A stretch of 64,000 nt of DNA from Flavihumibacter petaseus NBRC 106054 (lineage in GTDB: Bacteria; Bacteroidota; Bacteroidia; Chitinophagales; Chitinophagaceae): positions 1,612,001 through 1,676,000 of the forward strand of contig NZ_BBWV01000001.1 of assembly GCF_000974785.1 (NCBI RefSeq). Direction: 5' to 3'. Within the stretch, counting starts at the first letter, position 1. Every line of letters starts with the position of its first letter. This document shows positions 1 through 64,000 of this stretch, piece after piece. Both the position numbers and the translations under genes were made by a program. The notes under the pieces are model-generated. The model did not search any database. It worked only from the letters and a program-made list of their open reading frames with translations, and had not been told where the DNA came from.

Positions 1-412
1 TAGCAGTGAGCCGGTGATCTATAAATTTGATTCCGGTGATCGTGTTCATGAACGTCATGGGAATTCTATGATCGAAGTAAAAATTCTCCCGGTTCAACCA
101 TTCATCAAAGGCTTTGGTGCTTCCAAAAACAGCCTTGCCGTGCTTCATCAGCGAGAGCAGCAACACCACATGTTCCTTGACATTCGCTTTAAATGCACTG
201 TTGGGTTTCTTGTATTCCCTGAAGGTTTTGACACTGACATTCAGCCAGTCAGAAATGACATTGTCTGTGAATTCAGTATTTTTTTTGATGGCCGCCACAT
301 ATTGCCAGTTGACATCGGAGTCATTCAGGATGTTCAGGATCTCGCCATCATCAATACTTGCCGGAATATTATCCAGTAAGTCATATTCCTTTTTCTTTTT
401 AGTGGTGGCCAT
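1..412 (-). CDS. Partial Xre/MbcA/ParS-type antitoxin with DUF2384 toxin-binding domain
   Basis: Reading leftwards from an ATG at 412 gives about 137 residues that run off the left edge, so the C-terminus is missing. The N-terminus is Lys-rich (MATTKKKKEYD). A helical stretch follows that ends in the motif SVKTFREYKK, typical of the HTH part of these antitoxins. Near residues 93-103 comes AVFGSTKAFDEWL, the hallmark of the DUF2384 (MbcA/ParS) toxin-binding domain, then a Pro-Met position and a TITG turn. In this family the antitoxin binds DNA and neutralises a RES-domain NAD-degrading toxin encoded just downstream. Here that would lie beyond the window, so the toxin is only inferred. No other start fits better. 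Confidence 0.75.
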   Translation of the reverse strand, partial: MATTKKKKEYDLLDNIPASIDDGEILNILNDSDVNWQYVAAIKKNTEFTDNVISDWLNVSVKTFREYKKPNSAFKANVKEHVVLLLSLMKHGKAVFGSTKAFDEWLNRENFYFDHRIPMTFMNTITGIKFIDHRLTA

Positions 413-556
413 AGGCTTGTTTTACCCTATCAAAGCTAGGTAATAATTGCCGTCACCAACAGGTAATTCTTCCTTTTATCTGTCTTAAATGTTTATATAT
501 GCTTGAAAACCAATACTGCTTATCTTGTGCTCCCATTTACGCACTCACGTTCCCCC

Positions 557-1501
557 ATGATCAAAAAATACCCCCTGCTGGCCCTTTCCGCAATCGTGTT
601 TCCCTTTTTATTTTGTTCTGCGCAAACTGCCGGCAGCATCGACACACTGCTCACCCCCGAGATCGGCGGTATAAAACAAGCCATCGAAATCAAAACGGAT
701 GACGCACGCAAACCGGTACTGCTATTTCTTTCCGGAGGCCCCGGAAGTTCCATGATGAACAATGCAGGCGCGTTTACTAACCTGTTGAAAAGCAGGTTCA
801 CCCTTGTTCAATGGGACCAGCGCGATGCGGGAAAGACCCTGAAACTGAATCCCTCGCCCACACAGCCTTCAGTAAAACAGATGGAAAACGACACTTACCA
901 GGTGATCCGTTTCCTTCAACAAGAGCTGCACCAGGAAAAGATCTACCTGCTGGGCAGCTCCTGGGGAAATGTTTTAGGATTCTCTATCGTTCAACAACAC
1001 CCGGAAGTATTGCATGCCTATTTTGCAGTAAATCCCGTGGTCAGTCAATTGGCGAGTGAAACAGCGCTGCTCAGCACCCTGAAAGATTATTTTAAGGAAA
1101 ACAAGGAGGCCAGCAGTGAGCTGGCAGCGGTGAATATTCCCTTTTCAAATGACATGGACCTGTTCTACCTGAGAAAATGGCTTTTTTATAAAGAGGGAAA
1201 CAAGAAAGCAGCCAGTGAGGAGTTTAAAAAGTTCTTCCTGCAGTGGTCAAAAACATGGTCGCCGGTATGGAACGAGGTGATGCATATCGATCTGCCTCAA
1301 ACCCTGAAACAAGTGGATTGCCCGGTCTATTTTTTCGTGGGGAAAAATGATATTCAAACATCGACCCCGATCACCCAAGCCTATTACCAGCTTTTGAAAG
1401 CCCCAAAGAAAGACCTGTTTCTCTTTGAAAATTCCGGCCACCAGATCCACAAGGATGAGCCGGAGAAATTTCAGCAAACCATCCTCAGCATCGTGAAATA
1501 A
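557..1501 (+). CDS. Exported alpha/beta hydrolase (proline iminopeptidase-like)
   Basis: Alpha/beta-fold hydrolase of 314 residues. The ATG at 557 is preferred over the upstream ATG at 503 because it opens directly onto a signal peptide (MIKKYPLLALSA, then FCSAQ). Family landmarks are the oxyanion-loop motif GGPGSS near residues 60-65, the nucleophile elbow GSSWGN with Ser near 135, an acidic loop VGKND late in the protein and a final His in GHQIH. The GGPG motif is typical of prolyl iminopeptidase and tricorn-interacting-factor-like enzymes, so cleavage of N-terminal residues from peptides is possible. The true substrate cannot be read from the sequence. It converges with the beta-barrel gene to its right, with stop codons back to back. 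Confidence 0.8.
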   Translation: MIKKYPLLALSAIVFPFLFCSAQTAGSIDTLLTPEIGGIKQAIEIKTDDARKPVLLFLSGGPGSSMMNNAGAFTNLLKSRFTLVQWDQRDAGKTLKLNPSPTQPSVKQMENDTYQVIRFLQQELHQEKIYLLGSSWGNVLGFSIVQQHPEVLHAYFAVNPVVSQLASETALLSTLKDYFKENKEASSELAAVNIPFSNDMDLFYLRKWLFYKEGNKKAASEEFKKFFLQWSKTWSPVWNEVMHIDLPQTLKQVDCPVYFFVGKNDIQTSTPITQAYYQLLKAPKKDLFLFENSGHQIHKDEPEKFQQTILSIVK

Positions 1502-2026
1502 CTATTGTTTCCTGTTTCCCAGGATCCTGAAACCTGCCCTGAGCGAAAACATATTGAATTGTTCACCGTAAATCAGGTCATCGGCGGTGATCAGGCGGTA
1601 GCATAGGGATAATCCCACCCAGTTGAGTTGTACACCCGGTTCAATACCCACAAACCCGGTTGCCGAAGTGTAATTCCCTTCTTTGGTGACGCCGATACCC
1701 GCTTTGAACTCGATGAAGAAAGGATTCAGGGTTTTCCTGAAGCCAAACGAGCCGAGAAAAAATTTATACGTATAGCGCTCATCACCGTACAATTCACTTA
1801 AGCGGTCATAGTCGATTCCGCCAACAAGCGCGTTGTCTTTTTTCCCGATAGGCCACAACCCTTTTACAAAGGCGCCATACGCCCAGTTCGGATCTCCCTC
1901 ATACAGGGCAATGGTTCCTGCAGCGCCCGCATCCAGTTTAAAGGACCTGGACTGCTGGCCGAACGCAGTGTTTGCCATGGCAATGACCAGGCACAAGGCT
2001 GTCAGAATGGTGTTGCGAAGTAGCAT
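1502..2026 (-). CDS. Small outer-membrane beta-barrel-like protein
   Basis: 174 residues with an N-terminal signal peptide ending near AFGQQ. The mature part alternates hydrophobic and polar residues with many Gly and aromatic residues, and the last strand (FSLRAGFRILG) is typical of small 8-stranded barrels. It is probably an outer-membrane protein of unknown function. No catalytic motif is seen. A TTGACA box at 2085-2090 (minus strand) with a TAATCTAG element 17 nt downstream forms a plausible promoter. The 3' end of this gene has a degenerate copy at 10490-10640. Confidence 0.65.
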   Translation of the reverse strand: MLLRNTILTALCLVIAMANTAFGQQSRSFKLDAGAAGTIALYEGDPNWAYGAFVKGLWPIGKKDNALVGGIDYDRLSELYGDERYTYKFFLGSFGFRKTLNPFFIEFKAGIGVTKEGNYTSATGFVGIEPGVQLNWVGLSLCYRLITADDLIYGEQFNMFSLRAGFRILGNRKQ

Positions 2027-2136
2027 TGGAATGGGGTTTAGCGGTGAGGGTTGATAGCGCTAGATTACAAAACACCCCGGCTGCTGTCAAGGGGGAAATT
2101 CCCCGTTTCAGAAGGGGTTAAAAACATGGGCGGCAT

Positions 2137-2174
2137 GGTTGACAAATACTAAATAATATGTACTTTTGTCAACC
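2137..2174 (+). promoter_or_regulatory. Promoter overlapped by perfect inverted repeat (auto-operator of XRE gene)
   Basis: Arms GGTTGACAAA (2137-2146) and TTTGTCAACC (2165-2174) are perfect reverse complements with an 18-nt spacer. The same stretch contains a Bacteroidota promoter: TTG at 2139-2141, 19 nt, then TACTTTTG (TAnnTTTG) at 2161-2168. A repressor bound to the arms would cover both boxes. The expected transcription start is after 2172, which rules out the TTG codon at 2166 as the start of the next gene. Confidence 0.75.
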
Positions 2175-2189
2175 ACCCGCTTCACCTTA

Positions 2190-3230
2190 ATGATGAATTC
2201 TATGAACGCATTTGCTGAAAGACTCAAATCTGCCCGTAAAATGAAGGGATGGTCACTGCAGGAATTGGCAGATAATATTCCTGTTTCTATCTCCAAACAG
2301 GCTTTACACAAGTATGAATCGGGATTGATGCATCCTACTGGTGAAGTATTAATTGCATTATCGAAGGCTTTGGGTTTAAGGCCGGACTATTTTTTGCGCA
2401 AGTCCATTGAATTGGGGCCCATTGCGTTCCGAAAAAAAGCAAGGCTCGGCAGTAAAGAGATAGACAGCATAAAAGAAAAAGTAAAAGAGTTCCTGGAAAG
2501 ATATCTTGAAGTGGAACAGCTGTTAAACATTCAGGTCAGATTTAAAAACCCGATCGGGAATATTCAGATCGCTGATGAGTCAGAAGTGGATCATGCCGTA
2601 TTGAAACTTATTTCAAAATGGAACCTGGGTCATGACCCGATACCGAATGTAATTGAAATGCTGGAGGAAAATGGTGTGCGGGTTATCGCAATTGATGCGC
2701 CAGAATCCTTTGATGGATTAAGCACATTTGTAAATGATATACCAGTTGTTGTTATCAGCAATCAGTTTACCGTAGAGAGAAAACGATTCACCGCGTTACA
2801 TGAATTAGGGCATCTTGTTTTGAATATGGATGCTGAAATCGACCAGGAGAGAATTTGTAACCTGTTTGCGGGTGCAATGCTGTTGCCGGATAATGTATTG
2901 GAAAGGCACCTGGGTGAAAAGAGGAACAATATCGCCATTGGTGAATTGGTAAGCATTAAGGAAGAGTTTGGTATTTCTGTTCAGGCGGCCATGATGCGGG
3001 CACAATTCAAGGGGATCATTGACAAGAGCGGCGTTGATCGTTTTTGGAAGACCATAGCCTCTAATAAAAAAGAAGAAGGCCTGGGCAGTTTTGCCGGAAG
3101 TGAAAAAAGTTATCGTTTTGAACATCTTGTTTTCAGGTTAGCCGCAGAGGAAGTTGTCAGCATGAGTAAGGCTGCTGCCCTCGCTGGTATGAAACTCTCG
3201 GATTTCCGGGAAAAGCTTGAAGCTGCCTGA
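2190..3230 (+). CDS. XRE-family regulator fused to ImmA/IrrE metallopeptidase
   Basis: About 346 residues from ATG 2190 (ATG 2193 or 2202 are also possible). The N-terminus is a cro/C1-type helix-turn-helix (residues about 8-65, with SISKQALHKYESG as turn and recognition helix). The C-terminal half is a COG2856 ImmA/IrrE-like domain with the zinc motif HELGH near residue 205 and a downstream acidic segment AEIDQERICNLFAGAML. Proteins of this build act as antitoxin or repressor, either cleaving a partner or repressing their own operon. It is the first gene of a two-gene unit with a PIN protein 18 nt downstream, a common type II toxin-antitoxin arrangement. It is probably autoregulated through the palindrome at 2137-2174. 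Confidence 0.85.
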   Translation: MMNSMNAFAERLKSARKMKGWSLQELADNIPVSISKQALHKYESGLMHPTGEVLIALSKALGLRPDYFLRKSIELGPIAFRKKARLGSKEIDSIKEKVKEFLERYLEVEQLLNIQVRFKNPIGNIQIADESEVDHAVLKLISKWNLGHDPIPNVIEMLEENGVRVIAIDAPESFDGLSTFVNDIPVVVISNQFTVERKRFTALHELGHLVLNMDAEIDQERICNLFAGAMLLPDNVLERHLGEKRNNIAIGELVSIKEEFGISVQAAMMRAQFKGIIDKSGVDRFWKTIASNKKEEGLGSFAGSEKSYRFEHLVFRLAAEEVVSMSKAAALAGMKLSDFREKLEAA

Positions 3231-3248
3231 TGCGATATCCCATATCCC

Positions 3249-3752
3249 ATGAAAAGAGTTGCCATCCAGGATGCGAACATTTTGATTGATCTCATTAAGA
3301 TCGACCTGTTCACGCATTGCATTGAACTGGAGTTCCTGTTTTCCACTACACAACTGGTGTTCGAAACTGAATTGAATGATCACCAGGTGAAATCTTTACG
3401 GCGATACATTGAATCGGGTAAGTTCACTATTATAGAGATTTCGGAAGTTGAACTATTAGAAATTCAATTGATGGGTGAAGAAGATGGCCGTTTGTCTTTG
3501 CAGGATTGGTCAACATTATACTACTCGCAAAAAACTGGAGCCCTATTATTGTCGGGCGATAGAGTCCTCAGAAAAGTATCAGAAGCTAAGGGAATAGAAG
3601 TTTGCGGGGTACTTTGGATTTTTGATCAACTCGTCGGTTATGCTGTAATATCGTCAGCCGATGCACATCGCTACCTGAACGAACTCATGAAACACAACAA
3701 AAGGCTACCCGCTGCGGAATGCCAGCGTCGCCTTGATGACTGGAGCAAGTGA
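3249..3752 (+). CDS. PIN-domain protein, probable toxin of the XRE-ImmA pair
   Basis: 167 residues. The PIN fold is shown by an early Asp (IQDANILIDL, D at residue 8), a middle acidic residue (FETEL), and the segment LSLQDWSTLYYSQKTGALLLSGDRVLRK carrying the D and SGDR positions of PIN ribonucleases, given here as landmarks rather than as one motif. PIN toxins are Mg-dependent RNases. The preceding regulator gene is co-directional with an 18-nt gap, so both are probably co-transcribed. RNase activity is inferred from family. Confidence 0.75.
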   Translation: MKRVAIQDANILIDLIKIDLFTHCIELEFLFSTTQLVFETELNDHQVKSLRRYIESGKFTIIEISEVELLEIQLMGEEDGRLSLQDWSTLYYSQKTGALLLSGDRVLRKVSEAKGIEVCGVLWIFDQLVGYAVISSADAHRYLNELMKHNKRLPAAECQRRLDDWSK

Positions 3753-3825
3753 TTCGTCCTATATTATTTTCTGATTCCTTCAAATTGTTTACATTTAATT
3801 TTATTCGCATACGCTGAAACAACTG

Positions 3826-4362
3826 TTGGCCATTATACTGATTAGTGTGCACGCCTTCAACCTGGCGGGTTATTCCATGCTCTTTGGATACCTCTCCCGC
3901 CAATCCACCCAACAGCTCGAACGGGAAATCGACAACCAACACTACAACGACCAGGACCTCGTAGAAATCAAAGTGCCGATCCAGGTTCCCTACCTGAACT
4001 CCTGGGGCAGCTATGAACCGATAGAAGGCGAAATCACCATCAACGGCAACCACCACAGCTATGTCAAGCGGAAGATCACCCGCGACACCCTCTTCCTGAT
4101 GTGTCTGCCCAACCGGAAAAAAGACCAGCTCCACCTCGCCAAAACCGACTATGGCAAGTCCGCCAATGATTTTGACACAGACAAGAAAGAGAACAACACC
4201 GCCAAAAAAGAAGTCAACTTCCCCCAATATTCTTCCGGGCACTCGGATGTAGTGCTCTATCCACCTGCACTTTCCGCTCCAGTACACGCAGGTTTTCTGC
4301 AGGAAAAAATTCCCGCCAGCTTTACCGGCCAGATCGATCTGCCGCCTGAATTCGTCGCCTGA
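3826..4362 (+). CDS. Small membrane/periplasmic protein upstream of TonB receptor
   Basis: About 178 residues. The first about 20 residues form one hydrophobic segment (ILISVHAFNLAGYSMLFGYL), followed by a polar, charged domain with several His (DNQHYND, GNHHSYVK). There is no in-frame ATG between the upstream stop at 3796-3798 and the hydrophobic segment, so translation must start at TTG 3826 or CTG 3823. It reads towards the TonB receptor with 160 nt between. The general form (one membrane anchor, polar domain ending in PPEFV) recalls a family that sits before TonB receptors in Bacteroidota. The function is unknown, and metal binding through the His is speculation. Confidence 0.6.
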   Translation: MAIILISVHAFNLAGYSMLFGYLSRQSTQQLEREIDNQHYNDQDLVEIKVPIQVPYLNSWGSYEPIEGEITINGNHHSYVKRKITRDTLFLMCLPNRKKDQLHLAKTDYGKSANDFDTDKKENNTAKKEVNFPQYSSGHSDVVLYPPALSAPVHAGFLQEKIPASFTGQIDLPPEFVA

Positions 4363-4410
4363 CCCCAGTCCATTTCATCGGCTCAAACAAATCATTAAAC
4401 CATTATGCTG

Positions 4411-4429
4411 TCCGGGAACTTTTCCCGGA
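4411..4429. promoter_or_regulatory. Short perfect hairpin in TonB-receptor leader
   Basis: TCCGGGAA and TTCCCGGA pair perfectly around a 3-nt loop. There is no T-run, so it is not an intrinsic terminator. It lies about 95 nt before the TonB receptor start and may act in mRNA stability or attenuation. Confidence 0.35.
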
Positions 4430-4522
4430 ACGGAGAACAGGCAACTGCCGGTTATCAACAACCGCCGCATGTGCCTTCCCATCTGATATTATAGCAACAA
4501 CAAACCAGGCAAACTGACCATT

Positions 4523-7285
4523 ATGAAATTTTGTACTACGCTGGTACTGGCCATACTATTATGCGCCAGCACCATGGCCCAAAGCCAACACATCAAAGGC
4601 ACCATCACGGGCAACAAAAAAGAACCGCTCGCCCGCGCCAGCATCGTCGTCAAAGGAAAAATGAACGGCACCATCACCGACGAGAAAGGCAATTTCACCC
4701 TCGACGCTTCCAAACTCAAACTACCGCTGACCCTTATCGTTTCCAGCGCCGGCCTCGCCGACCAGGAAATCACGGTAACCGACCTCTCCACCCCCATCAC
4801 TGTACAACTCGAACAGAAATCCGCCCTCAACGAAGTGGTGGTGGCCGCGTCCCGATCCCGCGAAAACCTGCTGCAATCGCCCGTCAGCATCGAAAAAATG
4901 AACTACCAGGCGGTGCGCGAAGTGCCCTCCCTCAGTTTTTACGAAAGCCTGCAATCCCTTAAGGGTATGGAAATGTTTTCCGTGGGCCTCGGCATCAAAA
5001 CCGTCAACACCCGCGGGTTTAACGGCACGTCCAATGCCCGCTTCCTCCAGCTGATCGATGGCATCGACAACCAGCCACCGGGACTCAATTTCCCGATGGG
5101 CAACCTGTTCGGTGTACCCGATATCGATGTGGAAAGCGCCGAGCTGATCCCCGGCGCCGCCAGTGCCCTCTACGGCCCCTCGGCCTTCAATGGCATGCTC
5201 AGCATACAGACCAAAGACCCCTTCAAATACCAGGGCTTATCCCTCTACCTGAAAACAGGCATCAACCATGTGAACGATCCCATGGCCGGCGCACAGGCCG
5301 TGAACGATATCGCCATGCGTTATGCGAAATCCCTGTTCAAGGACCGCTTCGCGTTCAAGGTGAACTTCGGGTATTTCAACGGGCTCGACTGGTACGCCCA
5401 CGACTATACGGATATCAGCGCCGCCACGCCACCGGCCAACCGCGGTCCCAAAAACCCCGGCTACGATGGCCTCAACATCTACGGCGATGAGGTTGCGCGT
5501 GTGTTGCCCGGCATCGGGCTCGTGGCCCGCACCGGCTACCAGGAAAAAGACCTGATGAACTACAACACTTACAGCGCCAAGGGAAGCGTCTCCCTGCAAT
5601 ATAAATTCGGCAACAACCTACGCCTGATCTACCAGTACAACCGCGCCCAGGCCCTCGCCGCCTTTACCAGCAGCGCAAGGATGAATGTCAACGGGTTCGT
5701 GCTGCAGACCCACCGGATCGAACTGCGCCACAACAACTCCTTTATCCGCGCTTACTCTTCCGGCGAGATCTGCGACAATGGCTACAATACCCGTACCCTG
5801 GGACAATTCATCAACCGCTACTGGGTGAAAGACCTCGACGGCAATGTAGTGACGCCGGATAAGGCCGACCAGACCTGGTTCACCCGCTATGCAGCGGCCT
5901 ATAACGGCACCGTGGAAGGCATCACCGCAGCCAATCATGACGCCGCCCGCAGCTTCGCCGACGACGGCAGGATGCAGCCCAACACACCTGCCTTCAACCA
6001 GACCAAAGACGCTGTCACCAAACGGTACGGCACCCAGGGCGCCGGCATCTACAGCCACAACAAATTCTATCATGCCGACGGCCAGTATGAATTCACGCAG
6101 GTCAAAGCCGTGAACCTCCTGGCAGGCGGCAGCTTCCGGATGTACGACATGAATACCAACGGCACCCTGATCGATGACAAGGACCAGAAGATCACCATCA
6201 AGGAATACGGCGCCTTCGTGCAGGCGATGAAACAACTGCTCAACAATAAACTGAAACTGACGGCATCCGTGCGGTACGACAAAAACGAAAACTTCAAGGG
6301 AAGTTTCACGCCCCGGTTCAGTGCGGTGTATGAAGTGATGAAGAACCACTATTTCCGGGCTTCCGTGCAGACCGGTTTCCGGAACCCCACGCCCATCGAC
6401 CAGTACATAAAGCTGAATGCGGGACCGATCACCATCCTGGGTGGTGTGCCCAACAACAGCAAGGGCATGAACGTGTATGAGAACTCTTTCACGGCAGCAT
6501 CCGTAGGACAATATGCTGCAGGCGTGCAGGCTTCCGTTGCCGGGGGCATGAGCCAGGCAGAAGCCATTGAAGCGAATAAGTCGAAGCTCGTACAATCCCA
6601 CTACCCGTATATCACACCGGAAAAGCAAAGCGCCTTTGAAGTCGGCTACAAGGCCATGATCGGCAACCGCCTGTATGTGGACGTCAACTATTACTACAGC
6701 CGCTACACGAATTTTATCCTGAATGCAGTGGTGGCGCGGCCGAGCCACCCGGTGATGGCAGATGGCGAAGTGAATACCGATGCGGCCGCCGACCTGCTGA
6801 ACGGCGGCAGCCAGAATTTCCAGCTGTATACCAATGCTTCGGACAAAGCCTCCGGCCAGGGCGCAACACTGGGACTCACCTACAACCTGAACCGCGGCTT
6901 TACCGTGGGCGGCAATGTGACCTGGAGCAGCTTTATCCTCGGAGATGCGGATCCCAGCAAGGTGGCGCCCTTCAATACCCCGAAATGGAGCACGAACCTG
7001 AATATCGGCAACACCAACCTGTACCGGAATTTCGGTTTCAATGCCAACTGGCACTGGCAGGATGCCTTTGACTGGTACGGACCCTTCAATGGCATGCGTC
7101 CCGGCCCGGTAACCGCATATTCTCTGATCGATGTGCAGATCAACAAGAAGCTGCCGCAGCTGAAATCGATGATCAAGATCGGCGCCAGCAACCTGCTGAA
7201 CAACATGATCACCACCGCGTACGGTTCCCCCACCATCGGCGGGGTATATTATGTGAGCCTCACCATTGATGATCTCTTCAACTGA
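4523..7285 (+). CDS. TonB-dependent outer-membrane receptor with carboxypeptidase-regulatory-like domain
   Basis: 920 residues with a signal peptide (residues 1-19, ending TMAQ). Residues about 22-100 form a CarboxypepD_reg-like domain (IKGTITGNKKEPLARA... GTITDEKGNF). The plug follows, including TRGFNGTSNARFLQLIDGID and a typical PGAASALYGPSAFNG end. The rest is a 22-strand barrel ending in a C-terminal hydrophobic strand (YVSLTIDDLFN). It should import a ligand through TonB energy. No SusD partner or siderophore gene is adjacent. The next gene, an MFS permease, starts 5 nt downstream and gives an inner-membrane step, so this is a two-membrane uptake or export unit with unknown substrate. 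Confidence 0.9.
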   Translation: MKFCTTLVLAILLCASTMAQSQHIKGTITGNKKEPLARASIVVKGKMNGTITDEKGNFTLDASKLKLPLTLIVSSAGLADQEITVTDLSTPITVQLEQKSALNEVVVAASRSRENLLQSPVSIEKMNYQAVREVPSLSFYESLQSLKGMEMFSVGLGIKTVNTRGFNGTSNARFLQLIDGIDNQPPGLNFPMGNLFGVPDIDVESAELIPGAASALYGPSAFNGMLSIQTKDPFKYQGLSLYLKTGINHVNDPMAGAQAVNDIAMRYAKSLFKDRFAFKVNFGYFNGLDWYAHDYTDISAATPPANRGPKNPGYDGLNIYGDEVARVLPGIGLVARTGYQEKDLMNYNTYSAKGSVSLQYKFGNNLRLIYQYNRAQALAAFTSSARMNVNGFVLQTHRIELRHNNSFIRAYSSGEICDNGYNTRTLGQFINRYWVKDLDGNVVTPDKADQTWFTRYAAAYNGTVEGITAANHDAARSFADDGRMQPNTPAFNQTKDAVTKRYGTQGAGIYSHNKFYHADGQYEFTQVKAVNLLAGGSFRMYDMNTNGTLIDDKDQKITIKEYGAFVQAMKQLLNNKLKLTASVRYDKNENFKGSFTPRFSAVYEVMKNHYFRASVQTGFRNPTPIDQYIKLNAGPITILGGVPNNSKGMNVYENSFTAASVGQYAAGVQASVAGGMSQAEAIEANKSKLVQSHYPYITPEKQSAFEVGYKAMIGNRLYVDVNYYYSRYTNFILNAVVARPSHPVMADGEVNTDAAADLLNGGSQNFQLYTNASDKASGQGATLGLTYNLNRGFTVGGNVTWSSFILGDADPSKVAPFNTPKWSTNLNIGNTNLYRNFGFNANWHWQDAFDWYGPFNGMRPGPVTAYSLIDVQINKKLPQLKSMIKIGASNLLNNMITTAYGSPTIGGVYYVSLTIDDLFN

Positions 7286-7290
7286 TCGAT

Positions 7291-8502
7291 ATGAAAGTTA
7301 CCAAAATCAACCTGGCGGCCTTATTTGCGATCAGTTTTCTGAGCAGTGCGCTGGGCGGCACCGTCTCCACGCTGATGTCGGTGTACCTCCCAGTAGTGGT
7401 CAGGGAACTGCCTGGTGAATCAGGCACCGCCCTGAATACCCTCAGTGCGTACATCAATTCGATCTTCATCTTCGGATGGGCGATCGGGGGATTTGCGTGG
7501 GGGATGATCGGCGACCGGATCGGCCGGAAGCGGGCCCTGCTCGCGACCATCAGCACGTATGGGCTGTTTACCATCCTGACTGGACAAATGAATCACTGGA
7601 CCGGCATCGTTGTATGCCGGTTCATCAGTGGCTTCGGGGTCGGCGGCGTGGCCGTACTGGCCTATACCATGCTCAGTGAAGTGTGGCCCGCAAAGAGCCG
7701 GGGCATCGTGATCGGAATCCTGTCGATTGCCTTCCCGGTGGGCATCATTTCCGCGGGACTGATCAACTATTTGGTTTCTTCCTGGCGGGAGGGCTTTATG
7801 GTGGGGATCATCCCCATTGCACTGGCCGTGATCGGCTGGTTCACGATCCGGGAATCGGAAGGCTGGCTGGCAGCAGAAGCACGGGAGCAGCGGGGCGGCA
7901 ACAGTTTCAAAGCCCTGTTTACCGGCGACCACCGGAAAGACCTGGTGGGCAGTGCCGTGATCTATGGCACGATGCTGATCAGTTTGTGGGCGATCTTTTC
8001 GTGGCTGCCCACCTGGATCCAGGGCCTGATCACGGGCGCAGATGCGGGGGCCGATGCCCAGAAAGCGCGGGGATTGTCCATGATGTTGCTGGGCATGGGG
8101 GGACTGGTCGGCGGGTTTATATCCGGCTGGATCGTGAAGGCCATGGGCGTGCAGCGGTCGATGGTGATCGGGTTCACCACCTGTGCCATTTTATCCTTTG
8201 TGCTGTTCAAGAGCAACAGTGTATTCTCACAGCTGATCTACCTGGAGATCGGGGTGTTGTCCATTTTCTTTGGCCTGAATATGGGTATCTTGGCAGGGTA
8301 TATCCCGCAGTTGTTTCCGACGCCGATCCGTGCCACGGCCACCGGCTTTTCGCTGAATGTGGGCCGGTTGTTCACGGGCATTGCCGTATTGTTTGTGGGC
8401 GTGCTGGTGTCGGCGATGGGTGGCTTCGGTAACGCCCTTTTGGTATTTTCGATGATCTTTTTGCTGGGACTCGTGACGGTATTGTTTGTGAAACCAAAAT
8501 AA
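7291..8502 (+). CDS. MFS transporter
   Basis: 403 residues with about 12 hydrophobic helices. The signature GMIGDRIGRKRAL between helices 2 and 3 is the classic MFS loop motif, and ATATGFSLNVGRLF late in the protein resembles the metabolite:H+ symporter (sialate or aromatic-acid type) subfamily. It is an inner-membrane secondary transporter. It is translationally close to the TonB receptor upstream (5 nt) and to the AhpD-like gene downstream (11 nt), so one operon is likely. The substrate is unknown. Confidence 0.85.
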   Translation: MKVTKINLAALFAISFLSSALGGTVSTLMSVYLPVVVRELPGESGTALNTLSAYINSIFIFGWAIGGFAWGMIGDRIGRKRALLATISTYGLFTILTGQMNHWTGIVVCRFISGFGVGGVAVLAYTMLSEVWPAKSRGIVIGILSIAFPVGIISAGLINYLVSSWREGFMVGIIPIALAVIGWFTIRESEGWLAAEAREQRGGNSFKALFTGDHRKDLVGSAVIYGTMLISLWAIFSWLPTWIQGLITGADAGADAQKARGLSMMLLGMGGLVGGFISGWIVKAMGVQRSMVIGFTTCAILSFVLFKSNSVFSQLIYLEIGVLSIFFGLNMGILAGYIPQLFPTPIRATATGFSLNVGRLFTGIAVLFVGVLVSAMGGFGNALLVFSMIFLLGLVTVLFVKPK

Positions 8503-8513
8503 AAAATGCGACT

Positions 8514-9071
8514 ATGGCATATATCGATTTGAAGAATGAGGAACCGGGCATCCGCGGGCCGATGGCGTACAGTCCGGAGACCGCGAAGCCCCTGAATGAG
8601 CTGGCGGAGATCCTGCTGCACAGCGAGAACAATACTTTGTCGAGGGGCGACAGGGAGCTGATCGGCAGTTATGTGTCTTACCTGAACGACTGTTATTTCT
8701 GCCAGCATGTACATGGTGCGATGGCGGGGCATTACCTGGGCTGCAGCATGGAGGCCATTGAGAACATGAAGCAGCATTTCATGGAATCGGAATTGCCCAT
8801 AAAAATGAAAGCGCTCTTGTCTATCGCTGGCGCTGTTCAAAAAGGCGGGCGCCACGTGCAGGCCAGCCAGATCGAAGTGGCCCGCGCCGCCGGTGCTACC
8901 GACAAGGAGATCCACGATACCGTATTGATCGCCGCCGCCTTCTGCATGTTCAACCGCTACGTCGACGGCCTCGGCACCTGGGCCCCGCAGGACCTGCAGG
9001 TCTACACCGACCGCGCCCCCATGCGCGCGGAGGCGGGGTATATTGGAAGCGTGAAGCCCGTGGGGGAGTGA
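8514..9071 (+). CDS. AhpD/carboxymuconolactone-decarboxylase-like protein (peroxidase-related)
   Basis: 185 residues, all-alpha. The motif DCYFCQHVHGA near residue 62 holds the CxxC and following His of AhpD-like alkylhydroperoxidases. Repeated Ala-rich helices follow (AAGATDKEIHDTVLIAAAFCMFNRYVDG), as in uncharacterised peroxidase-related enzymes. Such proteins reduce peroxides through the CxxC pair. As the last gene of the receptor-MFS operon it may detoxify or process the imported compound. That role is inference. Confidence 0.75.
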   Translation: MAYIDLKNEEPGIRGPMAYSPETAKPLNELAEILLHSENNTLSRGDRELIGSYVSYLNDCYFCQHVHGAMAGHYLGCSMEAIENMKQHFMESELPIKMKALLSIAGAVQKGGRHVQASQIEVARAAGATDKEIHDTVLIAAAFCMFNRYVDGLGTWAPQDLQVYTDRAPMRAEAGYIGSVKPVGE

Positions 9072-9119
9072 TGGGTGGTAATAAAAGGAACGAATTAAAA
9101 CTGACGTATAGTTAGAAGG

Positions 9120-9150
9120 TGCAACTACTCGAATTATTCGAGTAGTTGCA
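9120..9150. repeat. Perfect 15-bp-arm palindrome
   Basis: Fifteen-base arms (first arm begins TGCAACTACTCGAAT) flank a single central T at 9135. The pairing is perfect over 31 nt. No T-run follows, so a terminator is unlikely. It lies between the receptor operon (ends 9071) and a short gene starting at 9217. It may be a dimeric operator or a mobile-element end. Confidence 0.6.
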
Positions 9151-9216
9151 AACGAAGTTAGGATGCCGTTTATACCAATAAAACAACGGTAGTCGGCCTC
9201 TACCATAATAGTGTAA

Positions 9217-9672
9217 ATGGCAACCAGCTTTGTAAGTGTAGATTATCATTTCGGCTTCTGGATTCATGATGCCGATCATGAAGTATTTTGCTGGGCTCTC
9301 GTAGAGGTTATAGATAATAATGCAGGACAAAATTTTGATTGGTTAAAAGGGTCGATTCGCGATCATATTTACTATTGCAGCCAGGGCTTTTTTGTAGGCT
9401 TTTTGACGATTGGAATGGACGATTTTATTGGCAATGCGGAAGACATACAAAAGTTTGACATTGTCTTAAAGGAAGTTGAAGCATTTTTCAAAAGCAAGGG
9501 TGATGTGATTGGTGTCGATGAGCTGAATTCATTCCAGAAAACAGAAAATACCCGTCACTATTGGTTTAGCCCTTTGGAGGTTGTCAAAGCCTTAAAATTG
9601 GTTTCCCTTTATCGGGAAGTGATTCACGGTCAAATGAAGACGACTGCAAGAGATCCAGTTGTGATCTTATAA
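9217..9672 (+). CDS. Uncharacterised 151-residue cytosolic protein
   Basis: No signal peptide or membrane segment. It is rich in aromatic and acidic residues (YHFGFWIHDADHEVFCWALVE at the start, given as a landmark only in part), with mixed alpha/beta character. The size, acidity and solitary position resemble immunity-type proteins of polymorphic toxin systems, but no toxin is adjacent and no family is recognised. It is set off by palindromes at 9120-9150 upstream and 9722-9746 downstream. Confidence 0.55.
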   Translation: MATSFVSVDYHFGFWIHDADHEVFCWALVEVIDNNAGQNFDWLKGSIRDHIYYCSQGFFVGFLTIGMDDFIGNAEDIQKFDIVLKEVEAFFKSKGDVIGVDELNSFQKTENTRHYWFSPLEVVKALKLVSLYREVIHGQMKTTARDPVVIL

Positions 9673-9721
9673 CTCAATTGAATAAATTGGTGTGCCTGTC
9701 ACAGCAATAGGTTATTTGACC

Positions 9722-9746
9722 AACTATTTCCAAAATGGAAATAGTT
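9722..9746. repeat. 11-bp-arm stem-loop between convergent genes
   Basis: AACTATTTCCA and TGGAAATAGTT pair perfectly around AAA. It lies between two genes that converge (one ending at 9672, one at 9814 on the other strand). A T-rich stretch (GGTTCTTTTTCTGG) follows about 10 nt to the right. It could be a weak bidirectional terminator. Confidence 0.4.
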
Positions 9747-9813
9747 ACATCTATGGTTCTTTTTCTGGCTAGCCGGAATGTGCCTTGTCGTTTGTGATTA
9801 TACCCTATTGTTT

Positions 9814-10422
9814 TTATTTAAGGAGTGGCTTGATTTCCTTTCTGACAATCTTGTCGATTACCCCTCTTTTCGTATTAATATCCCAGGACATTGCTGTGTT
9901 TACCACGCCGGTTTCAAATATCAGTTCATCAGTATTGGGATCCAGGAATTGTGCCTTTCCTTTCTTGTCCCCCAGTCCGATACTGACGAAAGCAAATCGG
10001 ACAACAACCTGCGCTGATGATTTCTCTTTTACCAGGTTCCAGTTTGTACCGTACTCTAATGCACGCGTTGCATGTATGATGGAAGCAGTATCCTGCCCGG
10101 AAACAAAAACGTTCACTTTTGGCGTTTTAATCAGTTTGATACACTCCTCTTTCGTCAGGGTGGCTTTCTTATCTGAAAGCGCTGCATTGAAGATGTCACT
10201 GGTTCCATTGCTATAACGAATACCAAGAATCTCATTTTTATCAATGGAATAAAGGGGGCCGTCCAGGTTGTCGAACTTTTTATACCTGATTTTTAAATCC
10301 TCCACCTCCATGACCTTAGCGAGGACGGTAAGATTGTTTTTCAGTACTATGGTATCCTGGCCAAAGCTCGTCAGAGGAAGGGCGAAGGCAAATAACAATG
10401 GAAATAACCTGGATCGTTTCAT
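9814..10422 (-). CDS. Uncharacterised exported protein
   Basis: 202 residues with a clear signal peptide (MKRSRLFPLLFAFALPLTSFG). It begins after the signal with DTIVLKNN... VLAKVMEVEDLKIRYKKFDN and an IDKNEILGIRYSNG turn. This opening is common in Bacteroidota exported proteins that start with a small beta-domain. No catalytic motif is recognised, so function is unknown. It is transcribed away from the beta-barrel shard at 10490-10640. Confidence 0.6.
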   Translation of the reverse strand: MKRSRLFPLLFAFALPLTSFGQDTIVLKNNLTVLAKVMEVEDLKIRYKKFDNLDGPLYSIDKNEILGIRYSNGTSDIFNAALSDKKATLTKEECIKLIKTPKVNVFVSGQDTASIIHATRALEYGTNWNLVKEKSSAQVVVRFAFVSIGLGDKKGKAQFLDPNTDELIFETGVVNTAMSWDINTKRGVIDKIVRKEIKPLLK

Positions 10423-10489
10423 GAATTGAAAATTTGTCGGACAGAATAACGCCTGTACCTGGTTTGTTATTTTAGAGGGCTATATACGT

Positions 10490-10640
10490 TTATCGGCTAC
10501 CGAGGATCCTGCAGCCTGCCCTTAGCGAAAACGTGTTGAATTGCTCACTGAACACCAGGTCATCGGCGGCTATAAAGCGGTCGGCATGGATATACAGTAA
10601 AAATGTTAGGTTCTGATAGTTTAGCCAGCTAAACAAGCGC
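10490..10640 (-). pseudogene. C-terminal shard duplicated from the beta-barrel gene at 1502-2026
   Basis: On the minus strand the frame ending at TAA 10490-10492 reads ...FIAADDLVFSEQFNTFSLRAG and then CRILGSR before the stop. The intact gene at 1502-2026 ends ...LITADDLIYGEQFNMFSLRAG, FRILGNRKQ. The match covers about 45 residues. It runs upstream into the 3' end of the next gene at about 10629, beyond which the similarity stops. No start codon or signal peptide remains, so this is a truncated paralogue left by a recombination or deletion. Confidence 0.75.
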
Positions 10641-11513
10641 TGACAGTTCTTCCTTCAAATTCCAGGTTGGCCAGTTGGACCAGTGGGTATTGGCCGCAAG
10701 TGTCGGCTGATACAGCGCCGGGTCGTTGGCAACGATGGCCTTCGCGATCAACTGCCAGGTTTCATAGGTACTGGGGCGGTTGGCCCATGCCTCCCTGTTT
10801 CTCCTGGCAAAGTATGCTTGCTCCAGCAAAGATTCGCGTATGTACTGATCGACAGTCTTTCCCTGCCAATGTGGATACTCTTTAACAAAAGGAAAATGCT
10901 CGCGGAACTCGTCTGCATTACAATTATCAATATCGATCAGGAGAAAATCTTTATGATACCATTCGTCCAAAACCAGGAATTTTTCCATATCGTCCGGCAG
11001 GTATTGCCGAAGGTCTTTTTCGGTGGCCCGGAACAAGCCGGGATGTTGGTGTGCGGCCAGCCTTGCTGCGTCAATCATCCGGATATTGTTGGGATATCTG
11101 CCCCTCAGGGTAATACCGGCACTAAGGTAGTCCTGTTTTTGCCGACTCAGCGCTATTGTAGTATTCCTGACATTCCAGGAGGCTGCTTTAGGTTTCAGGA
11201 ATTCATCATTGTTCGTTTTGTAATAGGTTTTATCGTCAACTGGATTGAACCCGGACCAGTTAATGGGATTGCCGTTGCCGCCTTTAATTTCCTTAAGGCA
11301 GTTTCCAAAATGATATATAGTTGAACTAATATGGTGAGAATCCCATTCATAACCTAACCTTTCGGCAACGATGGCCCATCGATCATTAGTGCCCCGAAAG
11401 ACCGTCAACCTGCAATCAATAAGGTCATTGTAGATTTGACTTAGTTCGATAAAGGCAAGACACTTACCGTCGTTGGAACAATCGAGTGTGTGGAGAATTT
11501 CAGCTTCCGTCAT
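10629..11513 (-). CDS. Uncharacterised 294-residue protein, DUF7003-like
   Basis: No signal peptide or membrane segment. The N-terminus (EILHTLDCSNDGKC... YNDLIDCRLTVFRGTNDRWA) followed by AERLGYEWDSHHISSTIYHFGNC resembles a family of unknown function (DUF7003-type) scattered in Bacteroidota genomes. The C-terminal half has a DxDN-like acidic cluster (LIDIDNCNADEF) and a Trp-rich tail. No enzyme motif is recognised. The assignment rests on memory of the family pattern and is tentative. Its 3' end overlaps the beta-barrel shard. Confidence 0.55.
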   Translation of the reverse strand: MTEAEILHTLDCSNDGKCLAFIELSQIYNDLIDCRLTVFRGTNDRWAIVAERLGYEWDSHHISSTIYHFGNCLKEIKGGNGNPINWSGFNPVDDKTYYKTNNDEFLKPKAASWNVRNTTIALSRQKQDYLSAGITLRGRYPNNIRMIDAARLAAHQHPGLFRATEKDLRQYLPDDMEKFLVLDEWYHKDFLLIDIDNCNADEFREHFPFVKEYPHWQGKTVDQYIRESLLEQAYFARRNREAWANRPSTYETWQLIAKAIVANDPALYQPTLAANTHWSNWPTWNLKEELSALV

Positions 11514-11580
11514 GTCAGGGAAAGGTTTAGAATACTAGTTTACAAAATAGAACCGGAAATTTGTTCCGTATTTCTACTGT

Positions 11581-12179
11581 CTAGCGAACTATCCGCTTTT
11601 CCGACAGCCGCAACAATTTATCCGCGGTTTCAGAAGCATCCGTGCGGGTAAATATGGCCGGGAAATAATTGAAATAGCCCAGGAGCTCAGGCAGAGTCAG
11701 GGTTTTAACGTACTGATTTCCTCTATGGGCTTCAGTTGTCTGAGGCGCCGGTAGCTTATCTACACCGGTGGTATTATCAGTTTTGTCTGACAAACCCAGA
11801 TTCCTGGTGATGGTGATTGCATTCAGAAAGCTTGCAGCCGCGCCTGTGAACTTTTGCTGGTGGATCACCTCCTCTATGCGCGTAAGGATCGGGAGAAAAT
11901 CTTTGTCCTTGGGCTTCAGGGTCTTCTTAAAGTCCTTGAAAAAGCTGGTGGAACAGTCTAGATATAGGCATAGGCCATGGAGGGTATACGCCCTCATCCT
12001 GGGAAGTTTTACCCGATCAGCGTCTTTGCCTTTGAAGTCTATCTCTATCAGGGGTTCTTGTCACACCATTCGAAGTATTCGATGGCGGCTTCCCACATGA
12101 GTTCAGGAGTGGAAAACAATTTATCTCGGCCGTGTTTGGAACGGAGTTTCCAAAACTGGTTGCCTTTAGGTGCTGCCAT
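11581..12179 (-). pseudogene. Frameshifted phage terminase small subunit
   Basis: From ATG 12179 one frame reads [20 protein letters not shown], then [20 protein letters not shown] and hits TGA. Shifting by one base near 12058 continues [20 protein letters not shown], then AYTLHGLCLYLDCS... FTGAAASFLNAITITRNLGL to a stop at 11581. The joined product matches the gp3-like small terminase family, which recognises phage DNA for packaging (helical DNA-binding part, then the ASFLNANIIARDLG-type block). A one-base deletion therefore breaks it. No large terminase gene follows, so it is a relic of a prophage. A sequencing error is the alternative. Confidence 0.75.
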
Positions 12180-12302
12180 ATGTCTTGCTGGATTCTATTA
12201 TGAATCAATGCAAAGCAAATCTATTGAAAATAAGGCAAGTGGTGTATCCATCTAAAGGAAGACCATTGAAACAAAGGACCAGATTCCGTTCAACCCTTAC
12301 CT

Positions 12303-13436
12303 CTAACCTTTCAGTTTCTCCATTAAATCAGCTATTCTTTCCTCAACACTTGCCAATTGAGCTTCCGTGTCCTTAATTTGATTTTTATCGGCGATAGTTA
12401 GAACCTCCTTCTTGGATAATTCATCCAAACTCAAATAGAGGCCCCGTTTTAGGTTAAATAGCCTGTTCAACGTCGTTAGCAAAAGGTCGTCGCTTCGCCC
12501 TGGGTATGTTTTTCTTAAATAGTTATAGAGCCGATCACCTTTTTTCTCATTTCCATCATTTTCTATTACAATTCCTTGTTGTTCTACTGTCACGATCTCA
12601 TCAATAGCTCTGGAACTAGCGGCTGTACCGGAAAATATTCTAGCTGAGTTAAGAAACATTTCAGTATTACAAAGATGAAAATCAACGCCCGTTTTTGCTT
12701 TCATTTCTTCACGCAATTCAAATCGCGTTCCGTGCTTCATACTTCGAACAGTCCCGTGCCAAATCCAGTCTTCCTTAATATCATTAGTAACGAATATTAT
12801 TGACCGCTTCTGACTTTTCGCAAAATCGACAAGTTGATGCCAAATAATCAAATCGCCATATTTTCTTTTGTCCGATTTATCTTTTGCGTCGGCGTAGCCG
12901 GGAGGAACTTTTTCCGTATATCGCCGCTCACCGTCTTTGTATATTACTTCCAATGCCTTGTCATCAAATGGTTGCCCCACAATTTCGTCGGGAAATATAT
13001 TTACAACGATATCATATATTTCATCTTTCTTTAATAACTCTTCGACTTGCTTCTGTTGACGTTGAAGATCAGCTATTGCATTGTTCAGTGCCTCTCGGAG
13101 ATTATTTTCGTTTCCCTTTTCAAGGAACAGACTTGCAAACTTTGAATCGAACTTTCCTAAAACGGTTTGCAGCATTTTCGCATTCTCTTCAAGAGTGGAA
13201 ATTTGACCTGCAATTATATCATATCTATTTCGATGGAATTCCAGGCCAACTTGATGAGGTAAAAATAGCCGCCCTTTCTGACTGCCTATAGCATTGATAA
13301 TCTCATCTCGGGTAATCTTAGAATACCGATAGAGATTCAAAAGGACATTTGTATCGAATGCAAAATAGCAAGTCTTCCATAACTCGCTGAACCCATTAGG
13401 GTCTAATTTATTAAATGATGAAAATGTGCCTTTCAT
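12303..13436 (-). CDS. PIN-like DUF4935-type protein
   Basis: 377 residues from ATG 13436 (an in-frame ATG at 13466 is less likely). Acidic PIN positions are visible: CYFAFDTNVLLNLYRYS (first Asp), GLEFHRNR (Glu), KYGDLIIWHQL (Asp) and SIIFVTNDIKEDW (TND). A coiled-coil-like segment (ISTLEENAKML to QQKQVEELLKKDE) is inserted between the first and second blocks, as in the PIN_8/DUF4935 family. The C-terminus carries another helical coil (LSKKEVLTIADKNQ onwards). The family is predicted to be an RNase/nuclease and is frequent in defence-rich regions. A promoter-like TTGACA element lies at 13480-13485. Confidence 0.75.
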   Translation of the reverse strand: MKGTFSSFNKLDPNGFSELWKTCYFAFDTNVLLNLYRYSKITRDEIINAIGSQKGRLFLPHQVGLEFHRNRYDIIAGQISTLEENAKMLQTVLGKFDSKFASLFLEKGNENNLREALNNAIADLQRQQKQVEELLKKDEIYDIVVNIFPDEIVGQPFDDKALEVIYKDGERRYTEKVPPGYADAKDKSDKRKYGDLIIWHQLVDFAKSQKRSIIFVTNDIKEDWIWHGTVRSMKHGTRFELREEMKAKTGVDFHLCNTEMFLNSARIFSGTAASSRAIDEIVTVEQQGIVIENDGNEKKGDRLYNYLRKTYPGRSDDLLLTTLNRLFNLKRGLYLSLDELSKKEVLTIADKNQIKDTEAQLASVEERIADLMEKLKG

Positions 13437-13479
13437 TCTTTGTTTTTGGAAATTGCTAGATAACACTATTTTCTTATAA

Positions 13480-13499
13480 TGTCAAGGGGACTAATACGG
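13480..13499 (-). promoter_or_regulatory. Copy 1 of 20-bp repeated promoter element
   Basis: Plus-strand TGTCAAGGGGACTAATACGG. It differs from the copy at 14141-14160 at one base. Read on the minus strand it ends in CCCCTTGACA. TTATCTAG follows 16 nt downstream (13463-13456), just ahead of the DUF4935 gene start at 13436. Confidence 0.55.
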
Positions 13500-13537
13500 A
13501 TGATACTGAAGACAATATTTGCGATGTTTGCTAAATT

Positions 13538-13777
13538 ATGGCATACAACTACATTCATGACGACAAGGGAATTGTTACCCGCGTATCATTGGAAGAACAC
13601 AATGAGGACCCTTATCAATACCAGGGAGAGGTTACAACACCATCCAATGTAAAAATACCTTTCAAAGCGGGGTATGGTATTATACAATATACTCCACGAG
13701 AGCTCGGCGACCTTGAGCCATATAACTCCATCATTAATGAAGCAATTGCAGCTAGCGAAAAGGAAAATAAATCTTAG
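13538..13777 (+). CDS. Small uncharacterised protein (79 aa)
   Basis: Starts MAYNYIHDDKGIVTRVSLEE and is acidic and soluble with no cysteines. It has the size and charge of a small cytosolic or immunity-like protein, but no family is recognised. It is divergent from the DUF4935 gene, sharing the 100-nt region with the repeated 20-bp element. Its stop overlaps the stop of a minus-strand reading frame ending at 13774. Confidence 0.5.
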   Translation: MAYNYIHDDKGIVTRVSLEEHNEDPYQYQGEVTTPSNVKIPFKAGYGIIQYTPRELGDLEPYNSIINEAIAASEKENKS

Positions 13778-14030
13778 CCAATAATGACAGTTAAATGTTC
13801 ACCTGCGGGGATGTTAATATCAATCGTTTGAGTTTTGTCATCCATCCACTGGCGAATAGTAATTGAAACGTCCGGAGCCCCGGGCTTGGCTTTGTATCTG
13901 ATACTATGATGGTCATACATCGGTGATACAATTCCCGGACCAGCCCGCGACCTGGTACGACTTTGGCGATGCTGATATTAAGGGGCGGGCAAGGCCTTCT
14001 GTCAAAATCATAAGCTGTAGGCTTTACCAT
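13774..14030 (-). pseudogene. Candidate small frameshifted gene
   Basis: An AAGGAG ribosome-binding site precedes ATG 14030, and the frame reads MVKPTAYDFDRRPC... VPGRGLVRELYHRC. After about residue 37 a +1 change of frame gives MYDHHSIRYKAKPGAPDVSI, then TIRQWMDDKTQTIDINIPAG and EHLTVIIG to a TAA at 13774. Both parts look coding, and the second is codon-biased and hydrophobic-polar alternating. The product family is not recognised. A TTGACA element at 14141-14146 could drive it. It may instead be one short intact gene from ATG 13920 only (48 aa). Confidence 0.35.
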
Positions 14031-14140
14031 TGCTCCTTAACCAATCACATTGGTTTTTCAGTCAGCCCGCCCATCGCTGTCGCACTGTGGTGGGCTTTCT
14101 GCTATTCCGTCCTCAAAATAATACGAAAATTAGTTGATTT

Positions 14141-14160
14141 TGTCAAGGGGAATAATACGG
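14141..14160 (-). promoter_or_regulatory. Copy 2 of 20-bp repeated promoter element
   Basis: Plus-strand TGTCAAGGGGAATAATACGG, 19 of 20 identical to 13480-13499. On the minus strand TTGACA is followed after 17 nt by TATTATTTTG (14123-14114), close to a Bacteroidota -7 box, and then by the candidate small gene starting at 14030. Confidence 0.5.
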
Positions 14161-14315
14161 GGAATCTGAAATATCAACTTGTTGAACTTTGTCTCATTAA
14201 TGATGCAACTATGAGACCCACACAGCACCTGTTGCTTAAGACACCTCCATAGCAATTATCCGCCTACAATGCAGTCGATAAGCAACCAAGTTAACTTCTA
14301 CAAAAATGCAATCAA

Positions 14316-15194
14316 ATGAAACTAAAATCAAACCTTCTAATATTGCTTTTAATCTCACAAAATGCTTACTCTCAATTCAAAATACCCGATGTAATTGGAG
14401 CAATTACAAATCCATTTGGTGTGGCGGGATGGGCGGGATCCCAAGTTGCACAACAAATTGCACCAAACTCTGGCGCATCTCAGCTTCTAAATCCAACAAC
14501 AACAATCATTAGAAATTTACCGAGTTCATTTGAGCAAACCAAGCAATTAGCACAACAAGCCCTTCGAAGTACAAACTGGCGCAACCTTACTGTGTTCACT
14601 CATCCTTGGTTCATCCAAGCACTTACTGCTGCTAAGTCAGCGAAACAAATGGGTCTCCTTAAAGACGACGATTGCTTCAGACTGGCCGAAGAAATTGCTA
14701 ATGGATTCTCAGAATATGCTATCGCCGAAACCGGAAGTCCGATTGCATCAAATGAAATCACTCGGTTTGTCTCAACATTTGGAAACCAGGTTTGCGAAAA
14801 TAGCAGCGTAGGACAACTTCAGGTTGATCCATCTCAAATTCAGGAAATTCGAATTCCATCAAGCGGCCAACCTACAGTCAAAATCGAAGGAAACACCTAC
14901 CAATATAATCAAGTATATTCTGAAGCCCCAAGGCAATTTATTACTTGCACCGATGAAGTAAATGGTATTTACAATTTAACTGGCTATACTGATGGCAGAT
15001 TCTTTACAACTTTACCAAATGGTCAATCAGCCCTACTCGGTGTGATTTGGAAAGATCCAACTGGACGCTTTGCATTTTTCATCAAAAGAAATGACTCCCC
15101 AGTTTGGTATTCAGTAGACTGGCAGGGGACAGTAAGGGGACCGAGTCCAAATGGCATGCAAATAATTACATGGGGACATTGCTCAACTCAATAA
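14316..15194 (+). CDS. Uncharacterised secreted protein (292 aa)
   Basis: Signal peptide MKLKSNLLILLLISQNAYSQ. The mature N-terminal half is Ala/Gln/Asn-rich (GWAGSQVAQQIAPNSGASQ). A helical middle with two Cys follows, then a C-terminal beta-rich domain (TVKIEGNTYQYNQ ... SVDWQGTVRGPSPNGMQI). No known fold is recognised. It is followed 12 nt downstream by another small exported protein, so the two are probably co-expressed secreted partners. AT-rich codon use differs from the GC-richer carotenoid and polysaccharide loci, consistent with acquisition. Confidence 0.6.
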   Translation: MKLKSNLLILLLISQNAYSQFKIPDVIGAITNPFGVAGWAGSQVAQQIAPNSGASQLLNPTTTIIRNLPSSFEQTKQLAQQALRSTNWRNLTVFTHPWFIQALTAAKSAKQMGLLKDDDCFRLAEEIANGFSEYAIAETGSPIASNEITRFVSTFGNQVCENSSVGQLQVDPSQIQEIRIPSSGQPTVKIEGNTYQYNQVYSEAPRQFITCTDEVNGIYNLTGYTDGRFFTTLPNGQSALLGVIWKDPTGRFAFFIKRNDSPVWYSVDWQGTVRGPSPNGMQIITWGHCSTQ

Positions 15195-15206
15195 ATCGTC
15201 AATAAC

Positions 15207-15440
15207 ATGAAGGTTCAAATTTCACTTGCCATAATTATTGCGTTAATAAACACAACTGGAAGCAACCGTGCAGTTTGTGATGAAAAGTTGCCGCTAAGTA
15301 GTCATGGCCCTAATGGATGGTGTGGCCCATGGCACAAAGACATTGACAGCGCTAAAGCCGATGCCGAAAATCACAATAAAAAATATGATCACAAAGCATC
15401 AGTTTGTACCGGTGAATGCCCCACCTGCCCAGTAAACTAG
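15207..15440 (+). CDS. Small Cys-rich exported protein (77 aa)
   Basis: The first about 22 residues are hydrophobic (MKVQISLAIIIALINTTGSN). The rest contains four Cys in CDEK, WCGPWH, VCTGEC and CPVN contexts (five or more in total), likely disulphide-bonded outside the cytoplasm. It sits 12 nt after the 292-residue secreted protein. The function is unknown. Confidence 0.5.
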   Translation: MKVQISLAIIIALINTTGSNRAVCDEKLPLSSHGPNGWCGPWHKDIDSAKADAENHNKKYDHKASVCTGECPTCPVN

Positions 15441-15484
15441 CTCACAGTTGACAGAATGCTTGTCATAGCGATAACTTAAGGTGA

Positions 15485-15688
15485 TTACAGGACTGAAACT
15501 ACCTTCACCACCCAACCCATAGGCATCTTTCCCCAGCATTCATCGTACACAGTCTTCCGTTTACCCGTCCGGACGATATACCAAAATAAGGTGACTGACT
15601 TCGGCTGCAGCTTGTGGTGGACGGTGATCAGGGCGAATGTGGTGTCAAGGTGTTCCTTTGTTCGTGTCGGGAAGACGGGAACCGCCAC
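15485..15688 (-). CDS. Small basic protein of unknown function (67 aa)
   Basis: Reads MAVPVFPTRTKEHLDTTFAL, later IVRTGKRKTVYDECWGKMPM. It is soluble and basic, with beta-type alternation. It lies on the same strand as, and between, the phage-derived methyltransferase relic and the terminase relic, so it may be a leftover phage gene. It is followed by no obvious terminator in its own direction. Coding status is uncertain. Confidence 0.35.
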   Translation of the reverse strand: MAVPVFPTRTKEHLDTTFALITVHHKLQPKSVTLFWYIVRTGKRKTVYDECWGKMPMGWVVKVVSVL

Positions 15689-15715
15689 GCTAAACTGAAA
15701 AGTTTAACTAGGGCT

Positions 15716-15757
15716 CCCCTTCATACCGGTAACCCGGTATGTGGGGCCTTTCTGGTT
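15716..15757 (+). terminator. Hairpin with T-rich tail
   Basis: CATACCGG (15722-15729) pairs with CCGGTATG (15734-15741) around TAAC, enclosed by CCCC/GGGG, then CCTTTCTGGTTTTC. The tail is weak but the stem is strong. It lies in the 450-nt stretch between 15440 and 15893, which otherwise holds only the small minus-strand frame at 15485-15688 and a TAAACT/AGTTTA mini-stem at 15691-15706. Confidence 0.45.
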
Positions 15758-15892
15758 TTCAATGATATCGGTTGTGTTGGAAACAACCAAAAGTCTGCTC
15801 AATCTTACCTATGGACGTTGTAGCCCGGACCGTTGATGTAGAATTTTTAAGATTCATTCTGATTTGCTATTTTGGATCTATAAGCCTTTCAG

Positions 15893-16333
15893 ATGTTTAA
15901 ATTTGACGTCGCGAACCTGAAATTTTACCAGGTTTATTCAATCTGCTCTATCATTTTCGCCGTATTAATAGCTCCTTTCTGGTTCATCATCCAATTTGCG
16001 CCACACTTTTTAGAGAAATTTGGAGGCCTTCCCAGCATAGTTGGATGCATTGCTATAGGTTCTCCGTTACTCATTAACAATTCGTATAATATTCCAGAAT
16101 TCACGACGTCACCGGAATTCAACAGGTACGTTTCGTTATCTGTGGGGTCACTTTTAACAGCGTTAGTTCTTTACGGACCAAGCATCCCAACGGTATTCAT
16201 TCATCTTAGTTTGAGGCACGCGTATTTCATTTCAATAGTTATTCAGTTGTTACTTTGGATAGCATTCTTATGTCTGCGAAAGGCTATCAAGTTTCCTTTA
16301 GTTCCTATTGCTGAATCCAAAGAAGCAACCTGA
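15893..16333 (+). CDS. Four-helix membrane protein of unknown function (146 aa)
   Basis: Hydrophobic segments at about residues 12-38 (VYSICSIIFAVLIAPFWFII), 48-62, 82-103 and 108-128, with short polar loops. It has a polar C-terminal tail KEAT. There is no signal peptidase site and no recognised family. It converges with the methyltransferase relic (3 nt between stops), so it is probably cargo inserted beside the phage-derived genes. Confidence 0.5.
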   Translation: MFKFDVANLKFYQVYSICSIIFAVLIAPFWFIIQFAPHFLEKFGGLPSIVGCIAIGSPLLINNSYNIPEFTTSPEFNRYVSLSVGSLLTALVLYGPSIPTVFIHLSLRHAYFISIVIQLLLWIAFLCLRKAIKFPLVPIAESKEAT

Positions 16334-16336
16334 TCA

Positions 16337-18189
16337 TTACGCTGCTTTTTTATTATGTGTTTCAAATTTTTCAGCCATTGTCTCATAACACGCCCTCACG
16401 ACATCAGGAACTACACTATTCCCGATGAATTTCTTTTGATCCGACTGGTTGCCGGATAGCTGGTAGTCAGCAGGGAAACCCTGGATCTTCAGAAGTTCCC
16501 CAACCCTGAGCATGCGCATTTTGATATCAACCAAGCCGAATAGGGCCATGAACTGTTTTATCTGGATGGCAATGGGCGAATCTTCGGGGTATACTGGAAC
16601 CAACACTTCACCGCCTTCAACTTGCACCAAGTACAGTGGCGCCTTGTCCTGCCGGGCTACCACTACACAGCATGGTTCTTCTACACTTCCAGGATTTCCA
16701 CACCATGAAGGATTTACCAGGTAGTGATGCTTGCGGTTGGCCTTAATGGTCGGGCTGGGCTCTTCGATCGACTTAAGTTTGTTATCGTAATTGGTCGGCA
16801 TGATGAAGGGCACAGCTTCCACCAACCGGTGTTTATCATTGGGCATGACTGTGCCAGCCGGAGTTGCCAGTGACTGGTTTTGCATGTAGCCATAATGCCT
16901 GTCAATGAAGTACTGTGGTTGGACAAGCGCAATCCGATCCTTTGTAACCAGTGTCGGCGACGGGAATAGGTGCTGCTCACATTGTCACCTTTGCCGTAAT
17001 AACAAGCAAGGAATTCGGCCTGAATAACCCCCAATTTGCTTTGCGCTGCAACTACCGGGCAAGGTTCCTCCAAAGACGGTGGCGTGTGCTTCCCATTTTT
17101 GTCAGTGCTGTTATACTTAAGAAGGGAAACGGGCTGCACCAGTGCATGATGATCTTTGCAAGTGATTGCACCTGCAGGCTGATCGACTGACAGATCCGAA
17201 AAGGATTTGGTCTGAATCAGTGCGCTGCTGCCAAAGGTTGTAACGGTCGGCCCGGGCGTTTCAACGCTGTTCACTTTCCCCTTCGGTTTCCCACTGAAAT
17301 ATTTGGACAGGAAAGCCTTGTCACCCTTCGCTACATATTTTACAAGGCCGGCATAGATCCGTTCCAGCGTTTTATCAGACAAAGGTTTCTTACGATTGAA
17401 GATGCTTTCCCCTTCATCCGCGAAATCCAGCACATCTTTCACTACTTTCCACTTCTGCAAGTTGCTGATGAACATCGAGCCTTTGGCAGTATTCTTTGAA
17501 TGTGTGGGCTCCGGCCATACAATCGGCATACTAGGTCGGGCGAAGATCCCGAATAGCCGATTCCGGGACATATAGGCACCAAAGTTGGCACTGTTCAACT
17601 CTTTCCATTCATCACGGTAGCCGATTGAACAGATCTCCCTACGCCAACGTAACCAGCCCTTTCCTTCCTTCCGGCTGACAGGCTTCCCGTTTTCACCCAG
17701 TGGCCCCCAACTCATAAATTTCACGACGTTTTCGATCTGGATGTAGTCAGGCTTCAGTGCGACGATATACCGTTCTAGGTGATCAGCCAAAGTACGACTG
17801 TCAGCATCTCGCGGCTGGCCACCTTTTGCCTTACTGAAGTTGGTAGACTCCAAGGAAGCCCACAGGATCAGTCTTGCGTTCGGGTATAGCATTCGGTAGA
17901 AGGCAACTATCCGGATCAGATTGGTAAGGTCCAGGGTTCGTATGTCCTCTACAAAGTGGAAGACATCCGTATGATTCTGCCAGTGGGATTTTATCGCCAA
18001 AGTATCGTGATTAACACAGGCAATAACTTTGGCCACCTTCAATCCATGTCGCCTGGCCTTATCAATCCCGGTTGTCGTTCCCCCCGCTCCACAAAATAGA
18101 TCCACTACGATAAATTCCGGTTCGGTTTCATCCCGCAGGATACTGTCCAACAGTTCATCAATATTCGATTCGGTTACTACGTGTGTCAT
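16337..18189 (-). pseudogene. Phage-type C5 cytosine DNA methyltransferase, frameshifted and lacking catalytic Cys
   Basis: Start ATG 18189 (MTHVVTESNIDELL). Motif I is DLFCGAGGTTTGI. The motif IV region reads ASLESTNFSKAKGG where this family has ECTNFS, so the catalytic Cys (CxxFS) is Ser through TCT, one base from TGT. Repeated PTVTT- and PCPVVA-type blocks follow, as in large phage enzymes. After GDNVSS near 16955 the frame is lost. The continuation PSPTLVTKDRIALVQPQYF, then IDRHYGYMQNQS, is in another frame and runs to 16337 with the end motif VGELLKIQGFPADYQLSGNQ and GNSVVP. Together the product would be about 615 residues. Two independent lesions argue for real decay. Confidence 0.85.
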
Positions 18190-18190
18190 G

Positions 18191-18570
18191 CTACCCTTCG
18201 CTTTTATGAAATCCTTCAATTTGATACAGATAGTCGGTGCTGATTCTGGTGCAGAAAGTGAATACGAACGGCACTGTTTTGCTGTGTTCAATAACTGCCT
18301 TTACGGCTTCGATAGTCTCGCACAGGATATGCCGGTTTACCTTGTTGGGTGGGGGGGTTGTCCTGCCTTCGCGGTTCAGGCATATCATGATCACCGTACC
18401 CGGACATAACAAGGGATCTCCACCATGATTCTCCATTCCTGCACCAGAACAACGACGTTGAATGGATGTTTCTCCAGCCGCTCACTGGCATCAGGGTGCA
18501 TTTTATGCTGGTCAAAACGATGGGTAAGGGCGGCTGGCTGAATGAAAGTGCTATATGCCCTGGTCCTGGC
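18191..18570 (-). pseudogene. Degraded phage-type gene upstream of the methyltransferase
   Basis: Joining two frames gives YSTFIQPAALTHRFDQHKMH, then PDASERLEKHPFNVVVLVQE, WRIMVEIPCYVRV, and after a shift near 18390 IMICLNREGRTTPPPNKVNR ... DYLYQIEGFHKSEG with a stop at 18191, directly before the methyltransferase start at 18189. The coding texture is clear in both parts but no single frame is open, and the start is lost. The family is not recognised. Gene order next to the methyltransferase suggests a phage origin. Confidence 0.5.
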
Positions 18571-18815
18571 TTACATGAAGGGGTTTATCAGTTCGTTTAA
18601 AGGAATGACCCATGCCCACGGTGACTGATTCCTGGATTCCACGCCGTTGATCGAGGACCATAGCAGTGTTTAAAAGCTTCAGCTGGGGTTCTTGACATAT
18701 CAGCTCATTCCCAGCCATCCAGCCCGAATTTAGATAGCACTCCATCTTTTGTGAATTCACGAATATCCTCGGCTTTCGCATCTTCCTCGCTGATCTGCTG
18801 CAGCCGCTCTTTCAT
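18571..18815 (-). pseudogene. Degraded ASCH-like phage protein
   Basis: From ATG 18815 one frame reads MKERLQQISEEDAKAEDIRE ... FGLDGWE, then an in-frame TGA (probably former TGG), then ADMSRTPAEAFK. One base later another frame continues TLLWSSINGVESRNQSPWAW, VIPLNELINPFM to TAA at 18571. The blocks ERLQQISEEDAKAEG-like and LWSSING...W.WV are typical of small phage/prophage proteins with an ASCH-type fold. One nonsense and one frameshift lesion are needed to explain the sequence. Confidence 0.6.
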
Positions 18816-18816
18816 T

Positions 18817-18859
18817 ATGTCGACTATCTTTGGAATAGGTTAGGAGGCATAGTCGACAT
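18817..18859. repeat. 11-bp inverted repeat containing GTCGAC
   Basis: ATGTCGACTAT (18817-18827) and ATAGTCGACAT (18849-18859) are perfect reverse complements, 21 nt apart. It is located at the 5' end of the degraded ASCH-like gene. It could be a former phage operator or a rearrangement scar. The remaining 18860-19054 interval is AT-rich with no other feature seen. Confidence 0.5.
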
Positions 18860-19054
18860 TTTCCGAAATATCTTCTGTTTTGCAATCAGTGTAGCAACGT
18901 CTGACGAGGTGCAGAATGGCTTTTTCTCAATAATAAATAATAGCTATACCTGCAAACCAGAAATATCATAAATGAGCTTCTAACAAGGGAATTTCTTGTT
19001 CATATTATTCCGGATTCCGTTTTTTTTCGTTTATTTCAATCTAACCTGAATATT

Positions 19055-19384
19055 ATGTCTGATTTCAAAGACACAATCTCTAAAATCGTGGCTTTTCGTG
19101 ATGCGCGAGATTGGGAGCAGTTTCACAATGCCAAGGACCTTGCACTTGCGATCTCTATCGAAGCCGGTGAGTTGAACGAGCAATTTCTTTGGAAGGACGC
19201 AGCTGCTGCTAATAGAGAAAAGGTAAGAGAAGAATTGGCCGATATCCTTATTTATTCGTTCCTTCTTGCACATCAGCAGGAGTTGGATATAGCCAGTATA
19301 ATTGAAGAGAAGTTGGCAGCCAACGACGCAAAGTACCCGGTAGACAAATCCAAAGGATCTTCGAAGAAGTATAACGAACATTGA
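19055..19384 (+). CDS. MazG-like nucleotide pyrophosphohydrolase
   Basis: 109 residues, all-alpha. Metal-binding pattern EAGELNEQFLW (residues about 37-47) and EELADILIY (about 62-70) match the EExxE...ExxD arrangement of MazG/RS21-C6 type dNTP or NTP pyrophosphohydrolases. Such enzymes hydrolyse (d)NTP to (d)NMP and PPi. The stop overlaps or abuts the next gene, so the two are translationally coupled and probably act together. Confidence 0.85.
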   Translation: MSDFKDTISKIVAFRDARDWEQFHNAKDLALAISIEAGELNEQFLWKDAAAANREKVREELADILIYSFLLAHQQELDIASIIEEKLAANDAKYPVDKSKGSSKKYNEH

Positions 19385-19392
19385 ACATAGTT

Positions 19393-21297
19393 ATGATTGT
19401 CTATCAAAATAGAAAGTCCACTTTCCTGGAAGATATTTTAAGCAACCAAATAGAAGTAATTATTGCCCAGGCGGTTAAAAAGCAGTTGGGATTTGGTACT
19501 ACAGAAAATGAGATCGAGTCGTGGAAGTATTCATTGCAATACATGAATAATATTCTGGCGGATGCTGAAATACCATCCGATTGTTGGGTGTCTATTGAGT
19601 ATCGTATTCCTCAAACATCAAAGAGGGTTGATTTCATTATTACCGGAGTCAATGAACTTGGGAAGGAACATGCCGTTATTATCGAACTAAAGCAATGGAG
19701 CTCGGCACAGCTTACAACGAAGGATGCTGTTGTGATTACCTGGTTGGGTAAACGGGAACGGGAAGTGAGTCACCCGTCCTATCAGGCCTGGTCTTACGCA
19801 GCTTTATTGCAGGGCTTCAATGAGACAGTTTACAATGAATCGATTGAACTTAAACCATGCGCATACCTACATAATTATGAACGAGATGGCATTATAGACA
19901 ATTCTTTCTATCAGGATTATATTGCTAAGGCACCACTTTTCTTGCGGTCGGACGCTTTGGAACTGCGGAAGTTTATCAAACAGTTTATAAGGTATGGCGA
20001 CAAAAACAAGATATTATACCGTATCGACTCGGGAAAAATTAAACCGTCGAAAAGCCTCGCTGATAGCCTCGCCAAAATGCTTAAAGGTGCAAAAGAGTTT
20101 GTACTAATTGATGATCAGAAAATCGTATTCGAAACAGCTATCGCTTTGGCTAAACAATCTTCGGGCAACAATAAAAAATTGCTGATTGTTGAGGGTGGAC
20201 CAGGAACAGGTAAAACGGTTGTTGCCATCAACCTTTTGGTGGCACTTACGCAGGCGGGATTACTCTCACAATATGTAACAAAGAATGCTGCTCCGAGAGC
20301 GGTTTATGAAAGCGTTTTAACAGGAACCTTACGCAAGACCCATATTTCGAACTTGTTCAAAGGATCCGGAGCATTTGTAGATGCGGCTGAGAATACTTTT
20401 GATTGCCTTATTGTTGACGAGGCGCATCGGTTAAATGAGAAGTCTGGGCTTTATGGAAATCTTGGAACTAACCAGGTCCGGGAAATTATCAACGCTTCCA
20501 GGTTTTCCGTATTTTTTATTGACGAAGATCAGCGGGTAACTTTAAATGATATTGGCCAGAAAGCTGAAATCCGTGCCTGGGCGGAAAGACTGGGAGTGCA
20601 GGTTTATGAAACAGACCTGCAATCGCAATTCCGTTGCAATGGTTCAGATGGCTATTTAGCATGGCTCGACCATTTGCTGCAGATCCGACCAACGGCAAAT
20701 GATACACTAGATCGGGGCGAATATGATTTTCGCGTTTGCGATTCACCTAATGAATTGCGGAAGCTAATTGAAGAGCAGAATAATCGGAACAAGGCCAGAG
20801 TTGTAGCCGGCTATTGTTGGGATTGGAATAGTAAGAAGAACCCTTTGGCATGGGATATCGTAATCCCCGAACACGATTTCCGAATGCGCTGGAATCTTGC
20901 TGACTACGGTAGTCTATGGTTAATTGATCCAGACTCAGTCAGTGAGGCAGGCTGTATTCATACTTGCCAGGGGCTCGAACTCGACTACGTGGGCGTGATC
21001 CTTGGTCCCGATCTTGTCGTCAGGAATGGGCGAGTAGTTACCGAGCCAGCGAAGCGAAGTAAGATGGATAAATCCATATTTGGTTGGAAGAAGCGTCTGG
21101 TTGAAGACAACGAAAGTGGTTCCCGGTTTCTGGATCAGATTATCCGCAATACCTATCGAACATTGATGACTAGGGGGATGAAAGGTTGTTATGTTTGGAG
21201 TGCTGATCCGGCGACAAATGAGTGGTTAAAACGTTCAATTTCCAATAATGGTTATAAGCAAGAAGATGGGGTACTTTCACTTGTTGCGGAAGAATAG
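19393..21297 (+). CDS. DUF2075/Schlafen-like nuclease-helicase
   Basis: 634 residues from ATG 19393. A TTG at 19381 overlapping the upstream stop is an alternative. Residues about 70-110 hold a PD-(D/E)xK-type nuclease signature (RVDFIITG ... AVIIELKQW). Walker A is GGPGTGKTVVA near residue 270 and Walker B is CLIVDEAHR. A helicase-like arginine region (QSQFRCNGSDGYLAWLDHLL) and the C-terminal CIHTCQGLELDYVGVILG plus RTLMTRGMKGCYVW complete a superfamily-1-like ATPase. This is the DUF2075 group. Pairing with MazG-like genes is seen in defence-rich loci. The role in anti-phage defence is inferred. Confidence 0.85.
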   Translation: MIVYQNRKSTFLEDILSNQIEVIIAQAVKKQLGFGTTENEIESWKYSLQYMNNILADAEIPSDCWVSIEYRIPQTSKRVDFIITGVNELGKEHAVIIELKQWSSAQLTTKDAVVITWLGKREREVSHPSYQAWSYAALLQGFNETVYNESIELKPCAYLHNYERDGIIDNSFYQDYIAKAPLFLRSDALELRKFIKQFIRYGDKNKILYRIDSGKIKPSKSLADSLAKMLKGAKEFVLIDDQKIVFETAIALAKQSSGNNKKLLIVEGGPGTGKTVVAINLLVALTQAGLLSQYVTKNAAPRAVYESVLTGTLRKTHISNLFKGSGAFVDAAENTFDCLIVDEAHRLNEKSGLYGNLGTNQVREIINASRFSVFFIDEDQRVTLNDIGQKAEIRAWAERLGVQVYETDLQSQFRCNGSDGYLAWLDHLLQIRPTANDTLDRGEYDFRVCDSPNELRKLIEEQNNRNKARVVAGYCWDWNSKKNPLAWDIVIPEHDFRMRWNLADYGSLWLIDPDSVSEAGCIHTCQGLELDYVGVILGPDLVVRNGRVVTEPAKRSKMDKSIFGWKKRLVEDNESGSRFLDQIIRNTYRTLMTRGMKGCYVWSADPATNEWLKRSISNNGYKQEDGVLSLVAEE

Positions 21298-21404
21298 TTA
21301 ATATTAATGTTTAAGTTTTTTTTAGGATTAGTCAAGCCGGGATTCTTCTGAAAGTTACCGTGGCTTGAAAGGCTTTCAATTATAGGACCTTCATTGCCTG
21401 GTAG

Positions 21405-21656
21405 TCAAAGATTAAGTGAGGGATTTAGATTAAATAAGACACTAATTTTATTGATTTTATCTGCTTCTAACTTGAAGTTGTAGTTCTTTATTAGGTAAGT
21501 TTCAATTTCATCAACAGTAGGTACATCACCGTCGTTAAATGAATATTCAGGAAAGTGTTTTTGGTTTTCGTGGGCCCAAGGTTTTGGTTCAGTAACTATG
21601 AAAGTTCCCGTGCCCCTCTTGTAATATATCATGAAATGCTTTTTGTTCTTCTTCAT
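21405..21656 (-). CDS. Small uncharacterised protein (83 aa)
   Basis: MKKNKKHFMIYYKRGTGTFI start, with an acidic middle (FNDGDVPTVDEIETYLI) and no membrane segment. It looks like a stand-alone small cytosolic protein, and no family is recognised. It is convergent with the DUF2075 gene. Confidence 0.5.
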   Translation of the reverse strand: MKKNKKHFMIYYKRGTGTFIVTEPKPWAHENQKHFPEYSFNDGDVPTVDEIETYLIKNYNFKLEADKINKISVLFNLNPSLNL

Positions 21657-21715
21657 AATAAATAGTGTTATATCGCTAAGTCGTTGAACAGATTTGTCAA
21701 TTGTTATTCCACATA

Positions 21716-21969
21716 CTAGCCCCCATTATTAATGTACCTAATAATAATGTAATCATCAGCGATATCATAGCCTACTACCAGATTGCCTATAGCAACTAAC
21801 TCTTGCAAAACAGGTTCTCTGACATCAGTCCTTTTCAACAGTGCTATTGTCGGCCAAAGCCTTGCCCAAATTTATAGACGACTGTCAAAACCTTAATTAA
21901 TTGTTCAGCCGGAATCTTGGATAGGCTTTCCAAAACTGCAAGCCTATAACCATTCCTATCAAAATTGTT
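21716..21969 (-). pseudogene. Fragment of an unknown gene, N-truncated and frameshifted
   Basis: After a TAG at 21970-21972 the minus frame reads NNFDRNGYRLAVLESLSKIP, AEQLIKVLTVVYKFGQG. One frame change near 21868 continues LWPTIALLKRTDVREPVLQE, LVAIGNLVVGYDIADDYIII, RYINNGG to TAG at 21716. No start codon remains. Coding texture is strong, the family is unknown. It fills most of the 372-nt gap between 21656 and 22029. Confidence 0.45.
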
Positions 21970-22028
21970 CTAATTGTAATCATTGTATCAAATCCGGAGC
22001 AAGTTGGCCCCCTTCAGGTTTAGGTTTT

Positions 22029-23897
22029 TCATTTCACTATAGCTCTATTTGGAATTAATGCATTTCCGTTTCTAAACTCTTCCACCAAATAAAAATGTTC
22101 AAGCAATGGATCTTGCCAGTATTCTGCGGCTGCATGCTCAAGTAGGATAATCTGAAATCCGTTCTTATATTCCTCCAAGATGTTACTTACAAACGTATTT
22201 AGTAATGCAAAAGCATCCTTCAATGTCTTTCTATCGTCATCCTCCACATCCTCAATATCAGAATTATTCTTGTCAAAATAGGGCTGGCTGGGCTGGTCCA
22301 AAATCAAAAATTGCGGAACATATCTTTCCTCTAACTTTATCAACAATTCATGAATGCCTAAAAACAATGCAAGATGAAGAAACATATAATTTGACTTGCT
22401 ACCGATCAAGGTAGGGAGGGGAGAATCAGGCTTTCTTAGCTTTAGGACCTTTTCTTTAACATCAAAAGTCACTTTGTAACCTTCATAGACTCCCATTGAG
22501 TGGATTAGGCCATAGTACTTTTGCACGGACTCCTCCAACATATCCAACAAATTTTTTCTAATTTCATCTGTGTTCTTCAACTCTTGCTTTAAATGTTCCA
22601 ATTCTTCTTCCAAAAGGTAGATATCAGAAGTAGTTTCATCATCCAGCCATTTACTGCGATAGAAGGCAAGCTGAGCCTTTAACTCCCCAATGAATATGAA
22701 CTTTTGTATCTCACCAATTTGTTCATAAGGATTAACTGAATAGTTCGAAAGCTCAAGATCAACAGTCTCTAGTTGTTTTCGCAAATCACTCAAATGTCCG
22801 GAAATACGCAAGGGTATGTTCTTCCGATCGGCTAACAATTCTTTCACCTTAGTTAACGACTCTTCAAGCGAAAGTAAAAACCTGTTTACTTCTAATGATG
22901 GGATAATCTCGCTATAATTATCTATCAAATAATCAATAGGTAGCAAACTATCTCTACTCTCATTCAAATGATTTCGATACTGAACATACTCCGTTTCGAA
23001 TTTTTCAATTCTGCGAATTTGCCGGACTAGACTTCTCTTTTCCCCCTCAAGCTGTTCCTTCCTTATTATGTTCTGACTTAAATTTGTGGACGTAAATCCG
23101 TTGATTAATGTCTCTAATACAACAACTGCTTCCTCGAACGTATATAGTTTTTGATCAATAAGGTTTAGCGTTTGAGCATAATGTGCCAATTGAATTACTT
23201 CGCGGTTGAAATTTGACTCCTTCTTACTTGCTAGTTCTTTCCTCTTCTCATTTCTTATCAGATCCTTTTCAATTGAATCTATTTTTTCTTTAATTAGAAC
23301 ATTCCCAATATCATCAACGCCAATAACCAGGTAAAATATTCTATCCAATGCCTCTCGATACTTTTCTCGGTCCTTATATAAATCAAAATCAAAATAAATT
23401 TTAGTGTGCGCTATAGTATCTTCTGACAAAGTATTAAATAATAGAAAATACCTGAAGGATACTTTTTGTCCAACTTTTAATTTCTTTCCTCCATAAGGAA
23501 TGACAATATTTTCATTTACGCCAAATTCCGCCTCAAGGATTCCCTTTAGTTTATTGAAATCAATATTCTTTTCTATTGTTTCAGGAACTACTCCATCACT
23601 AGAAAAATAGATGTCCTTTGACCCAGCACCTCCACTACCTTTTCTTCGAATAATCAAAAAATTCTTATCGTTGATTGAAAACCCAAGGCCATACCAAGAA
23701 ACGGACTCATTAATAACTTCTTCGGTTATACTACAGTAGCTTGATAACAAACAATAGTCAATAATTGAAATAATGCTTGATTTCCCTTTGCTTTTCTCCC
23801 CAGTAATGACATTAACCTTGTTGTTTAGGAAATTAATCTCCCTTTTTTCCGCACCATTTTCAAACCAAAGTGTTATTGTTTTTATGTAGAATTTCAT
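22029..23897 (-). CDS. ABC-3C system ATPase, DUF3732 (SMC/RecN-like)
   Basis: 622 residues. Walker A VITGEKSKGKSSII lies near residues 30-43. Long coiled-coil arms follow (residues about 200-470). The distal half carries an ABC signature-like LIGSKSNYMFLHLALFLG and Walker B FLILDQPSQPYF with Asp. This is the DUF3732 ATPase of three-component ABC conflict systems, a stand-alone SMC-like ATPase expected to sense or bind nucleic acid and license an effector. Its start overlaps the stop of the middle component by 4 nt (ATGA), so the genes are coupled. AT-rich composition contrasts with the flanks. Confidence 0.85.
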   Translation of the reverse strand: MKFYIKTITLWFENGAEKREINFLNNKVNVITGEKSKGKSSIISIIDYCLLSSYCSITEEVINESVSWYGLGFSINDKNFLIIRRKGSGGAGSKDIYFSSDGVVPETIEKNIDFNKLKGILEAEFGVNENIVIPYGGKKLKVGQKVSFRYFLLFNTLSEDTIAHTKIYFDFDLYKDREKYREALDRIFYLVIGVDDIGNVLIKEKIDSIEKDLIRNEKRKELASKKESNFNREVIQLAHYAQTLNLIDQKLYTFEEAVVVLETLINGFTSTNLSQNIIRKEQLEGEKRSLVRQIRRIEKFETEYVQYRNHLNESRDSLLPIDYLIDNYSEIIPSLEVNRFLLSLEESLTKVKELLADRKNIPLRISGHLSDLRKQLETVDLELSNYSVNPYEQIGEIQKFIFIGELKAQLAFYRSKWLDDETTSDIYLLEEELEHLKQELKNTDEIRKNLLDMLEESVQKYYGLIHSMGVYEGYKVTFDVKEKVLKLRKPDSPLPTLIGSKSNYMFLHLALFLGIHELLIKLEERYVPQFLILDQPSQPYFDKNNSDIEDVEDDDRKTLKDAFALLNTFVSNILEEYKNGFQIILLEHAAAEYWQDPLLEHFYLVEEFRNGNALIPNRAIVK

Positions 23898-24376
23898 AAT
23901 TGCACCCCCAATTTGTAATAAAGTGATGAGCTAGAATCATCGCCAAACATTCCAATTAATTTGTCGATTGCCGTTAATATTTTTGCATATCTGTCCCCAC
24001 CTTGTTTTGCCGGAATAAAAGCATGCGACTTGTACGCAATTACTCCTCCTTCTAGCTTAACCATGTGCGATTCCATGAGTATACCCATCGCATTCACAGA
24101 CAATGGCAAGAACTCTTTGTATCGCTGATTAAATCCTATTAACAACTCGGGGAAAGATGCGTGAATTTCCTCAACACTTCGCAGAAGTGCTTTTCCCGAC
24201 AGTTTTTTCAATGTTGGATCATGCAGGAGAAAAGGAAGTACCAGCAAGGTATTTCCCAGCTCAATTGTTTCTTTTTTAGAAATATATTCGATCAGAACAA
24301 CTGACGCAAGTGCTTCGTTATTGTAAATAAATTTTCCAGGCATCTTTTTAAGATTTCCAATCATATCGCCAACCAA
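23894..24376 (-). CDS. ABC-3C system middle component
   Basis: 160 residues (MVGDMIGNLKKMPGKFIYNN; MIG at 24364 is another possible start). Mostly alpha, soluble, with the family pattern NEALASVVLIEYISKKE, then LVLPFLLHDPTLKKL. It is the small adaptor protein between effector and ATPase in the three-component ABC conflict systems. It overlaps the effector gene by 29 nt and the ATPase gene by 4 nt, so all three are one operon. Confidence 0.8.
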   Translation of the reverse strand: MVGDMIGNLKKMPGKFIYNNEALASVVLIEYISKKETIELGNTLLVLPFLLHDPTLKKLSGKALLRSVEEIHASFPELLIGFNQRYKEFLPLSVNAMGILMESHMVKLEGGVIAYKSHAFIPAKQGGDRYAKILTAIDKLIGMFGDDSSSSLYYKLGVQL

Positions 24377-25553
24377 TCTGTTCGTTTTCAGACAGCAGAT
24401 AGAATTGACCGTTGCTAAGAGCAGTATCTAACATAGTATCCTCAATTGTTAGTACTTCCCTTCGTATAGTGTCTAAACATTTTAGTGCTCCTTCGATAAT
24501 GTCAGCATCGATTTCTTCAATTTTTCTCCCTCCTTTGACTAGCTTTTCCACTGCCCTTGTTGATTCCTTAAAAATGTTTCTCCACTTTAGAATTGATTCA
24601 TTGTCAAATACTTGTCTAACGGCTGGTCCTATGTAGCCACTTTTCTCCCACTCTTCAAGGTGATTCAGAAGAAGAAGCATGTTGGTGGTATGCTCAATGA
24701 TTTCATCCTCTTTGCTGTCATCTAGGTCGTTGATATCTATTAACATTTTTATGAATCTCAGTTTGGTGGGTTCGCTTGGAATAGCTACGGCGACTCGCCT
24801 AATGGGAAGTTTTCCATTAGCTCCGGTAAAATAGCAAGAGCCAAAAAGGCGTTTATATTCATCAAAAGTGATTTGTATTTTTTTCCCGGCTTTTATTGTT
24901 TTGTAGAAATACGTGCGAATATTGCTGTGGAGTGAGTGATAGACATCATCGTGATTATTTCGAACGACAATTGATGATTTAATTTTTTCTTTTATTTTCC
25001 TTATTAAATCATCTTGGTCGAGAGTAAATCGAAGGGACGACAAAAGCACATCTCGCTCTTTCATCTTCAATTTCAATACATTTTCCATCCATTTTTTAAC
25101 TTCCGAATCCTTAGTCCCATTTGAAAGAGCGCTTATGTATTCCTTCATTTTTTTTGATGAAATACTTTTCTGCTGAAACTTTGATATTTCTTGCAGAAGC
25201 GGGTTCTTCCTGTTTGCTTTGTTACTTACAAGTTGAAACTGGTATCGGCTACGATCACTTTCTGGGATATTTTTAATAACATCTGCCCAATTAGAAAGCG
25301 ACTACCACAGGTCATGATCTCTTTCAGTTAAATTAATAGGATCGCTTTGATAATTTGTTTGCAGGGTATGCTTAGTTTGAATTAGGACAATGTTTCCATT
25401 ATTCAATTCAATCGCAATGTCATCTTTGTCTTCAAAAGTTATTGTTTGATCAGATTCTATTCCCAACATCAAAAGAAAACAGTAATAAAACTGATAGTCA
25501 AATCCGATTGCTGTTTCTGCCGCAGAAGTTTTATTTAAATAGCTGGATGTCAT
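24348..25553 (-). pseudogene. ABC-3C effector/CTD protein interrupted by in-frame TAG
   Basis: The N-terminal part (25553 to 25305, 83 residues) begins MTSSYLNKTSAAETAIGFDY and contains GFDYQFYYCFLLMLG ... FEDKDDIAIEL and VLIQTKHT, the D/E...QxKH pattern of a restriction-type (Cap4-like) nuclease domain. It then meets TAG at 25302-25304 in the context LW-stop-SLSNWADVI. The same frame continues without other stops for 317 residues to 24348, giving the C-terminal ABC-3C domain. Relatives carry LWKTLSNW here, so AAG to TAG is the simplest reading. The full product would be 401 residues. Either the system is disabled, the base is an error, or readthrough occurs. A downstream restart at ATG 25148 would yield only the C-terminal domain. 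Confidence 0.8.
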
Positions 25554-25681
25554 TAGGGGTTTGTGGGTAGGGCAATAGAGATAATGGTTTAATAATTATT
25601 GCCAAAATATAAATTGATTTTTCAATTTTATCATAAAACAGAAAAAGAACTGTCTTAAGTTACTGATTTACCCCTAAGCCC

Positions 25682-25996
25682 CTACGGCCTCCCCGTTGAT
25701 ACATTTTGGGCCTGATTGCGGTTATAAAGCTTGCCGCTCTTCGTCGGTTTTAAATGCGCTAGTAGGAAATGCAGCAGGATCAACAGCCGGTTCGCCAACC
25801 AGCGGCCGCCATCCAGCAGGGAGCTGGGATGTTGCAGGATATCTTCCTGGGCAAGATGAATTGCTGGAGTCATATGTTAGATCCCTTCCGGGATCCTTCC
25901 CAGTCCTGCTTTTCCACCAATGGCTCAACGGAAAAAACAAAATGTCGCACGCCGCAATTTCCGATGCGTTAGGAGTTCCAGCACGTGAAATGACGC
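25682..25996 (-). pseudogene. Truncated, frameshifted copy of the AraC regulator at 27829-28746
   Basis: One frame reads CGVRHFVFSVEPLVEKQDWE, then breaks. The next frame reads DLTPAIHLAQEDILQHPSSL, LDGGRWLANRLLILLHFLLA, HLKPTKSGKLYNRNQAQNV to a stop at 25682. The intact gene has CGVRYFVCPVEVLVENLDWE and DLTPAMHLALDEILQPPSPL in the same order. The HTH half is absent. It is a dead partial paralogue abutting the DUF4143 shard. Confidence 0.8.
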
Positions 25997-26515
25997 TCAC
26001 AGCCACAGAATTTGAAACGGAATTGCCCATAGGTTATTTCCGAAGGACACGAGTTCCTGGCCGGAGTAGAGGACAATACCTCTGATGAAATCTTTGTCAG
26101 CCAGTGCTGTCAGGGTTTGAAGGCCCTTGAAATCATTAACGTTTGTGGATTCCGATTATTTTACCTCGATGCCAAACAGGCTTCCATCAGGTTTTTCCAA
26201 TACAAAATCCACCTCCTTTCGATCGCTTGTTCTAAAGTGAAAGAGTTGTGCCCGCGTATTGCTGAAGGTGAGCGGTTTCGTCAGCTGCTTGGCGACGAAA
26301 TTTTCAAGTAAATGATCAAACAGATCCGGTTTGCTTGTAGCAATGGCGTCGATATCAAGATCGAGCATGTGACATATCAGCGAAGTGTCGGCAATATAGC
26401 CCTTCGGCGCTTTTACTAGCCGCTTGCCAAGGATTCTGTACCATGGAAATATCAGGAAACCATCCTTACCATCGGTAGCCTTAGCGGAAGAAATGGAAAA
26501 TCAGGTCAATACCTT
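25997..26515 (-). pseudogene. C-terminal remnant of a DUF4143-type AAA ATPase
   Basis: Minus frame reads GFLIFPWYRILGKRLVKAPK, GYIADTSLICHMLDLDIDAI, then LFDHLLENFVAKQL and LFHFRTSDRKEVDFVLEKPD ... GIEVK, an in-frame TAA at 26154-26156 region, and after it STNVNDFKGLQTLTALADKD ... LYSGQELVSFGNNLWAIPFQ with the final stop at 25997. These are the DUF4143 nuclease-like C-terminal blocks (LENFV, EVDFV, EVK). The ATP-binding half is missing. A DUF4143 protein normally has about 400 residues, so this is a truncated and nonsense-mutated relic. Confidence 0.75.
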
Positions 26516-26540
26516 CCTCCGCCTGAGAAGCTGATCACAA

Positions 26541-26579
26541 TTAAAGTCTGCCTTTAAATATTTTAAAGGCAGACTTTAA
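26541..26579. repeat. Perfect 18-bp-arm palindrome upstream of DUF4143 remnant
   Basis: TTAAAGTCTGCCTTTAAA (26541-26558) pairs perfectly with TTTAAAGGCAGACTTTAA (26562-26579) around TAT. Each arm itself holds the near-palindrome TTTAAA, and the whole is AT-rich with a GC core GTCTGCC/GGCAGAC. It lies immediately upstream of where the ATPase remnant begins, so it may be its old operator. Bases 26580-26743 hold nothing else visible. Confidence 0.6.
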
Positions 26580-26743
26580 ATTTGCAAAAACACTTATATA
26601 ATATTGATTATCATCCGTTTATTAAAGGTGCAAATAAGTGTCCTCTCGCTCTGGAAGAAGATTTAGGCCAGAATTGCGTTTAAAAACGCTTACAACACAA
26701 TTCCGGCATTCCTTTATTGCAGAGAACTATTTGGCAATTGCGA

Positions 26744-27001
26744 TTAATTCACCTGAGTCCTTCTCAAAAGTTCAATATTCTCCACTAATAAATCATGCGT
26801 TCCCGCCCAGTTAACGATCATGGTTCTCAGGGCAGGTGCCTGGGGATGATCTTTGTAGTTGTCCAGAACGAGGCTTTCTATGAACCCTATTGCAGGTAGG
26901 AACATTTCACTGGGATCCATGCCGAGTTCCATCAATTGGATTTTGGTATTCCGAAGACCTTCCAAAACCTTCAAGCCGTCGAGTATTTGCTTTTTCGTCA
27001 T
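26744..27001 (-). CDS. Small helical protein (85 aa) downstream of FecR-like gene
   Basis: Starts MTKKQILDGLKVLEGLRNTK (the ATG three bases upstream is also possible), with a Leu-rich helical pattern (LMELGMDPSEMFLPAIGFIE). No membrane segment and no known family. It follows the FecR-like gene by about 43 nt on the same strand and may belong to that operon. Confidence 0.5.
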   Translation of the reverse strand: MTKKQILDGLKVLEGLRNTKIQLMELGMDPSEMFLPAIGFIESLVLDNYKDHPQAPALRTMIVNWAGTHDLLVENIELLRRTQVN

Positions 27002-27043
27002 CATTGGTTATTTCGATGTAAGTTGAATTGGTTTTCAGCAGCT

Positions 27044-27832
27044 TTAATGTAATACAGTTTTGATTTCATAGCCAACAGGTCCCCAATTGGCCTCTTCCCC
27101 ATTTTTCACCAGTCCCAATGTCTTTCTACCCTCCAGTATTTCGACATTACCACCGTGAGACTTTACCATTGGGTGAAGACTATCTGATGAAACGGGAATA
27201 ACTTCAAAGGCACCTGAATATACCCGGAAGGCATAATCCCCATAATAGGTAAAGATGCCAAAGCTGTCCGTTTTTTTGACACTAATTCGAGCGGCACCGT
27301 TCAGGTAGATGCGCCTGACACCGCCATACCAGCCATGGCTGTAGGTAAGGCTCGCACCGGGGTGCAATACCACGTGGGAACTATCGGGGAGCCATAGGGT
27401 TACTGGCACATTATTAGCACGGGTCGTGGAATCACCAAAGTTTTCAGCTTTCACGGGGTGACCTTTTACCAGCCGGGTCAGCGGATGGGAAGGCATTATA
27501 TGATCAAGCCAGAGGATAAAAATTATCAGCGCCAGCCCACCCAGGAAGATCCGCCAGAACCATTTCCAGAAGGGGCTTCTTTTGCGCGGCGATTTTTTGG
27601 TATTCCGGATCAGGGCGCTGATGGCCGCGCCGCCGGTACCCTCGCAGGTAAAGTCCACCATGAGGTCGAAAAATTCGAAATTGCCCTCCTGCTCGTGCAG
27701 CCACCGGTCCAGCCGGTTGCGCTCGGCCCGGGTGGAAGTTTCCAGGAAAAACCGCTGCATGATGCCAGAGATCTCAGGGGTCAGGTCGATCCGCGCCGCC
27801 GCTTCTTTGATCAGTTGCTTTCTCGTTTTCAT
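27044..27832 (-). CDS. FecR-like membrane protein
   Basis: 262 residues from ATG 27832, whose ATGA overlaps the AraC stop. Residues 1-70 are a cytosolic helical domain. A membrane helix follows (WRIFLGGLALIIFILWLDHI, about 91-110). A periplasmic beta-domain has the FecR pattern VPVTLWLPDSSHVVLHPGAS, LTYSHGWYGGVRRIYLNGAA, with a FRVYSGAFEVIPVSS end. FecR proteins are anti-sigma factors or sensors acting with an ECF sigma factor and a TonB receptor. Here neither is adjacent, and the partner is an AraC regulator, an uncommon arrangement. Function is inferred from family. Confidence 0.7.
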   Translation of the reverse strand: MKTRKQLIKEAAARIDLTPEISGIMQRFFLETSTRAERNRLDRWLHEQEGNFEFFDLMVDFTCEGTGGAAISALIRNTKKSPRKRSPFWKWFWRIFLGGLALIIFILWLDHIMPSHPLTRLVKGHPVKAENFGDSTTRANNVPVTLWLPDSSHVVLHPGASLTYSHGWYGGVRRIYLNGAARISVKKTDSFGIFTYYGDYAFRVYSGAFEVIPVSSDSLHPMVKSHGGNVEILEGRKTLGLVKNGEEANWGPVGYEIKTVLH

Positions 27833-28746
27833 GACACATTGTTTTTGCGCCACTCACTCGGCGTGATCTTATGAATAGATTCAAAACTGACCCGGAACGC
27901 ATCCGGTGATTCAAAACCACAGGCCGCCGCTATCGAATTGATCGTACGGCTCATGTCCCGCAACAGCTTCAGGGAAAGTTCATTCCGGTGATGCTTCAGC
28001 CGTTGCATAACGGTCATGCCGAAGTGCTTCCGGAACGCACAAACCAACGTGCTTTCGTTCATGCCGATCGCCTTCGCAATCTCTTCATAGTAAACGGTGC
28101 GGTGCAGGTTATTCCGGATATAGGTATCCGCGGCATTCAGCTGCGCTTCCCGGTTATACAACTTGCCGCTCTTCGGCGTTTTCAGGTGCTCCTGCAGCGA
28201 TTGGAGCAGCATCAGCAGCCGAGTGGTCAGCCAACCGCCACCATCCCGAAGGGGACTGGGCGGTTGCAGGATCTCGTCCAGTGCAAGGTGCATCGCCGGC
28301 GTCAGGTCATAGATCCCTTCCGGGAATCCTTCCCAGTCCAGGTTCTCTACCAATACCTCAACTGGACAAACAAAATACCGCACCCCACAATTTTCCGCTA
28401 CGGTAATCAGCTGATCCAGGTTCTGGAAGAAACAGATCTTTCCCCTGTTCACGTCCCAACTGATGGCCGACGGTATGTCCAGGTGAAGATTGCCATCCAG
28501 CAGGAGCATCATTTTCATGCCCTCCGTTGGCAGCTTTTGTCGCAGCGTTACCGGTGGCTTCCAATCATAGCGCACCTGGTAGAGAGGACAACGCATCACC
28601 TGGTGTTCCAGCACATACAGTTTGCCATGCCAGGCATCTTCGTGATACGCCGCTTTCACCGGGAAGGCCGACCTGGGATATTCCCATTGTTGCATGGGCT
28701 TCAGGTAGAACTTAAGATCGCGCGCTATATAGAATTCTAACTCCAA
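27829..28746 (-). CDS. AraC-family transcription regulator
   Basis: 305 residues. The C-terminal region (about 205-300) has two HTH units: YYEEIAKAIGMNESTLVCAF and INSIAAACGFESPDAFRVSF, then the KITPSEWRKNN end. The N-terminal half has no cupin motif recognised. It should bind paired direct repeats. Two 10-bp half-sites with 20-bp period lie about 77-106 nt upstream of its start (28823-28852), suggesting autoregulation. The FecR-like gene overlaps its stop. A decayed partial copy lies at 25682-25996. Confidence 0.85.
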   Translation of the reverse strand: MELEFYIARDLKFYLKPMQQWEYPRSAFPVKAAYHEDAWHGKLYVLEHQVMRCPLYQVRYDWKPPVTLRQKLPTEGMKMMLLLDGNLHLDIPSAISWDVNRGKICFFQNLDQLITVAENCGVRYFVCPVEVLVENLDWEGFPEGIYDLTPAMHLALDEILQPPSPLRDGGGWLTTRLLMLLQSLQEHLKTPKSGKLYNREAQLNAADTYIRNNLHRTVYYEEIAKAIGMNESTLVCAFRKHFGMTVMQRLKHHRNELSLKLLRDMSRTINSIAAACGFESPDAFRVSFESIHKITPSEWRKNNVS

Positions 28747-28822
28747 TGACGTTCATTTTGCCCTGTAAGACTATAAAAACGTTTGGAATTTTTACAAGGA
28801 ACTTCGTGTTTGAAATAAATAC

Positions 28823-28852
28823 GGCGTGAATGGAAAAATACCGGCGCGAATG
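28823..28852 (-). promoter_or_regulatory. Tandem half-sites upstream of araC-like gene (site A)
   Basis: GGCGTGAATG (28823-28832) and GGCGCGAATG (28843-28852) repeat with 20-bp period. Read toward the AraC gene they are CATTCRCGCC boxes, 77-106 nt upstream of its start. The same boxes in the same orientation to their downstream gene occur at 30270-30297. Confidence 0.55.
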
Positions 28853-28862
28853 ACCGTCAGCG

Positions 28863-29183
28863 TCAGCTCAAAATGTTCAGTTTGGTCACCAGGTTGTCGA
28901 AATAAGGCTTGGTGACTGGTATGACCATCGACCCAATCACTGCCTTGTCTTTGCTGATCTCTTCCAGGTAATAAACCGACACGGCCCAGCCGCGATGCGT
29001 GCGCACGAAGATATCCCCGGACACCTGCTTGAGGAGCGTAGTCAACGGAAGCCTTGCAATCAAATGACGGTCTTGTGTGAGGTGAATTTTGGTGTAAACA
29101 CGTTCCGCGCTGAGCGCTACTACATCCAATGGGTTCACGCCTTTCAGGGTACGGCCCTGCCAGATATAAAACGGTGGAAGCAT
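28863..29183 (-). CDS. Stand-alone LytTR DNA-binding protein 1
   Basis: 106 residues with no receiver domain. The LytTR pattern is clear: LKGVNPLDVVALSAERVYTK, then RLPLTTLLKQVSGDIFVRTH, RGWAVSVYYLEEI, and the basic-hydrophobic end VIPVTKPYFDNL. LytTR domains bind direct repeats about 22 bp apart. A 22-bp tandem repeat lies at 29312-29355, upstream of this gene. Lack of a sensor partner suggests autoregulation or a small-molecule or protein input not visible here. Confidence 0.8.
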   Translation of the reverse strand: MLPPFYIWQGRTLKGVNPLDVVALSAERVYTKIHLTQDRHLIARLPLTTLLKQVSGDIFVRTHRGWAVSVYYLEEISKDKAVIGSMVIPVTKPYFDNLVTKLNILS

Positions 29184-29311
29184 GTGTGTGGGATTTAGGT
29201 TTGTTCTACCAAACTAGAAAAAAAATTCAATATCCAGCCGCGAACAGGTCCTGTGAACGATGTGTGGTTCAATTCCGAATCAATTCCGAATGAATCGAGG
29301 TAAACGGGTGT

Positions 29312-29355
29312 TTCGGAACATATTTCACCATACTTCGGAACATATTTCATCATAC
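29312..29355. repeat. 22-bp tandem direct repeat (possible LytTR site)
   Basis: Two adjacent 22-mers starting TTCGGAACATATTTCA at 29312 and 29334 differ at one base (C/T at the 17th position). The 22-bp period fits two helical turns, as in LytTR direct-repeat operators. The site lies in the 334-nt intergenic region between LytTR 1 and the protein gene at 29518. Two short ATTCCGAAT copies precede it (29272-29290). Confidence 0.55.
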
Positions 29356-29493
29356 CCGGGAACAAATTCCGGAAAATGGCAAAATCTCGCATTGCATTTG
29401 TAGTAATGGGCATCGGCTGTGCAGGCGTTGCACAGGACAGTGGGTGTGCAACCTCACTGCCTGCCTGCGTGGCCACTGAGTAAACAATATTTT

Positions 29494-29509
29494 TTAACCA
29501 TTAAAAATT
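29494..29509 (+). promoter_or_regulatory. Conserved 16-bp leader element, copy 1
   Basis: TTAACCATTAAAAATT occurs 8 nt before the start of the gene at 29518. An identical 16-mer lies 6 nt before the related gene at 30793. It probably contains the ribosome-binding or leader sequence shared by the family. Confidence 0.55.
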
Positions 29510-29517
29510 CGTATTCT

Positions 29518-30078
29518 ATGGCAAACGCTAAAAGCCTTATTGCCGGTCACCTGAACGGCATGTTAGGAAAAGAGATCGTGTTCCGCAACTGGGAAGATAA
29601 AACCATTGTGGCCAAAGCGCCGGGTGAACGTACTACCCCGCCGACCGCACCACAAGTGAAGGTCCAGCGGAACTTCACCCAGGGTAGCCAGTACGCCAAG
29701 TCGATCCTTTTGGATCCTGACCTGGTAGCGGGTTACAAAAGGGCACTCCGGCCAAGGCAGAATGTCTATAGCCGTGCGCTGCAGGATTTTGTCACGCCTC
29801 CCGAAGTAACGGACATCACCATCCGTAACTATACCGGGCAGGTTGGCGACATCATCGAAGTGCGCGCAGTGGATGACTACCTTGTCACCAAAGTGTATGT
29901 AGAGATCCGTGCAGCCAATGGCGACCTGCTGGAAGGTGGTGTTGCAGTATTGCAGCCCAAGGGCAATGTATGGAACTATGCCGCTACTGTGCAGAACCCC
30001 GCCCTCGCAGGCACCAGGGTGATCGCCTTTGCGAACGACTTTCCGGGAAATGAAGCATCCCTCGAAGTGCTGTTATAA
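29518..30078 (+). CDS. Conserved Bacteroidota protein of unknown function, module protein A
   Basis: 186 residues from ATG 29518. It is N-terminally basic (ANAKSLIAGHLNGMLGKEIV), and the middle carries GSQYAKSILLDPDLVAGYKR. The C-terminal half is a beta-sandwich-like domain (VTDITIRNYTGQVGDIIEVR, VTKVYVEIRAANGDLLEGG, TRVIAFANDFPGNEASLEVL). It lacks a signal peptide. It is paralogous to the interrupted gene at 30793-31353: both have the G.L.G..GK or G..G..GD N-terminus, the DP.L or NPAL.A.Y helix, and the C-terminal DFPGN/DLPGN end. Its function is unknown. It lies between LytTR genes and is followed by a terminator. Confidence 0.7.
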   Translation: MANAKSLIAGHLNGMLGKEIVFRNWEDKTIVAKAPGERTTPPTAPQVKVQRNFTQGSQYAKSILLDPDLVAGYKRALRPRQNVYSRALQDFVTPPEVTDITIRNYTGQVGDIIEVRAVDDYLVTKVYVEIRAANGDLLEGGVAVLQPKGNVWNYAATVQNPALAGTRVIAFANDFPGNEASLEVLL

Positions 30079-30115
30079 GATAAAGGTTTCCGACGACCTT
30101 TGATCACGAAGGATG

Positions 30116-30149
30116 GAGCTGTATCCGAAAGGATGCAGCTCTTTTTTTT
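30116..30149 (+). terminator. Intrinsic terminator of module protein A gene
   Basis: GAGCTGTATCC (30116-30126), GAAA loop, GGATGCAGCTC (30131-30141), then eight T. The stem has one mismatch in the middle and the loop is a GNRA tetraloop. It sits 38 nt after the stop at 30078. This is a strong, textbook terminator. Confidence 0.9.
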
Positions 30150-30269
30150 GTGCCTGCCATCTGATAACCGAAAAAATCAACAAAGCCGGCCGAAGAAACC
30201 GATAAGAAAAAAGCGCAGTTTTCGATGCGCCAAAAAAATCCGCAGTTTTTAGCATGCTTCAAAACGGTT

Positions 30270-30297
30270 ATTCACGCCGGGAAACTGCCATTCGCGC
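30270..30297 (+). promoter_or_regulatory. Tandem half-sites upstream of LytTR 2 (site B)
   Basis: ATTCACGCC (30270-30278) and ATTCGCGC (30290-30297) repeat with 20-bp period, 98-125 nt before the LytTR gene at 30395. Bases and orientation relative to the gene match site A upstream of the AraC gene, so the AraC protein is the likely binder. Confidence 0.5.
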
Positions 30298-30394
30298 AGC
30301 TTTTTGGTCAAACACGAAATTCATTTGGAAACGTGTAATACGGAAGTTATAATGACCGTGTTAAAATCATTATTCACTTTTTAAAAAAACAGTT

Positions 30395-30718
30395 ATGAAA
30401 AAACCTGTCTTTCGCTCAGCAGATGACCAGGTGATGAGGGGGGTAAATGCAAAGCAGATCCTGTTCATCATCGGCAGGGGAAATTGGTGCGAAGTGTACA
30501 CCAGCGGGCATGTGTTCCGGGTGGACAAGCCGCTTCCTTATGTGATGCGTTGCCTGCCCCAGTTATGCCTGGAGAAGCTGGATCGCAGCACCGCTGTGAA
30601 CCTGTTCAAATTTGGCGGGCTTGAAGGCAACAAGATCTGGCTCGGGCCCTATGCGCTAACCATGGGACCAGCATTTGCCCGGTGGATGAAAAGTCTCTTC
30701 CGGAATGATTCAAGTTAG
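30395..30718 (+). CDS. Stand-alone LytTR-like protein 2
   Basis: 107 residues. Pattern ILFIIGRGNWCEVYTSGHVF, RVDKPLPYVMRCLP, then LDRSTAVNLFKFGGLEGNKI and WLGPYALTMGP follows LytTR order (beta-strand, helix, conserved R/NL turn, final strand), though more divergent than LytTR 1 and 3. It lacks a receiver. Site B lies upstream. It precedes the interrupted module gene by 75 nt and probably is co-transcribed with it. Confidence 0.65.
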   Translation: MKKPVFRSADDQVMRGVNAKQILFIIGRGNWCEVYTSGHVFRVDKPLPYVMRCLPQLCLEKLDRSTAVNLFKFGGLEGNKIWLGPYALTMGPAFARWMKSLFRNDSS

Positions 30719-30770
30719 CAGTAAACAGGTGGTGCCGGCCGGCAAGACTACCGCAAGGAAACAACATTTA

Positions 30771-30786
30771 TTAACCATTAAAAATT
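30771..30786 (+). promoter_or_regulatory. Conserved 16-bp leader element, copy 2
   Basis: TTAACCATTAAAAATT, identical to 29494-29509, ends 6 nt before the start codon of the module gene at 30793. Confidence 0.55.
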
Positions 30787-30792
30787 AAAACA

Positions 30793-31353
30793 ATGGCAGT
30801 AGTAAAACCCGGCTCTATCCTGCATGGATTCAGGGGAAGAGTCGGAGATTATGTTCTCCGTAGGATCGGTAACAAGACCATCGTGTCTGCGGCACCGAAA
30901 GCCCGGAAGGGAAAGCCTACAGCAGGGCAACTCGCTTACCAGGAGAGATTCCGCCTCGCGAACATTTATGCCGCTTAGCTGAAAACCAATCCTGCGCTGA
31001 AAGCTCAATACGAGGCAGCGCGGAAGGGGAATCAGTCTGCGTACAATGTGGCAGTGATGGATTATCTCAAAGGACCAGAGATCGCTGATCCGGTAACCAG
31101 CCACTACAAAGGGAAGAAAAAGCAACCGATTACGGTGACGGTGGTGGATAACTTCCGGGTGGTAAGGGTAACATTTTTCCTCTATGCTGCGGACCGTACT
31201 TTACTGGAACAGGGACCCGCAAAAAAGGAAATATTGGGGAATGACTGGACCTATTGGACCAAAGTAGCCAATCTTAAGTTGAGAGGAACCATGCTTCGCA
31301 TTGAAGCGGAGGATCTCCCTGGCAATAGGACTGTGTTGCAGACGAAGCTGTAG
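30793..31353 (+). pseudogene. Module protein B, interrupted by in-frame TAG
   Basis: MAVVKPGSILHGFRGRVGDY opens the gene. Codon 62 (30976-30978) is TAG in the context NIYAA-stop-LKTNPALKAQYEAARKG. The frame then stays open to 31353, giving a 186-residue product with one nonsense codon. Relatives of this family carry Gln or similar there (CAG to TAG is one step). The C-terminal half (VTVVDNFRVVRVTFFLYAAD ... AEDLPGNRTVLQTKL) matches module protein A. It may be a recent pseudogene, a sequencing error, or a readthrough-dependent gene. Translation from ATG 31048 could give a truncated C-terminal part. Confidence 0.75.
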
Positions 31354-31409
31354 CCCGTTTTTGAATCCACTTTATGAAAACCAATTTTTTAATCTAAAAC
31401 CCAATGTTT

Positions 31410-31637
31410 ATGAAACAGCAGGAAATCGACAAGCTGTCGCTTGCGGAAAGGGCGCTCTCGGAGACGCCGACTTTCTTTGTTAAGCTGCGCAATATCGGGA
31501 TGGCGCTTGCCGCCATCAGTGCAGCGCTCCTGGCGAGCCCGGTGGCCCTCCCGGCCATCATCACGACCATCGCGAGTTATCTCGGTGTGGCTGCTACGGT
31601 AGCCAGTGCCGTGAGCCAGGTGGCAGTGAAGGGCTAA
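31410..31637 (+). CDS. Small hydrophobic protein (75 aa)
   Basis: MKQQEIDKLSLAERALSETP head is amphipathic and charged. A long Ala-rich hydrophobic tail follows (LRNIGMALAAISAALLASPV, ALPAIITTIASYLGVAATVA), consistent with one or two membrane helices. No known family. It lies 3 nt before the DUF5675 gene, so it is translationally linked. Its size and form recall holins, although that link is inference. Confidence 0.65.
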   Translation: MKQQEIDKLSLAERALSETPTFFVKLRNIGMALAAISAALLASPVALPAIITTIASYLGVAATVASAVSQVAVKG

Positions 31638-31640
31638 GCC

Positions 31641-32063
31641 GTGGAATTGTTACTTGAGCGGACCTATCATCCGACCGGTACGGATGGGATCCTCAGCATT
31701 GCCGAAAGGTTTTGTTGCTATACGATCGAGCTCCCCTGGCGGGATAACCGCAGAAGGATCTCCTGCATTCCGGAAGGCAGGTATCCGATAGCGTTGCGCT
31801 TCAGCAAAAGGCACCAGTACCATCTTCTCGTGCAGACGGTACCCGGCCGCAGCCTGATCCTCATTCACAAGGCAACCAATGCCTTAAAGGAGCTGAAAGG
31901 CTGCATCGCCCCGGTGCAGGAATCGCTGAAGCCGGGAATCGGCCGGCACAGCGCCCATGCCTTCAAGGCGCTGATGCTGGCGGTCCAGGAGGCAATGGAC
32001 CAGGGAGAGCCCGTCACCCTGACGATCACGCGGCTAGCCAACCGCTATCTCGCTCAGCCGTAA
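31641..32063 (+). CDS. DUF5675 family protein
   Basis: 140 residues starting at GTG 31641 (VELLLERTYHPTGTDGILSI). The conserved blocks ELPWRDNRRRISCIPEGRYP and LILIHKATNALKELKGCIAP, then FKALMLAVQE, match DUF5675, which is found with phage and Bacteroidota surface or secretion-type gene clusters. The biochemical role is unknown. It starts 3 nt after the hydrophobic protein and is followed by a strong terminator, closing this unit. Confidence 0.8.
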   Translation: MELLLERTYHPTGTDGILSIAERFCCYTIELPWRDNRRRISCIPEGRYPIALRFSKRHQYHLLVQTVPGRSLILIHKATNALKELKGCIAPVQESLKPGIGRHSAHAFKALMLAVQEAMDQGEPVTLTITRLANRYLAQP

Positions 32064-32077
32064 GGTTGATCTATGGC

Positions 32078-32107
32078 GCCCCCGCCAATCCTGGCGGGGG
32101 CATTTTT
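32078..32107 (+). terminator. Intrinsic terminator after DUF5675 gene
   Basis: GCCCCCGCCA (32078-32087), ATCC loop, TGGCGGGGGC (32092-32101), then ATTTTT. Ten-bp perfect GC-rich stem, 15 nt after the stop codon. Confidence 0.93.
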
Positions 32108-32129
32108 AAACCATAATTTTTAATCGACA

Positions 32130-32147
32130 TACCGTGTTTTCACGGTA
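32130..32147. promoter_or_regulatory. 7-bp-arm inverted repeat upstream of LytTR 3
   Basis: TACCGTG and CACGGTA pair perfectly around TTTT. It lies 75-92 nt before LytTR 3. It could be an operator or small leader hairpin. Confidence 0.35.
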
Positions 32148-32221
32148 CCGGAATTTGTAACAAATGCCTAATTATACGTTTCGAACGACTTAACCCAATT
32201 AACCTTTATTCTTATCCCGTT

Positions 32222-32545
32222 ATGAGTCAGCAACCACCAGTTATTCAACTCCCCTACGGCGACGGACATCACATTGTACCGTTTGCAGCAATTATTTACA
32301 TTCAAGTGAATAATAAGCTTTCCCGGGTAGTTACTGAACAACGTGAATACCCGATAACTCGCAGTTTAGCATCCTGGCTTTCTGACCTACCTGAGGATCT
32401 ATTCCTCAAAGTGCACCGATCGCGAATCATTGGCTTATCCCATATCCAAGTTATCAAAACAAATAAGGTTATCGTTTCCGGCAAGGAAGTACCCTTGAGC
32501 CGCACCGGCCGGCAGGCGTTACAAGAGAAATATCCTAAGATGTAG
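32222..32545 (+). CDS. Stand-alone LytTR DNA-binding protein 3
   Basis: 107 residues. It reads HHIVPFAAIIYIQVNNKLSR, VVTEQREYPITRSLASWLSD, LPEDLFLKVHRSRIIGLSHI, QVIKTNKVIVSGKEVPLSRT and ends in GRQALQEKYPKM, the canonical LytTR order. There is no receiver domain. It is the third such protein in 3.7 kb. About 330 nt of AT-rich, apparently empty DNA separates it from the next gene. Confidence 0.85.
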   Translation: MSQQPPVIQLPYGDGHHIVPFAAIIYIQVNNKLSRVVTEQREYPITRSLASWLSDLPEDLFLKVHRSRIIGLSHIQVIKTNKVIVSGKEVPLSRTGRQALQEKYPKM

Positions 32546-32879
32546 AGCAGTCATAACAAGAACTATGCATGCTTAATTTACCAAATAATACAATTTAGAA
32601 GATTCTTGTAATTCAATATGTTGTTAATATAGATAATACTAATGCGAGCGCATTCTGTACTATCTCAAAAATTTGTATTTTGATGTATCAGTTGAAAATA
32701 AGTGACACAAGATAGCTCACCGCTTAAATAGGAATTTGCAAGATTTGGCTTTCTAAAAGGTATAGCAGCTGAAGAGGGAAAAGGGAATGCTATATTGTGT
32801 TTGGCTCGAATTTTCATAGTAATAGAGATTAGGCCTTCGAGGTGTGTATGAAAATCCAAGAATTTACGAAAGTAAAATA
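32546..32879. other. AT-rich intergenic stretch with no recognised gene
   Basis: 334 nt, strongly AT-rich, between LytTR 3 and the large beta-propeller gene. I see no open frame with coding texture, no hairpin and no clear promoter box. Confidence 0.6.
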
Positions 32880-35800
32880 ATGGGCATGAAGATACCTTTT
32901 GCAATTTTTCCCCGCATTGCTTATAGAAACAGCCAGTTTCAGATTGTCTCGCATTTCGACAATCTTAAAATAGAAATTTATAAAAATGACAAACTGATTA
33001 AAACAGTTGAGGCCGATTCAGCCCACCCAACAATAATTACACAACTAAAGGAAATTGGAAAGATTACAGCGAAATGCAGTATAAACAATAAAACATTCGA
33101 ACAGGAATTTGAAATTAAAGATGCTTATAGATTAGGATCAAGCGAATTCAAGCGGGCTTTCCTATTTGATGAGTCACCATACTGTTTCTTCTTAATGAAA
33201 GACCGACTTCTTCTTTACAATTGCGAAAAAAAGATATTAATAACTGAAAATCACTATAGTCCAACCGAAATACAAAATATAGACAATAGAAATTTTTTAT
33301 TTGTGACTAGAATAGGAGATTCAAGTTCTAGAGGTATTGTAAATCTTGGAATCTACAACACCGACTCTCTCAATGTTGTAGGACAATTACTTAACAGTTT
33401 TAGAGTATTAAAGATAGTTGCGAGTGAAAATATGGCTTGGGTCCACAACATTTTCACTAATACAATTAGCTGTTACAAATTAGTTCAATCACCTAATACC
33501 TTTTTCGTAGAAATAGAAAAGTTCGATAAGTTTAATTCTTTTATTGTTGAAGATAGATCACATAGTATTATTATAGACTATCCAGATAAGATTGTAATTT
33601 CTAGTATCTACAGAAATCGGCCAGCAAGTATAATTTATAAGGCTGTAAATAATGCAGTTGACAGATTGGGGAATGTTGTGTCTTTGGTTGACGACGATAC
33701 AGTTTCGATAGTCAGTATCCTAGGACATAAAGTGCAAACTCCCGCCCCAGTTGAATTTAAGCTATCTAGTGACAATCAAATTTATGTCGGAAAATTGCTT
33801 GAGCAGAAGCTGTTTTTTTCAAATTTCAATTTGCCCCATGATGTTAGTGGCCGAATAATAGGTGAAATTCCAGAAGGACTTACAAATTATAGGTGTACCC
33901 TTAAAGGCACAGATGTTTTGTCTGAATCGATAATAACACATAGATTTTTTCAAACAACTGACGGCTCATTTGTAATACGAAAATGCCGCTTTAGGGAAGT
34001 TCGTAGTTGGACGTTTAAAAAGTTAGGCGACAACTGGAATGCAAGTCCAGACGTAACTGAAGGAACAGAATATGCTTTAATGCATTTATCTAAGGTAGGA
34101 GTTATGAATTTGATTGAAAAGTCAGAATTCATTTCAATCCTAGATTATAATTATCCTACCTTATTAGTCGCATCCGACGGAAGGCAACACATATTTCGCG
34201 GCAGTGAAAGGGAAGTTTTTGACAAAACTACAGAGATAGCATTGTTAGCTGTTGGGGGACACCAATATCTATTGAAAACGATTGAGGATAACTGTTCAGT
34301 TTATGGTTTAGCTAGTCTTAGTGAACCAATTTTGGAGAATGTCAAGCTCTTAAATCGACCAGAAGTGGAAGAACACAAGATAATTTGGTATTCTGAGGTT
34401 TTGTCAGGGGAAACCCAACTAAAAGCTTTTGATTTAAACTCTTCCACCAAACTTGATGTTACGGAAATTAGTCACGAATGGTTTAGATCGATCAATGATG
34501 TGAAGTTTTATAAATATTATGCTCTCTTTCCAAATCAAATTGTCTTCAACCCAAAGAACCTACAGATTAAGGATGCATTTGTGGGAAATCTAATTAGTCA
34601 TTCATCAAATCTAAATAAACTAGTTTCTCACAGAGCGAATTCATTTTACTTGTTTACTTATGACCTCTCTTCTGGAAAATATTTGACCGAGCAGGTTGAC
34701 CTTTCCAATGATAAGTATATAGAATCCTATCTTTCACCTAACGGTCGGTATTTGGTATTGAAGATGAATGATAGATATGAGTTCTACGACATTGAAAAGA
34801 ATGAAATAACTAATTTTATTTCAGGAATATTTTTGGGGTTTAGAAACGATGGGAGCTTAATTGTTGAGCAGAACAGTACTAGGAAAGTAAAGATAATTGA
34901 TCCAGTTACATTTAGCGATATTACTCCACCAAACTACCACCACTACCGTTTTTTGAGTCCAGATGGAAAGTTATACGCTCAAATTTCTAGTAGCTTCAGA
35001 TATTATAATAGGATAACCAATGCCCAGATTTCTGTAGAGGAGGTTACTAAATATCGTAGAGACCTGGATGATCCTATTTTTATCGCTCAAGGAGATGAAT
35101 TGATAAGAGCTAAGCAATTAGTTAATGCAAATAGACGTGAATTATTTACGTCCTTTGAACAGGAGTTTATAAAACATGGCTTGTCAGATTTCACGGACAT
35201 TAATTCATCCAGTATCGTTAAGAACGAAAAATATACAGAAATTGGAATTGTTGGGACGGAGGTTAAAGTGGAAATTAAGTTTCCCGAAGATTTGTCATAT
35301 TACAATTATGCAGCTTTTAGCTATGACAATAGGCACTTTGGTTATGTAGGCAAACCAGTTCAAAGAGGCTTAATTCATTTATTTAGGATCGATTTTGATG
35401 AATCTAATTTGACTCTAAAAATTGTTGATAGTTACCTAAGCAGATATCCTAGCCGTGCCTCTTGGGTCTGTGGTTTTTCTAAGACCGGATATTTTGCTAC
35501 ATACGACAGTATACCTAATACGTTTATTATATTTTTGGATAGTGTTCTTTTTGAGAAAAAACCTTCGGAAGTGGAACTTGGTCGCTCTGTTTCAAAATCT
35601 CAAAATAATATTTATTACTCATTCGAAAATTGGAATGAGATAAAGGGGAAAAATTTTTTATGTTTTAGTCCAACAGGCAACTTTGTCGCCTTATCTGAAC
35701 AGGGTTATGAGCCACTTACTTTGGGTGGATATGGGCATCAAGAATCAAATGTTGTGCACATTGCTGCAACCGAATCAGGTAAAATAATTGATTCTTTTAC

Positions 35801-35981
35801 GGGACATGGTGGATCAATAATGGAAAGTATGTCAAAAAAGGTAACATTCGTTGCGTTTTCTGAAGATGAAAAGAAATTGATGACACTCAGTTCAGACGGG
35901 GTAGTCTATATTAGGTCCATTAATCTTACAGTACCTTTTGAAGAACATCAAACCCCCGAGGTACTAACTTACAAAGGTTAA
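32880..35981 (+). CDS. Very large beta-propeller-like protein of unknown function
   Basis: About 1033 residues from ATG 32880 (ATG 32886, MKIPFAIFPRIAYRNSQFQI, is also plausible). It has no signal peptide. The whole chain is a succession of 40-50-residue beta-strand blocks: repeated [FY]LF or LLYNC, LIVEQN, YLSPNGRYLVLKM, FLSPDGKLYAQIS, FAAFSYDNRHFGYVG, FSPTGNFVALSEQG. The last block is WD40-like: VTFVAFSEDEKKLMTLSSDG. This suggests one or two propellers with a C-terminal WD-type repeat. Propellers are usually binding platforms. No enzymatic motif and no partner gene is visible. Codon use is much more AT-rich than in either flank. Confidence 0.7.
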   Translation: MGMKIPFAIFPRIAYRNSQFQIVSHFDNLKIEIYKNDKLIKTVEADSAHPTIITQLKEIGKITAKCSINNKTFEQEFEIKDAYRLGSSEFKRAFLFDESPYCFFLMKDRLLLYNCEKKILITENHYSPTEIQNIDNRNFLFVTRIGDSSSRGIVNLGIYNTDSLNVVGQLLNSFRVLKIVASENMAWVHNIFTNTISCYKLVQSPNTFFVEIEKFDKFNSFIVEDRSHSIIIDYPDKIVISSIYRNRPASIIYKAVNNAVDRLGNVVSLVDDDTVSIVSILGHKVQTPAPVEFKLSSDNQIYVGKLLEQKLFFSNFNLPHDVSGRIIGEIPEGLTNYRCTLKGTDVLSESIITHRFFQTTDGSFVIRKCRFREVRSWTFKKLGDNWNASPDVTEGTEYALMHLSKVGVMNLIEKSEFISILDYNYPTLLVASDGRQHIFRGSEREVFDKTTEIALLAVGGHQYLLKTIEDNCSVYGLASLSEPILENVKLLNRPEVEEHKIIWYSEVLSGETQLKAFDLNSSTKLDVTEISHEWFRSINDVKFYKYYALFPNQIVFNPKNLQIKDAFVGNLISHSSNLNKLVSHRANSFYLFTYDLSSGKYLTEQVDLSNDKYIESYLSPNGRYLVLKMNDRYEFYDIEKNEITNFISGIFLGFRNDGSLIVEQNSTRKVKIIDPVTFSDITPPNYHHYRFLSPDGKLYAQISSSFRYYNRITNAQISVEEVTKYRRDLDDPIFIAQGDELIRAKQLVNANRRELFTSFEQEFIKHGLSDFTDINSSSIVKNEKYTEIGIVGTEVKVEIKFPEDLSYYNYAAFSYDNRHFGYVGKPVQRGLIHLFRIDFDESNLTLKIVDSYLSRYPSRASWVCGFSKTGYFATYDSIPNTFIIFLDSVLFEKKPSEVELGRSVSKSQNNIYYSFENWNEIKGKNFLCFSPTGNFVALSEQGYEPLTLGGYGHQESNVVHIAATESGKIIDSFTGHGGSIMESMSKKVTFVAFSEDEKKLMTLSSDGVVYIRSINLTVPFEEHQTPEVLTYKG

Positions 35982-36329
35982 CACTGAGAAGCTATATAGG
36001 AGTACTTAAAATTCGACGGAACAAGCAGGAAGATTCAAGATCTTTGACGTTTGCATAGTATTGATAATCATGTTGATATCAAATGAATAATTGCTCCAAA
36101 TACTCGTTGTTTTTTGGCCATTAATTCAATTAAGCCCAAATTTTGGTGATAGCATTTATATTCTGCACCGGACCATTCAAGGGCATTTGCCGGCATAGTA
36201 CATCGAGAATCGCACGTAAAGCAAAAACAAAGGAAATGCGCCTGAATGCTTTTAGGATGCAAAAAATTATTGCCGGTTACTGCCACCTTTCTTTAGGGTT
36301 GCGTCATACCTTTTACATAAATAGAGAAG
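35982..36329. other. Intergenic stretch with no recognised gene
   Basis: 348 nt between the beta-propeller gene and the sigma-factor fusion. A short hydrophobic frame is readable but lacks coding texture. Composition shifts from AT-rich to balanced across it, marking the edge of the island. Confidence 0.5.
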
Positions 36330-37769
36330 TTGACTTTCGCCTCAAAAGAAACCTGGCAATCGGTCTATGCGCACAACATCGGCCATTGGATCGGTGTCTG
36401 CTACCGCTATACCGGTAACCTGCAGTTGTCGGAGGATCTTGCGCACGAGGCTTTCCTGAAAGCGATGGAAAAGGCAGATAAATACCGGGGAATGGGCGCC
36501 CTTGAGGCTTGGCTAAGACGCATTGTGGTGAACCATGTACTGCAATACTTGCGGGACCGGAAAAAAGAACCTTCCTTTTTGGAGTTGAAGCCTGACCAGT
36601 TATCCCTGGAACGCATTGATGAAAATAACCCTTCGCCAGCCTATACGGAACTGTCTGCCACAGCATTGCTGGATACCATCGGTCAATTGCCCGAACACCA
36701 CCGCCTCGTGTTTAACCTGTATGTTTTGGAAGCATTCACCCATGCGGAGATCGCTGCGACCCTTGGTATCAGCGAAGGCACTTCAAAATCCCACCTCGCC
36801 AGGGCACGTAAAAAACTTCAGGAATGGTTGCTGCAAACGGACAAGGACAAACCCTCCCAAAAAGCGGACAGGAAGGCCTTTTTACTGTTGTTGGCTGGAA
36901 CCGGGGAAAATGCCGACCCCTTCTTCCGGAAATGTTTTGACGCATTTTCCATTCCGCCGCTGCATTCACTTTCCCAGGGAAGTTTTGCCATTGCCCGGCA
37001 GCCAACTTTGGGGAAACGCGCTTACCTGAAGCCCACCACAAAAATGCTGACCGCCGTGGTCGCTGGCGCCCTCGTAATTTCGGTTGTCTGGATCTGGCGG
37101 CAGGATAAACCTGGTGTTCCCCATCCGGTTACGGCAAACACCATTTCCGGTGTAACAGAAAAAAAATTCATCGATTCAGTACCGCGCACTGCAACCATTT
37201 CACCGGATAGCATCATAGAGGAAATAAAACCGGAAAAAATGAAGCCACTCGATTCCCTTGCGCTGATGCTTGCCTTGACCACCACTACCCTGACTACGAC
37301 AGCCGATGCAGCGTCTGCCGAAAAAGACTCCATCAAAACCATCATCGAAAAATATAGCGCTGCCGCGGAAATTGCACCCCCCACGCTGGATACGCTCGCG
37401 CCGAAACCCGCCAAACCCGCCAAACCCGCAACTCCGGCAATACCCGCAACACCCGCCAGGCCAGCATTGCCTGTAAAGGGAACCTTTCGTGCATCGGAAG
37501 TGTATTGGTCAAAAACAAACAATGAAGTGTATTTCAAAGGTGATGTTCGCGTCAGCTTCGAGCAGCAGAACTTTAAAGGCAGGGGATCCTTTACCTTCCT
37601 CGGCAAGGTTTACCTGCTTGTGGTGGACGACAAACCTGTTATCCCGGGTGGCTCGCAGAAACTCGCCCAAACAGATTATGAACTGGTAACACTGAATACC
37701 GATGAAGCCATCGCCAAATATGGTGACAAGGGTAAAAACGGCGCGGTTGAAATTTCACGCAGCAGGTAG
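36330..37769 (+). CDS. ECF sigma factor fused to membrane segment and periplasmic plug-like domain
   Basis: 479 residues from TTG 36330. An in-frame stop at 36318 leaves no ATG alternative that keeps region 2. Residues 1-165 are a complete ECF sigma factor: region 2 LAHEAFLKAMEKADKYRGMG, ALEAWLRRIVVNHVLQYLRD, and region 4 LPEHHRLVFNLYVLEAFTHA, EIAATLGISEGTSKSHLARA. A membrane helix follows near 232-250 (MLTAVVAGALVISVVWIW). Then comes a Thr/Pro/Ala-rich linker with AKPAKPAKPATPAIPATPAR tandem units (about 353-375), and a C-terminal domain ending ELVTLNTDEAIAKYGDKGKN, GAVEISR. That end resembles the short plug-like motif of BlaR1-type and anti-sigma-type Bacteroidota proteins. A sigma factor carrying its own membrane and periplasmic part is unusual and suggests self-inhibition released by an envelope cue. 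Confidence 0.8.
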   Translation: MTFASKETWQSVYAHNIGHWIGVCYRYTGNLQLSEDLAHEAFLKAMEKADKYRGMGALEAWLRRIVVNHVLQYLRDRKKEPSFLELKPDQLSLERIDENNPSPAYTELSATALLDTIGQLPEHHRLVFNLYVLEAFTHAEIAATLGISEGTSKSHLARARKKLQEWLLQTDKDKPSQKADRKAFLLLLAGTGENADPFFRKCFDAFSIPPLHSLSQGSFAIARQPTLGKRAYLKPTTKMLTAVVAGALVISVVWIWRQDKPGVPHPVTANTISGVTEKKFIDSVPRTATISPDSIIEEIKPEKMKPLDSLALMLALTTTTLTTTADAASAEKDSIKTIIEKYSAAAEIAPPTLDTLAPKPAKPAKPATPAIPATPARPALPVKGTFRASEVYWSKTNNEVYFKGDVRVSFEQQNFKGRGSFTFLGKVYLLVVDDKPVIPGGSQKLAQTDYELVTLNTDEAIAKYGDKGKNGAVEISRSR

Positions 37770-37777
37770 GCGTTCTG

Positions 37778-39202
37778 CTAACCCCGGTCAACAATCTTTC
37801 TCAGCATTCCCCGGAAAATAAAATGATGGAACGGTAATACGGCCAGCCAGTAAAGGCGACCGGCTACACCGAGCGGCCTGAAGGTTGCTGTCTGGCTGAC
37901 GATGCCCTGATCGCTGATGTTGAATTCCAGCCACGCCTCCCCGGGCAGCTTCATTTCCGCGTACAGCAACAACCGCTTTTCAGCGCGGTTCGCATACAGC
38001 ACCCGCCAGAAATCAAGACTCTCCCCCGCAATCAACTGCGTTTTGTTTTTTCTTCCCCGGGTGAGGCCCACTCCGCCAAACAGTTTATCCAGCAGTCCGC
38101 GGAAAGCCCACAGCCAGTCCGCATAATACCAGCCTGACGCCCCGCCGATGGCAAAGATCCGGTCCGCCGACAACGCCGGGTTTTCCGTCCGCATTTCGCG
38201 GTGATCCTTGAAGCAGCCGTATTCCGGAATCTGGATATGGGTGGAAAGGTGGTCGGTGATCCTGCTGAAGGTGAAGGCATCTTTCCAGGTAGATAGCACC
38301 ATGTCCTGCTCGATCTTGTCAAACGCCATCCGGATCGACTCGCGGTAACCAATCGGCCGGATATCCAGCTGCTGCGCCAGGTCATTTGGTATCGCGATGG
38401 TTTCCACCTTCATGCTGTCTACCAGGTGTTGCGCCAGCTGGTACGTGGTGGACGTCACAAAATACAACCAGTAGGACGAAAGCCGCGGCGTCATCACGGG
38501 AAGCGTCAGGATATAACGTTGTAACCCGCGCTCGCGGGCGTACAGCAGCAGCATGTCTTTGTAGGAAAGGAGGTCCGGACCGTACAGGTCATAAGTTTGA
38601 TGATACGTCTGCTCCAGTAACAGCACGCCGGACAAAAATTCCAGTACGTTCCGGATGGCAACGGGCTGGGTACGCGTGCGCAGCCATTTCGGCGTGATCA
38701 TCACCGGTAGCTTTTCCACCAGGTCACGGATGATCTCAAATGAGGCACTGCCGGAACCCACAATGATACCTGCCCGCAACACCGTTACCGGGATATGGCC
38801 TGTCCGCAGCACGGCTTCCACTTTTTTGCGGCTCGACAAATGTGGCGAAAGCTGTTGGGCGTTCGCGATGCCACCGAGGTAAATAATTTGCCGCACGGTG
38901 GTTTCTTGCAGGCGCTGGATAAAGTGGCGCGCAGATGCGGTTTCTTTTTCTTCAAAATTGCCTTTACTGGTCATGGAGTGTACCAGGTAATAGGCAGCAT
39001 CCAGCGAATCGGGAATGGCGGCAAGGGAATCCGGCTGCAGGAGATCACCTTCAACCAGGTGAATCCTGTCGCTGTCGTACCGCGAAATATCCAGCCGGTT
39101 GCAGTCGCGCACCAGGCAATAGAGGGTATGTCCGCCGTCAAGCAGCACGGGAATCAGTCGTTGGCCGATATAGCCGGTAGCGCCGGTCAGCAGGATGGTC
39201 AT
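37778..39202 (-). CDS. SDR oxidoreductase with C-terminal DUF2867 domain
   Basis: 474 residues from ATG 39202 (39205 also possible). The N-terminal half is a Rossmann atypical SDR: ILLTGATGYIGQRLIPVLLD, later YLGGIANAQQL and the SSRKKVEAVLRTGHIPVTVL block. The C-terminal half (about 300-474) has the DUF2867 pattern IFAIGGASGWYYADWLWAFR, then ESLDFWRVL and MKLPGEAWLEF. NAD(P) binding is likely and the substrate is unknown. It is divergent from the MarR-carotenoid operon and shares the 156-nt promoter region, so it may be co-regulated. Confidence 0.85.
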   Translation of the reverse strand: MTILLTGATGYIGQRLIPVLLDGGHTLYCLVRDCNRLDISRYDSDRIHLVEGDLLQPDSLAAIPDSLDAAYYLVHSMTSKGNFEEKETASARHFIQRLQETTVRQIIYLGGIANAQQLSPHLSSRKKVEAVLRTGHIPVTVLRAGIIVGSGSASFEIIRDLVEKLPVMITPKWLRTRTQPVAIRNVLEFLSGVLLLEQTYHQTYDLYGPDLLSYKDMLLLYARERGLQRYILTLPVMTPRLSSYWLYFVTSTTYQLAQHLVDSMKVETIAIPNDLAQQLDIRPIGYRESIRMAFDKIEQDMVLSTWKDAFTFSRITDHLSTHIQIPEYGCFKDHREMRTENPALSADRIFAIGGASGWYYADWLWAFRGLLDKLFGGVGLTRGRKNKTQLIAGESLDFWRVLYANRAEKRLLLYAEMKLPGEAWLEFNISDQGIVSQTATFRPLGVAGRLYWLAVLPFHHFIFRGMLRKIVDRG

Positions 39203-39266
39203 CACCCGAAACGTTTAAAGGCTCACAAAAGGGTATCGTCAGCGGGACTAAAAACGGACCCATAAA

Positions 39267-39284
39267 TAGTATGTAAACATACTA
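39267..39284. promoter_or_regulatory. Palindrome in divergent promoter region, probable MarR operator
   Basis: TAGTATGT and ACATACTA pair perfectly around AA (18 nt). A second related sequence AATAGTATATTAGTAT lies at 39327-39342, sharing AATAGTAT with the first. Both lie between the SDR gene and marR-like gene starts, a good position for a MarR-type dimer. Confidence 0.6.
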
Positions 39285-39358
39285 AATTTAGGTAAAAAAG
39301 GATATAAATTTTCTTTTGAATCCTAATAATAGTATATTAGTATAATAAAACTGCCCAG

Positions 39359-40021
39359 ATGGCATACGAATTACTGAAAGACGTGCTTGATCTCGTTCAC
39401 CAGTTTGAGGCCGACGAAACGCTTAACGCGACATACGGGAAGTCCGTTGAAGGCTTCAAAAAATGGATAACCGCCACCACACCCCCTGGCCCCGCCGGTG
39501 AAACGGTACACTGGGAAGGCAAGCAGGAAGGCAGAAGCGCAGAAAGCGTGATCGCCAGCCATATCGTCCACATGAACCGGTTCGGTAAAAACTATTTCCG
39601 GTCGGCCATCCACGGTTCTGATTTCGTTTCCCAGGAAGATGTCATCTACCTGATCGTGCTGCGCTTCAGTGACCCGATCACCAAGATGGACCTGATCAAA
39701 AAGAATGTGCACGAAAAACCGGTCGGCATGCAGATCATCAACCGGTTGATCGCCCGGGGATGGGTCCGTCAAACTGATTCTCCGGATGACAGGCGCAGCA
39801 AACTGATCAACATCACCGAAAAGGGGATCCAGGCACTGGACAACCTGATGGTAAAAGTGCGGCAGGCCACGCAAATAGTTTCGGGCAACCTGACCCCACC
39901 CGAAAAAACCGAACTGCTCCGCCTGCTCAGCAAGCTGCATGATTTTCATCAACCCATCTACGACCGCCAGATTGATACGGAACACCTGCTGGAAGCAGCG
40001 CTCCACCCACAATTGCCATGA
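39359..40021 (+). CDS. MarR-family regulator of carotenoid operon
   Basis: 220 residues. The winged-helix part is VSQEDVIYLIVLRFSDPITK, MDLIKKNVHEKPVGMQIINR, LIARGWVRQTDSPDDRRSKL, where DDRRSKLINITEKG is the wing motif of MarR proteins. The N-terminal 80 residues form an extra helical, acidic part not seen in typical 140-residue MarR proteins. Its stop overlaps the CrtI start (ATGA), so it is the first gene of the crt operon. It probably binds the palindrome at 39267-39284 and responds to a ligand unknown here. Confidence 0.85.
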   Translation: MAYELLKDVLDLVHQFEADETLNATYGKSVEGFKKWITATTPPGPAGETVHWEGKQEGRSAESVIASHIVHMNRFGKNYFRSAIHGSDFVSQEDVIYLIVLRFSDPITKMDLIKKNVHEKPVGMQIINRLIARGWVRQTDSPDDRRSKLINITEKGIQALDNLMVKVRQATQIVSGNLTPPEKTELLRLLSKLHDFHQPIYDRQIDTEHLLEAALHPQLP

Positions 40022-41502
40022 AAAAGCGCATTGCCATTATCGGGTCCGGGTTCTCCGGGTTATCCGCCGCGGCTTATGCCGCAAAGGCGGGGCACGACGT
40101 TCATGTGTTTGAGCAACACCCGCAACCGGGCGGGCGGGCAAGGCAATTCACTACCCCGCAGGGATACGTATTTGATATGGGTCCCAGCTGGTACTGGATG
40201 CCGGACATACTGGAAAGCTTCTTTGCCGATTTCGGCTACCGCACGGCCGACTTTTTCGAACTGGTTTCCCTGGATCCCCAGTTCGACATGATTTTCGGCG
40301 ACGGCAAAATGACTGTACCGGAAAAATATGAACACCTCAAGTTGCTGTTTGAGCAGACAGAAAAAGGGGCAGGTGCGCAACTGGACCGCTTCATGCGCTC
40401 GGCAAAATACAAGTACGAAACCGGCATGCAGGAATTCGTTCATAAACCCTGCCACAACTGGCTGGAATTTATGTCCCCCGCCATCGCAAAAGGTGCGATG
40501 AAACTGGACCTGCTGACCAGTTTCAGGCGTTATGTCAGCCGTTACTTCAGGCATCCGAAACTGCGCGCCCTGATGGAGTTCCCGGTGATCTTCCTGGGCG
40601 CTTCCCCGAAAAATATCCCGGCCCTGTACAGCCTGATGAATTATGGCGGATACGTACTGGGTACCCACTACCCGATGGGCGGATTCTACGAATTGGTGAA
40701 AGCCATGCATAAAGTGGCGGAATCACAGGGCGCGACCTTTCATTTTAACCATACCGTGGAAGAGATCAATGCGGAAAACGGGAAAGTAACTTCCCTCCTG
40801 ATCAATGGCCGGTATTACGAATTCGATGCGGTGATTGCCTCCTCCGATTATCACCATACGGAAACCCTGTTGCAGCCATCATGGAGAAATTACAATGAAG
40901 CGTACTGGCAGCAGCGCACCTTTGCCCCTTCCAGCCTGATCTGGTACTTAGGAGTAACCGAAAAAATTCCCGGGCTCCGGCACCACACGCTTTTTTTTGA
41001 ACATGCGCTGGACGATCATATTGATTGTATTTATGGTGAAAAACGCTGGCCGGAAAATCCCTTGTTCTATTGCTGTTGCCCGTCGAAAACAGACCCGGGC
41101 GTGGTGCCGGAAAACAGCGATAACCTGTTCCTGCTGATGCCACTGGCCATCGGCCTATATGATGGGGAAGCAACCCGGGAAAAGTACCTGGCAATAATGC
41201 TGGAAAGGATAGAAAAACATACCGGTATCAGCAGTCTTTCTTCCAAAATTGACTATAAGAAAAGCTATTGCGTCAGCGATTTCGTTGCGGACTACCATGC
41301 CTATGGGGGTAATGCCTATGGCCTGGCCAATACCCTGAATCAAACGGCGGTAAGGAAACCCAAAATAAGGAACCATAAAATTCACAACCTGTTTTATGCC
41401 GGGCAGCTGACCGTACCCGGCCCGGGCGTTCCACCCGCCATCATTTCGGGAAAAATTGTCGCGAATGAAGTAACAAAACAGCCATATGAAACAACTGTTT
41501 GA
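40018..41502 (+). CDS. crtI: Phytoene desaturase (CrtI family)
   Basis: 494 residues. The FAD-binding N-terminus is IAIIGSGFSGLSAAAYAAKA with GGRARQFT and MGPSWYWM, as in CrtI/CrtN/CrtD. The C-terminal flavin motif is NLFYAGQLTVPGPGVPPAII. Typical CrtI length is 490-510. It desaturates phytoene toward lycopene (four-step enzymes in many bacteria), using FAD, at the membrane. It overlaps crtB by 17 nt, so expression is coupled. Confidence 0.92.
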   Translation: MKKRIAIIGSGFSGLSAAAYAAKAGHDVHVFEQHPQPGGRARQFTTPQGYVFDMGPSWYWMPDILESFFADFGYRTADFFELVSLDPQFDMIFGDGKMTVPEKYEHLKLLFEQTEKGAGAQLDRFMRSAKYKYETGMQEFVHKPCHNWLEFMSPAIAKGAMKLDLLTSFRRYVSRYFRHPKLRALMEFPVIFLGASPKNIPALYSLMNYGGYVLGTHYPMGGFYELVKAMHKVAESQGATFHFNHTVEEINAENGKVTSLLINGRYYEFDAVIASSDYHHTETLLQPSWRNYNEAYWQQRTFAPSSLIWYLGVTEKIPGLRHHTLFFEHALDDHIDCIYGEKRWPENPLFYCCCPSKTDPGVVPENSDNLFLLMPLAIGLYDGEATREKYLAIMLERIEKHTGISSLSSKIDYKKSYCVSDFVADYHAYGGNAYGLANTLNQTAVRKPKIRNHKIHNLFYAGQLTVPGPGVPPAIISGKIVANEVTKQPYETTV

Positions 41503-42322
41503 TGAATTGTCGCGTGAAGTAAGCCGCAAAACAACTGAGAAATACAGCACCAGTTTTTCCCTGGGCATTCTTGCCTTGCAGGCATCCATCCGGCCGGCCA
41601 TTTACGCGATCTATGGCTATGTAAGACTGGCCGATGAGATCGTGGACAGTTTTCATGGCTACAACAAGGAAAGGTTATTGAATAACCTGAAGGAGGAAAC
41701 AGTGGTAGCCATCCGGGAGGGCATTTCAATCAATCCCATTTTACAGTCCTTCCAGGAAACGGTGAACCGTTATCATATTGACCACGAACTGATCGACCAG
41801 TTCCTGCACAGCATGGCGATGGACCTGCATAAAATGGACTACAATTCTGCTTCCTATGATGAATATATCTATGGCTCTGCGGAAGTGGTCGGCCTGATGT
41901 GCCTGCAGGTATTCACGGAAGGCAACCGGGACAAATACCTGGAACTGAAACCCTATGCCCGGAAGCTGGGCTCAGCGTTTCAGAAAGTAAATTTTTTGAG
42001 GGATCTGAACGACGATTATACGGTGCTGGGGCGCACCTATTTCCCGGATATCGATATGGGTGTTTTTGATAATTGCACGAAGGCCAGGATAGAAAAGGAA
42101 ATTGAAACCGAATTCAAAGAAGCACTGATCGGGATCAGGCGGCTGCCCCGCACCGCTATTTTTGGTGTATACCTGGCCTACCGGTACTATCTCTCCCTGT
42201 TCAAAAAGATCAGGCAGCGATCGTCTGCAGAAATCCTGGAAAACAGGGTCCGGATCCCCAATACTGAAAAAGCATTGGTGGCCCTTAAGAGTTACCTGCG
42301 GTATAAGATCGCTTTTTTGTAA
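41486..42322 (+). CDS. crtB: Phytoene synthase
   Basis: 278 residues. The two Asp-rich motifs of squalene/phytoene synthases are visible: YVRLADEIVDSFHGY (DxxxD) and FQKVNFLRDLNDDYTVLGRT (DxxxD). The N-terminal STSFSLGILAL segment is typical. It condenses two geranylgeranyl diphosphates to phytoene. Its 5' end overlaps crtI, and crtZ starts 16 nt after the stop. Confidence 0.93.
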   Translation: MKQLFDELSREVSRKTTEKYSTSFSLGILALQASIRPAIYAIYGYVRLADEIVDSFHGYNKERLLNNLKEETVVAIREGISINPILQSFQETVNRYHIDHELIDQFLHSMAMDLHKMDYNSASYDEYIYGSAEVVGLMCLQVFTEGNRDKYLELKPYARKLGSAFQKVNFLRDLNDDYTVLGRTYFPDIDMGVFDNCTKARIEKEIETEFKEALIGIRRLPRTAIFGVYLAYRYYLSLFKKIRQRSSAEILENRVRIPNTEKALVALKSYLRYKIAFL

Positions 42323-42338
42323 ATTTTCAGCAGCCGTT

Positions 42339-42800
42339 ATGATATACGCAGCACTATTGGTCCCCGTGGTTTTTGTATTGATGGAAGGCGCTACCTGGCT
42401 GATCCATAAATATGTGATGCATGGTTTTTTGTGGGGGTTACACCGCGATCACCATGATCACAGCAGTGAGGGACCGTTGGAAAGGAATGATTTGTTTTTC
42501 GTCATTTTTGCTACACCGGCCATTGCCCTGCTGTACAACGGTACGGTGCGGCATTTTGATTACGTGTTTTTCATCGGTTTGGGGGTAAGCCTGTATGGCA
42601 TGGCCTATTTTTTTGTGCACGATATTTTTATTCACCAGCGCGCGAAGCTGCTGACCAATACCCGTAATCCTTACTTGCTGGCCATCCGCCGGGCGCACAA
42701 ACAGCACCATAAGCATTTTGGAAAGGAAGGCGGCGAATGTTTCGGATTCCTGTGGGTTCCCGTAAAGTATTTCCGCCAGTTCATGAAGCAGCAACCGTGA
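42339..42800 (+). CDS. crtZ: Beta-carotene hydroxylase
   Basis: 153 residues from ATG 42339. Four His clusters of the fatty-acid-hydroxylase superfamily are in order: IHKYVMH, LHRDHHDH, HDIFIHQR and HKQHHKHF. Hydrophobic helices at about 1-20, 49-66 and 73-90 fit a di-iron membrane enzyme. It hydroxylates beta-rings to zeaxanthin. Its stop overlaps the next start (TGATG). Confidence 0.9.
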   Translation: MIYAALLVPVVFVLMEGATWLIHKYVMHGFLWGLHRDHHDHSSEGPLERNDLFFVIFATPAIALLYNGTVRHFDYVFFIGLGVSLYGMAYFFVHDIFIHQRAKLLTNTRNPYLLAIRRAHKQHHKHFGKEGGECFGFLWVPVKYFRQFMKQQP

Positions 42801-43492
42801 TGCAGTCCTTTACCTACCTCCTGGTCAACTGTTGTGCCGTGGTGATCTGCCTGGTGGCGTCGTTCGACCGGAGAATACAGTTCAACCGGTTGTTCGGCAC
42901 GTTTGCCCTATCCGCCACGGTGGTGGCCGTACCTTTCCTCCTATGGGATGCCTGGTTTACGCAGAAAGGCGTGTGGTGGTTTGACCTGCGGTATACCCTG
43001 GGTATAACGCTGGCCGGGCTTCCGCTGGAAGAGTGGCTTTTCTTCTGGTGTATCCCCTTTGCCTGCGTGTTCACGTACTATTGCATCAACCGGTTTTTCG
43101 ACCTTTCCCGCGCAGACAGTGCTAACAACATCCTGGTTTTTGCCTCCACCATTGTGTTGACCGTCTTAGCGCTGCTGCATTGCCGGCAGGTTTACACCCT
43201 GCTGGCAACGGGATCGGCTTTAATCACCCTCCTGTACCTGCACTTTATTGCCCGGCAGGAATGGATTGCCCGGGCTTCGCTGGTGTACCTGTTGCTGATG
43301 CCCGGCTTCCTGGCCGTAAATGGCGTGCTGACCGGAACAGGCATTCCCTCACCCATTGTCAATTACCGTCCCGGTACCTTCCTCGGCATCAGGATAGGCA
43401 CCATCCCCATAGAAGACGTGGTGTATGGATACAGTCTTTTCCTCCTGAATATTTACTGTTTCAAGTACTTTCAGCGCAAAACATCAGTGTAG
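42800..43492 (+). CDS. Lycopene cyclase (CrtYcd-like)
   Basis: 230 residues, about seven membrane helices. The conserved PLEEWLFFWCIPFACVFTYY in the first half and GTIPIEDVVYGYSLFLLN in the second are the paired PxEE/PxED motifs of the fused heterodimeric-type lycopene cyclase. It forms beta-rings at the ends of lycopene. It closes the operon marR-crtI-crtB-crtZ-crtY. A GGPP synthase is not in the window. Confidence 0.88.
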   Translation: MQSFTYLLVNCCAVVICLVASFDRRIQFNRLFGTFALSATVVAVPFLLWDAWFTQKGVWWFDLRYTLGITLAGLPLEEWLFFWCIPFACVFTYYCINRFFDLSRADSANNILVFASTIVLTVLALLHCRQVYTLLATGSALITLLYLHFIARQEWIARASLVYLLLMPGFLAVNGVLTGTGIPSPIVNYRPGTFLGIRIGTIPIEDVVYGYSLFLLNIYCFKYFQRKTSV

Positions 43493-43596
43493 TCAAAACG
43501 TATTCCGCATAAGGCATTGCGGTAATGGCTTGGCCAATAGTCGGATTTGTATAAAATAAAGTCTTTTTCATGGAATGGTTGGAAGGCGACAAACGA

Positions 43597-43604
43597 TAAT
43601 TTTG
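43597..43604 (+). promoter_or_regulatory. Bacteroidota -7 box of the HTCC regulator gene
   Basis: TAATTTTG matches TAnnTTTG exactly, 15 nt before the ATG at 43619. A TTG lies at 43579-43581, but the 15-nt spacing is shorter than usual, so only the -7 element is claimed. Confidence 0.5.
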
Positions 43605-43618
43605 GTAAAGCCGATACG

Positions 43619-46600
43619 ATGTGTTTCCTGGTCCGGATTGCCCTGCTGTTATTACCCCTTTCAGTTTTTGCACAAACTGAACTGTACAACTTTTACAAAC
43701 TCGACACCTACAACGGCCTCTCCCATAACCAGGTCTCCGCCATCCTGAAAGACCCCGACGGCTTCCTCTGGTTCGGCACCCTCTCGGGTCTCAACCGCTA
43801 CGATGGCTATTCCTGCCGGATCTTCCGGAAAAATTACAGCGACAGCACGTCCCTGCTGGACAACAGCGTGCAGGCACTGTATGAACTCCCCGACGACAAA
43901 CTGTGGGTCGTCACCGCCGGCGGACCCTGCATCTACAACGCCTCCACGGAAAAATTTTCTGCCGGCTACAACGGCTATCTGCGATCCCTCGGCCTGCCCG
44001 CTGCCCCGGTCACCAGCATCATCAAAGGGAATAGCGGACGCTACTGGTTCCTCTACGATAATCTCGACCTCTACCTGTACACTGCAGGGGACAAAAAGGC
44101 CCGGCTGTTCAAACGGGCGCCGGACACCAGCAGCCTCGAGAGCGTTACGGCCATCAAAGAAGCGAAAGACGGCAAATTATGGGTGGTCTACCAGACTGGC
44201 CTCCTTCAGCAGTATGATATTCAGGCCAACAAGATCGTTTTTGAAAGCGCCGCCTTCGAAAGCATGAATGTCGGGACCAAACCCAGTAACCTGTTTGTGG
44301 ATAACGACGGGGATGTCTGGCTCTGGGGCGTCAACAACGGCGCCTTCCTTTTTCAGCCAAAATCAAACACCGTCAGGCAATTCAATGAAAGCTCCTATCC
44401 TTCCAGGCTGAACAGGAACCTGGTGACGCAGATCGTGCAGGACAACAATGGCCTGATCTGGGTGTCTACCGACCATGGCGGCGTCAACCTGGTCAGCAAA
44501 AAGAATAATTTCAGCATCAGTTACCTGCGCAACGATCCCAAAGACCGCCGCAGCCTCAGCCAGAACAGCATTACTGCCACCTATAAAGACGATGACGGTA
44601 TTATCTGGCTGGGAACCTATAAGCACGGGGTAAATTACCTGAACAGCAACATCGTGTTGTTCCCCGTCTATCGCCACCAGGAGGCGGATCCGAATAGTCT
44701 CCCCTACGATGATGTCGACCGCTTCGTGGAAGATTCGGTAGGTAACCTCTGGATAGGCACCAACGGCGGGGGACTGATCTGGTTCGACCGGAAGCGCAAT
44801 GTTTTCCGGCAATTCCTGCACGACCCCAACAACCCCAGCAGCCTGAGCAGCAATGTGATCGTCAGCCTGCTGATCGACCATGAAGGGATCCTCTGGATCG
44901 GCACCTATTTTGGCGGGCTCTGCAGTTATGATGGCCGCGGTTTCACCCGGTATCGGCACAGCGATACCGATTCTTCCAGCCTGAGCAGTGATAATGTTTG
45001 GGACATCCTGGAAGACCGGCAAAATAACCTGTGGATCGGCACCCTGGGTGGCGGACTGGACCAATTTGACCGGAACACCAAAAGGTTCGGGCATACCCGG
45101 TATAAGGGTGCATTGGCTCCCCTGCCCTCCAATTACATTTCAGGGATCATAGAAGACGGGCAGGGTAACTTATGGGTGGGCAGCACGGCGGGGCTGACGG
45201 TTTTTGACAGGAACAAAACCGATACTGTTACTTACCAGCATACCGATAATAAGAAGAGCCTGAGCAACAATACAGTGAATAGTGTGCTGGAAGACAACCA
45301 GGGCAGGATCTGGGCGGGAACCAGGGAAGGCCTGAACCTCCTTAACCGGCAAACCGGCGAGTTTCAGCGGTTCAGTACCGCCGACGGCCTGCCGGATGAC
45401 CTGATCCTGGATATCCTGGAAGACAACCAGGGCACACTTTGGATCTCGACACCCAACGGGCTTTGCAACGTGATCCCCACACAGGATCAGCAGGGTATTC
45501 GCTTGTCCGTTATCCGCTATGATGAAACCAATAACCTCCAGAGCCGGGAATTCAACGATAACGCGGCCTTCAAGACCCGCGCCGGCGAACTGGTCTTCGG
45601 CGGCCCTTCCGGGTTTAACATCATCCAGCCGGAAAAAATCCGGGTGCCTGTGTTCCACCCGAAGCTGGTGCTCACGGGCTTGCAGCTGTTGAACAATACG
45701 GTAGAACCAGGCGAGGTGATCAACAATCGCGTGTTGTTAGAGCAGTCCCTCTCCAAACTGCCCGCCATTGAATTGAAGCATAAGGAAAATGTTTTCTCGA
45801 TAGACTTTACCACGCTTGATTTCGGGCAAAGCTCAGGCAGCAAATACGCCTATATGCTGCAGGGGTTCAATGCGGACTGGTTGTACACGGATGGCACGCA
45901 GCGGCGGGCCACCTACACCAACCTGAACCCCGGCCATTATACATTTAAAGTGAAAGTGATGCGCCGCGATGGCACCTGGAGTGCAGAAAAAACCCTGGGC
46001 ATCAGGGTGTTACCGCCCTTCTGGCAAACACCCCTCGCCTACGCGGTGTATGCGCTGGTGCTGCTGGGCATCTTCCTGCTTATCCGCAAAATCACGCTGG
46101 ACCGCATTCATTTGCGGTTCGAAATGCGGCAGCAGCGCAGTGAAGCGGAAAGAGCACTGGCGCTGGACCAGCTGAAAACAAAATTCTTCACCAATGTGAG
46201 CCATGAATTCCGGACTCCCTTAAGCCTGATCATCTCTCCGCTGGATAAGATCATTAAAAACACGGCCGATGAAGACCAGCAAAAACAGCTCAACCTGGTG
46301 CTCCGCAATGCCAAACGTTTACTGAACCTCGTCAACCAGTTGCTGGATTTCCGGAAGATCGAAGTACAGGGGCTCAAGCTGCATCCCGCTATCGGCGACA
46401 TCGTGCTGTTTGCCAGGGATATTACGGGCTCCTTCAGCGATATGGCCGAAAAGAAAAATATCCGGCTTTCCTTCCAGGCCAATGTGGAGCAGCTGGAGAT
46501 TTATTTCGATAAGGACAAGGTGGAGAAGATCCTGTTCAACCTCCTGTCCAACGCCTTTAAGTATACCCATGACAACGGGCGGGTGCAGGTGAACCTGGTC

Positions 46601-47707
46601 TATACGCCGGGTGCTTCAGAAGACAACGGCATACTGGCCATTGCCGTGGAAGACACGGGCATTGGCATTCCCGCCGACATGCAGGAAAAAGTATTTGAAC
46701 GTTTTTTTCAAACGGACGTGCCCGCCGCTATGGTTAACCAGGGCACGGGCATCGGGCTGGCCATCACCAAAGAATTTGTAAAACTTCACGGCGGAACCAT
46801 CACCGTCAACAGCGAGCCGGAAAAGGGAACCTGTTTTACCGTGATGCTCCCGGCGAAAAAAATCTATGAACCGACGGTTTCGTCGGTCATCCAGCCGGTG
46901 GTTATGGAAGAGGGCGGGGCACCTGCAGAAGAACAAAGCCATGGTAAACGGAAAACCATCCTGGTGATCGAAGACAACGAGGACATCCGGTTCTATCTCA
47001 AGGAAAACTTGCGGGCCTCCTACCAGGTGGAAGAAGCAGTGAACGGGAAGGAAGGTTGGGAGAAGATTAAACTGATCAATCCGGACCTGGTGGTCAGCGA
47101 CATGATGATGCCCCTGGTGGACGGCATCGAGCTGGCGAAAAAAATCAAAACGGATACCCTCACCGCCCATATCCCGGTTATCTTACTGACGGCCATGGGG
47201 AGTGAGGAAAAGCAGATTGAAGGGTTCCAGGCAGGGGTGAGTGATTATATTACCAAGCCTTTCACCTTTGAGATCCTGGCCTCGCGGATCAAAAACCTTT
47301 TGGCCCGGCAGCACCTGCTGCAGAAACGGTTCCAGAAACAAATAGACGTTAACCCGGGCGAGGTGACGGTTACCCCGGTGGATGAGCAGTTTTTGAAACA
47401 GGCGCTGGGCGTGGTGGAAAAATACATGGACAACCCCGATTTTTCGGTGGAGGACTTCAGCCGGGAAATGTGCCTGAGCCGGAAAGCCCTGTACAATAAG
47501 ATCAGTTCTCTCACCGGGAAAGCACCCCTGGATTTTATCCGGTCCATCCGCCTGAAGCGCGCGGCTCAGCTCCTGGCCAAAAGCGGTATGACCATTTCCG
47601 AAATAGCCTGGGAGGTCGGGTTCAACAATCCCAAAAACTTCACGAAGTATTTTAAAGAGGAATTTGACGTCTTGCCTTCCCAATACCGCGAGAGCCTGTC
47701 AAAATAG
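43619..47707 (+). CDS. Hybrid two-component regulator (HTCC) of the polysaccharide locus
   Basis: About 1362 residues from ATG 43619, which opens onto a signal peptide (MCFLVRIALLLLPLSVFAQT). Residues about 25-710 hold two-component regulator propeller repeats (GLSHNQVSAILKDPDGFLWF, later LWIGT and IWAGT units). A Y_Y_Y domain (near 720-785) precedes a membrane helix near 805 (AVYALVLLGIFLLI). Then follow HisKA (FTNVSHEFRTPLSLI, His near 861), HATPase (LLSNAFKYT, DTGIGIP, GTGIGLAIT), a receiver (ILVIEDNEDIRFYL, SDMMMPLVDG with Asp near 1161) and AraC-type HTH (EIAWEVGFNNPKNFTKYFKE). It senses a periplasmic oligosaccharide and activates the downstream sus genes. Confidence 0.95.
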   Translation: MCFLVRIALLLLPLSVFAQTELYNFYKLDTYNGLSHNQVSAILKDPDGFLWFGTLSGLNRYDGYSCRIFRKNYSDSTSLLDNSVQALYELPDDKLWVVTAGGPCIYNASTEKFSAGYNGYLRSLGLPAAPVTSIIKGNSGRYWFLYDNLDLYLYTAGDKKARLFKRAPDTSSLESVTAIKEAKDGKLWVVYQTGLLQQYDIQANKIVFESAAFESMNVGTKPSNLFVDNDGDVWLWGVNNGAFLFQPKSNTVRQFNESSYPSRLNRNLVTQIVQDNNGLIWVSTDHGGVNLVSKKNNFSISYLRNDPKDRRSLSQNSITATYKDDDGIIWLGTYKHGVNYLNSNIVLFPVYRHQEADPNSLPYDDVDRFVEDSVGNLWIGTNGGGLIWFDRKRNVFRQFLHDPNNPSSLSSNVIVSLLIDHEGILWIGTYFGGLCSYDGRGFTRYRHSDTDSSSLSSDNVWDILEDRQNNLWIGTLGGGLDQFDRNTKRFGHTRYKGALAPLPSNYISGIIEDGQGNLWVGSTAGLTVFDRNKTDTVTYQHTDNKKSLSNNTVNSVLEDNQGRIWAGTREGLNLLNRQTGEFQRFSTADGLPDDLILDILEDNQGTLWISTPNGLCNVIPTQDQQGIRLSVIRYDETNNLQSREFNDNAAFKTRAGELVFGGPSGFNIIQPEKIRVPVFHPKLVLTGLQLLNNTVEPGEVINNRVLLEQSLSKLPAIELKHKENVFSIDFTTLDFGQSSGSKYAYMLQGFNADWLYTDGTQRRATYTNLNPGHYTFKVKVMRRDGTWSAEKTLGIRVLPPFWQTPLAYAVYALVLLGIFLLIRKITLDRIHLRFEMRQQRSEAERALALDQLKTKFFTNVSHEFRTPLSLIISPLDKIIKNTADEDQQKQLNLVLRNAKRLLNLVNQLLDFRKIEVQGLKLHPAIGDIVLFARDITGSFSDMAEKKNIRLSFQANVEQLEIYFDKDKVEKILFNLLSNAFKYTHDNGRVQVNLVYTPGASEDNGILAIAVEDTGIGIPADMQEKVFERFFQTDVPAAMVNQGTGIGLAITKEFVKLHGGTITVNSEPEKGTCFTVMLPAKKIYEPTVSSVIQPVVMEEGGAPAEEQSHGKRKTILVIEDNEDIRFYLKENLRASYQVEEAVNGKEGWEKIKLINPDLVVSDMMMPLVDGIELAKKIKTDTLTAHIPVILLTAMGSEEKQIEGFQAGVSDYITKPFTFEILASRIKNLLARQHLLQKRFQKQIDVNPGEVTVTPVDEQFLKQALGVVEKYMDNPDFSVEDFSREMCLSRKALYNKISSLTGKAPLDFIRSIRLKRAAQLLAKSGMTISEIAWEVGFNNPKNFTKYFKEEFDVLPSQYRESLSK

Positions 47708-47779
47708 GCTAATCTACCCAATTGGTACCCTAAACGTACCCATTTGACTCCCCCCGCCCACGCTGCATGTTGATAGTTT

Positions 47780-47813
47780 TATAGCAGTCTTCAAGGAAAA
47801 GATTGCTGCTATA
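47780..47813. promoter_or_regulatory. Inverted repeat in SusC leader
   Basis: TATAGCAG (47780-47787) and CTGCTATA (47806-47813) are perfect reverse complements, 18 nt apart, 117 nt before the susC start. The inner bases TCTT/AAGA extend pairing partly. It may be a leader hairpin or part of the operator used by the HTCC regulator. Confidence 0.45.
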
Positions 47814-47929
47814 TGAGACTACGACTGCCATTGTTTACCCCCCTCTTTGCGGAGCCAACTCCCCCGTTTTCTCCTGTACATCAACTGCTCCTTTGCCAGA
47901 AGGCATTAGTCAAGTTTAAATTTTCAAAG

Positions 47930-50900
47930 ATGAAATCAACCAAAACGATTCGCTTGGGGCTATTGCTGCTATGGGGATTTTATGTATCCCTGTTAAGCTC
48001 CCCTGCTTTTGCACAGCCGGCAAAAGTGTCGGGTGTCGTCACGAAACAAAACGCTGTTCCCGTTCCGGGGGCAACGGTCTCGGTAAAAAACACCAGCCGC
48101 TCCACCAGTGCCGATGAGGCCGGAAGGTTTACCATCGAAGCGGCTGCCAATGACATCCTGGTGATTACCGCTGTTGGCTTTGCCCCGAAAGAGGCAAAAG
48201 TGGGTGCCGGCACATTGAGCATCCAGTTGCTGGAAGTCAACAACCCCATGGAAAATGTAGTAGTGATCGGGTACGGTCAGCAGCGGAAAAAACTGGTGAC
48301 CGGCGCCAATGTGCAGGTGAAAGGAGAAGACCTGCAGAAACAGAATACCACCAATGCCTTGCAGGCCCTGCAGGGACAAGCGACGGGTGTACAGATCACG
48401 TCCTCGTCCGGGCAGCCGGGGGATGGATTTAACGTGATCATCCGGGGCAAGGGCACCATTGGTAATTTCGGGCCGCTGTTCGTGGTGGACGGGGTACAGG
48501 GTGTTAATCCCAATTCCATCAATCCCGCCGACATTGAATCGATTGACGTGCTGAAAGATGCCGCCTCCGCGGCTATCTATGGCTCACAGGCAGCCAACGG
48601 GGTGATCCTGGTGACCACGAGAACCGGCAGGCAAAACCAGAAAGCACAGGTCACGCTGGATGCCTATTATGGCGTGCAGAACGTGCCGCGGAAAGCGCAA
48701 CTGCTTGATGCGAAGGAATACGCCATTATCATGAACGAGCAGGCCATGAACTCGGGCAAGCCGCGCTATTTCACCAATGAAGAAATCAACAACCTGCCGG
48801 TAAATACCAACTGGCTCGACCAGATGTTCAAGGAAAACGTACCTACCCAGAACTATGTACTGGGCGTAACTGGTGGTAACGGCGGGTCGGCTTATTCCAC
48901 TTCCTTCGGGTATACCAGCCAGGGCGGTATTGTCGGCGGCCCGGACATCTCCAATTATGAGCGCTACACCGTCAAGATCAATTCTGAACACAAATTATAT
49001 AAGGACATTATCAAGCTGGGTGAGCACCTCTCCTTCAATAACGTGAACAGTCATGGCATCCAGACAGGAGGCCAGTACAGCAATACCTTACGGTCGGCTT
49101 TTTCTACCACGCCCTTCCTGCCCATGTATGATGCGGAGGGCAACTTCCTGGCCTCCGATGATACCAGTTACCACTGGAATCCCGGCCAGGTGGGCAGTCC
49201 GCAGTGGGACAACAGCACTTCCAACCCCTATGCGTCGATGTATTACAACTCCAACAGCCGGAACAGCAGCCAGGGACTTTTTGGCGATGCTTACTTGCAG
49301 GTAGAACCGATCAAGGGACTGACCTTCCGGACGAGCCTGGGCGTGAATTACTGGAGCAACCAAAGCCGTGGCTTTACACCGGTGTATCATTTGTCCATCT
49401 TCGACATGAACGATACCTCTACCGTGTACCAGTCTATGGGCAGCGGCAGGACCCTCCAGTTTGACAATACGCTGAGCTATGATTTCCGGGTGGGCAAAGA
49501 CCATAGTTTCAACGTGATGGCGGGCAGTTCAGCCATCAACACAAAAGGTTCGGGGTTGTCTGGGAACAACTGGGATTTGCGGGTGGCAGACCTGGCCCAT
49601 GCTTACCTGGATGTTGCCCAGAACAGGGCCCCCGAGTCAGATCATCTCTCCGCCGGTGGCGGACCATTTGAAGATGCCCTGCTCTCCTATTTCGGCAGGT
49701 TGCAATACAATTACAAGGAAAAATATTTGTTCAATGCGACGTTCCGGGCGGATGGTTCTTCCAAGTTTGCACCCGACCACCGCTGGGGTTATTTTCCTTC
49801 CGTGTCGGCCGGATGGATTGTATCCCGTGAAGAATTTGCACAGGTTTCCGCCATTGATTTTCTTAAGGTCCGCGCCAGCTGGGGCCGTGTGGGCAACCAG
49901 AGTGTTCCTGCTTACCAGTACCTCGCGCCGATCAGCTTTAACCAGGCAGGGTATATTTTCGGGAATACCGAAGGCATGAACACCCCCGGCGCTTATCCCA
50001 GCCGCCTGGCCAATCCCAATGTAAAATGGGAAACCTCAGAGCAGGCGAATATCGGATTTGATCTTACCCTGATCAAGCGCCTGAACGTTACGTTCGACTA
50101 CTACGTGAAGAAAACAAAAGACTGGCTCATCACGGCGCCGATCCTGGCCACGGCCGGTGCCGATGCGCCCCTGATCAATGGCGGCGATGTGCAGAATACC
50201 GGTGTTGAACTCGCGCTGAATTACCGCAATACCATCGGCAAAAACCTGAACTATTCGGTGGGCGTAAATGGTTCCTATAACAAGAATAAAATCGGGAACA
50301 TTCCTACCAATGACCACATCATCCATGGCAATACCAATGTGTTGTTTGCCAACTCGCTGGAGTTCTACCGGGCGCAGAATGGTTTCCCGGTGGGTTATTT
50401 CTGGGGACTGAAAACTGCGGGTGTTTTCCAGAGCGAAGCTGAGGTGAATGGTTATGTAAACAAAGGAGGAACTGTTATCCAGCCTTCGGCAAAACCCGGG
50501 GATGTGCGTTATGTGGACCAGAACGGGGATGGTGTGATCAGCAATGACGACAGGATCATGATCGGTGATCCCAATCCTGACTTCATTTTCGGCTTTAATG
50601 TAGCCCTTGATTATAAAGGCTTTGATTTTATGGTACAGGGGTCCGGTGTCACCGGCAACCAGCTGGTGCAGTCGTGGAAAGGTCCCGGTGGACGCGGCAA
50701 CTATTCTGCAGAGATCCTCGGGCGGTGGACGGGTCCCGGTACTTCCAACAGGATCCCGCGGGTAACCGAAGAAGGAACCAACTTTGCGCAATTTTCTGAC
50801 CTGTATGTATATGATGGCAGCTTCCTGCGCATCAACACGATTACCCTCGGTTATGATTTTGCCGGGCTGATCAAAAAAAGCTACCTCAGCAGGGTAAGGT

Positions 50901-51052
50901 TCTATGTATCGGTGCTGAATGCGTTCACCTTCACGAAATACAATGGGATGGATCCTGAGATCGGCCACAACGAAGGCTTTTCCACAGGCGTGGACGTAGG
51001 CTACTACCCCAGGCCCAGGACCATGATGGCCGGAGCAAATATTCGTTTTTAA
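47930..51052 (+). CDS. SusC-like TonB-linked outer-membrane transporter
   Basis: 1040 residues from ATG 47930 (an upstream in-frame start lacks a signal). Signal peptide MKSTKTIRLGLLLLWGFYVS ends near AFAQP. A carboxypeptidase-like domain (KVSGVVTKQNAVPVPGATVS) and the SusC plug (VVVIGYGQQRKKLVTGANVQ, IDVLKDAASAAIYGSQAANG) follow. The barrel ends with YYPRPRTMMAGANIRF. It forms the ligand channel with the SusD lid encoded 12 nt downstream. Confidence 0.95.
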   Translation: MKSTKTIRLGLLLLWGFYVSLLSSPAFAQPAKVSGVVTKQNAVPVPGATVSVKNTSRSTSADEAGRFTIEAAANDILVITAVGFAPKEAKVGAGTLSIQLLEVNNPMENVVVIGYGQQRKKLVTGANVQVKGEDLQKQNTTNALQALQGQATGVQITSSSGQPGDGFNVIIRGKGTIGNFGPLFVVDGVQGVNPNSINPADIESIDVLKDAASAAIYGSQAANGVILVTTRTGRQNQKAQVTLDAYYGVQNVPRKAQLLDAKEYAIIMNEQAMNSGKPRYFTNEEINNLPVNTNWLDQMFKENVPTQNYVLGVTGGNGGSAYSTSFGYTSQGGIVGGPDISNYERYTVKINSEHKLYKDIIKLGEHLSFNNVNSHGIQTGGQYSNTLRSAFSTTPFLPMYDAEGNFLASDDTSYHWNPGQVGSPQWDNSTSNPYASMYYNSNSRNSSQGLFGDAYLQVEPIKGLTFRTSLGVNYWSNQSRGFTPVYHLSIFDMNDTSTVYQSMGSGRTLQFDNTLSYDFRVGKDHSFNVMAGSSAINTKGSGLSGNNWDLRVADLAHAYLDVAQNRAPESDHLSAGGGPFEDALLSYFGRLQYNYKEKYLFNATFRADGSSKFAPDHRWGYFPSVSAGWIVSREEFAQVSAIDFLKVRASWGRVGNQSVPAYQYLAPISFNQAGYIFGNTEGMNTPGAYPSRLANPNVKWETSEQANIGFDLTLIKRLNVTFDYYVKKTKDWLITAPILATAGADAPLINGGDVQNTGVELALNYRNTIGKNLNYSVGVNGSYNKNKIGNIPTNDHIIHGNTNVLFANSLEFYRAQNGFPVGYFWGLKTAGVFQSEAEVNGYVNKGGTVIQPSAKPGDVRYVDQNGDGVISNDDRIMIGDPNPDFIFGFNVALDYKGFDFMVQGSGVTGNQLVQSWKGPGGRGNYSAEILGRWTGPGTSNRIPRVTEEGTNFAQFSDLYVYDGSFLRINTITLGYDFAGLIKKSYLSRVRFYVSVLNAFTFTKYNGMDPEIGHNEGFSTGVDVGYYPRPRTMMAGANIRF

Positions 51053-51064
51053 CTGAAAACTGAC

Positions 51065-52666
51065 ATGGCAATGAAAAATATTAAAATATACTTTCCGGTG
51101 CTCGCACTGCTGTGCCTCGCTGCCTGCAGCAAGAGCTTCCTGGACACAGAGGATGTTACCTCCGCTACAGAGCAGAACTTTTATAAAACACCCAACGATG
51201 CCTGGAAAGCCCTGGTAGGCGTATATGACGGCATGCAACGGGCAACCTCCTCCGGCATCGGGTTGAACGTGGTGACCAGTGAGATTATGTCAGACAATGC
51301 CTTTGGCGCGTCCGGGAATTCTGACGGCTACGGTGTACAGATGGTGGACGAGTTTGACAAGCTGCGTTCCCCTTCAGACCAGGATATGTTCGGCGACAAC
51401 TGGACCGTGTATTACAAGGCGGTGTACCGGGCCAACATGCTGTTGAAGAATCTTGACCAGGTGGATTGGAAAGGCAATGATGCGCTCCGCAACATGTATG
51501 AATCAGAAGCCAGGTTTATCCGGGCCAACCTGTATTTTGACATGGTAAGGTTCTGGGGGAATATTCCCCTGCTGACAGCACCCTCGGTGGACAATGTGCC
51601 GCAGGCGAATCCTGATGAGGTGTATCAACTGATTGCCGAAGATTTGAAATTTGCGGCGGCCAATCTTCCCGCTACCAGTTACGGTGCCATGGCCCCTGCT
51701 GATTTCGGACGCGTGACGAAGTGGGCAGCGGAGGCAATGCTGGCCCGTGTATACCTGTATTATACGGGTTATTATGCCAAACCCGATTTGGCAGGTGTTG
51801 TTACGAAGGAGGAAGCGTTGGCCGGGCTCGAAGAGGTGATCAGCAACGGCGGATTTGGTCTCGTTGAAAACTTCGCCGACCTGTGGCCGGCAGCATCCCT
51901 GAACAATTATGTGGGTGAGCGGAACAAGGAAACCGTATTCAGTGTTCGGTATACCTATACCAGCGACTGGAATGGCAATGTGGATGGCAATCACTGGATG
52001 GTGATGATGGGCATCCGGGTACAGGCCATTTATCCTTATGGATTGGGTTGGGGCGCCGGTACTGTAAATGCAAAACTCTGGAATGCCTACCCTGCAGGAG
52101 ACACCCGGAGGGATGCTACGATCATTTCCATTGACGGAGAAAACCTGGATTTCAAGAACAAAAAGGATCAGCGGGAGTATACTGGATATTACGCCAAAAA
52201 ATATTCACCCATGGCCGATGAGGCAGGTGTAAGCCTGGCGGAGAAAATGGGTGGTGTGAGTTTCATGATCAGCCAGTTCCAGGATTATGTTTCTATCCGT
52301 TATTCCGATGTATTGCTGATGGCTGCTGAACTGGGCTCAGGCAATGCGCAGCAGTATTTTGATGACGTGCGCAAGCGGGCGTTGGGTGCCAGCTTCGTTT
52401 CGATTCCCGTCAACAATACAAACATTTTAAATGAGCGGAGACTGGAGTTTGCAGGAGAAGGCCTCCGGTATTGGGACCTGCTGCGCCAGGGAATCGATGT
52501 AGCCGCGGCTACCATTGCGGAAACGGTTACGCTTCAGAACGGCGAAGTGGATGTAACCAAAACCATCAACGCAGCAAAGATTACCGAAACGAAGGGATTG
52601 TCGCAGATCCCCAATACGCAAATCAGTTTGTCCAACGGTGTGCTCAAACAAAATGCGGGATGGTAA
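51065..52666 (+). CDS. SusD-like starch-binding lipoprotein
   Basis: 533 residues with a type II signal (MKNIKIYFPVLALLCLAACS, starting at 51071 or 51065; lipobox LAAC). The helical SusD fold is shown by FLDTEDVTSATEQNFYKTPN near the N-terminus, AEAMLARVYLYYTGY in the TPR region, and the C-terminal LNERRLEFAGEGLRYWDLLR motif, conserved in RagB/SusD proteins. It binds oligosaccharide on the cell surface as the lid of SusC. Confidence 0.95.
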   Translation: MAMKNIKIYFPVLALLCLAACSKSFLDTEDVTSATEQNFYKTPNDAWKALVGVYDGMQRATSSGIGLNVVTSEIMSDNAFGASGNSDGYGVQMVDEFDKLRSPSDQDMFGDNWTVYYKAVYRANMLLKNLDQVDWKGNDALRNMYESEARFIRANLYFDMVRFWGNIPLLTAPSVDNVPQANPDEVYQLIAEDLKFAAANLPATSYGAMAPADFGRVTKWAAEAMLARVYLYYTGYYAKPDLAGVVTKEEALAGLEEVISNGGFGLVENFADLWPAASLNNYVGERNKETVFSVRYTYTSDWNGNVDGNHWMVMMGIRVQAIYPYGLGWGAGTVNAKLWNAYPAGDTRRDATIISIDGENLDFKNKKDQREYTGYYAKKYSPMADEAGVSLAEKMGGVSFMISQFQDYVSIRYSDVLLMAAELGSGNAQQYFDDVRKRALGASFVSIPVNNTNILNERRLEFAGEGLRYWDLLRQGIDVAAATIAETVTLQNGEVDVTKTINAAKITETKGLSQIPNTQISLSNGVLKQNAGW

Positions 52667-52686
52667 TCCGTTCATCATCATTCAAA

Positions 52687-53520
52687 ATGAAACCAATGAA
52701 AAATAGTCTGAAAATATGGATGGCAATATCAGGGGCAGCTTTCTTGTTTGCTTCCTGCACGCCCGAAAAATACGAACTGGGTAAAGTAACTGCCAAAGAG
52801 GAACTCCAGTACACGATTGAGCCTTCATCAGCGAATCCCAATGATATTGTTTTGACCAGCCTCACGCCCGCTGCTGCTCCGTTGTGGGTAACGCCGTACG
52901 GACAATCCATACGGTTGCAGGACACCATCAATGTGCCGTTCCCCGGAACATACAAATTTGTGTACGGTGTGGAAAGTGCCGGCGGTTTTACCCAGGCGGA
53001 TACCACTGAAGTGGTGGTGAACTCAATCGATCAGAATGCGGTGGACAAGCCCCTGTGGATCAACCTGGCCGGCGGGTTTGGCAAATCGAAAACATGGGTA
53101 CTGGACCTGGATGCCAATGGTGTCAGCAAATATTTCACGTCCCCATTTTACTTTGGCGGTACCGGGTGGGAGTGGGCGCCGAATTTCAAAGATATCGGCT
53201 GGGCGGGCGTATCCGCGGGCGATTATGGTACCATGACATTTGATCTGATGGGTGATGCCAATTTTACGGCCGACAATAAAATGTTTCCTGATTTGTCCGG
53301 CACCGGAAAATTCATGATCTACACGGCGACCAATGAATTGGCAACGGTCGGTGCCCAGGTGCTGCATGACAAGGCGCAGGGCGGAGCGGTTGCCAACTGG
53401 AATGCCAGGATGCTGATCAAGACACTGGATGCCGACCATATGCAACTGATTGCTTTTAAGGATCCCGGCAACTGGCTCATCTACAACTACATCACGCTCG
53501 ACTATTACAATACGCACTAG
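52687..53520 (+). CDS. Surface lipoprotein in SusE position, possible glycan binder
   Basis: 277 residues from ATG 52687 (ATG 52696 possible). The lipobox is FLFASC, then TPEKYELGK. Residues about 25-110 read as a beta-sandwich (VTAKEELQYTIEPSSANPND, ... QADTTEVVV), and the C-terminal domain (PLWINLAGGFGKSKTWVLDL, YFGGTGWEWAPN, ADHMQLIAFKDPGNWLIYNY) has a lipocalin-like beta pattern rich in Trp. Location after SusD, between it and the hydrolases, is that of a surface glycan-binding protein. Binding is inferred. Confidence 0.7.
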   Translation: MKPMKNSLKIWMAISGAAFLFASCTPEKYELGKVTAKEELQYTIEPSSANPNDIVLTSLTPAAAPLWVTPYGQSIRLQDTINVPFPGTYKFVYGVESAGGFTQADTTEVVVNSIDQNAVDKPLWINLAGGFGKSKTWVLDLDANGVSKYFTSPFYFGGTGWEWAPNFKDIGWAGVSAGDYGTMTFDLMGDANFTADNKMFPDLSGTGKFMIYTATNELATVGAQVLHDKAQGGAVANWNARMLIKTLDADHMQLIAFKDPGNWLIYNYITLDYYNTH

Positions 53521-53526
53521 AACATC

Positions 53527-54987
53527 ATGATGTTATCTATGAAAATTGCGCCATCCTTAATGGTGGCTGGCATTGCCGTACTGTTGATTATGGGTTGTAA
53601 GAAAAAGAGCGATCCGGTTGCACCGGAACTCGCGGCTTCTCCTGCTGAGGTACATTTCGCTGCTGAAGGCGGAACAGCAGAGGTGACAGTGACCGGAAAT
53701 GTGCAATGGGCGATCAGTAATCCTGCTTCAACCTGGTTACAGGTAAGCCAGCCTTCGGGAAGTGCCGGCAGTGTTCCGGTAAAGGTAACCGCATCAGCCA
53801 ATGAGACCGGTGCTTCCCGTTCTGCAGTGCTGCAGGTGAATGCTTCCGGTGAACAGCGACGAAACATTACGGTATCGCAGGAATCAACCATTTATCCGAC
53901 CTATAACGGGTCACCCCAGGCACCTGATTCCACCGGGATGGGCACGGCGGTTCAGGTCGCTTCGAAGTTCAGGTTGGGATGGAATATCGGCAACACCCTG
54001 GAAGCCACCGGCGGCGAAACCAGTTGGGGCAATCCCAATATTACGGAGGCGTATGTAAAAGCAGTGAAGCAACTGGGCTTTACCGCCATACGGTTACCCT
54101 GTGCTTGGGATATGCATGTGGACAATAAAACCACGGCACACATTGATCCCAACTGGCTGAACAGGGTAAAGGAAGTGGTTGGCTATTGTGTCAGCAACGA
54201 TATGTATGTGCTGCTGAATATTCACTGGGATGGCGGGTGGCTGGAAAACAATATCAGTAAAGTGAAGCAGGATTCTGTCCGCGCCAAACAAAAGGCATTC
54301 TGGGAACAGATCGCCACCGCGATGCGGGATATTGACGAGCACCTGTTATTTGCCAGCGCCAATGAACCCGCTGCCGATAATGCGGAGGAGATGGCAGTAC
54401 TCACCTCCTATCACCAGGCATTCGTGCAGGCTGTCCGCTCAACAGGCGGAAGAAACAGTCACCGGGTGCTGGTGCTCCAGGGCCCCAGTACTTCAGCAAC
54501 ACTGACCACCGACCTGATGAACACGTTGCCCAAAGATCAAGTGTCCGGACGCCTGATGGTGGAAGTGCATAACTATACACCGTCACAGTTTTGTTTCCTG
54601 AATGAAGACGTGAGCTGGGGCAGGATGGTATACTATTGGGGTCAGGGTCATCATTCCACCATTGAGCCCGACCGTAACCCGACCTACGGAGAAGAAGACG
54701 CCCATATTGCCGACTTCAATAAGATCAAGGTGAAGTTTGTGGATAAGGGTATCCCGGTGATCATGGGTGAATACGGCGCTTACCGCCGGGATGGTTCCAG
54801 CCATATTCCAAAAGAGCTGGACCTGCACCATGCTTCGGTGGACTATTGGATCACTTTTGTAACGAAAGAAGCACTGGCGCGCGGGATAAAGCCCTTTTGG
54901 TGGGATACCGGCGGCGCGCTGGACAGGCGAAACAATATTGTAAAAGATCAGCGAACGATTGATGCGCTCCTGGCAGGGGCGCAATAG
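53527..54987 (+). CDS. GH5-family glycoside hydrolase with BACON domain (lipoprotein)
   Basis: 486 residues (starts at 53527, 53530 or 53539). A lipobox lies at LLIMGCKKK. Residues about 36-118 form a BACON-type domain (VHFAAEGGTAEVTVTGNVQW ... GEQRRNITVSQES). The catalytic part begins FRLGWNIGNTLEATGGETSW, has IRLPCAWDMH, the acid/base in FASANEPAADN (Glu near 280) and the nucleophile in VIMGEYGAYRRDG (Glu near 415). These are GH5 landmarks. It is an endo-acting beta-glucanase or xyloglucanase class. The subfamily cannot be fixed by eye. Confidence 0.88.
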   Translation: MMLSMKIAPSLMVAGIAVLLIMGCKKKSDPVAPELAASPAEVHFAAEGGTAEVTVTGNVQWAISNPASTWLQVSQPSGSAGSVPVKVTASANETGASRSAVLQVNASGEQRRNITVSQESTIYPTYNGSPQAPDSTGMGTAVQVASKFRLGWNIGNTLEATGGETSWGNPNITEAYVKAVKQLGFTAIRLPCAWDMHVDNKTTAHIDPNWLNRVKEVVGYCVSNDMYVLLNIHWDGGWLENNISKVKQDSVRAKQKAFWEQIATAMRDIDEHLLFASANEPAADNAEEMAVLTSYHQAFVQAVRSTGGRNSHRVLVLQGPSTSATLTTDLMNTLPKDQVSGRLMVEVHNYTPSQFCFLNEDVSWGRMVYYWGQGHHSTIEPDRNPTYGEEDAHIADFNKIKVKFVDKGIPVIMGEYGAYRRDGSSHIPKELDLHHASVDYWITFVTKEALARGIKPFWWDTGGALDRRNNIVKDQRTIDALLAGAQ

Positions 54988-55021
54988 TAATCCCGTTTAA
55001 AATTTATCAAAAAGTATCAGG

Positions 55022-57516
<2,495 letters not shown>

Positions 57517-57539
57517 CCCGGCGAAAACGAAATAAAAAA

Positions 57540-59171
57540 ATGAAATCGACTATCATAACAGCAGGATGCCTCCTGTTTTGCCAGGCACTCCTGGCGCAGG
57601 GCAACTATCCGTCACCAGTAACCGAAAATAAGGAAGCGGTTGAGAAAGGAAAATTCAAACCGGAATGGAAATCGTTGCAGGAATATAAAGCGCCGGAATG
57701 GTTTTCGAATGCCAAGTTTGGTATATGGGCCCACTGGGGGCCGCAGTGTCAGCCGGAACAGGGCGACTGGTATGGCCGGTTGATGTATGACCAGGGAAGT
57801 GCACAATACAAGTGGCATTCGGCGCATTATGGCCATCCGTCGAAGGCCGGCTTTAAAGAAGTGATCAACGACTGGAAGGCGCAACACTGGGATCCGGAGA
57901 AACTGGTAGCCCTTTACAAGCGGGCCGGCGCCCAGTATTTCTTTGCCATGGCCAATCACCACGACAATCTTGATTTGTGGGACAGTAAGTACCAGGAATG
58001 GAATTCCGTTCGTGTCGGTCCCGGGAAAGATATTCTTAAAGGCTGGGCTGACGCTGCCAGAAAATACGGGCTTCCCTTTGGATTAAGTGTGCATGCGGCG
58101 CATGCCTGGACCTGGTTTGAAACAGCGCAGCGGTCGGACACCAGCGGACCGCTGGCCGGTGTGCCTTACGATGGAAAACTTACAAAAGCTGATGGTAAGG
58201 GGACATGGTGGGATGGGCTTGATCCTCAGGATTTGTACGCTCAAAACCATGCACCCAGTAAAGGACACGAAAACATTACGAGTTTGTGGAGCCAGTGGGC
58301 CTGGGACAATGGCGCGTCGATCCCTTCGCAACAATACTGCGAAAAGTTTTACAATCGAACCATGGACCTGATCAATCAATACAATCCCGACCTGCTGTAT
58401 TTTGATGATACCGGGCTTCCGCTTTACCCGGTGAGTGATGCCGGTTTAAAGATTGCGGCGCATTACTACAATCATAACATGGCAACGCATAACGGGAAAC
58501 TGGAAGCGGTGTTGTTTGGCAAGGTACTTACCAGTGAACAAAAGAAGTGCCTGGTTTGGGATGTGGAGCGCGGGGCACCGGACGAGATACAGGCTTTACC
58601 CTGGCAAACCTGTTCCTGCATCGGGGAGTGGCACTACGACAGAGCTGTGTATGACCAGGACCGTTACAAATCTGCGGCGACGGTGATCCGTATGCTGGTG
58701 GACATTGTCAGTAAAAACGGCAACCTGTTGCTGAACATCCCGGTTCGCGGCGATGGCTCGATAGATGAAAAAGAGGTAAAAATACTGGAGGACATCACCG
58801 CCTGGATGGATGTCAACAAAGAAAGCATTTTTGATACACATCCCTGGAGGGTTTATGGAGAGGGGCCGGTCGCAGCTGCTGTCAATCCCCTGAGTGGACC
58901 CGGATTTAATGAGGGAAAGGTGAAGTTTTCTGAAAAGGATATTCGTTTTAATCAGAAAGGCAATATACTCTATGCAACCGTGCTTGGTATTCCATCCGGG
59001 GATATACAGATCAAATCGCTGGGTAAAAACAGCGGCGGGTTAAAAATCAGGCGCATAGCCATGCTTGGAAACAAGGAAGCGCTTTCCTGGAAGCAGGAAG
59101 CCGATGCCCTGGTCATAAAAAAGCCAAAAAGAATTTCCAATAATATCGCGGTGGTGTTTAAGATAGAATGA
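57540..59171 (+). CDS. GH29 alpha-L-fucosidase
   Basis: 543 residues, signal peptide MKSTIITAGCLLFCQALLAQ. The family start WFSNAKFGIWAHWGPQCQPE and AQYFFAMANHHDNLDLWDSK are conserved blocks. The nucleophile region NQYNPDLLYFDDTGLPLYPV carries the Asp. CSCIGEWHYDRAVYD and NGNLLLNIPVRGDGSIDE are the C-terminal barrel motifs. It removes alpha-L-fucose. It is the last hydrolase of the locus, 23 nt after the esterase gene. A C-terminal beta-domain (FNEGKVKFSEKDIRFNQKGN) follows. Confidence 0.92.
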   Translation: MKSTIITAGCLLFCQALLAQGNYPSPVTENKEAVEKGKFKPEWKSLQEYKAPEWFSNAKFGIWAHWGPQCQPEQGDWYGRLMYDQGSAQYKWHSAHYGHPSKAGFKEVINDWKAQHWDPEKLVALYKRAGAQYFFAMANHHDNLDLWDSKYQEWNSVRVGPGKDILKGWADAARKYGLPFGLSVHAAHAWTWFETAQRSDTSGPLAGVPYDGKLTKADGKGTWWDGLDPQDLYAQNHAPSKGHENITSLWSQWAWDNGASIPSQQYCEKFYNRTMDLINQYNPDLLYFDDTGLPLYPVSDAGLKIAAHYYNHNMATHNGKLEAVLFGKVLTSEQKKCLVWDVERGAPDEIQALPWQTCSCIGEWHYDRAVYDQDRYKSAATVIRMLVDIVSKNGNLLLNIPVRGDGSIDEKEVKILEDITAWMDVNKESIFDTHPWRVYGEGPVAAAVNPLSGPGFNEGKVKFSEKDIRFNQKGNILYATVLGIPSGDIQIKSLGKNSGGLKIRRIAMLGNKEALSWKQEADALVIKKPKRISNNIAVVFKIE

Positions 59172-59270
59172 AAGTAAGTGATTGGTAACTGTTACCTGTG
59201 ATCCAAAGCAGTACAAATACCCGCCATAGCCCCCAACTACACACTCTGTTTCGGCAAAGCCTCGCGTGAG

Positions 59271-59299
59271 GAAGACCTTTAACGGGCACTAAAGTCTTC
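59271..59299. promoter_or_regulatory. Imperfect inverted repeat before haloperoxidase gene
   Basis: GAAGACCTTTA and TAAAGTCTTC pair with one bulged C, 8 nt apart, 18 nt before the start codon at 59317. It could be an operator or leader stem. Confidence 0.35.
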
Positions 59300-59316
59300 A
59301 TCTCAAATTATTTGCT

Positions 59317-60642
59317 ATGAAACAGAAATTCCTGCTCGTGGTTGCGGTAGTCCTTTTTGCTTGCTTAAGTTGCAGTAAGCATTATGTCCCGGCTCCGGAT
59401 CAAAAATACCCGGCTGATCTGGCCAACGCCTGGATGCAACTGCACATCCGGTTAACCCGATCTACCACCGGCTACAATTCTTTGGTAAGCAACCGTTCGT
59501 TTGGTTACGCGGGCATTACCCTGTATGAATCCCTGGCGCCCGGCATTCCCGGCTCCCGGTCGCTGCTGCCCCAAATTGGCGGAACCGCCGTGACGACTGA
59601 TAAAAACCGTAACGCGTATTATTGGCCGGCAAGCGCAAATGCCGCGATGGCCGCCATCAGCAGGAGTTTTTTTGAATCTACTTCAGACGCCAATAAGGCC
59701 AGCATTGACTCGCTGGAAAATGCCTATTCAGTACAATTTCAATCAGAAGCCGATGTTGATGAAATTCAGAACGCCATAGAATACGGCCGCCAGGTGGCAA
59801 CATCCATTTTCGAATGGTCTAAAACTGATGGCGGGCACCAGGCCTATCTGCATATTACTGACCCCAACATCACGCAGCTCGGGGATGGAACAGGGCACGA
59901 CGGCATATGGATCTCCACCACACTGCCACCCGCCGCCCCGGCGTTACCGGTTCATCCGCACTGGGGCGATAACCGCAGCTTTATCGCCAACATTGCTGTA
60001 TCTACCCAGCCGGGTCCTCCCCTGGCCTATAGCGAAGACCCCAAATCACCCTTCTACGAAATGGTCAACGAATTGTACACCATTTCTTTGTCGCTGTCCC
60101 ACGAAGATTCCACCATTGCCAGGTTTTGGGGCGACCAGCCGGGTAACCTCAATGTGCCGGCACACGCCACCAATATCCTTACCCAACTCATCGTTAACAA
60201 GCACCTGGACCTGGAGTTAGCTGCAGCAGCGTACGCCTTGCATGGTATTGCGTTATACGATGCCAGTATTGCTGCTTTCAAAACAAAATATACCTACAAA
60301 CTGCTTCGGCCCGCCACCTATATCCGCAATGTCATGATGCACCCCGACTGGAACACCGTCATCCCGACACCATCGCATCCTGAATACAGCGCGGCACATG
60401 CGGTGGTGTCTGCTGCCAGCGCAGCAATACTGGAAAAGATCTTTGGCGCGCATTGTTCGTTCACCGACCATACCTACGAAGCCACGTATGGCGCCCGTTC
60501 CTTTAACAGTGTTGCCGACTATGCCAGAGAAGCCGGGCGGTCCAGGTTACTGGCAGGCATACACTATTCGCCTTCCATTGCAGCGGGGTTGGTACAGGGG
60601 AGACTGGTAGGCTACCAGGTGGTGCAGTTGCGCATCCGGTAA
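59317..60642 (+). CDS. Vanadium haloperoxidase/PAP2-like lipoprotein
   Basis: 441 residues with lipobox LFACLSCSKHY. The vanadate-binding pattern of bacterial VHPO/PAP2 homologues is readable: K-x6-RP in KYTYKLLRPATYI, PSHPEYSAAHAVV, and RxxxGxH in SRLLAGIHYSP. The usual Asp after the last His is replaced (HYSPSIAAG), so haloperoxidase activity is uncertain. It stands between the fucosidase and the kinase genes and probably is independent. Such proteins may act as phosphatases on the cell surface. Confidence 0.8.
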   Translation: MKQKFLLVVAVVLFACLSCSKHYVPAPDQKYPADLANAWMQLHIRLTRSTTGYNSLVSNRSFGYAGITLYESLAPGIPGSRSLLPQIGGTAVTTDKNRNAYYWPASANAAMAAISRSFFESTSDANKASIDSLENAYSVQFQSEADVDEIQNAIEYGRQVATSIFEWSKTDGGHQAYLHITDPNITQLGDGTGHDGIWISTTLPPAAPALPVHPHWGDNRSFIANIAVSTQPGPPLAYSEDPKSPFYEMVNELYTISLSLSHEDSTIARFWGDQPGNLNVPAHATNILTQLIVNKHLDLELAAAAYALHGIALYDASIAAFKTKYTYKLLRPATYIRNVMMHPDWNTVIPTPSHPEYSAAHAVVSAASAAILEKIFGAHCSFTDHTYEATYGARSFNSVADYAREAGRSRLLAGIHYSPSIAAGLVQGRLVGYQVVQLRIR

Positions 60643-60708
60643 TCATTGGGTAGAATGCAGTAACTTTCCTGACAGCGTCTGCCTTTTTCAATACCTAAAG
60701 CGCCGACC

Positions 60709-62889
60709 ATGAAGCTGACATGGGTGATAGTATTGGTAGTCATTCCCGGGCTTTCCCATTCCCAAAGGCATACCATCGACAGCCTGGTTACTATTCTGCC
60801 TTCCTTAAAAGACAGCGCCAGGGTGGAATGCTTAAACAAACTGGCACTGGAATATTACAAAAACGCCTTACCCGAAACCTACATCAATGTGCAAACCGAC
60901 AGTGCGCGGGTGTATGCTTCGCAGGCTTACTCGGAAGCTAAAAAAATCGGGTACACCAGGGGCATCGCTAATGCCCTGCAAAACCTGGGGGAAATCGCGC
61001 GGGACAGGAATGACTTTATCACATCAGAAAAATATTATCGCCAGTCCATTCCCCTGTTTGAAACCATACATGCGGAAGACAGGTATAGCCTGGCAAACCT
61101 GCGACTGGGCTGGAGCTTGTTCCGGCAAGGCAAATATGCTGAAGCAAGAGCGGCTTATGAAAAGGCAATGCGGTATTACCTTGTAACCAAGGACGGGGAA
61201 AAGCAATCCATGTTATTACGGATGATCTCCTCCACTTACAGCGCAGCCGGATATTATGACAAGGCGTTTGAAAATACAGCAAAAGCCATCAGGATAACCT
61301 ACCAGATCAGTGATGAGCGGGGCATTATTTCTTCCCCCGAGAATATGGGTAACTTATATAGCGCTGCCGGGGAAAAGGAAACCGCGTTACAGTACTTCAG
61401 GACAGCGGCACAAAATGCAAAGCCGATCAATCCCGTACGGTACAATTACCTGCTGGGCGTCATTGCCAGGTCACAGGATAAACTGGATTCGGCCATCTAT
61501 TATTATGAGAAATCCTATCAATGTGTAGCCAGGATGACCACCGATACCATGATGCGGAAAAGGAGCCGGTACTTTGTCAATGGGCTTACCGGCGGCGTGT
61601 ATTTGCAACAACATAAATACGATGCAGCCATTGAACAGTTTAAAGCCCCTTTACCATTTTTTGAAAAGGGAAATGACAAGGGCAACATCATGTGGATGCT
61701 GGGATCGCTGGCAAAATGTTACCTGGCTAAAAAGGCGTTTGCTACCTCTTTCCAATATGCAAAACAGCTGCTTGCAACAGCCCGGGAAACAGGCGCAAGG
61801 CCTGCAATCAGGGATGCCTACCAACTGTACTGGCAAAACTATGACGGGTTGGGGAAAACAGACAGCGCGTACAAATACAACTTAAAATATTCCGCACTAA
61901 AAGATTCTATTCTGAGTGATGAGTACCGGCGGAATATGGCTTTGGCAGAAATGAAATCGCTGGATGAACAGCAGAAGGCAAAGATCAGTTTATTGCAGAA
62001 AGACCATCAGCTCGATCAACAAAAATTGTCATTACAACAGCAGAAACTGAAAAGTGAATCGCTCCTGCGGTATATCCTGATGGCCATGGCGGGCGCTTTT
62101 ATGTTGATAGGCTTTTTTATTTTTCGTTACATCAACCTTAAACGCAAAAATGAGCAGCAGCAGCTTAAACATGAACTGGAATTGCAGCAACTGGAGAGCA
62201 GAAAAGCAAAACTTGAATTTCAGCAACAGGCTACTGAACTGGAAATGCAGGCCCTCCGGGCACAGATGAACCCGCATTTTATTTTTAATTGCCTCAGCTC
62301 GATCAACCGGTATATACTCATCAATAAAACTGCGGAAGCCTCTGATTATCTTACTAAATTTTCCCGCCTGATCCGGATGGCCCTGCAAAACGCGGAGAAA
62401 CCATTTATTGCACTGGAAACAGACCTGGAAGCACTGCGGCTTTACCTGGACCTGGAACGATTACGGTTTAAAAATGCCTTTAACTACAGCATTACATTTG
62501 TCAATGCGATTGACGCCAACACGGTGTATATTCCGCCGATGCTGATACAGCCTTTTGCAGAAAACGCTATCTGGCATGGACTCATGCACAAAAAGGACAT
62601 CGGCAGCCTGGACATACAGCTTTGTGCAGAAAACAAGACCCTGACCTGTATGATAACAGACAATGGCATCGGGAGAGAAATGGCGTCCGGCTTCAAGAGC
62701 CGCTCCGCGGAGAAAAACAAGTCCATGGGTGTGGGGATTACTACCGGGCGGCTGGCGTTATTGAATAAAGCGGCCCATAAACCGGCTGTTTTTGATATTG
62801 AAGACCTGGTAGACAATATGGGCAATGCCTGCGGCACTAAAGTAATTTTGTCTCTGCCGTTTAAGGAATTGACTGAGGTGGTTTTATAA
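60709..62889 (+). CDS. TPR sensor histidine kinase (LytS-type)
   Basis: 726 residues with signal peptide (MKLTWVIVLVVIPGLSHS). TPR repeats cover about 45-380 (ALQNLGEIARDRND, ALQYFRTAAQN). A coiled-coil (EQQKAKISLLQKDHQLDQQK) leads to a membrane helix at about 447-468 (YILMAMAGAFMLIGFFIFRY). The kinase has the His_kinase motif MNPHFIFNCLSSINRYILIN (phospho-His) and a HATPase tail (ITDNGIGREMASGF). It pairs with the LytTR response regulator that starts 16 nt downstream. Confidence 0.92.
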   Translation: MKLTWVIVLVVIPGLSHSQRHTIDSLVTILPSLKDSARVECLNKLALEYYKNALPETYINVQTDSARVYASQAYSEAKKIGYTRGIANALQNLGEIARDRNDFITSEKYYRQSIPLFETIHAEDRYSLANLRLGWSLFRQGKYAEARAAYEKAMRYYLVTKDGEKQSMLLRMISSTYSAAGYYDKAFENTAKAIRITYQISDERGIISSPENMGNLYSAAGEKETALQYFRTAAQNAKPINPVRYNYLLGVIARSQDKLDSAIYYYEKSYQCVARMTTDTMMRKRSRYFVNGLTGGVYLQQHKYDAAIEQFKAPLPFFEKGNDKGNIMWMLGSLAKCYLAKKAFATSFQYAKQLLATARETGARPAIRDAYQLYWQNYDGLGKTDSAYKYNLKYSALKDSILSDEYRRNMALAEMKSLDEQQKAKISLLQKDHQLDQQKLSLQQQKLKSESLLRYILMAMAGAFMLIGFFIFRYINLKRKNEQQQLKHELELQQLESRKAKLEFQQQATELEMQALRAQMNPHFIFNCLSSINRYILINKTAEASDYLTKFSRLIRMALQNAEKPFIALETDLEALRLYLDLERLRFKNAFNYSITFVNAIDANTVYIPPMLIQPFAENAIWHGLMHKKDIGSLDIQLCAENKTLTCMITDNGIGREMASGFKSRSAEKNKSMGVGITTGRLALLNKAAHKPAVFDIEDLVDNMGNACGTKVILSLPFKELTEVVL

Positions 62890-62905
62890 CCCATAAACCG
62901 ATACA

Positions 62906-63646
62906 ATGATTACTGCTACTATTGTTGATGACGAACCGGATTGTTGTGAATCCCTGGCGGTGTTGCTGGAGCGTTATTGCCCCGAGGTAAAGGTTTTGGA
63001 CATCTGTCATTCCGGCGAAGCGGCGCTGCAGTCGGTTAAAGAGCAGCATCCGCAAATACTTTTCCTGGATATCGAAATGCCCTTTATGAACGGCTTTGAG
63101 CTGCTGGAAAAATTGGGCAACATTGATTTTGAATTAATCTTCACTACGAGCTACGACCAGTATGCCATTAAAGCATTCCGTTTCAGTGCGTTGGATTATT
63201 TGTTGAAACCCGTTGACCGGGAAGAGTTGCAGAAGGCCGTGCAGAAAGCGGTACAGCGGAAAATGCATCCGCTTCCGCAGCAACTGGAAATGCTGTTGCA
63301 GAAATACAAACACCCGGCCATTCCTGTCAATAAGATCGCCATTCCCACCATGGAAGGCTTTCAGTTGCTGGCGGCTGATGCAATTATCAGTTGCGAGTCG
63401 GACAATAATTATACCTGCCTGTTTTTAAAAGATAAGCGGAAGATAGTTGCCTCCCGTACGTTAAAAGAGATGGAAGAGATCCTGGAAGACTATCCGTTTG
63501 TGAGGGTACATCATTCGCATATTGTCAACCTTAACGAAGTGGAGAAATACATCAAAGGCGAAGGTGGTTACGTCATCATGAGTAATGGCGCCACGATCAA
63601 TGTTTCCCGCAGCCGGAAGGAATTGTTGTTAAGAACCTTTCGGTGA
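62906..63646 (+). CDS. LytTR-type response regulator
   Basis: 246 residues. The receiver starts ATIVDDEPDCCESLAVLLER, with phospho-Asp in ILFLDIEMPFMNGFELLEKL (Asp near 54) and the lysine block LDYLLKPVDREELQKAV. The LytTR domain reads IISCESDNNYTCLFLKDKRK, then VRVHHSHIVNLNEVEKYIKG. It is the partner of the kinase upstream. Its target may include LytTR-type repeats, though none was traced near it. Confidence 0.95.
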   Translation: MITATIVDDEPDCCESLAVLLERYCPEVKVLDICHSGEAALQSVKEQHPQILFLDIEMPFMNGFELLEKLGNIDFELIFTTSYDQYAIKAFRFSALDYLLKPVDREELQKAVQKAVQRKMHPLPQQLEMLLQKYKHPAIPVNKIAIPTMEGFQLLAADAIISCESDNNYTCLFLKDKRKIVASRTLKEMEEILEDYPFVRVHHSHIVNLNEVEKYIKGEGGYVIMSNGATINVSRSRKELLLRTFR

Positions 63647-63692
63647 GATAGAATGGGATGTCACTATCTTCACCCTAATTGGAAACTTTCAA

Positions 63693-64000
63693 ATGGCTTA
63701 CGTAATAAAAACACTGTTGGTTAGCAGTGCCATAGTAACACTGATTACATTTGGCGGCTGCACAGAAAATAGAATACTTTGGAATGATGTAAATACATAT
63801 TTTGGTAAGCGTGACTTAACTGGTGACGATATTAGAAAGAAAGTCTCCTTTGAAGCAATCAACTCCATTACTAATGGAGATACAACTAATTTCACGGTGA
63901 AAGTGAGGGATTTTTTTGTGAGATTAGGAAAGTCTCCGAATTATGGTCTTGAAAAGCGTGATAGTTTGATTTATGTCATATTTAACAAGAACGACGAAAT
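63693..64000 (+). CDS. Partial lipoprotein of unknown function
   Basis: ATG 63693 opens MAYVIKTLLVSSAIVTLITF, GGCTENRILW, a lipoprotein signal with Cys after FGG. The next about 80 residues are soluble and charged, with a FTVKVRDFFVRLGKSPNYG stretch. The frame runs off the right edge, so length and family cannot be judged. Confidence 0.6.
   Translation, partial: MAYVIKTLLVSSAIVTLITFGGCTENRILWNDVNTYFGKRDLTGDDIRKKVSFEAINSITNGDTTNFTVKVRDFFVRLGKSPNYGLEKRDSLIYVIFNKNDE

What the first reader, a model, noticed from the sequence alone, without database searches (positions are those of the whole stretch)
28863..32545. Repeated LytTR module with unknown paralogues, hydrophobic peptide and DUF5675
Three stand-alone LytTR proteins of 106-107 residues alternate with two related 186-residue proteins that share a 16-bp leader (TTAACCATTAAAAATT), followed by a small hydrophobic protein and DUF5675. 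Each unit ends in a strong terminator. The arrangement looks like an expandable cassette under local control and matches no system I know.
Basis: inference. Interest (0 to 1): 0.7.

Follow-up and report, generated by a model that had tools for sequence, protein, structure and literature searches.

The report
LytTR-controlled phage-lysis-like gene module
A recurring bacterial gene set pairs a duplicated protein of unknown job with two phage-type genes that probably open the cell envelope, beside its own regulators, and it may be an undescribed way for Bacteroidota to release proteins.

Summary
The finding is real, but its borders and parts list need correcting. Of the two "186-residue paralogues" one is intact (F186a) and one is broken by an in-frame TAG (F186b). 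Two, not all, of the units end in a strong terminator. The own genome has 21 F186 matches, and 10 of its 12 stand-alone LytTR genes lie beside one. In 296 sampled Bacteroidota genomes the hydrophobic peptide ("hyd") has an F-type gene upstream in 26 of 28 cases, 22 with DUF5675 as well. In Flavihumibacter and here the set also has AraC, a FecR-like membrane protein and LytTR; the window carries these at 27044-29183. F186's N-terminal half belongs to the DUF6266 superfamily. Many members have direct repeats of 11 or 22 bp upstream: 37 of 68 against 13 of 549 control upstreams; the 11 controls traced all belong to the same superfamily or region. hyd relatives sit in phage lysis regions. DUF5675 is phage-borne, with an invariant His/Cys pair and a weak match to L,D-transpeptidase folds. 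Best reading: a locally regulated, phage-derived release or lysis module with F186 as cargo or partner. The module is shown; its function is inferred (0.42).

The parts
27044..27853 (-). FecR-like membrane protein (269 aa from GTG; 262 aa from ATG at 27832, which overlaps the AraC stop by 4 bp)
   Evidence: 7 of 9 aligned relatives match Pfam FecR at E up to 0.1, best 3.9e-8; the window copy itself is not among them. One hydrophobic segment near residues 88-115. Overlap. Conserved beside the module.
27829..28746 (-). AraC-type regulator, 305 aa
   Evidence: Pfam HTH_18 3.5e-18; conserved trio partner
28863..29183 (-). Stand-alone LytTR A, 106 aa, divergent from F186a
   Evidence: Pfam LytTR 35.9 bits
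29269..29294 (.). 11-bp-period direct repeat between LytTR A and F186a
   Evidence: score 14 at lag 11; only equals the best of 40 shuffles
29312..29367 (.). 22-bp-period direct repeats, proposed LytTR operator
   Evidence: score 25 at lag 22; best of 40 dinucleotide shuffles 14; family D3
29479..29509 (+). Leader repeat copy 1 (holds TTAACCATTAAAAATT)
29518..30078 (+). F186a: DUF6266-like N-terminal domain plus Ig-like C-terminal domain, 186 aa
   Evidence: 21 matches in own genome; AlphaFold2 pLDDT 88.3; DUF6266 link
30115..30142 (+). Terminator-like hairpin after F186a
30395..30718 (+). Diverged LytTR B, 107 aa, first gene of the second unit
   Evidence: Pfam LytTR 15.3 bits, below cut-off
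30756..30786 (+). Leader repeat copy 2
30793..31353 (+). F186b, interrupted by an in-frame TAG (30976-30978)
31404..31637 (+). hyd: 77-aa hydrophobic peptide, relative of a protein of phage lysis regions
31641..32063 (+). DUF5675, 140 aa, likely L,D-transpeptidase-like enzyme
   Evidence: Pfam 2.5e-28; H76, G87 and C88 invariant in 18 of 18; weak fold match
32078..32101 (+). Terminator-like hairpin after DUF5675
32222..32545 (+). Stand-alone LytTR C, 107 aa
   Evidence: Pfam LytTR 63.1 bits

Best explanation
This is a chromosomal module made of a DUF6266-superfamily gene (F186 here, a 250-aa counterpart elsewhere), a phage-type cell-wall enzyme (DUF5675) and a phage-type hydrophobic peptide (hyd). 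In Flavihumibacter and in this genome it stands beside AraC, a FecR-like membrane protein and LytTR. SHOWN: the conserved gene set and order, the expansion of F186 together with LytTR, and the helically spaced upstream repeats. INFERRED: the FecR-like protein reports an envelope signal; LytTR and AraC then turn on the F186 promoter and the LytTR B-F186b-hyd-DUF5675 unit; hyd opens the inner membrane and DUF5675 loosens peptidoglycan, so that cytoplasmic F186 is released from some cells, in the manner of a Type 10 secretion or lysis cassette. Stand-alone F186 copies would be extra cargo variants of the same regulon. In the window copy F186b is interrupted, so this copy may be partly out of use; the C18 copy has open hyd, DUF5675 and FecR-like frames but an F186 gene without the first 25 or so residues.
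For: Gene set: 26 of 28 hyd genes have an F gene upstream on the same strand within 1.5 kb, 22 also DUF5675 (on). Tight packing: DUF5675 starts 6-7 nt after the last sense codon of F186 in L124, L125, L128, L129. 13 of 29 hyd loci of the genome scan have an F186 piece, 19 have DUF5675. Trio AraC-FecR-LytTR beside the module at 9 distinct loci, AraC and FecR-like overlapping by 4 bp in the window, L121, L122 and L123. LytTR: 10 of 12 stand-alone genes lie within 1 kb of an F186 match; F186 and divergent LytTR sequences vary together (9 pairs r 0.74, 0 of 5000 permutations; r 0.78, p 0.0012 without the twin). Repeats: 37 of 68 F upstreams score 14 or more at 11/22/33 bp against 13 of 549 controls; the 22-bp period fits LytTR operators (9-bp repeats separated by 11-13 bp, PMC6193735, passages). 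Phage lysis: 53 viral loci encode a hyd relative; in L149 the gene before it is a PHROG holin (1.8e-12), in L163 a peptidase M15 follows 1.2 kb downstream. DUF5675: 121 phage records; in one microvirus it is the only hypothetical protein of six genes; Tlde1a fold at probability 0.75-0.80.
Against: No holin family matches hyd itself and DUF5675 was not tested biochemically. Foldseek for DUF5675 is weak (no E at or below 0.001). hyd and DUF5675 were not seen together in the viral contigs read (0 of 53 hyd loci; 0 of 80 DUF5675 loci). No spanin was identified, and none was sought. 29 of 53 F250 genes have neither hyd nor DUF5675 within 1.5 kb, and most F186 copies here are alone, so F must also act without the pair. 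Within the own genome alone the LytTR/F186 co-variation is not significant (5 pairs, r 0.64, p 0.13). Repeats also precede DUF6266 and some F250 genes: no LytTR was scored in the held stretches of the 7 F250 loci of alignment A8, and the 3-kb loci were not scanned for LytTR; so LytTR may not read all the arrays. F186b here is interrupted.
Confidence: 0.42

Rival explanations
1. Programmed-lysis or immunity module: the hyd/DUF5675 pair is a self-lysis effector (anti-phage or toxin-antitoxin-like), and F186/DUF6266 proteins are its sensors or restrainers, which is why extra F copies are kept without the pair.
For: Phage-type lysis parts beside dedicated regulators; many orphan F genes (29 of 53 F250; most of 21 F186 matches); a Lamassu-like cluster lies 1.5 kb beyond the regulator genes.
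Against: No PADLOC model matches any of 8 module or relative proteins. F precedes hyd in 26 of 28 cases. Family scans of the module proteins gave no nuclease or nucleotide-signal domain (one weak PHROG 'endonuclease' hit of LytTR C at E 0.16 apart).
Confidence: 0.2
2. Non-lytic envelope remodelling: DUF5675 edits peptidoglycan and hyd is a small membrane adaptor; F186 is a structural or scaffold protein made under envelope stress that the FecR-like protein senses.
For: L,D-transpeptidase-like His/Cys pattern, FecR-like protein beside the module, Ig-like C-terminal domain.
Against: F186a has no hydrophobic segment that could be a signal or anchor; hyd and DUF5675 relatives are abundant in phages.
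Confidence: 0.18
3. Domesticated or decaying phage debris plus a dispersing selfish gene: F186 spreads as LytTR+F186 or F186-only units, and the lysis pair is a passenger without present function.
For: Patchy presence (15 of 147 family genomes) with high copy number in few (21 and 19); dispersed copies 85-94% identical in DNA with about 290 bp of upstream DNA; F186b interrupted in the window, F186 shortened at its start at C18.
Against: Gene order is kept across families of the phylum; hyd is 62-68% identical to that of another genus (G015); the C18 DUF5675 and FecR-like frames are open; no transposase was noticed beside the copies by eye.
Confidence: 0.12

Closest known systems
Type 10 secretion systems / chromosomal phage lysis cassettes (Serratia ChiWXYZ recalled; Yersinia entomophaga, PMC10847048 abstract and Main section)
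   Same: Phage-type membrane peptide and cell-wall enzyme beside candidate cargo and dedicated regulators; an L,D-transpeptidase takes part in one T10SS (PMC12729407, passages)
   Different: hyd is no recognised holin, the enzyme is DUF5675, no spanin identified (none sought), cargo role of F186 not shown, phylum Bacteroidota
LytTR Regulatory Systems (LRS; PMC6193735, passages)
   Same: Stand-alone LytTR with a membrane protein in one gene set, and direct repeats of about two helical turns upstream
   Different: Membrane partner is FecR-like and an AraC regulator is added; many arrays have an 11-bp period and more than two copies; inhibition and autoregulation untested
Pfam DUF6266 (PF19781)
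   Same: N-terminal about 100 residues of F186 are homologous (first-round hits of a three-protein profile to 5.9e-9; hhalign 2.7e-26 after iteration, which by then includes F186 members); upstream 10-11-bp repeats shared
   Different: C-terminal half is an Ig-like domain in F186; F186 members get no DUF6266 hit (0 of 18)
Pfam DUF5675 / PHROG 1501
   Same: Window gene is a plain member
   Different: Here it is chromosomal, joined to hyd and F186

Membership tests
Type 10 secretion system | Holin | tested here: inconclusive
   hyd matches no holin family, but in L149 the phage relative lies next to a PHROG holin
Type 10 secretion system | Peptidoglycan hydrolase or editing enzyme | tested here: inconclusive
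   DUF5675: invariant H76/C88 (18 of 18); weak Tlde1a/LDT fold match
Type 10 secretion system | Spanin | not tested
   No specific spanin search was made
Type 10 secretion system | Located outside a prophage | tested here: inconclusive
   Neighbours listed are not obviously phage genes by eye; no systematic prophage call
Type 10 secretion system | Secretes a cargo | not testable with these tools
   needs an experiment
LytTR Regulatory System | Stand-alone LytTR regulator | tested here: met
LytTR Regulatory System | Adjacent transmembrane protein in the operon | tested here: met
   FecR-like protein with one hydrophobic segment in the same gene row; co-transcription not measured
LytTR Regulatory System | Two 9-bp direct repeats separated by 11-13 bp upstream of the promoter | tested here: inconclusive
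   22-bp period in the window and 21-22 bp in 5 of 9 divergent pairs against 6 of 59 others (score 13 or more); many others have an 11-bp period; no promoter mapped
LytTR Regulatory System | Membrane protein inhibits the regulator; positive autoregulation | not testable with these tools
   needs an experiment
DUF6266 | Match to the Pfam model | tested here: not met
   0 of 18 F186 members hit DUF6266; only the N-terminal half is homologous
L,D-transpeptidase (YkuD) | YkuD fold with catalytic Cys/His | tested here: inconclusive
   no Pfam YkuD hit
Known anti-phage defence systems (PADLOC) | Match to a PADLOC model | tested here: not met
   0 of 8 proteins at E up to 0.1

The most novel reading that the evidence does not exclude
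A Bacteroidota-wide release system not yet named: proteins of the DUF6266 superfamily, with a common N-terminal domain and exchangeable C-terminal domains, are cargo of a two-gene phage-derived lysis pair (DUF5675 L,D-transpeptidase-like enzyme + hyd), controlled by an AraC-FecR-LytTR sensor set or other regulators that read arrays of copy-specific direct repeats spaced one or two helical turns, so that each copy has a private operator.
Probability: 0.27. Interest if true: 0.85.

Novelty: new variant of a known kind. Interest (0 to 1): 0.6.

Why it matters
DUF6266 and DUF5675 are families of unknown function: in the searched library DUF6266 occurs in no paper and DUF5675 in two (listing only). 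Here they are tied to one gene set, to a phage-type membrane peptide and to a sensory cassette, which gives direct tests of function. The 11/22-bp repeat arrays upstream of a protein superfamily are a clean, unexplained regulatory signature: 37 of 68 upstreams against 13 of 549 controls, of which the 11 traced all belong to the same superfamily or region.

Tried and rejected
Prophage origin of F186/F250: no relatives in IMG/VR with the patterns used, so not adopted, although those patterns were narrow. The first hyd scan of IMG/VR, with the window protein alone, found nothing; the alignment found 53. F250 as a distal tail protein: 1 of 7 members, E 4e-4; not followed. F186 and F250 as proven homologues: hhalign weak (prob 0.5 and 15, E 0.12 and 0.0018); kept only as positional counterparts. 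Weak Pfam hits of F186 members (Ketoacyl-synt_C in 3 of 18, best 0.0018) were taken as chance. The 16-bp leader as a general signature: only two copies. F186 fold: the PDB matches are to the Ig-like half or spread over long poor alignments, none with E at or below 0.001; sequence search of the PDB gave only E 0.21 and 0.27, for DUF5675 only 0.4 and worse. A TAG-recoding reading of the stop in F186b was not pursued. Small membrane ORFs near phage DUF5675 (26 of 80) had no control and are not used. One search read the wrong strand for minus-strand loci and was replaced; one search paired L043 with the wrong LytTR, and the pairing was redone. F250 upstreams: 5 of 29 have lag 11 with score 14 or more, so most lack arrays.
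Full report
WHAT IS IN THE WINDOW. The genome (G000, 5.69 Mb, 22 contigs; window = C22:1612001-1676000) is unnamed but close to Flavihumibacter: 10 of the 11 best hyd loci of the genome scan are Flavihumibacter. Left to right: FecR-like (27044-27853, -), AraC (27829-28746, -), LytTR A (28863-29183, -), a divergent promoter region with two repeat arrays, F186a (29518-30078, +), terminator-like hairpin, then LytTR B - F186b (broken by TAG) - hyd - DUF5675 (30395-32063, +), a second hairpin, and LytTR C (32222-32545, +). hyd and DUF5675 are 3 bp apart; the FecR-like ATG overlaps the AraC stop by 4 bp. The leader repeat is 31 nt at 90% and its 16-mer core is unique to these two places in the genome.

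EXPANSION IN THE GENOME. F186a has 21 matches at E up to 0.01, full-length or N-terminal half only, at scattered places. Of 34 LytTR matches over the cut-off, 12 are in frames of 160 aa or less; 10 of these 12 lie within 1 kb of an F186 match (places compared). The other two form a pair at C20:24660-25422 that carries a relic of an F186/LytTR intergenic region (79 bp at 96% to another relic, L057). hyd and DUF5675 occur at only two places, here and at C18. At C18 the hyd, DUF5675 and FecR-like frames are open (the stops are the gene ends), while its F186 lacks the first 25 or so residues (162 aa). Four F186 copies (L046-L049), 85-94% identical in DNA, share about 290 bp upstream; in the L047/L048 pair the similarity runs on into LytTR (1284 bp). 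L046 and L049 therefore carry the repeats without an adjacent LytTR hit.

OTHER GENOMES. In 147 genomes of the family 15 have F186, one other with 19 copies. A scan of the species-genome collection with hyd gave 29 loci; 19 have DUF5675 and 13 an adjoining F186 piece (L120-L125, L127-L132, L135), 10 of these 13 with a stand-alone LytTR in the stretch. In seven other loci (L133, L136, L137, L138, L142, L145, L147) the place of F186 is taken by a 250-aa protein starting MARQKG or alike (F250; no Pfam match in the three scanned; alignment A8). Part of the listing was cut, so the other loci were not read gene by gene. In 296 genomes of the phylum, hyd gives 28 matches in 19 genomes; 26 of 28 have F250 or F186 upstream on the same strand within 1.5 kb, 22 also DUF5675; 22 of 34 DUF5675 and 24 of 53 F250 matches belong to such sets. 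DUF6266 genes start up to 2.7 kb upstream of F250 in 8 cases (37 DUF6266 and 53 F250 matches compared).

THE REGULATORY TRIO. AraC, FecR-like and LytTR genes adjoin the module in the window, at C18, and in L120-L124, L127 and L128 (9 distinct loci; L107 appears to be the same contig as L122, by length and coordinates); L125 and L129 have AraC without FecR. In L121, L122 and L123 the FecR-like ATG overlaps the AraC stop (ATGA) and LytTR starts about 20 bp after FecR-like. Seven of nine FecR-like proteins match Pfam FecR (best 3.9e-8). In the own genome the better hits of the window protein are the two modules (C18 also has a fragment); three weak hits are the FecR part of longer frames.

THE REPEAT ARRAYS. 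Upstream of F genes there are tandem direct repeats whose sequence differs from copy to copy but whose period is 11 or 22 bp. With a match/mismatch run score over lags 8-45 in 300 bp, 40 of 68 F upstreams score 14 or more, 28 of them at lag 11 and 8 at lag 22; at lags 11/22/33, 37 of 68 reach 14 against 13 of 549 other genes in the same loci. The 68 include two DUF6266 genes (L135, L146). At lags 11/22 the controls are 11; six share the intergenic region with an F gene, three are F250 genes (L137, L142, L145), one is a DUF6266-type gene (L144), one is the LytTR-pair neighbour in L061, in the relic region. The two further controls (lag 33) were not traced. After clustering similar upstreams, 20 of 46 F clusters against 10 of 454 control clusters remain. 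DUF6266 genes of other genomes: 12 of 28 readable upstreams have lag 10-11 with score 14 or more (no control set of its own); F250: 5 of 29. The window's own arrays: 29312-29367 (22 bp; score 25, best of 40 shuffles 14) and 29269-29294 (11 bp; score 14, only equal to the shuffle best). Lags of 21-22 are commoner beside a divergent LytTR (5 of 9) than elsewhere (6 of 59; Fisher p 0.004). LytTR regulators of LRS bind 9-bp direct repeats separated mostly by 12, sometimes 11 or 13 bp (PMC6193735, passages); AgrA binds two direct repeats upstream of its promoters (PMC4227749, passages). So LytTR is the likely reader of the 22-bp arrays. Who reads the 11-bp arrays at genes without a nearby LytTR is open. 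F186 and divergent LytTR sequences vary together over 9 pairs (r 0.74, 0 of 5000 permutations; without the twin r 0.78, p 0.0012), but not significantly in the own genome alone (5 pairs, p 0.13); common descent of the host genomes is not removed by this test.

PROTEINS. F186: AlphaFold2 (15-row alignment, pLDDT 88.3, pTM 0.70) gives a beta-hairpin, three helices and a seven-stranded Ig-like domain; no PDB match has E at or below 0.001. A profile of three proteins of DUF6266 type (L135 by Pfam; L141 and L146 found through the F186 profile) finds 12 F186 proteins in the first round, best 5.9e-9. Some family members carry other C-terminal parts (L058, L116). DUF5675: pLDDT 88.0, pTM 0.84; invariant H76, G87, C88 (18 of 18); Foldseek ranks 2 and 4 are Tlde1a (probability 0.80 and 0.75), B. 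subtilis L,D-transpeptidase at 0.15; no match has E at or below 0.001, and rank 1 is RNase E at probability 0.18. It is found in 121 phage records, among them microviruses of about 5 kb, and in 185 viral-contig stretches (80 loci kept). hyd: 77 aa, hydrophobic from about residue 30 on, 84-92% identical within the genus and 62-68% in another genus; 53 viral loci; in L149 the preceding gene is a PHROG holin (1.8e-12), in L163 a peptidase M15 gene follows 1.2 kb downstream. F186a has no hydrophobic segment.

HOW IT MOST LIKELY WORKS. The parts suggest a Type-10-like release or lysis module: membrane peptide and wall enzyme of phage type, an F-type protein made with them, and a sensor set beside them. 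Steps shown: gene set, order, expansion, arrays, sequence families. Steps inferred: LytTR binding, sensing by the FecR-like protein, membrane opening by hyd, wall editing by DUF5675, release of F186. The main rivals are programmed lysis with F as restrainer, non-lytic envelope remodelling, and phage debris; none is excluded.

LITERATURE. DUF6266: 0 papers. DUF5675: 2 papers, seen in the listing only. Flavihumibacter with LytTR: 0. LytTR with Bacteroidetes and direct repeats: 2 papers, listing only; further LytTR listings. T10SS: listing, PMC10847048 abstract and Main section, PMC12729407 passages. LytTR binding: PMC6193735 and PMC4227749 passages. Serratia ChiWXYZ gene names are recalled.

Noticed in passing
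window 22029-25553 (-): Lamassu-like cluster: LmuB (3e-84), LmuC (1.9e-5) and LmuA in two separate pieces (83 aa and 266 aa), so LmuA looks interrupted.
   Followed up: partly
window 25685-25876 (-): 64-codon fragment related to the module's AraC gene (2.5e-10): a possible remnant of another copy of the regulatory set.
   Followed up: no
L131:1333-7109 and L132:1247-5563: Cas9-like proteins (RuvC-type start, recognised by eye), in L131 followed by genes that look like cas1 and cas2, a few kb from F186-hyd.
   Followed up: no
L134:510-1139, L147:10508-10783, L148:10288-10761: Small proteins with repeated SKLTKADAG-type motifs directly after hyd; no Pfam match for the two scanned, L134 and L148.
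   Followed up: no
L058:3687-4256 (-), L116:4282-4857: DUF6266-like N-terminal domain joined to a different C-terminal part that looks like a winged helix by eye; the same N-terminal domain also stands alone (L055, L059, L060).
   Followed up: partly
L043:4606-11321 (C18 of own genome): Second copy of the whole module with four LytTR genes, a fragment of the FecR-like gene and an F186 gene that lacks its first 25 or so residues.
   Followed up: yes
L051:3939-4505 and L052:4120-4689 upstreams: F186 copies without clear direct-repeat arrays (best scores 10 and 14 at lags 22 and 53); their upstreams show inverted-repeat-like AT-rich motifs instead, seen by eye.
   Followed up: no
window 32844-35981 (+): Large 1045-aa protein after LytTR C; no PADLOC hit; not examined further.
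   Followed up: no
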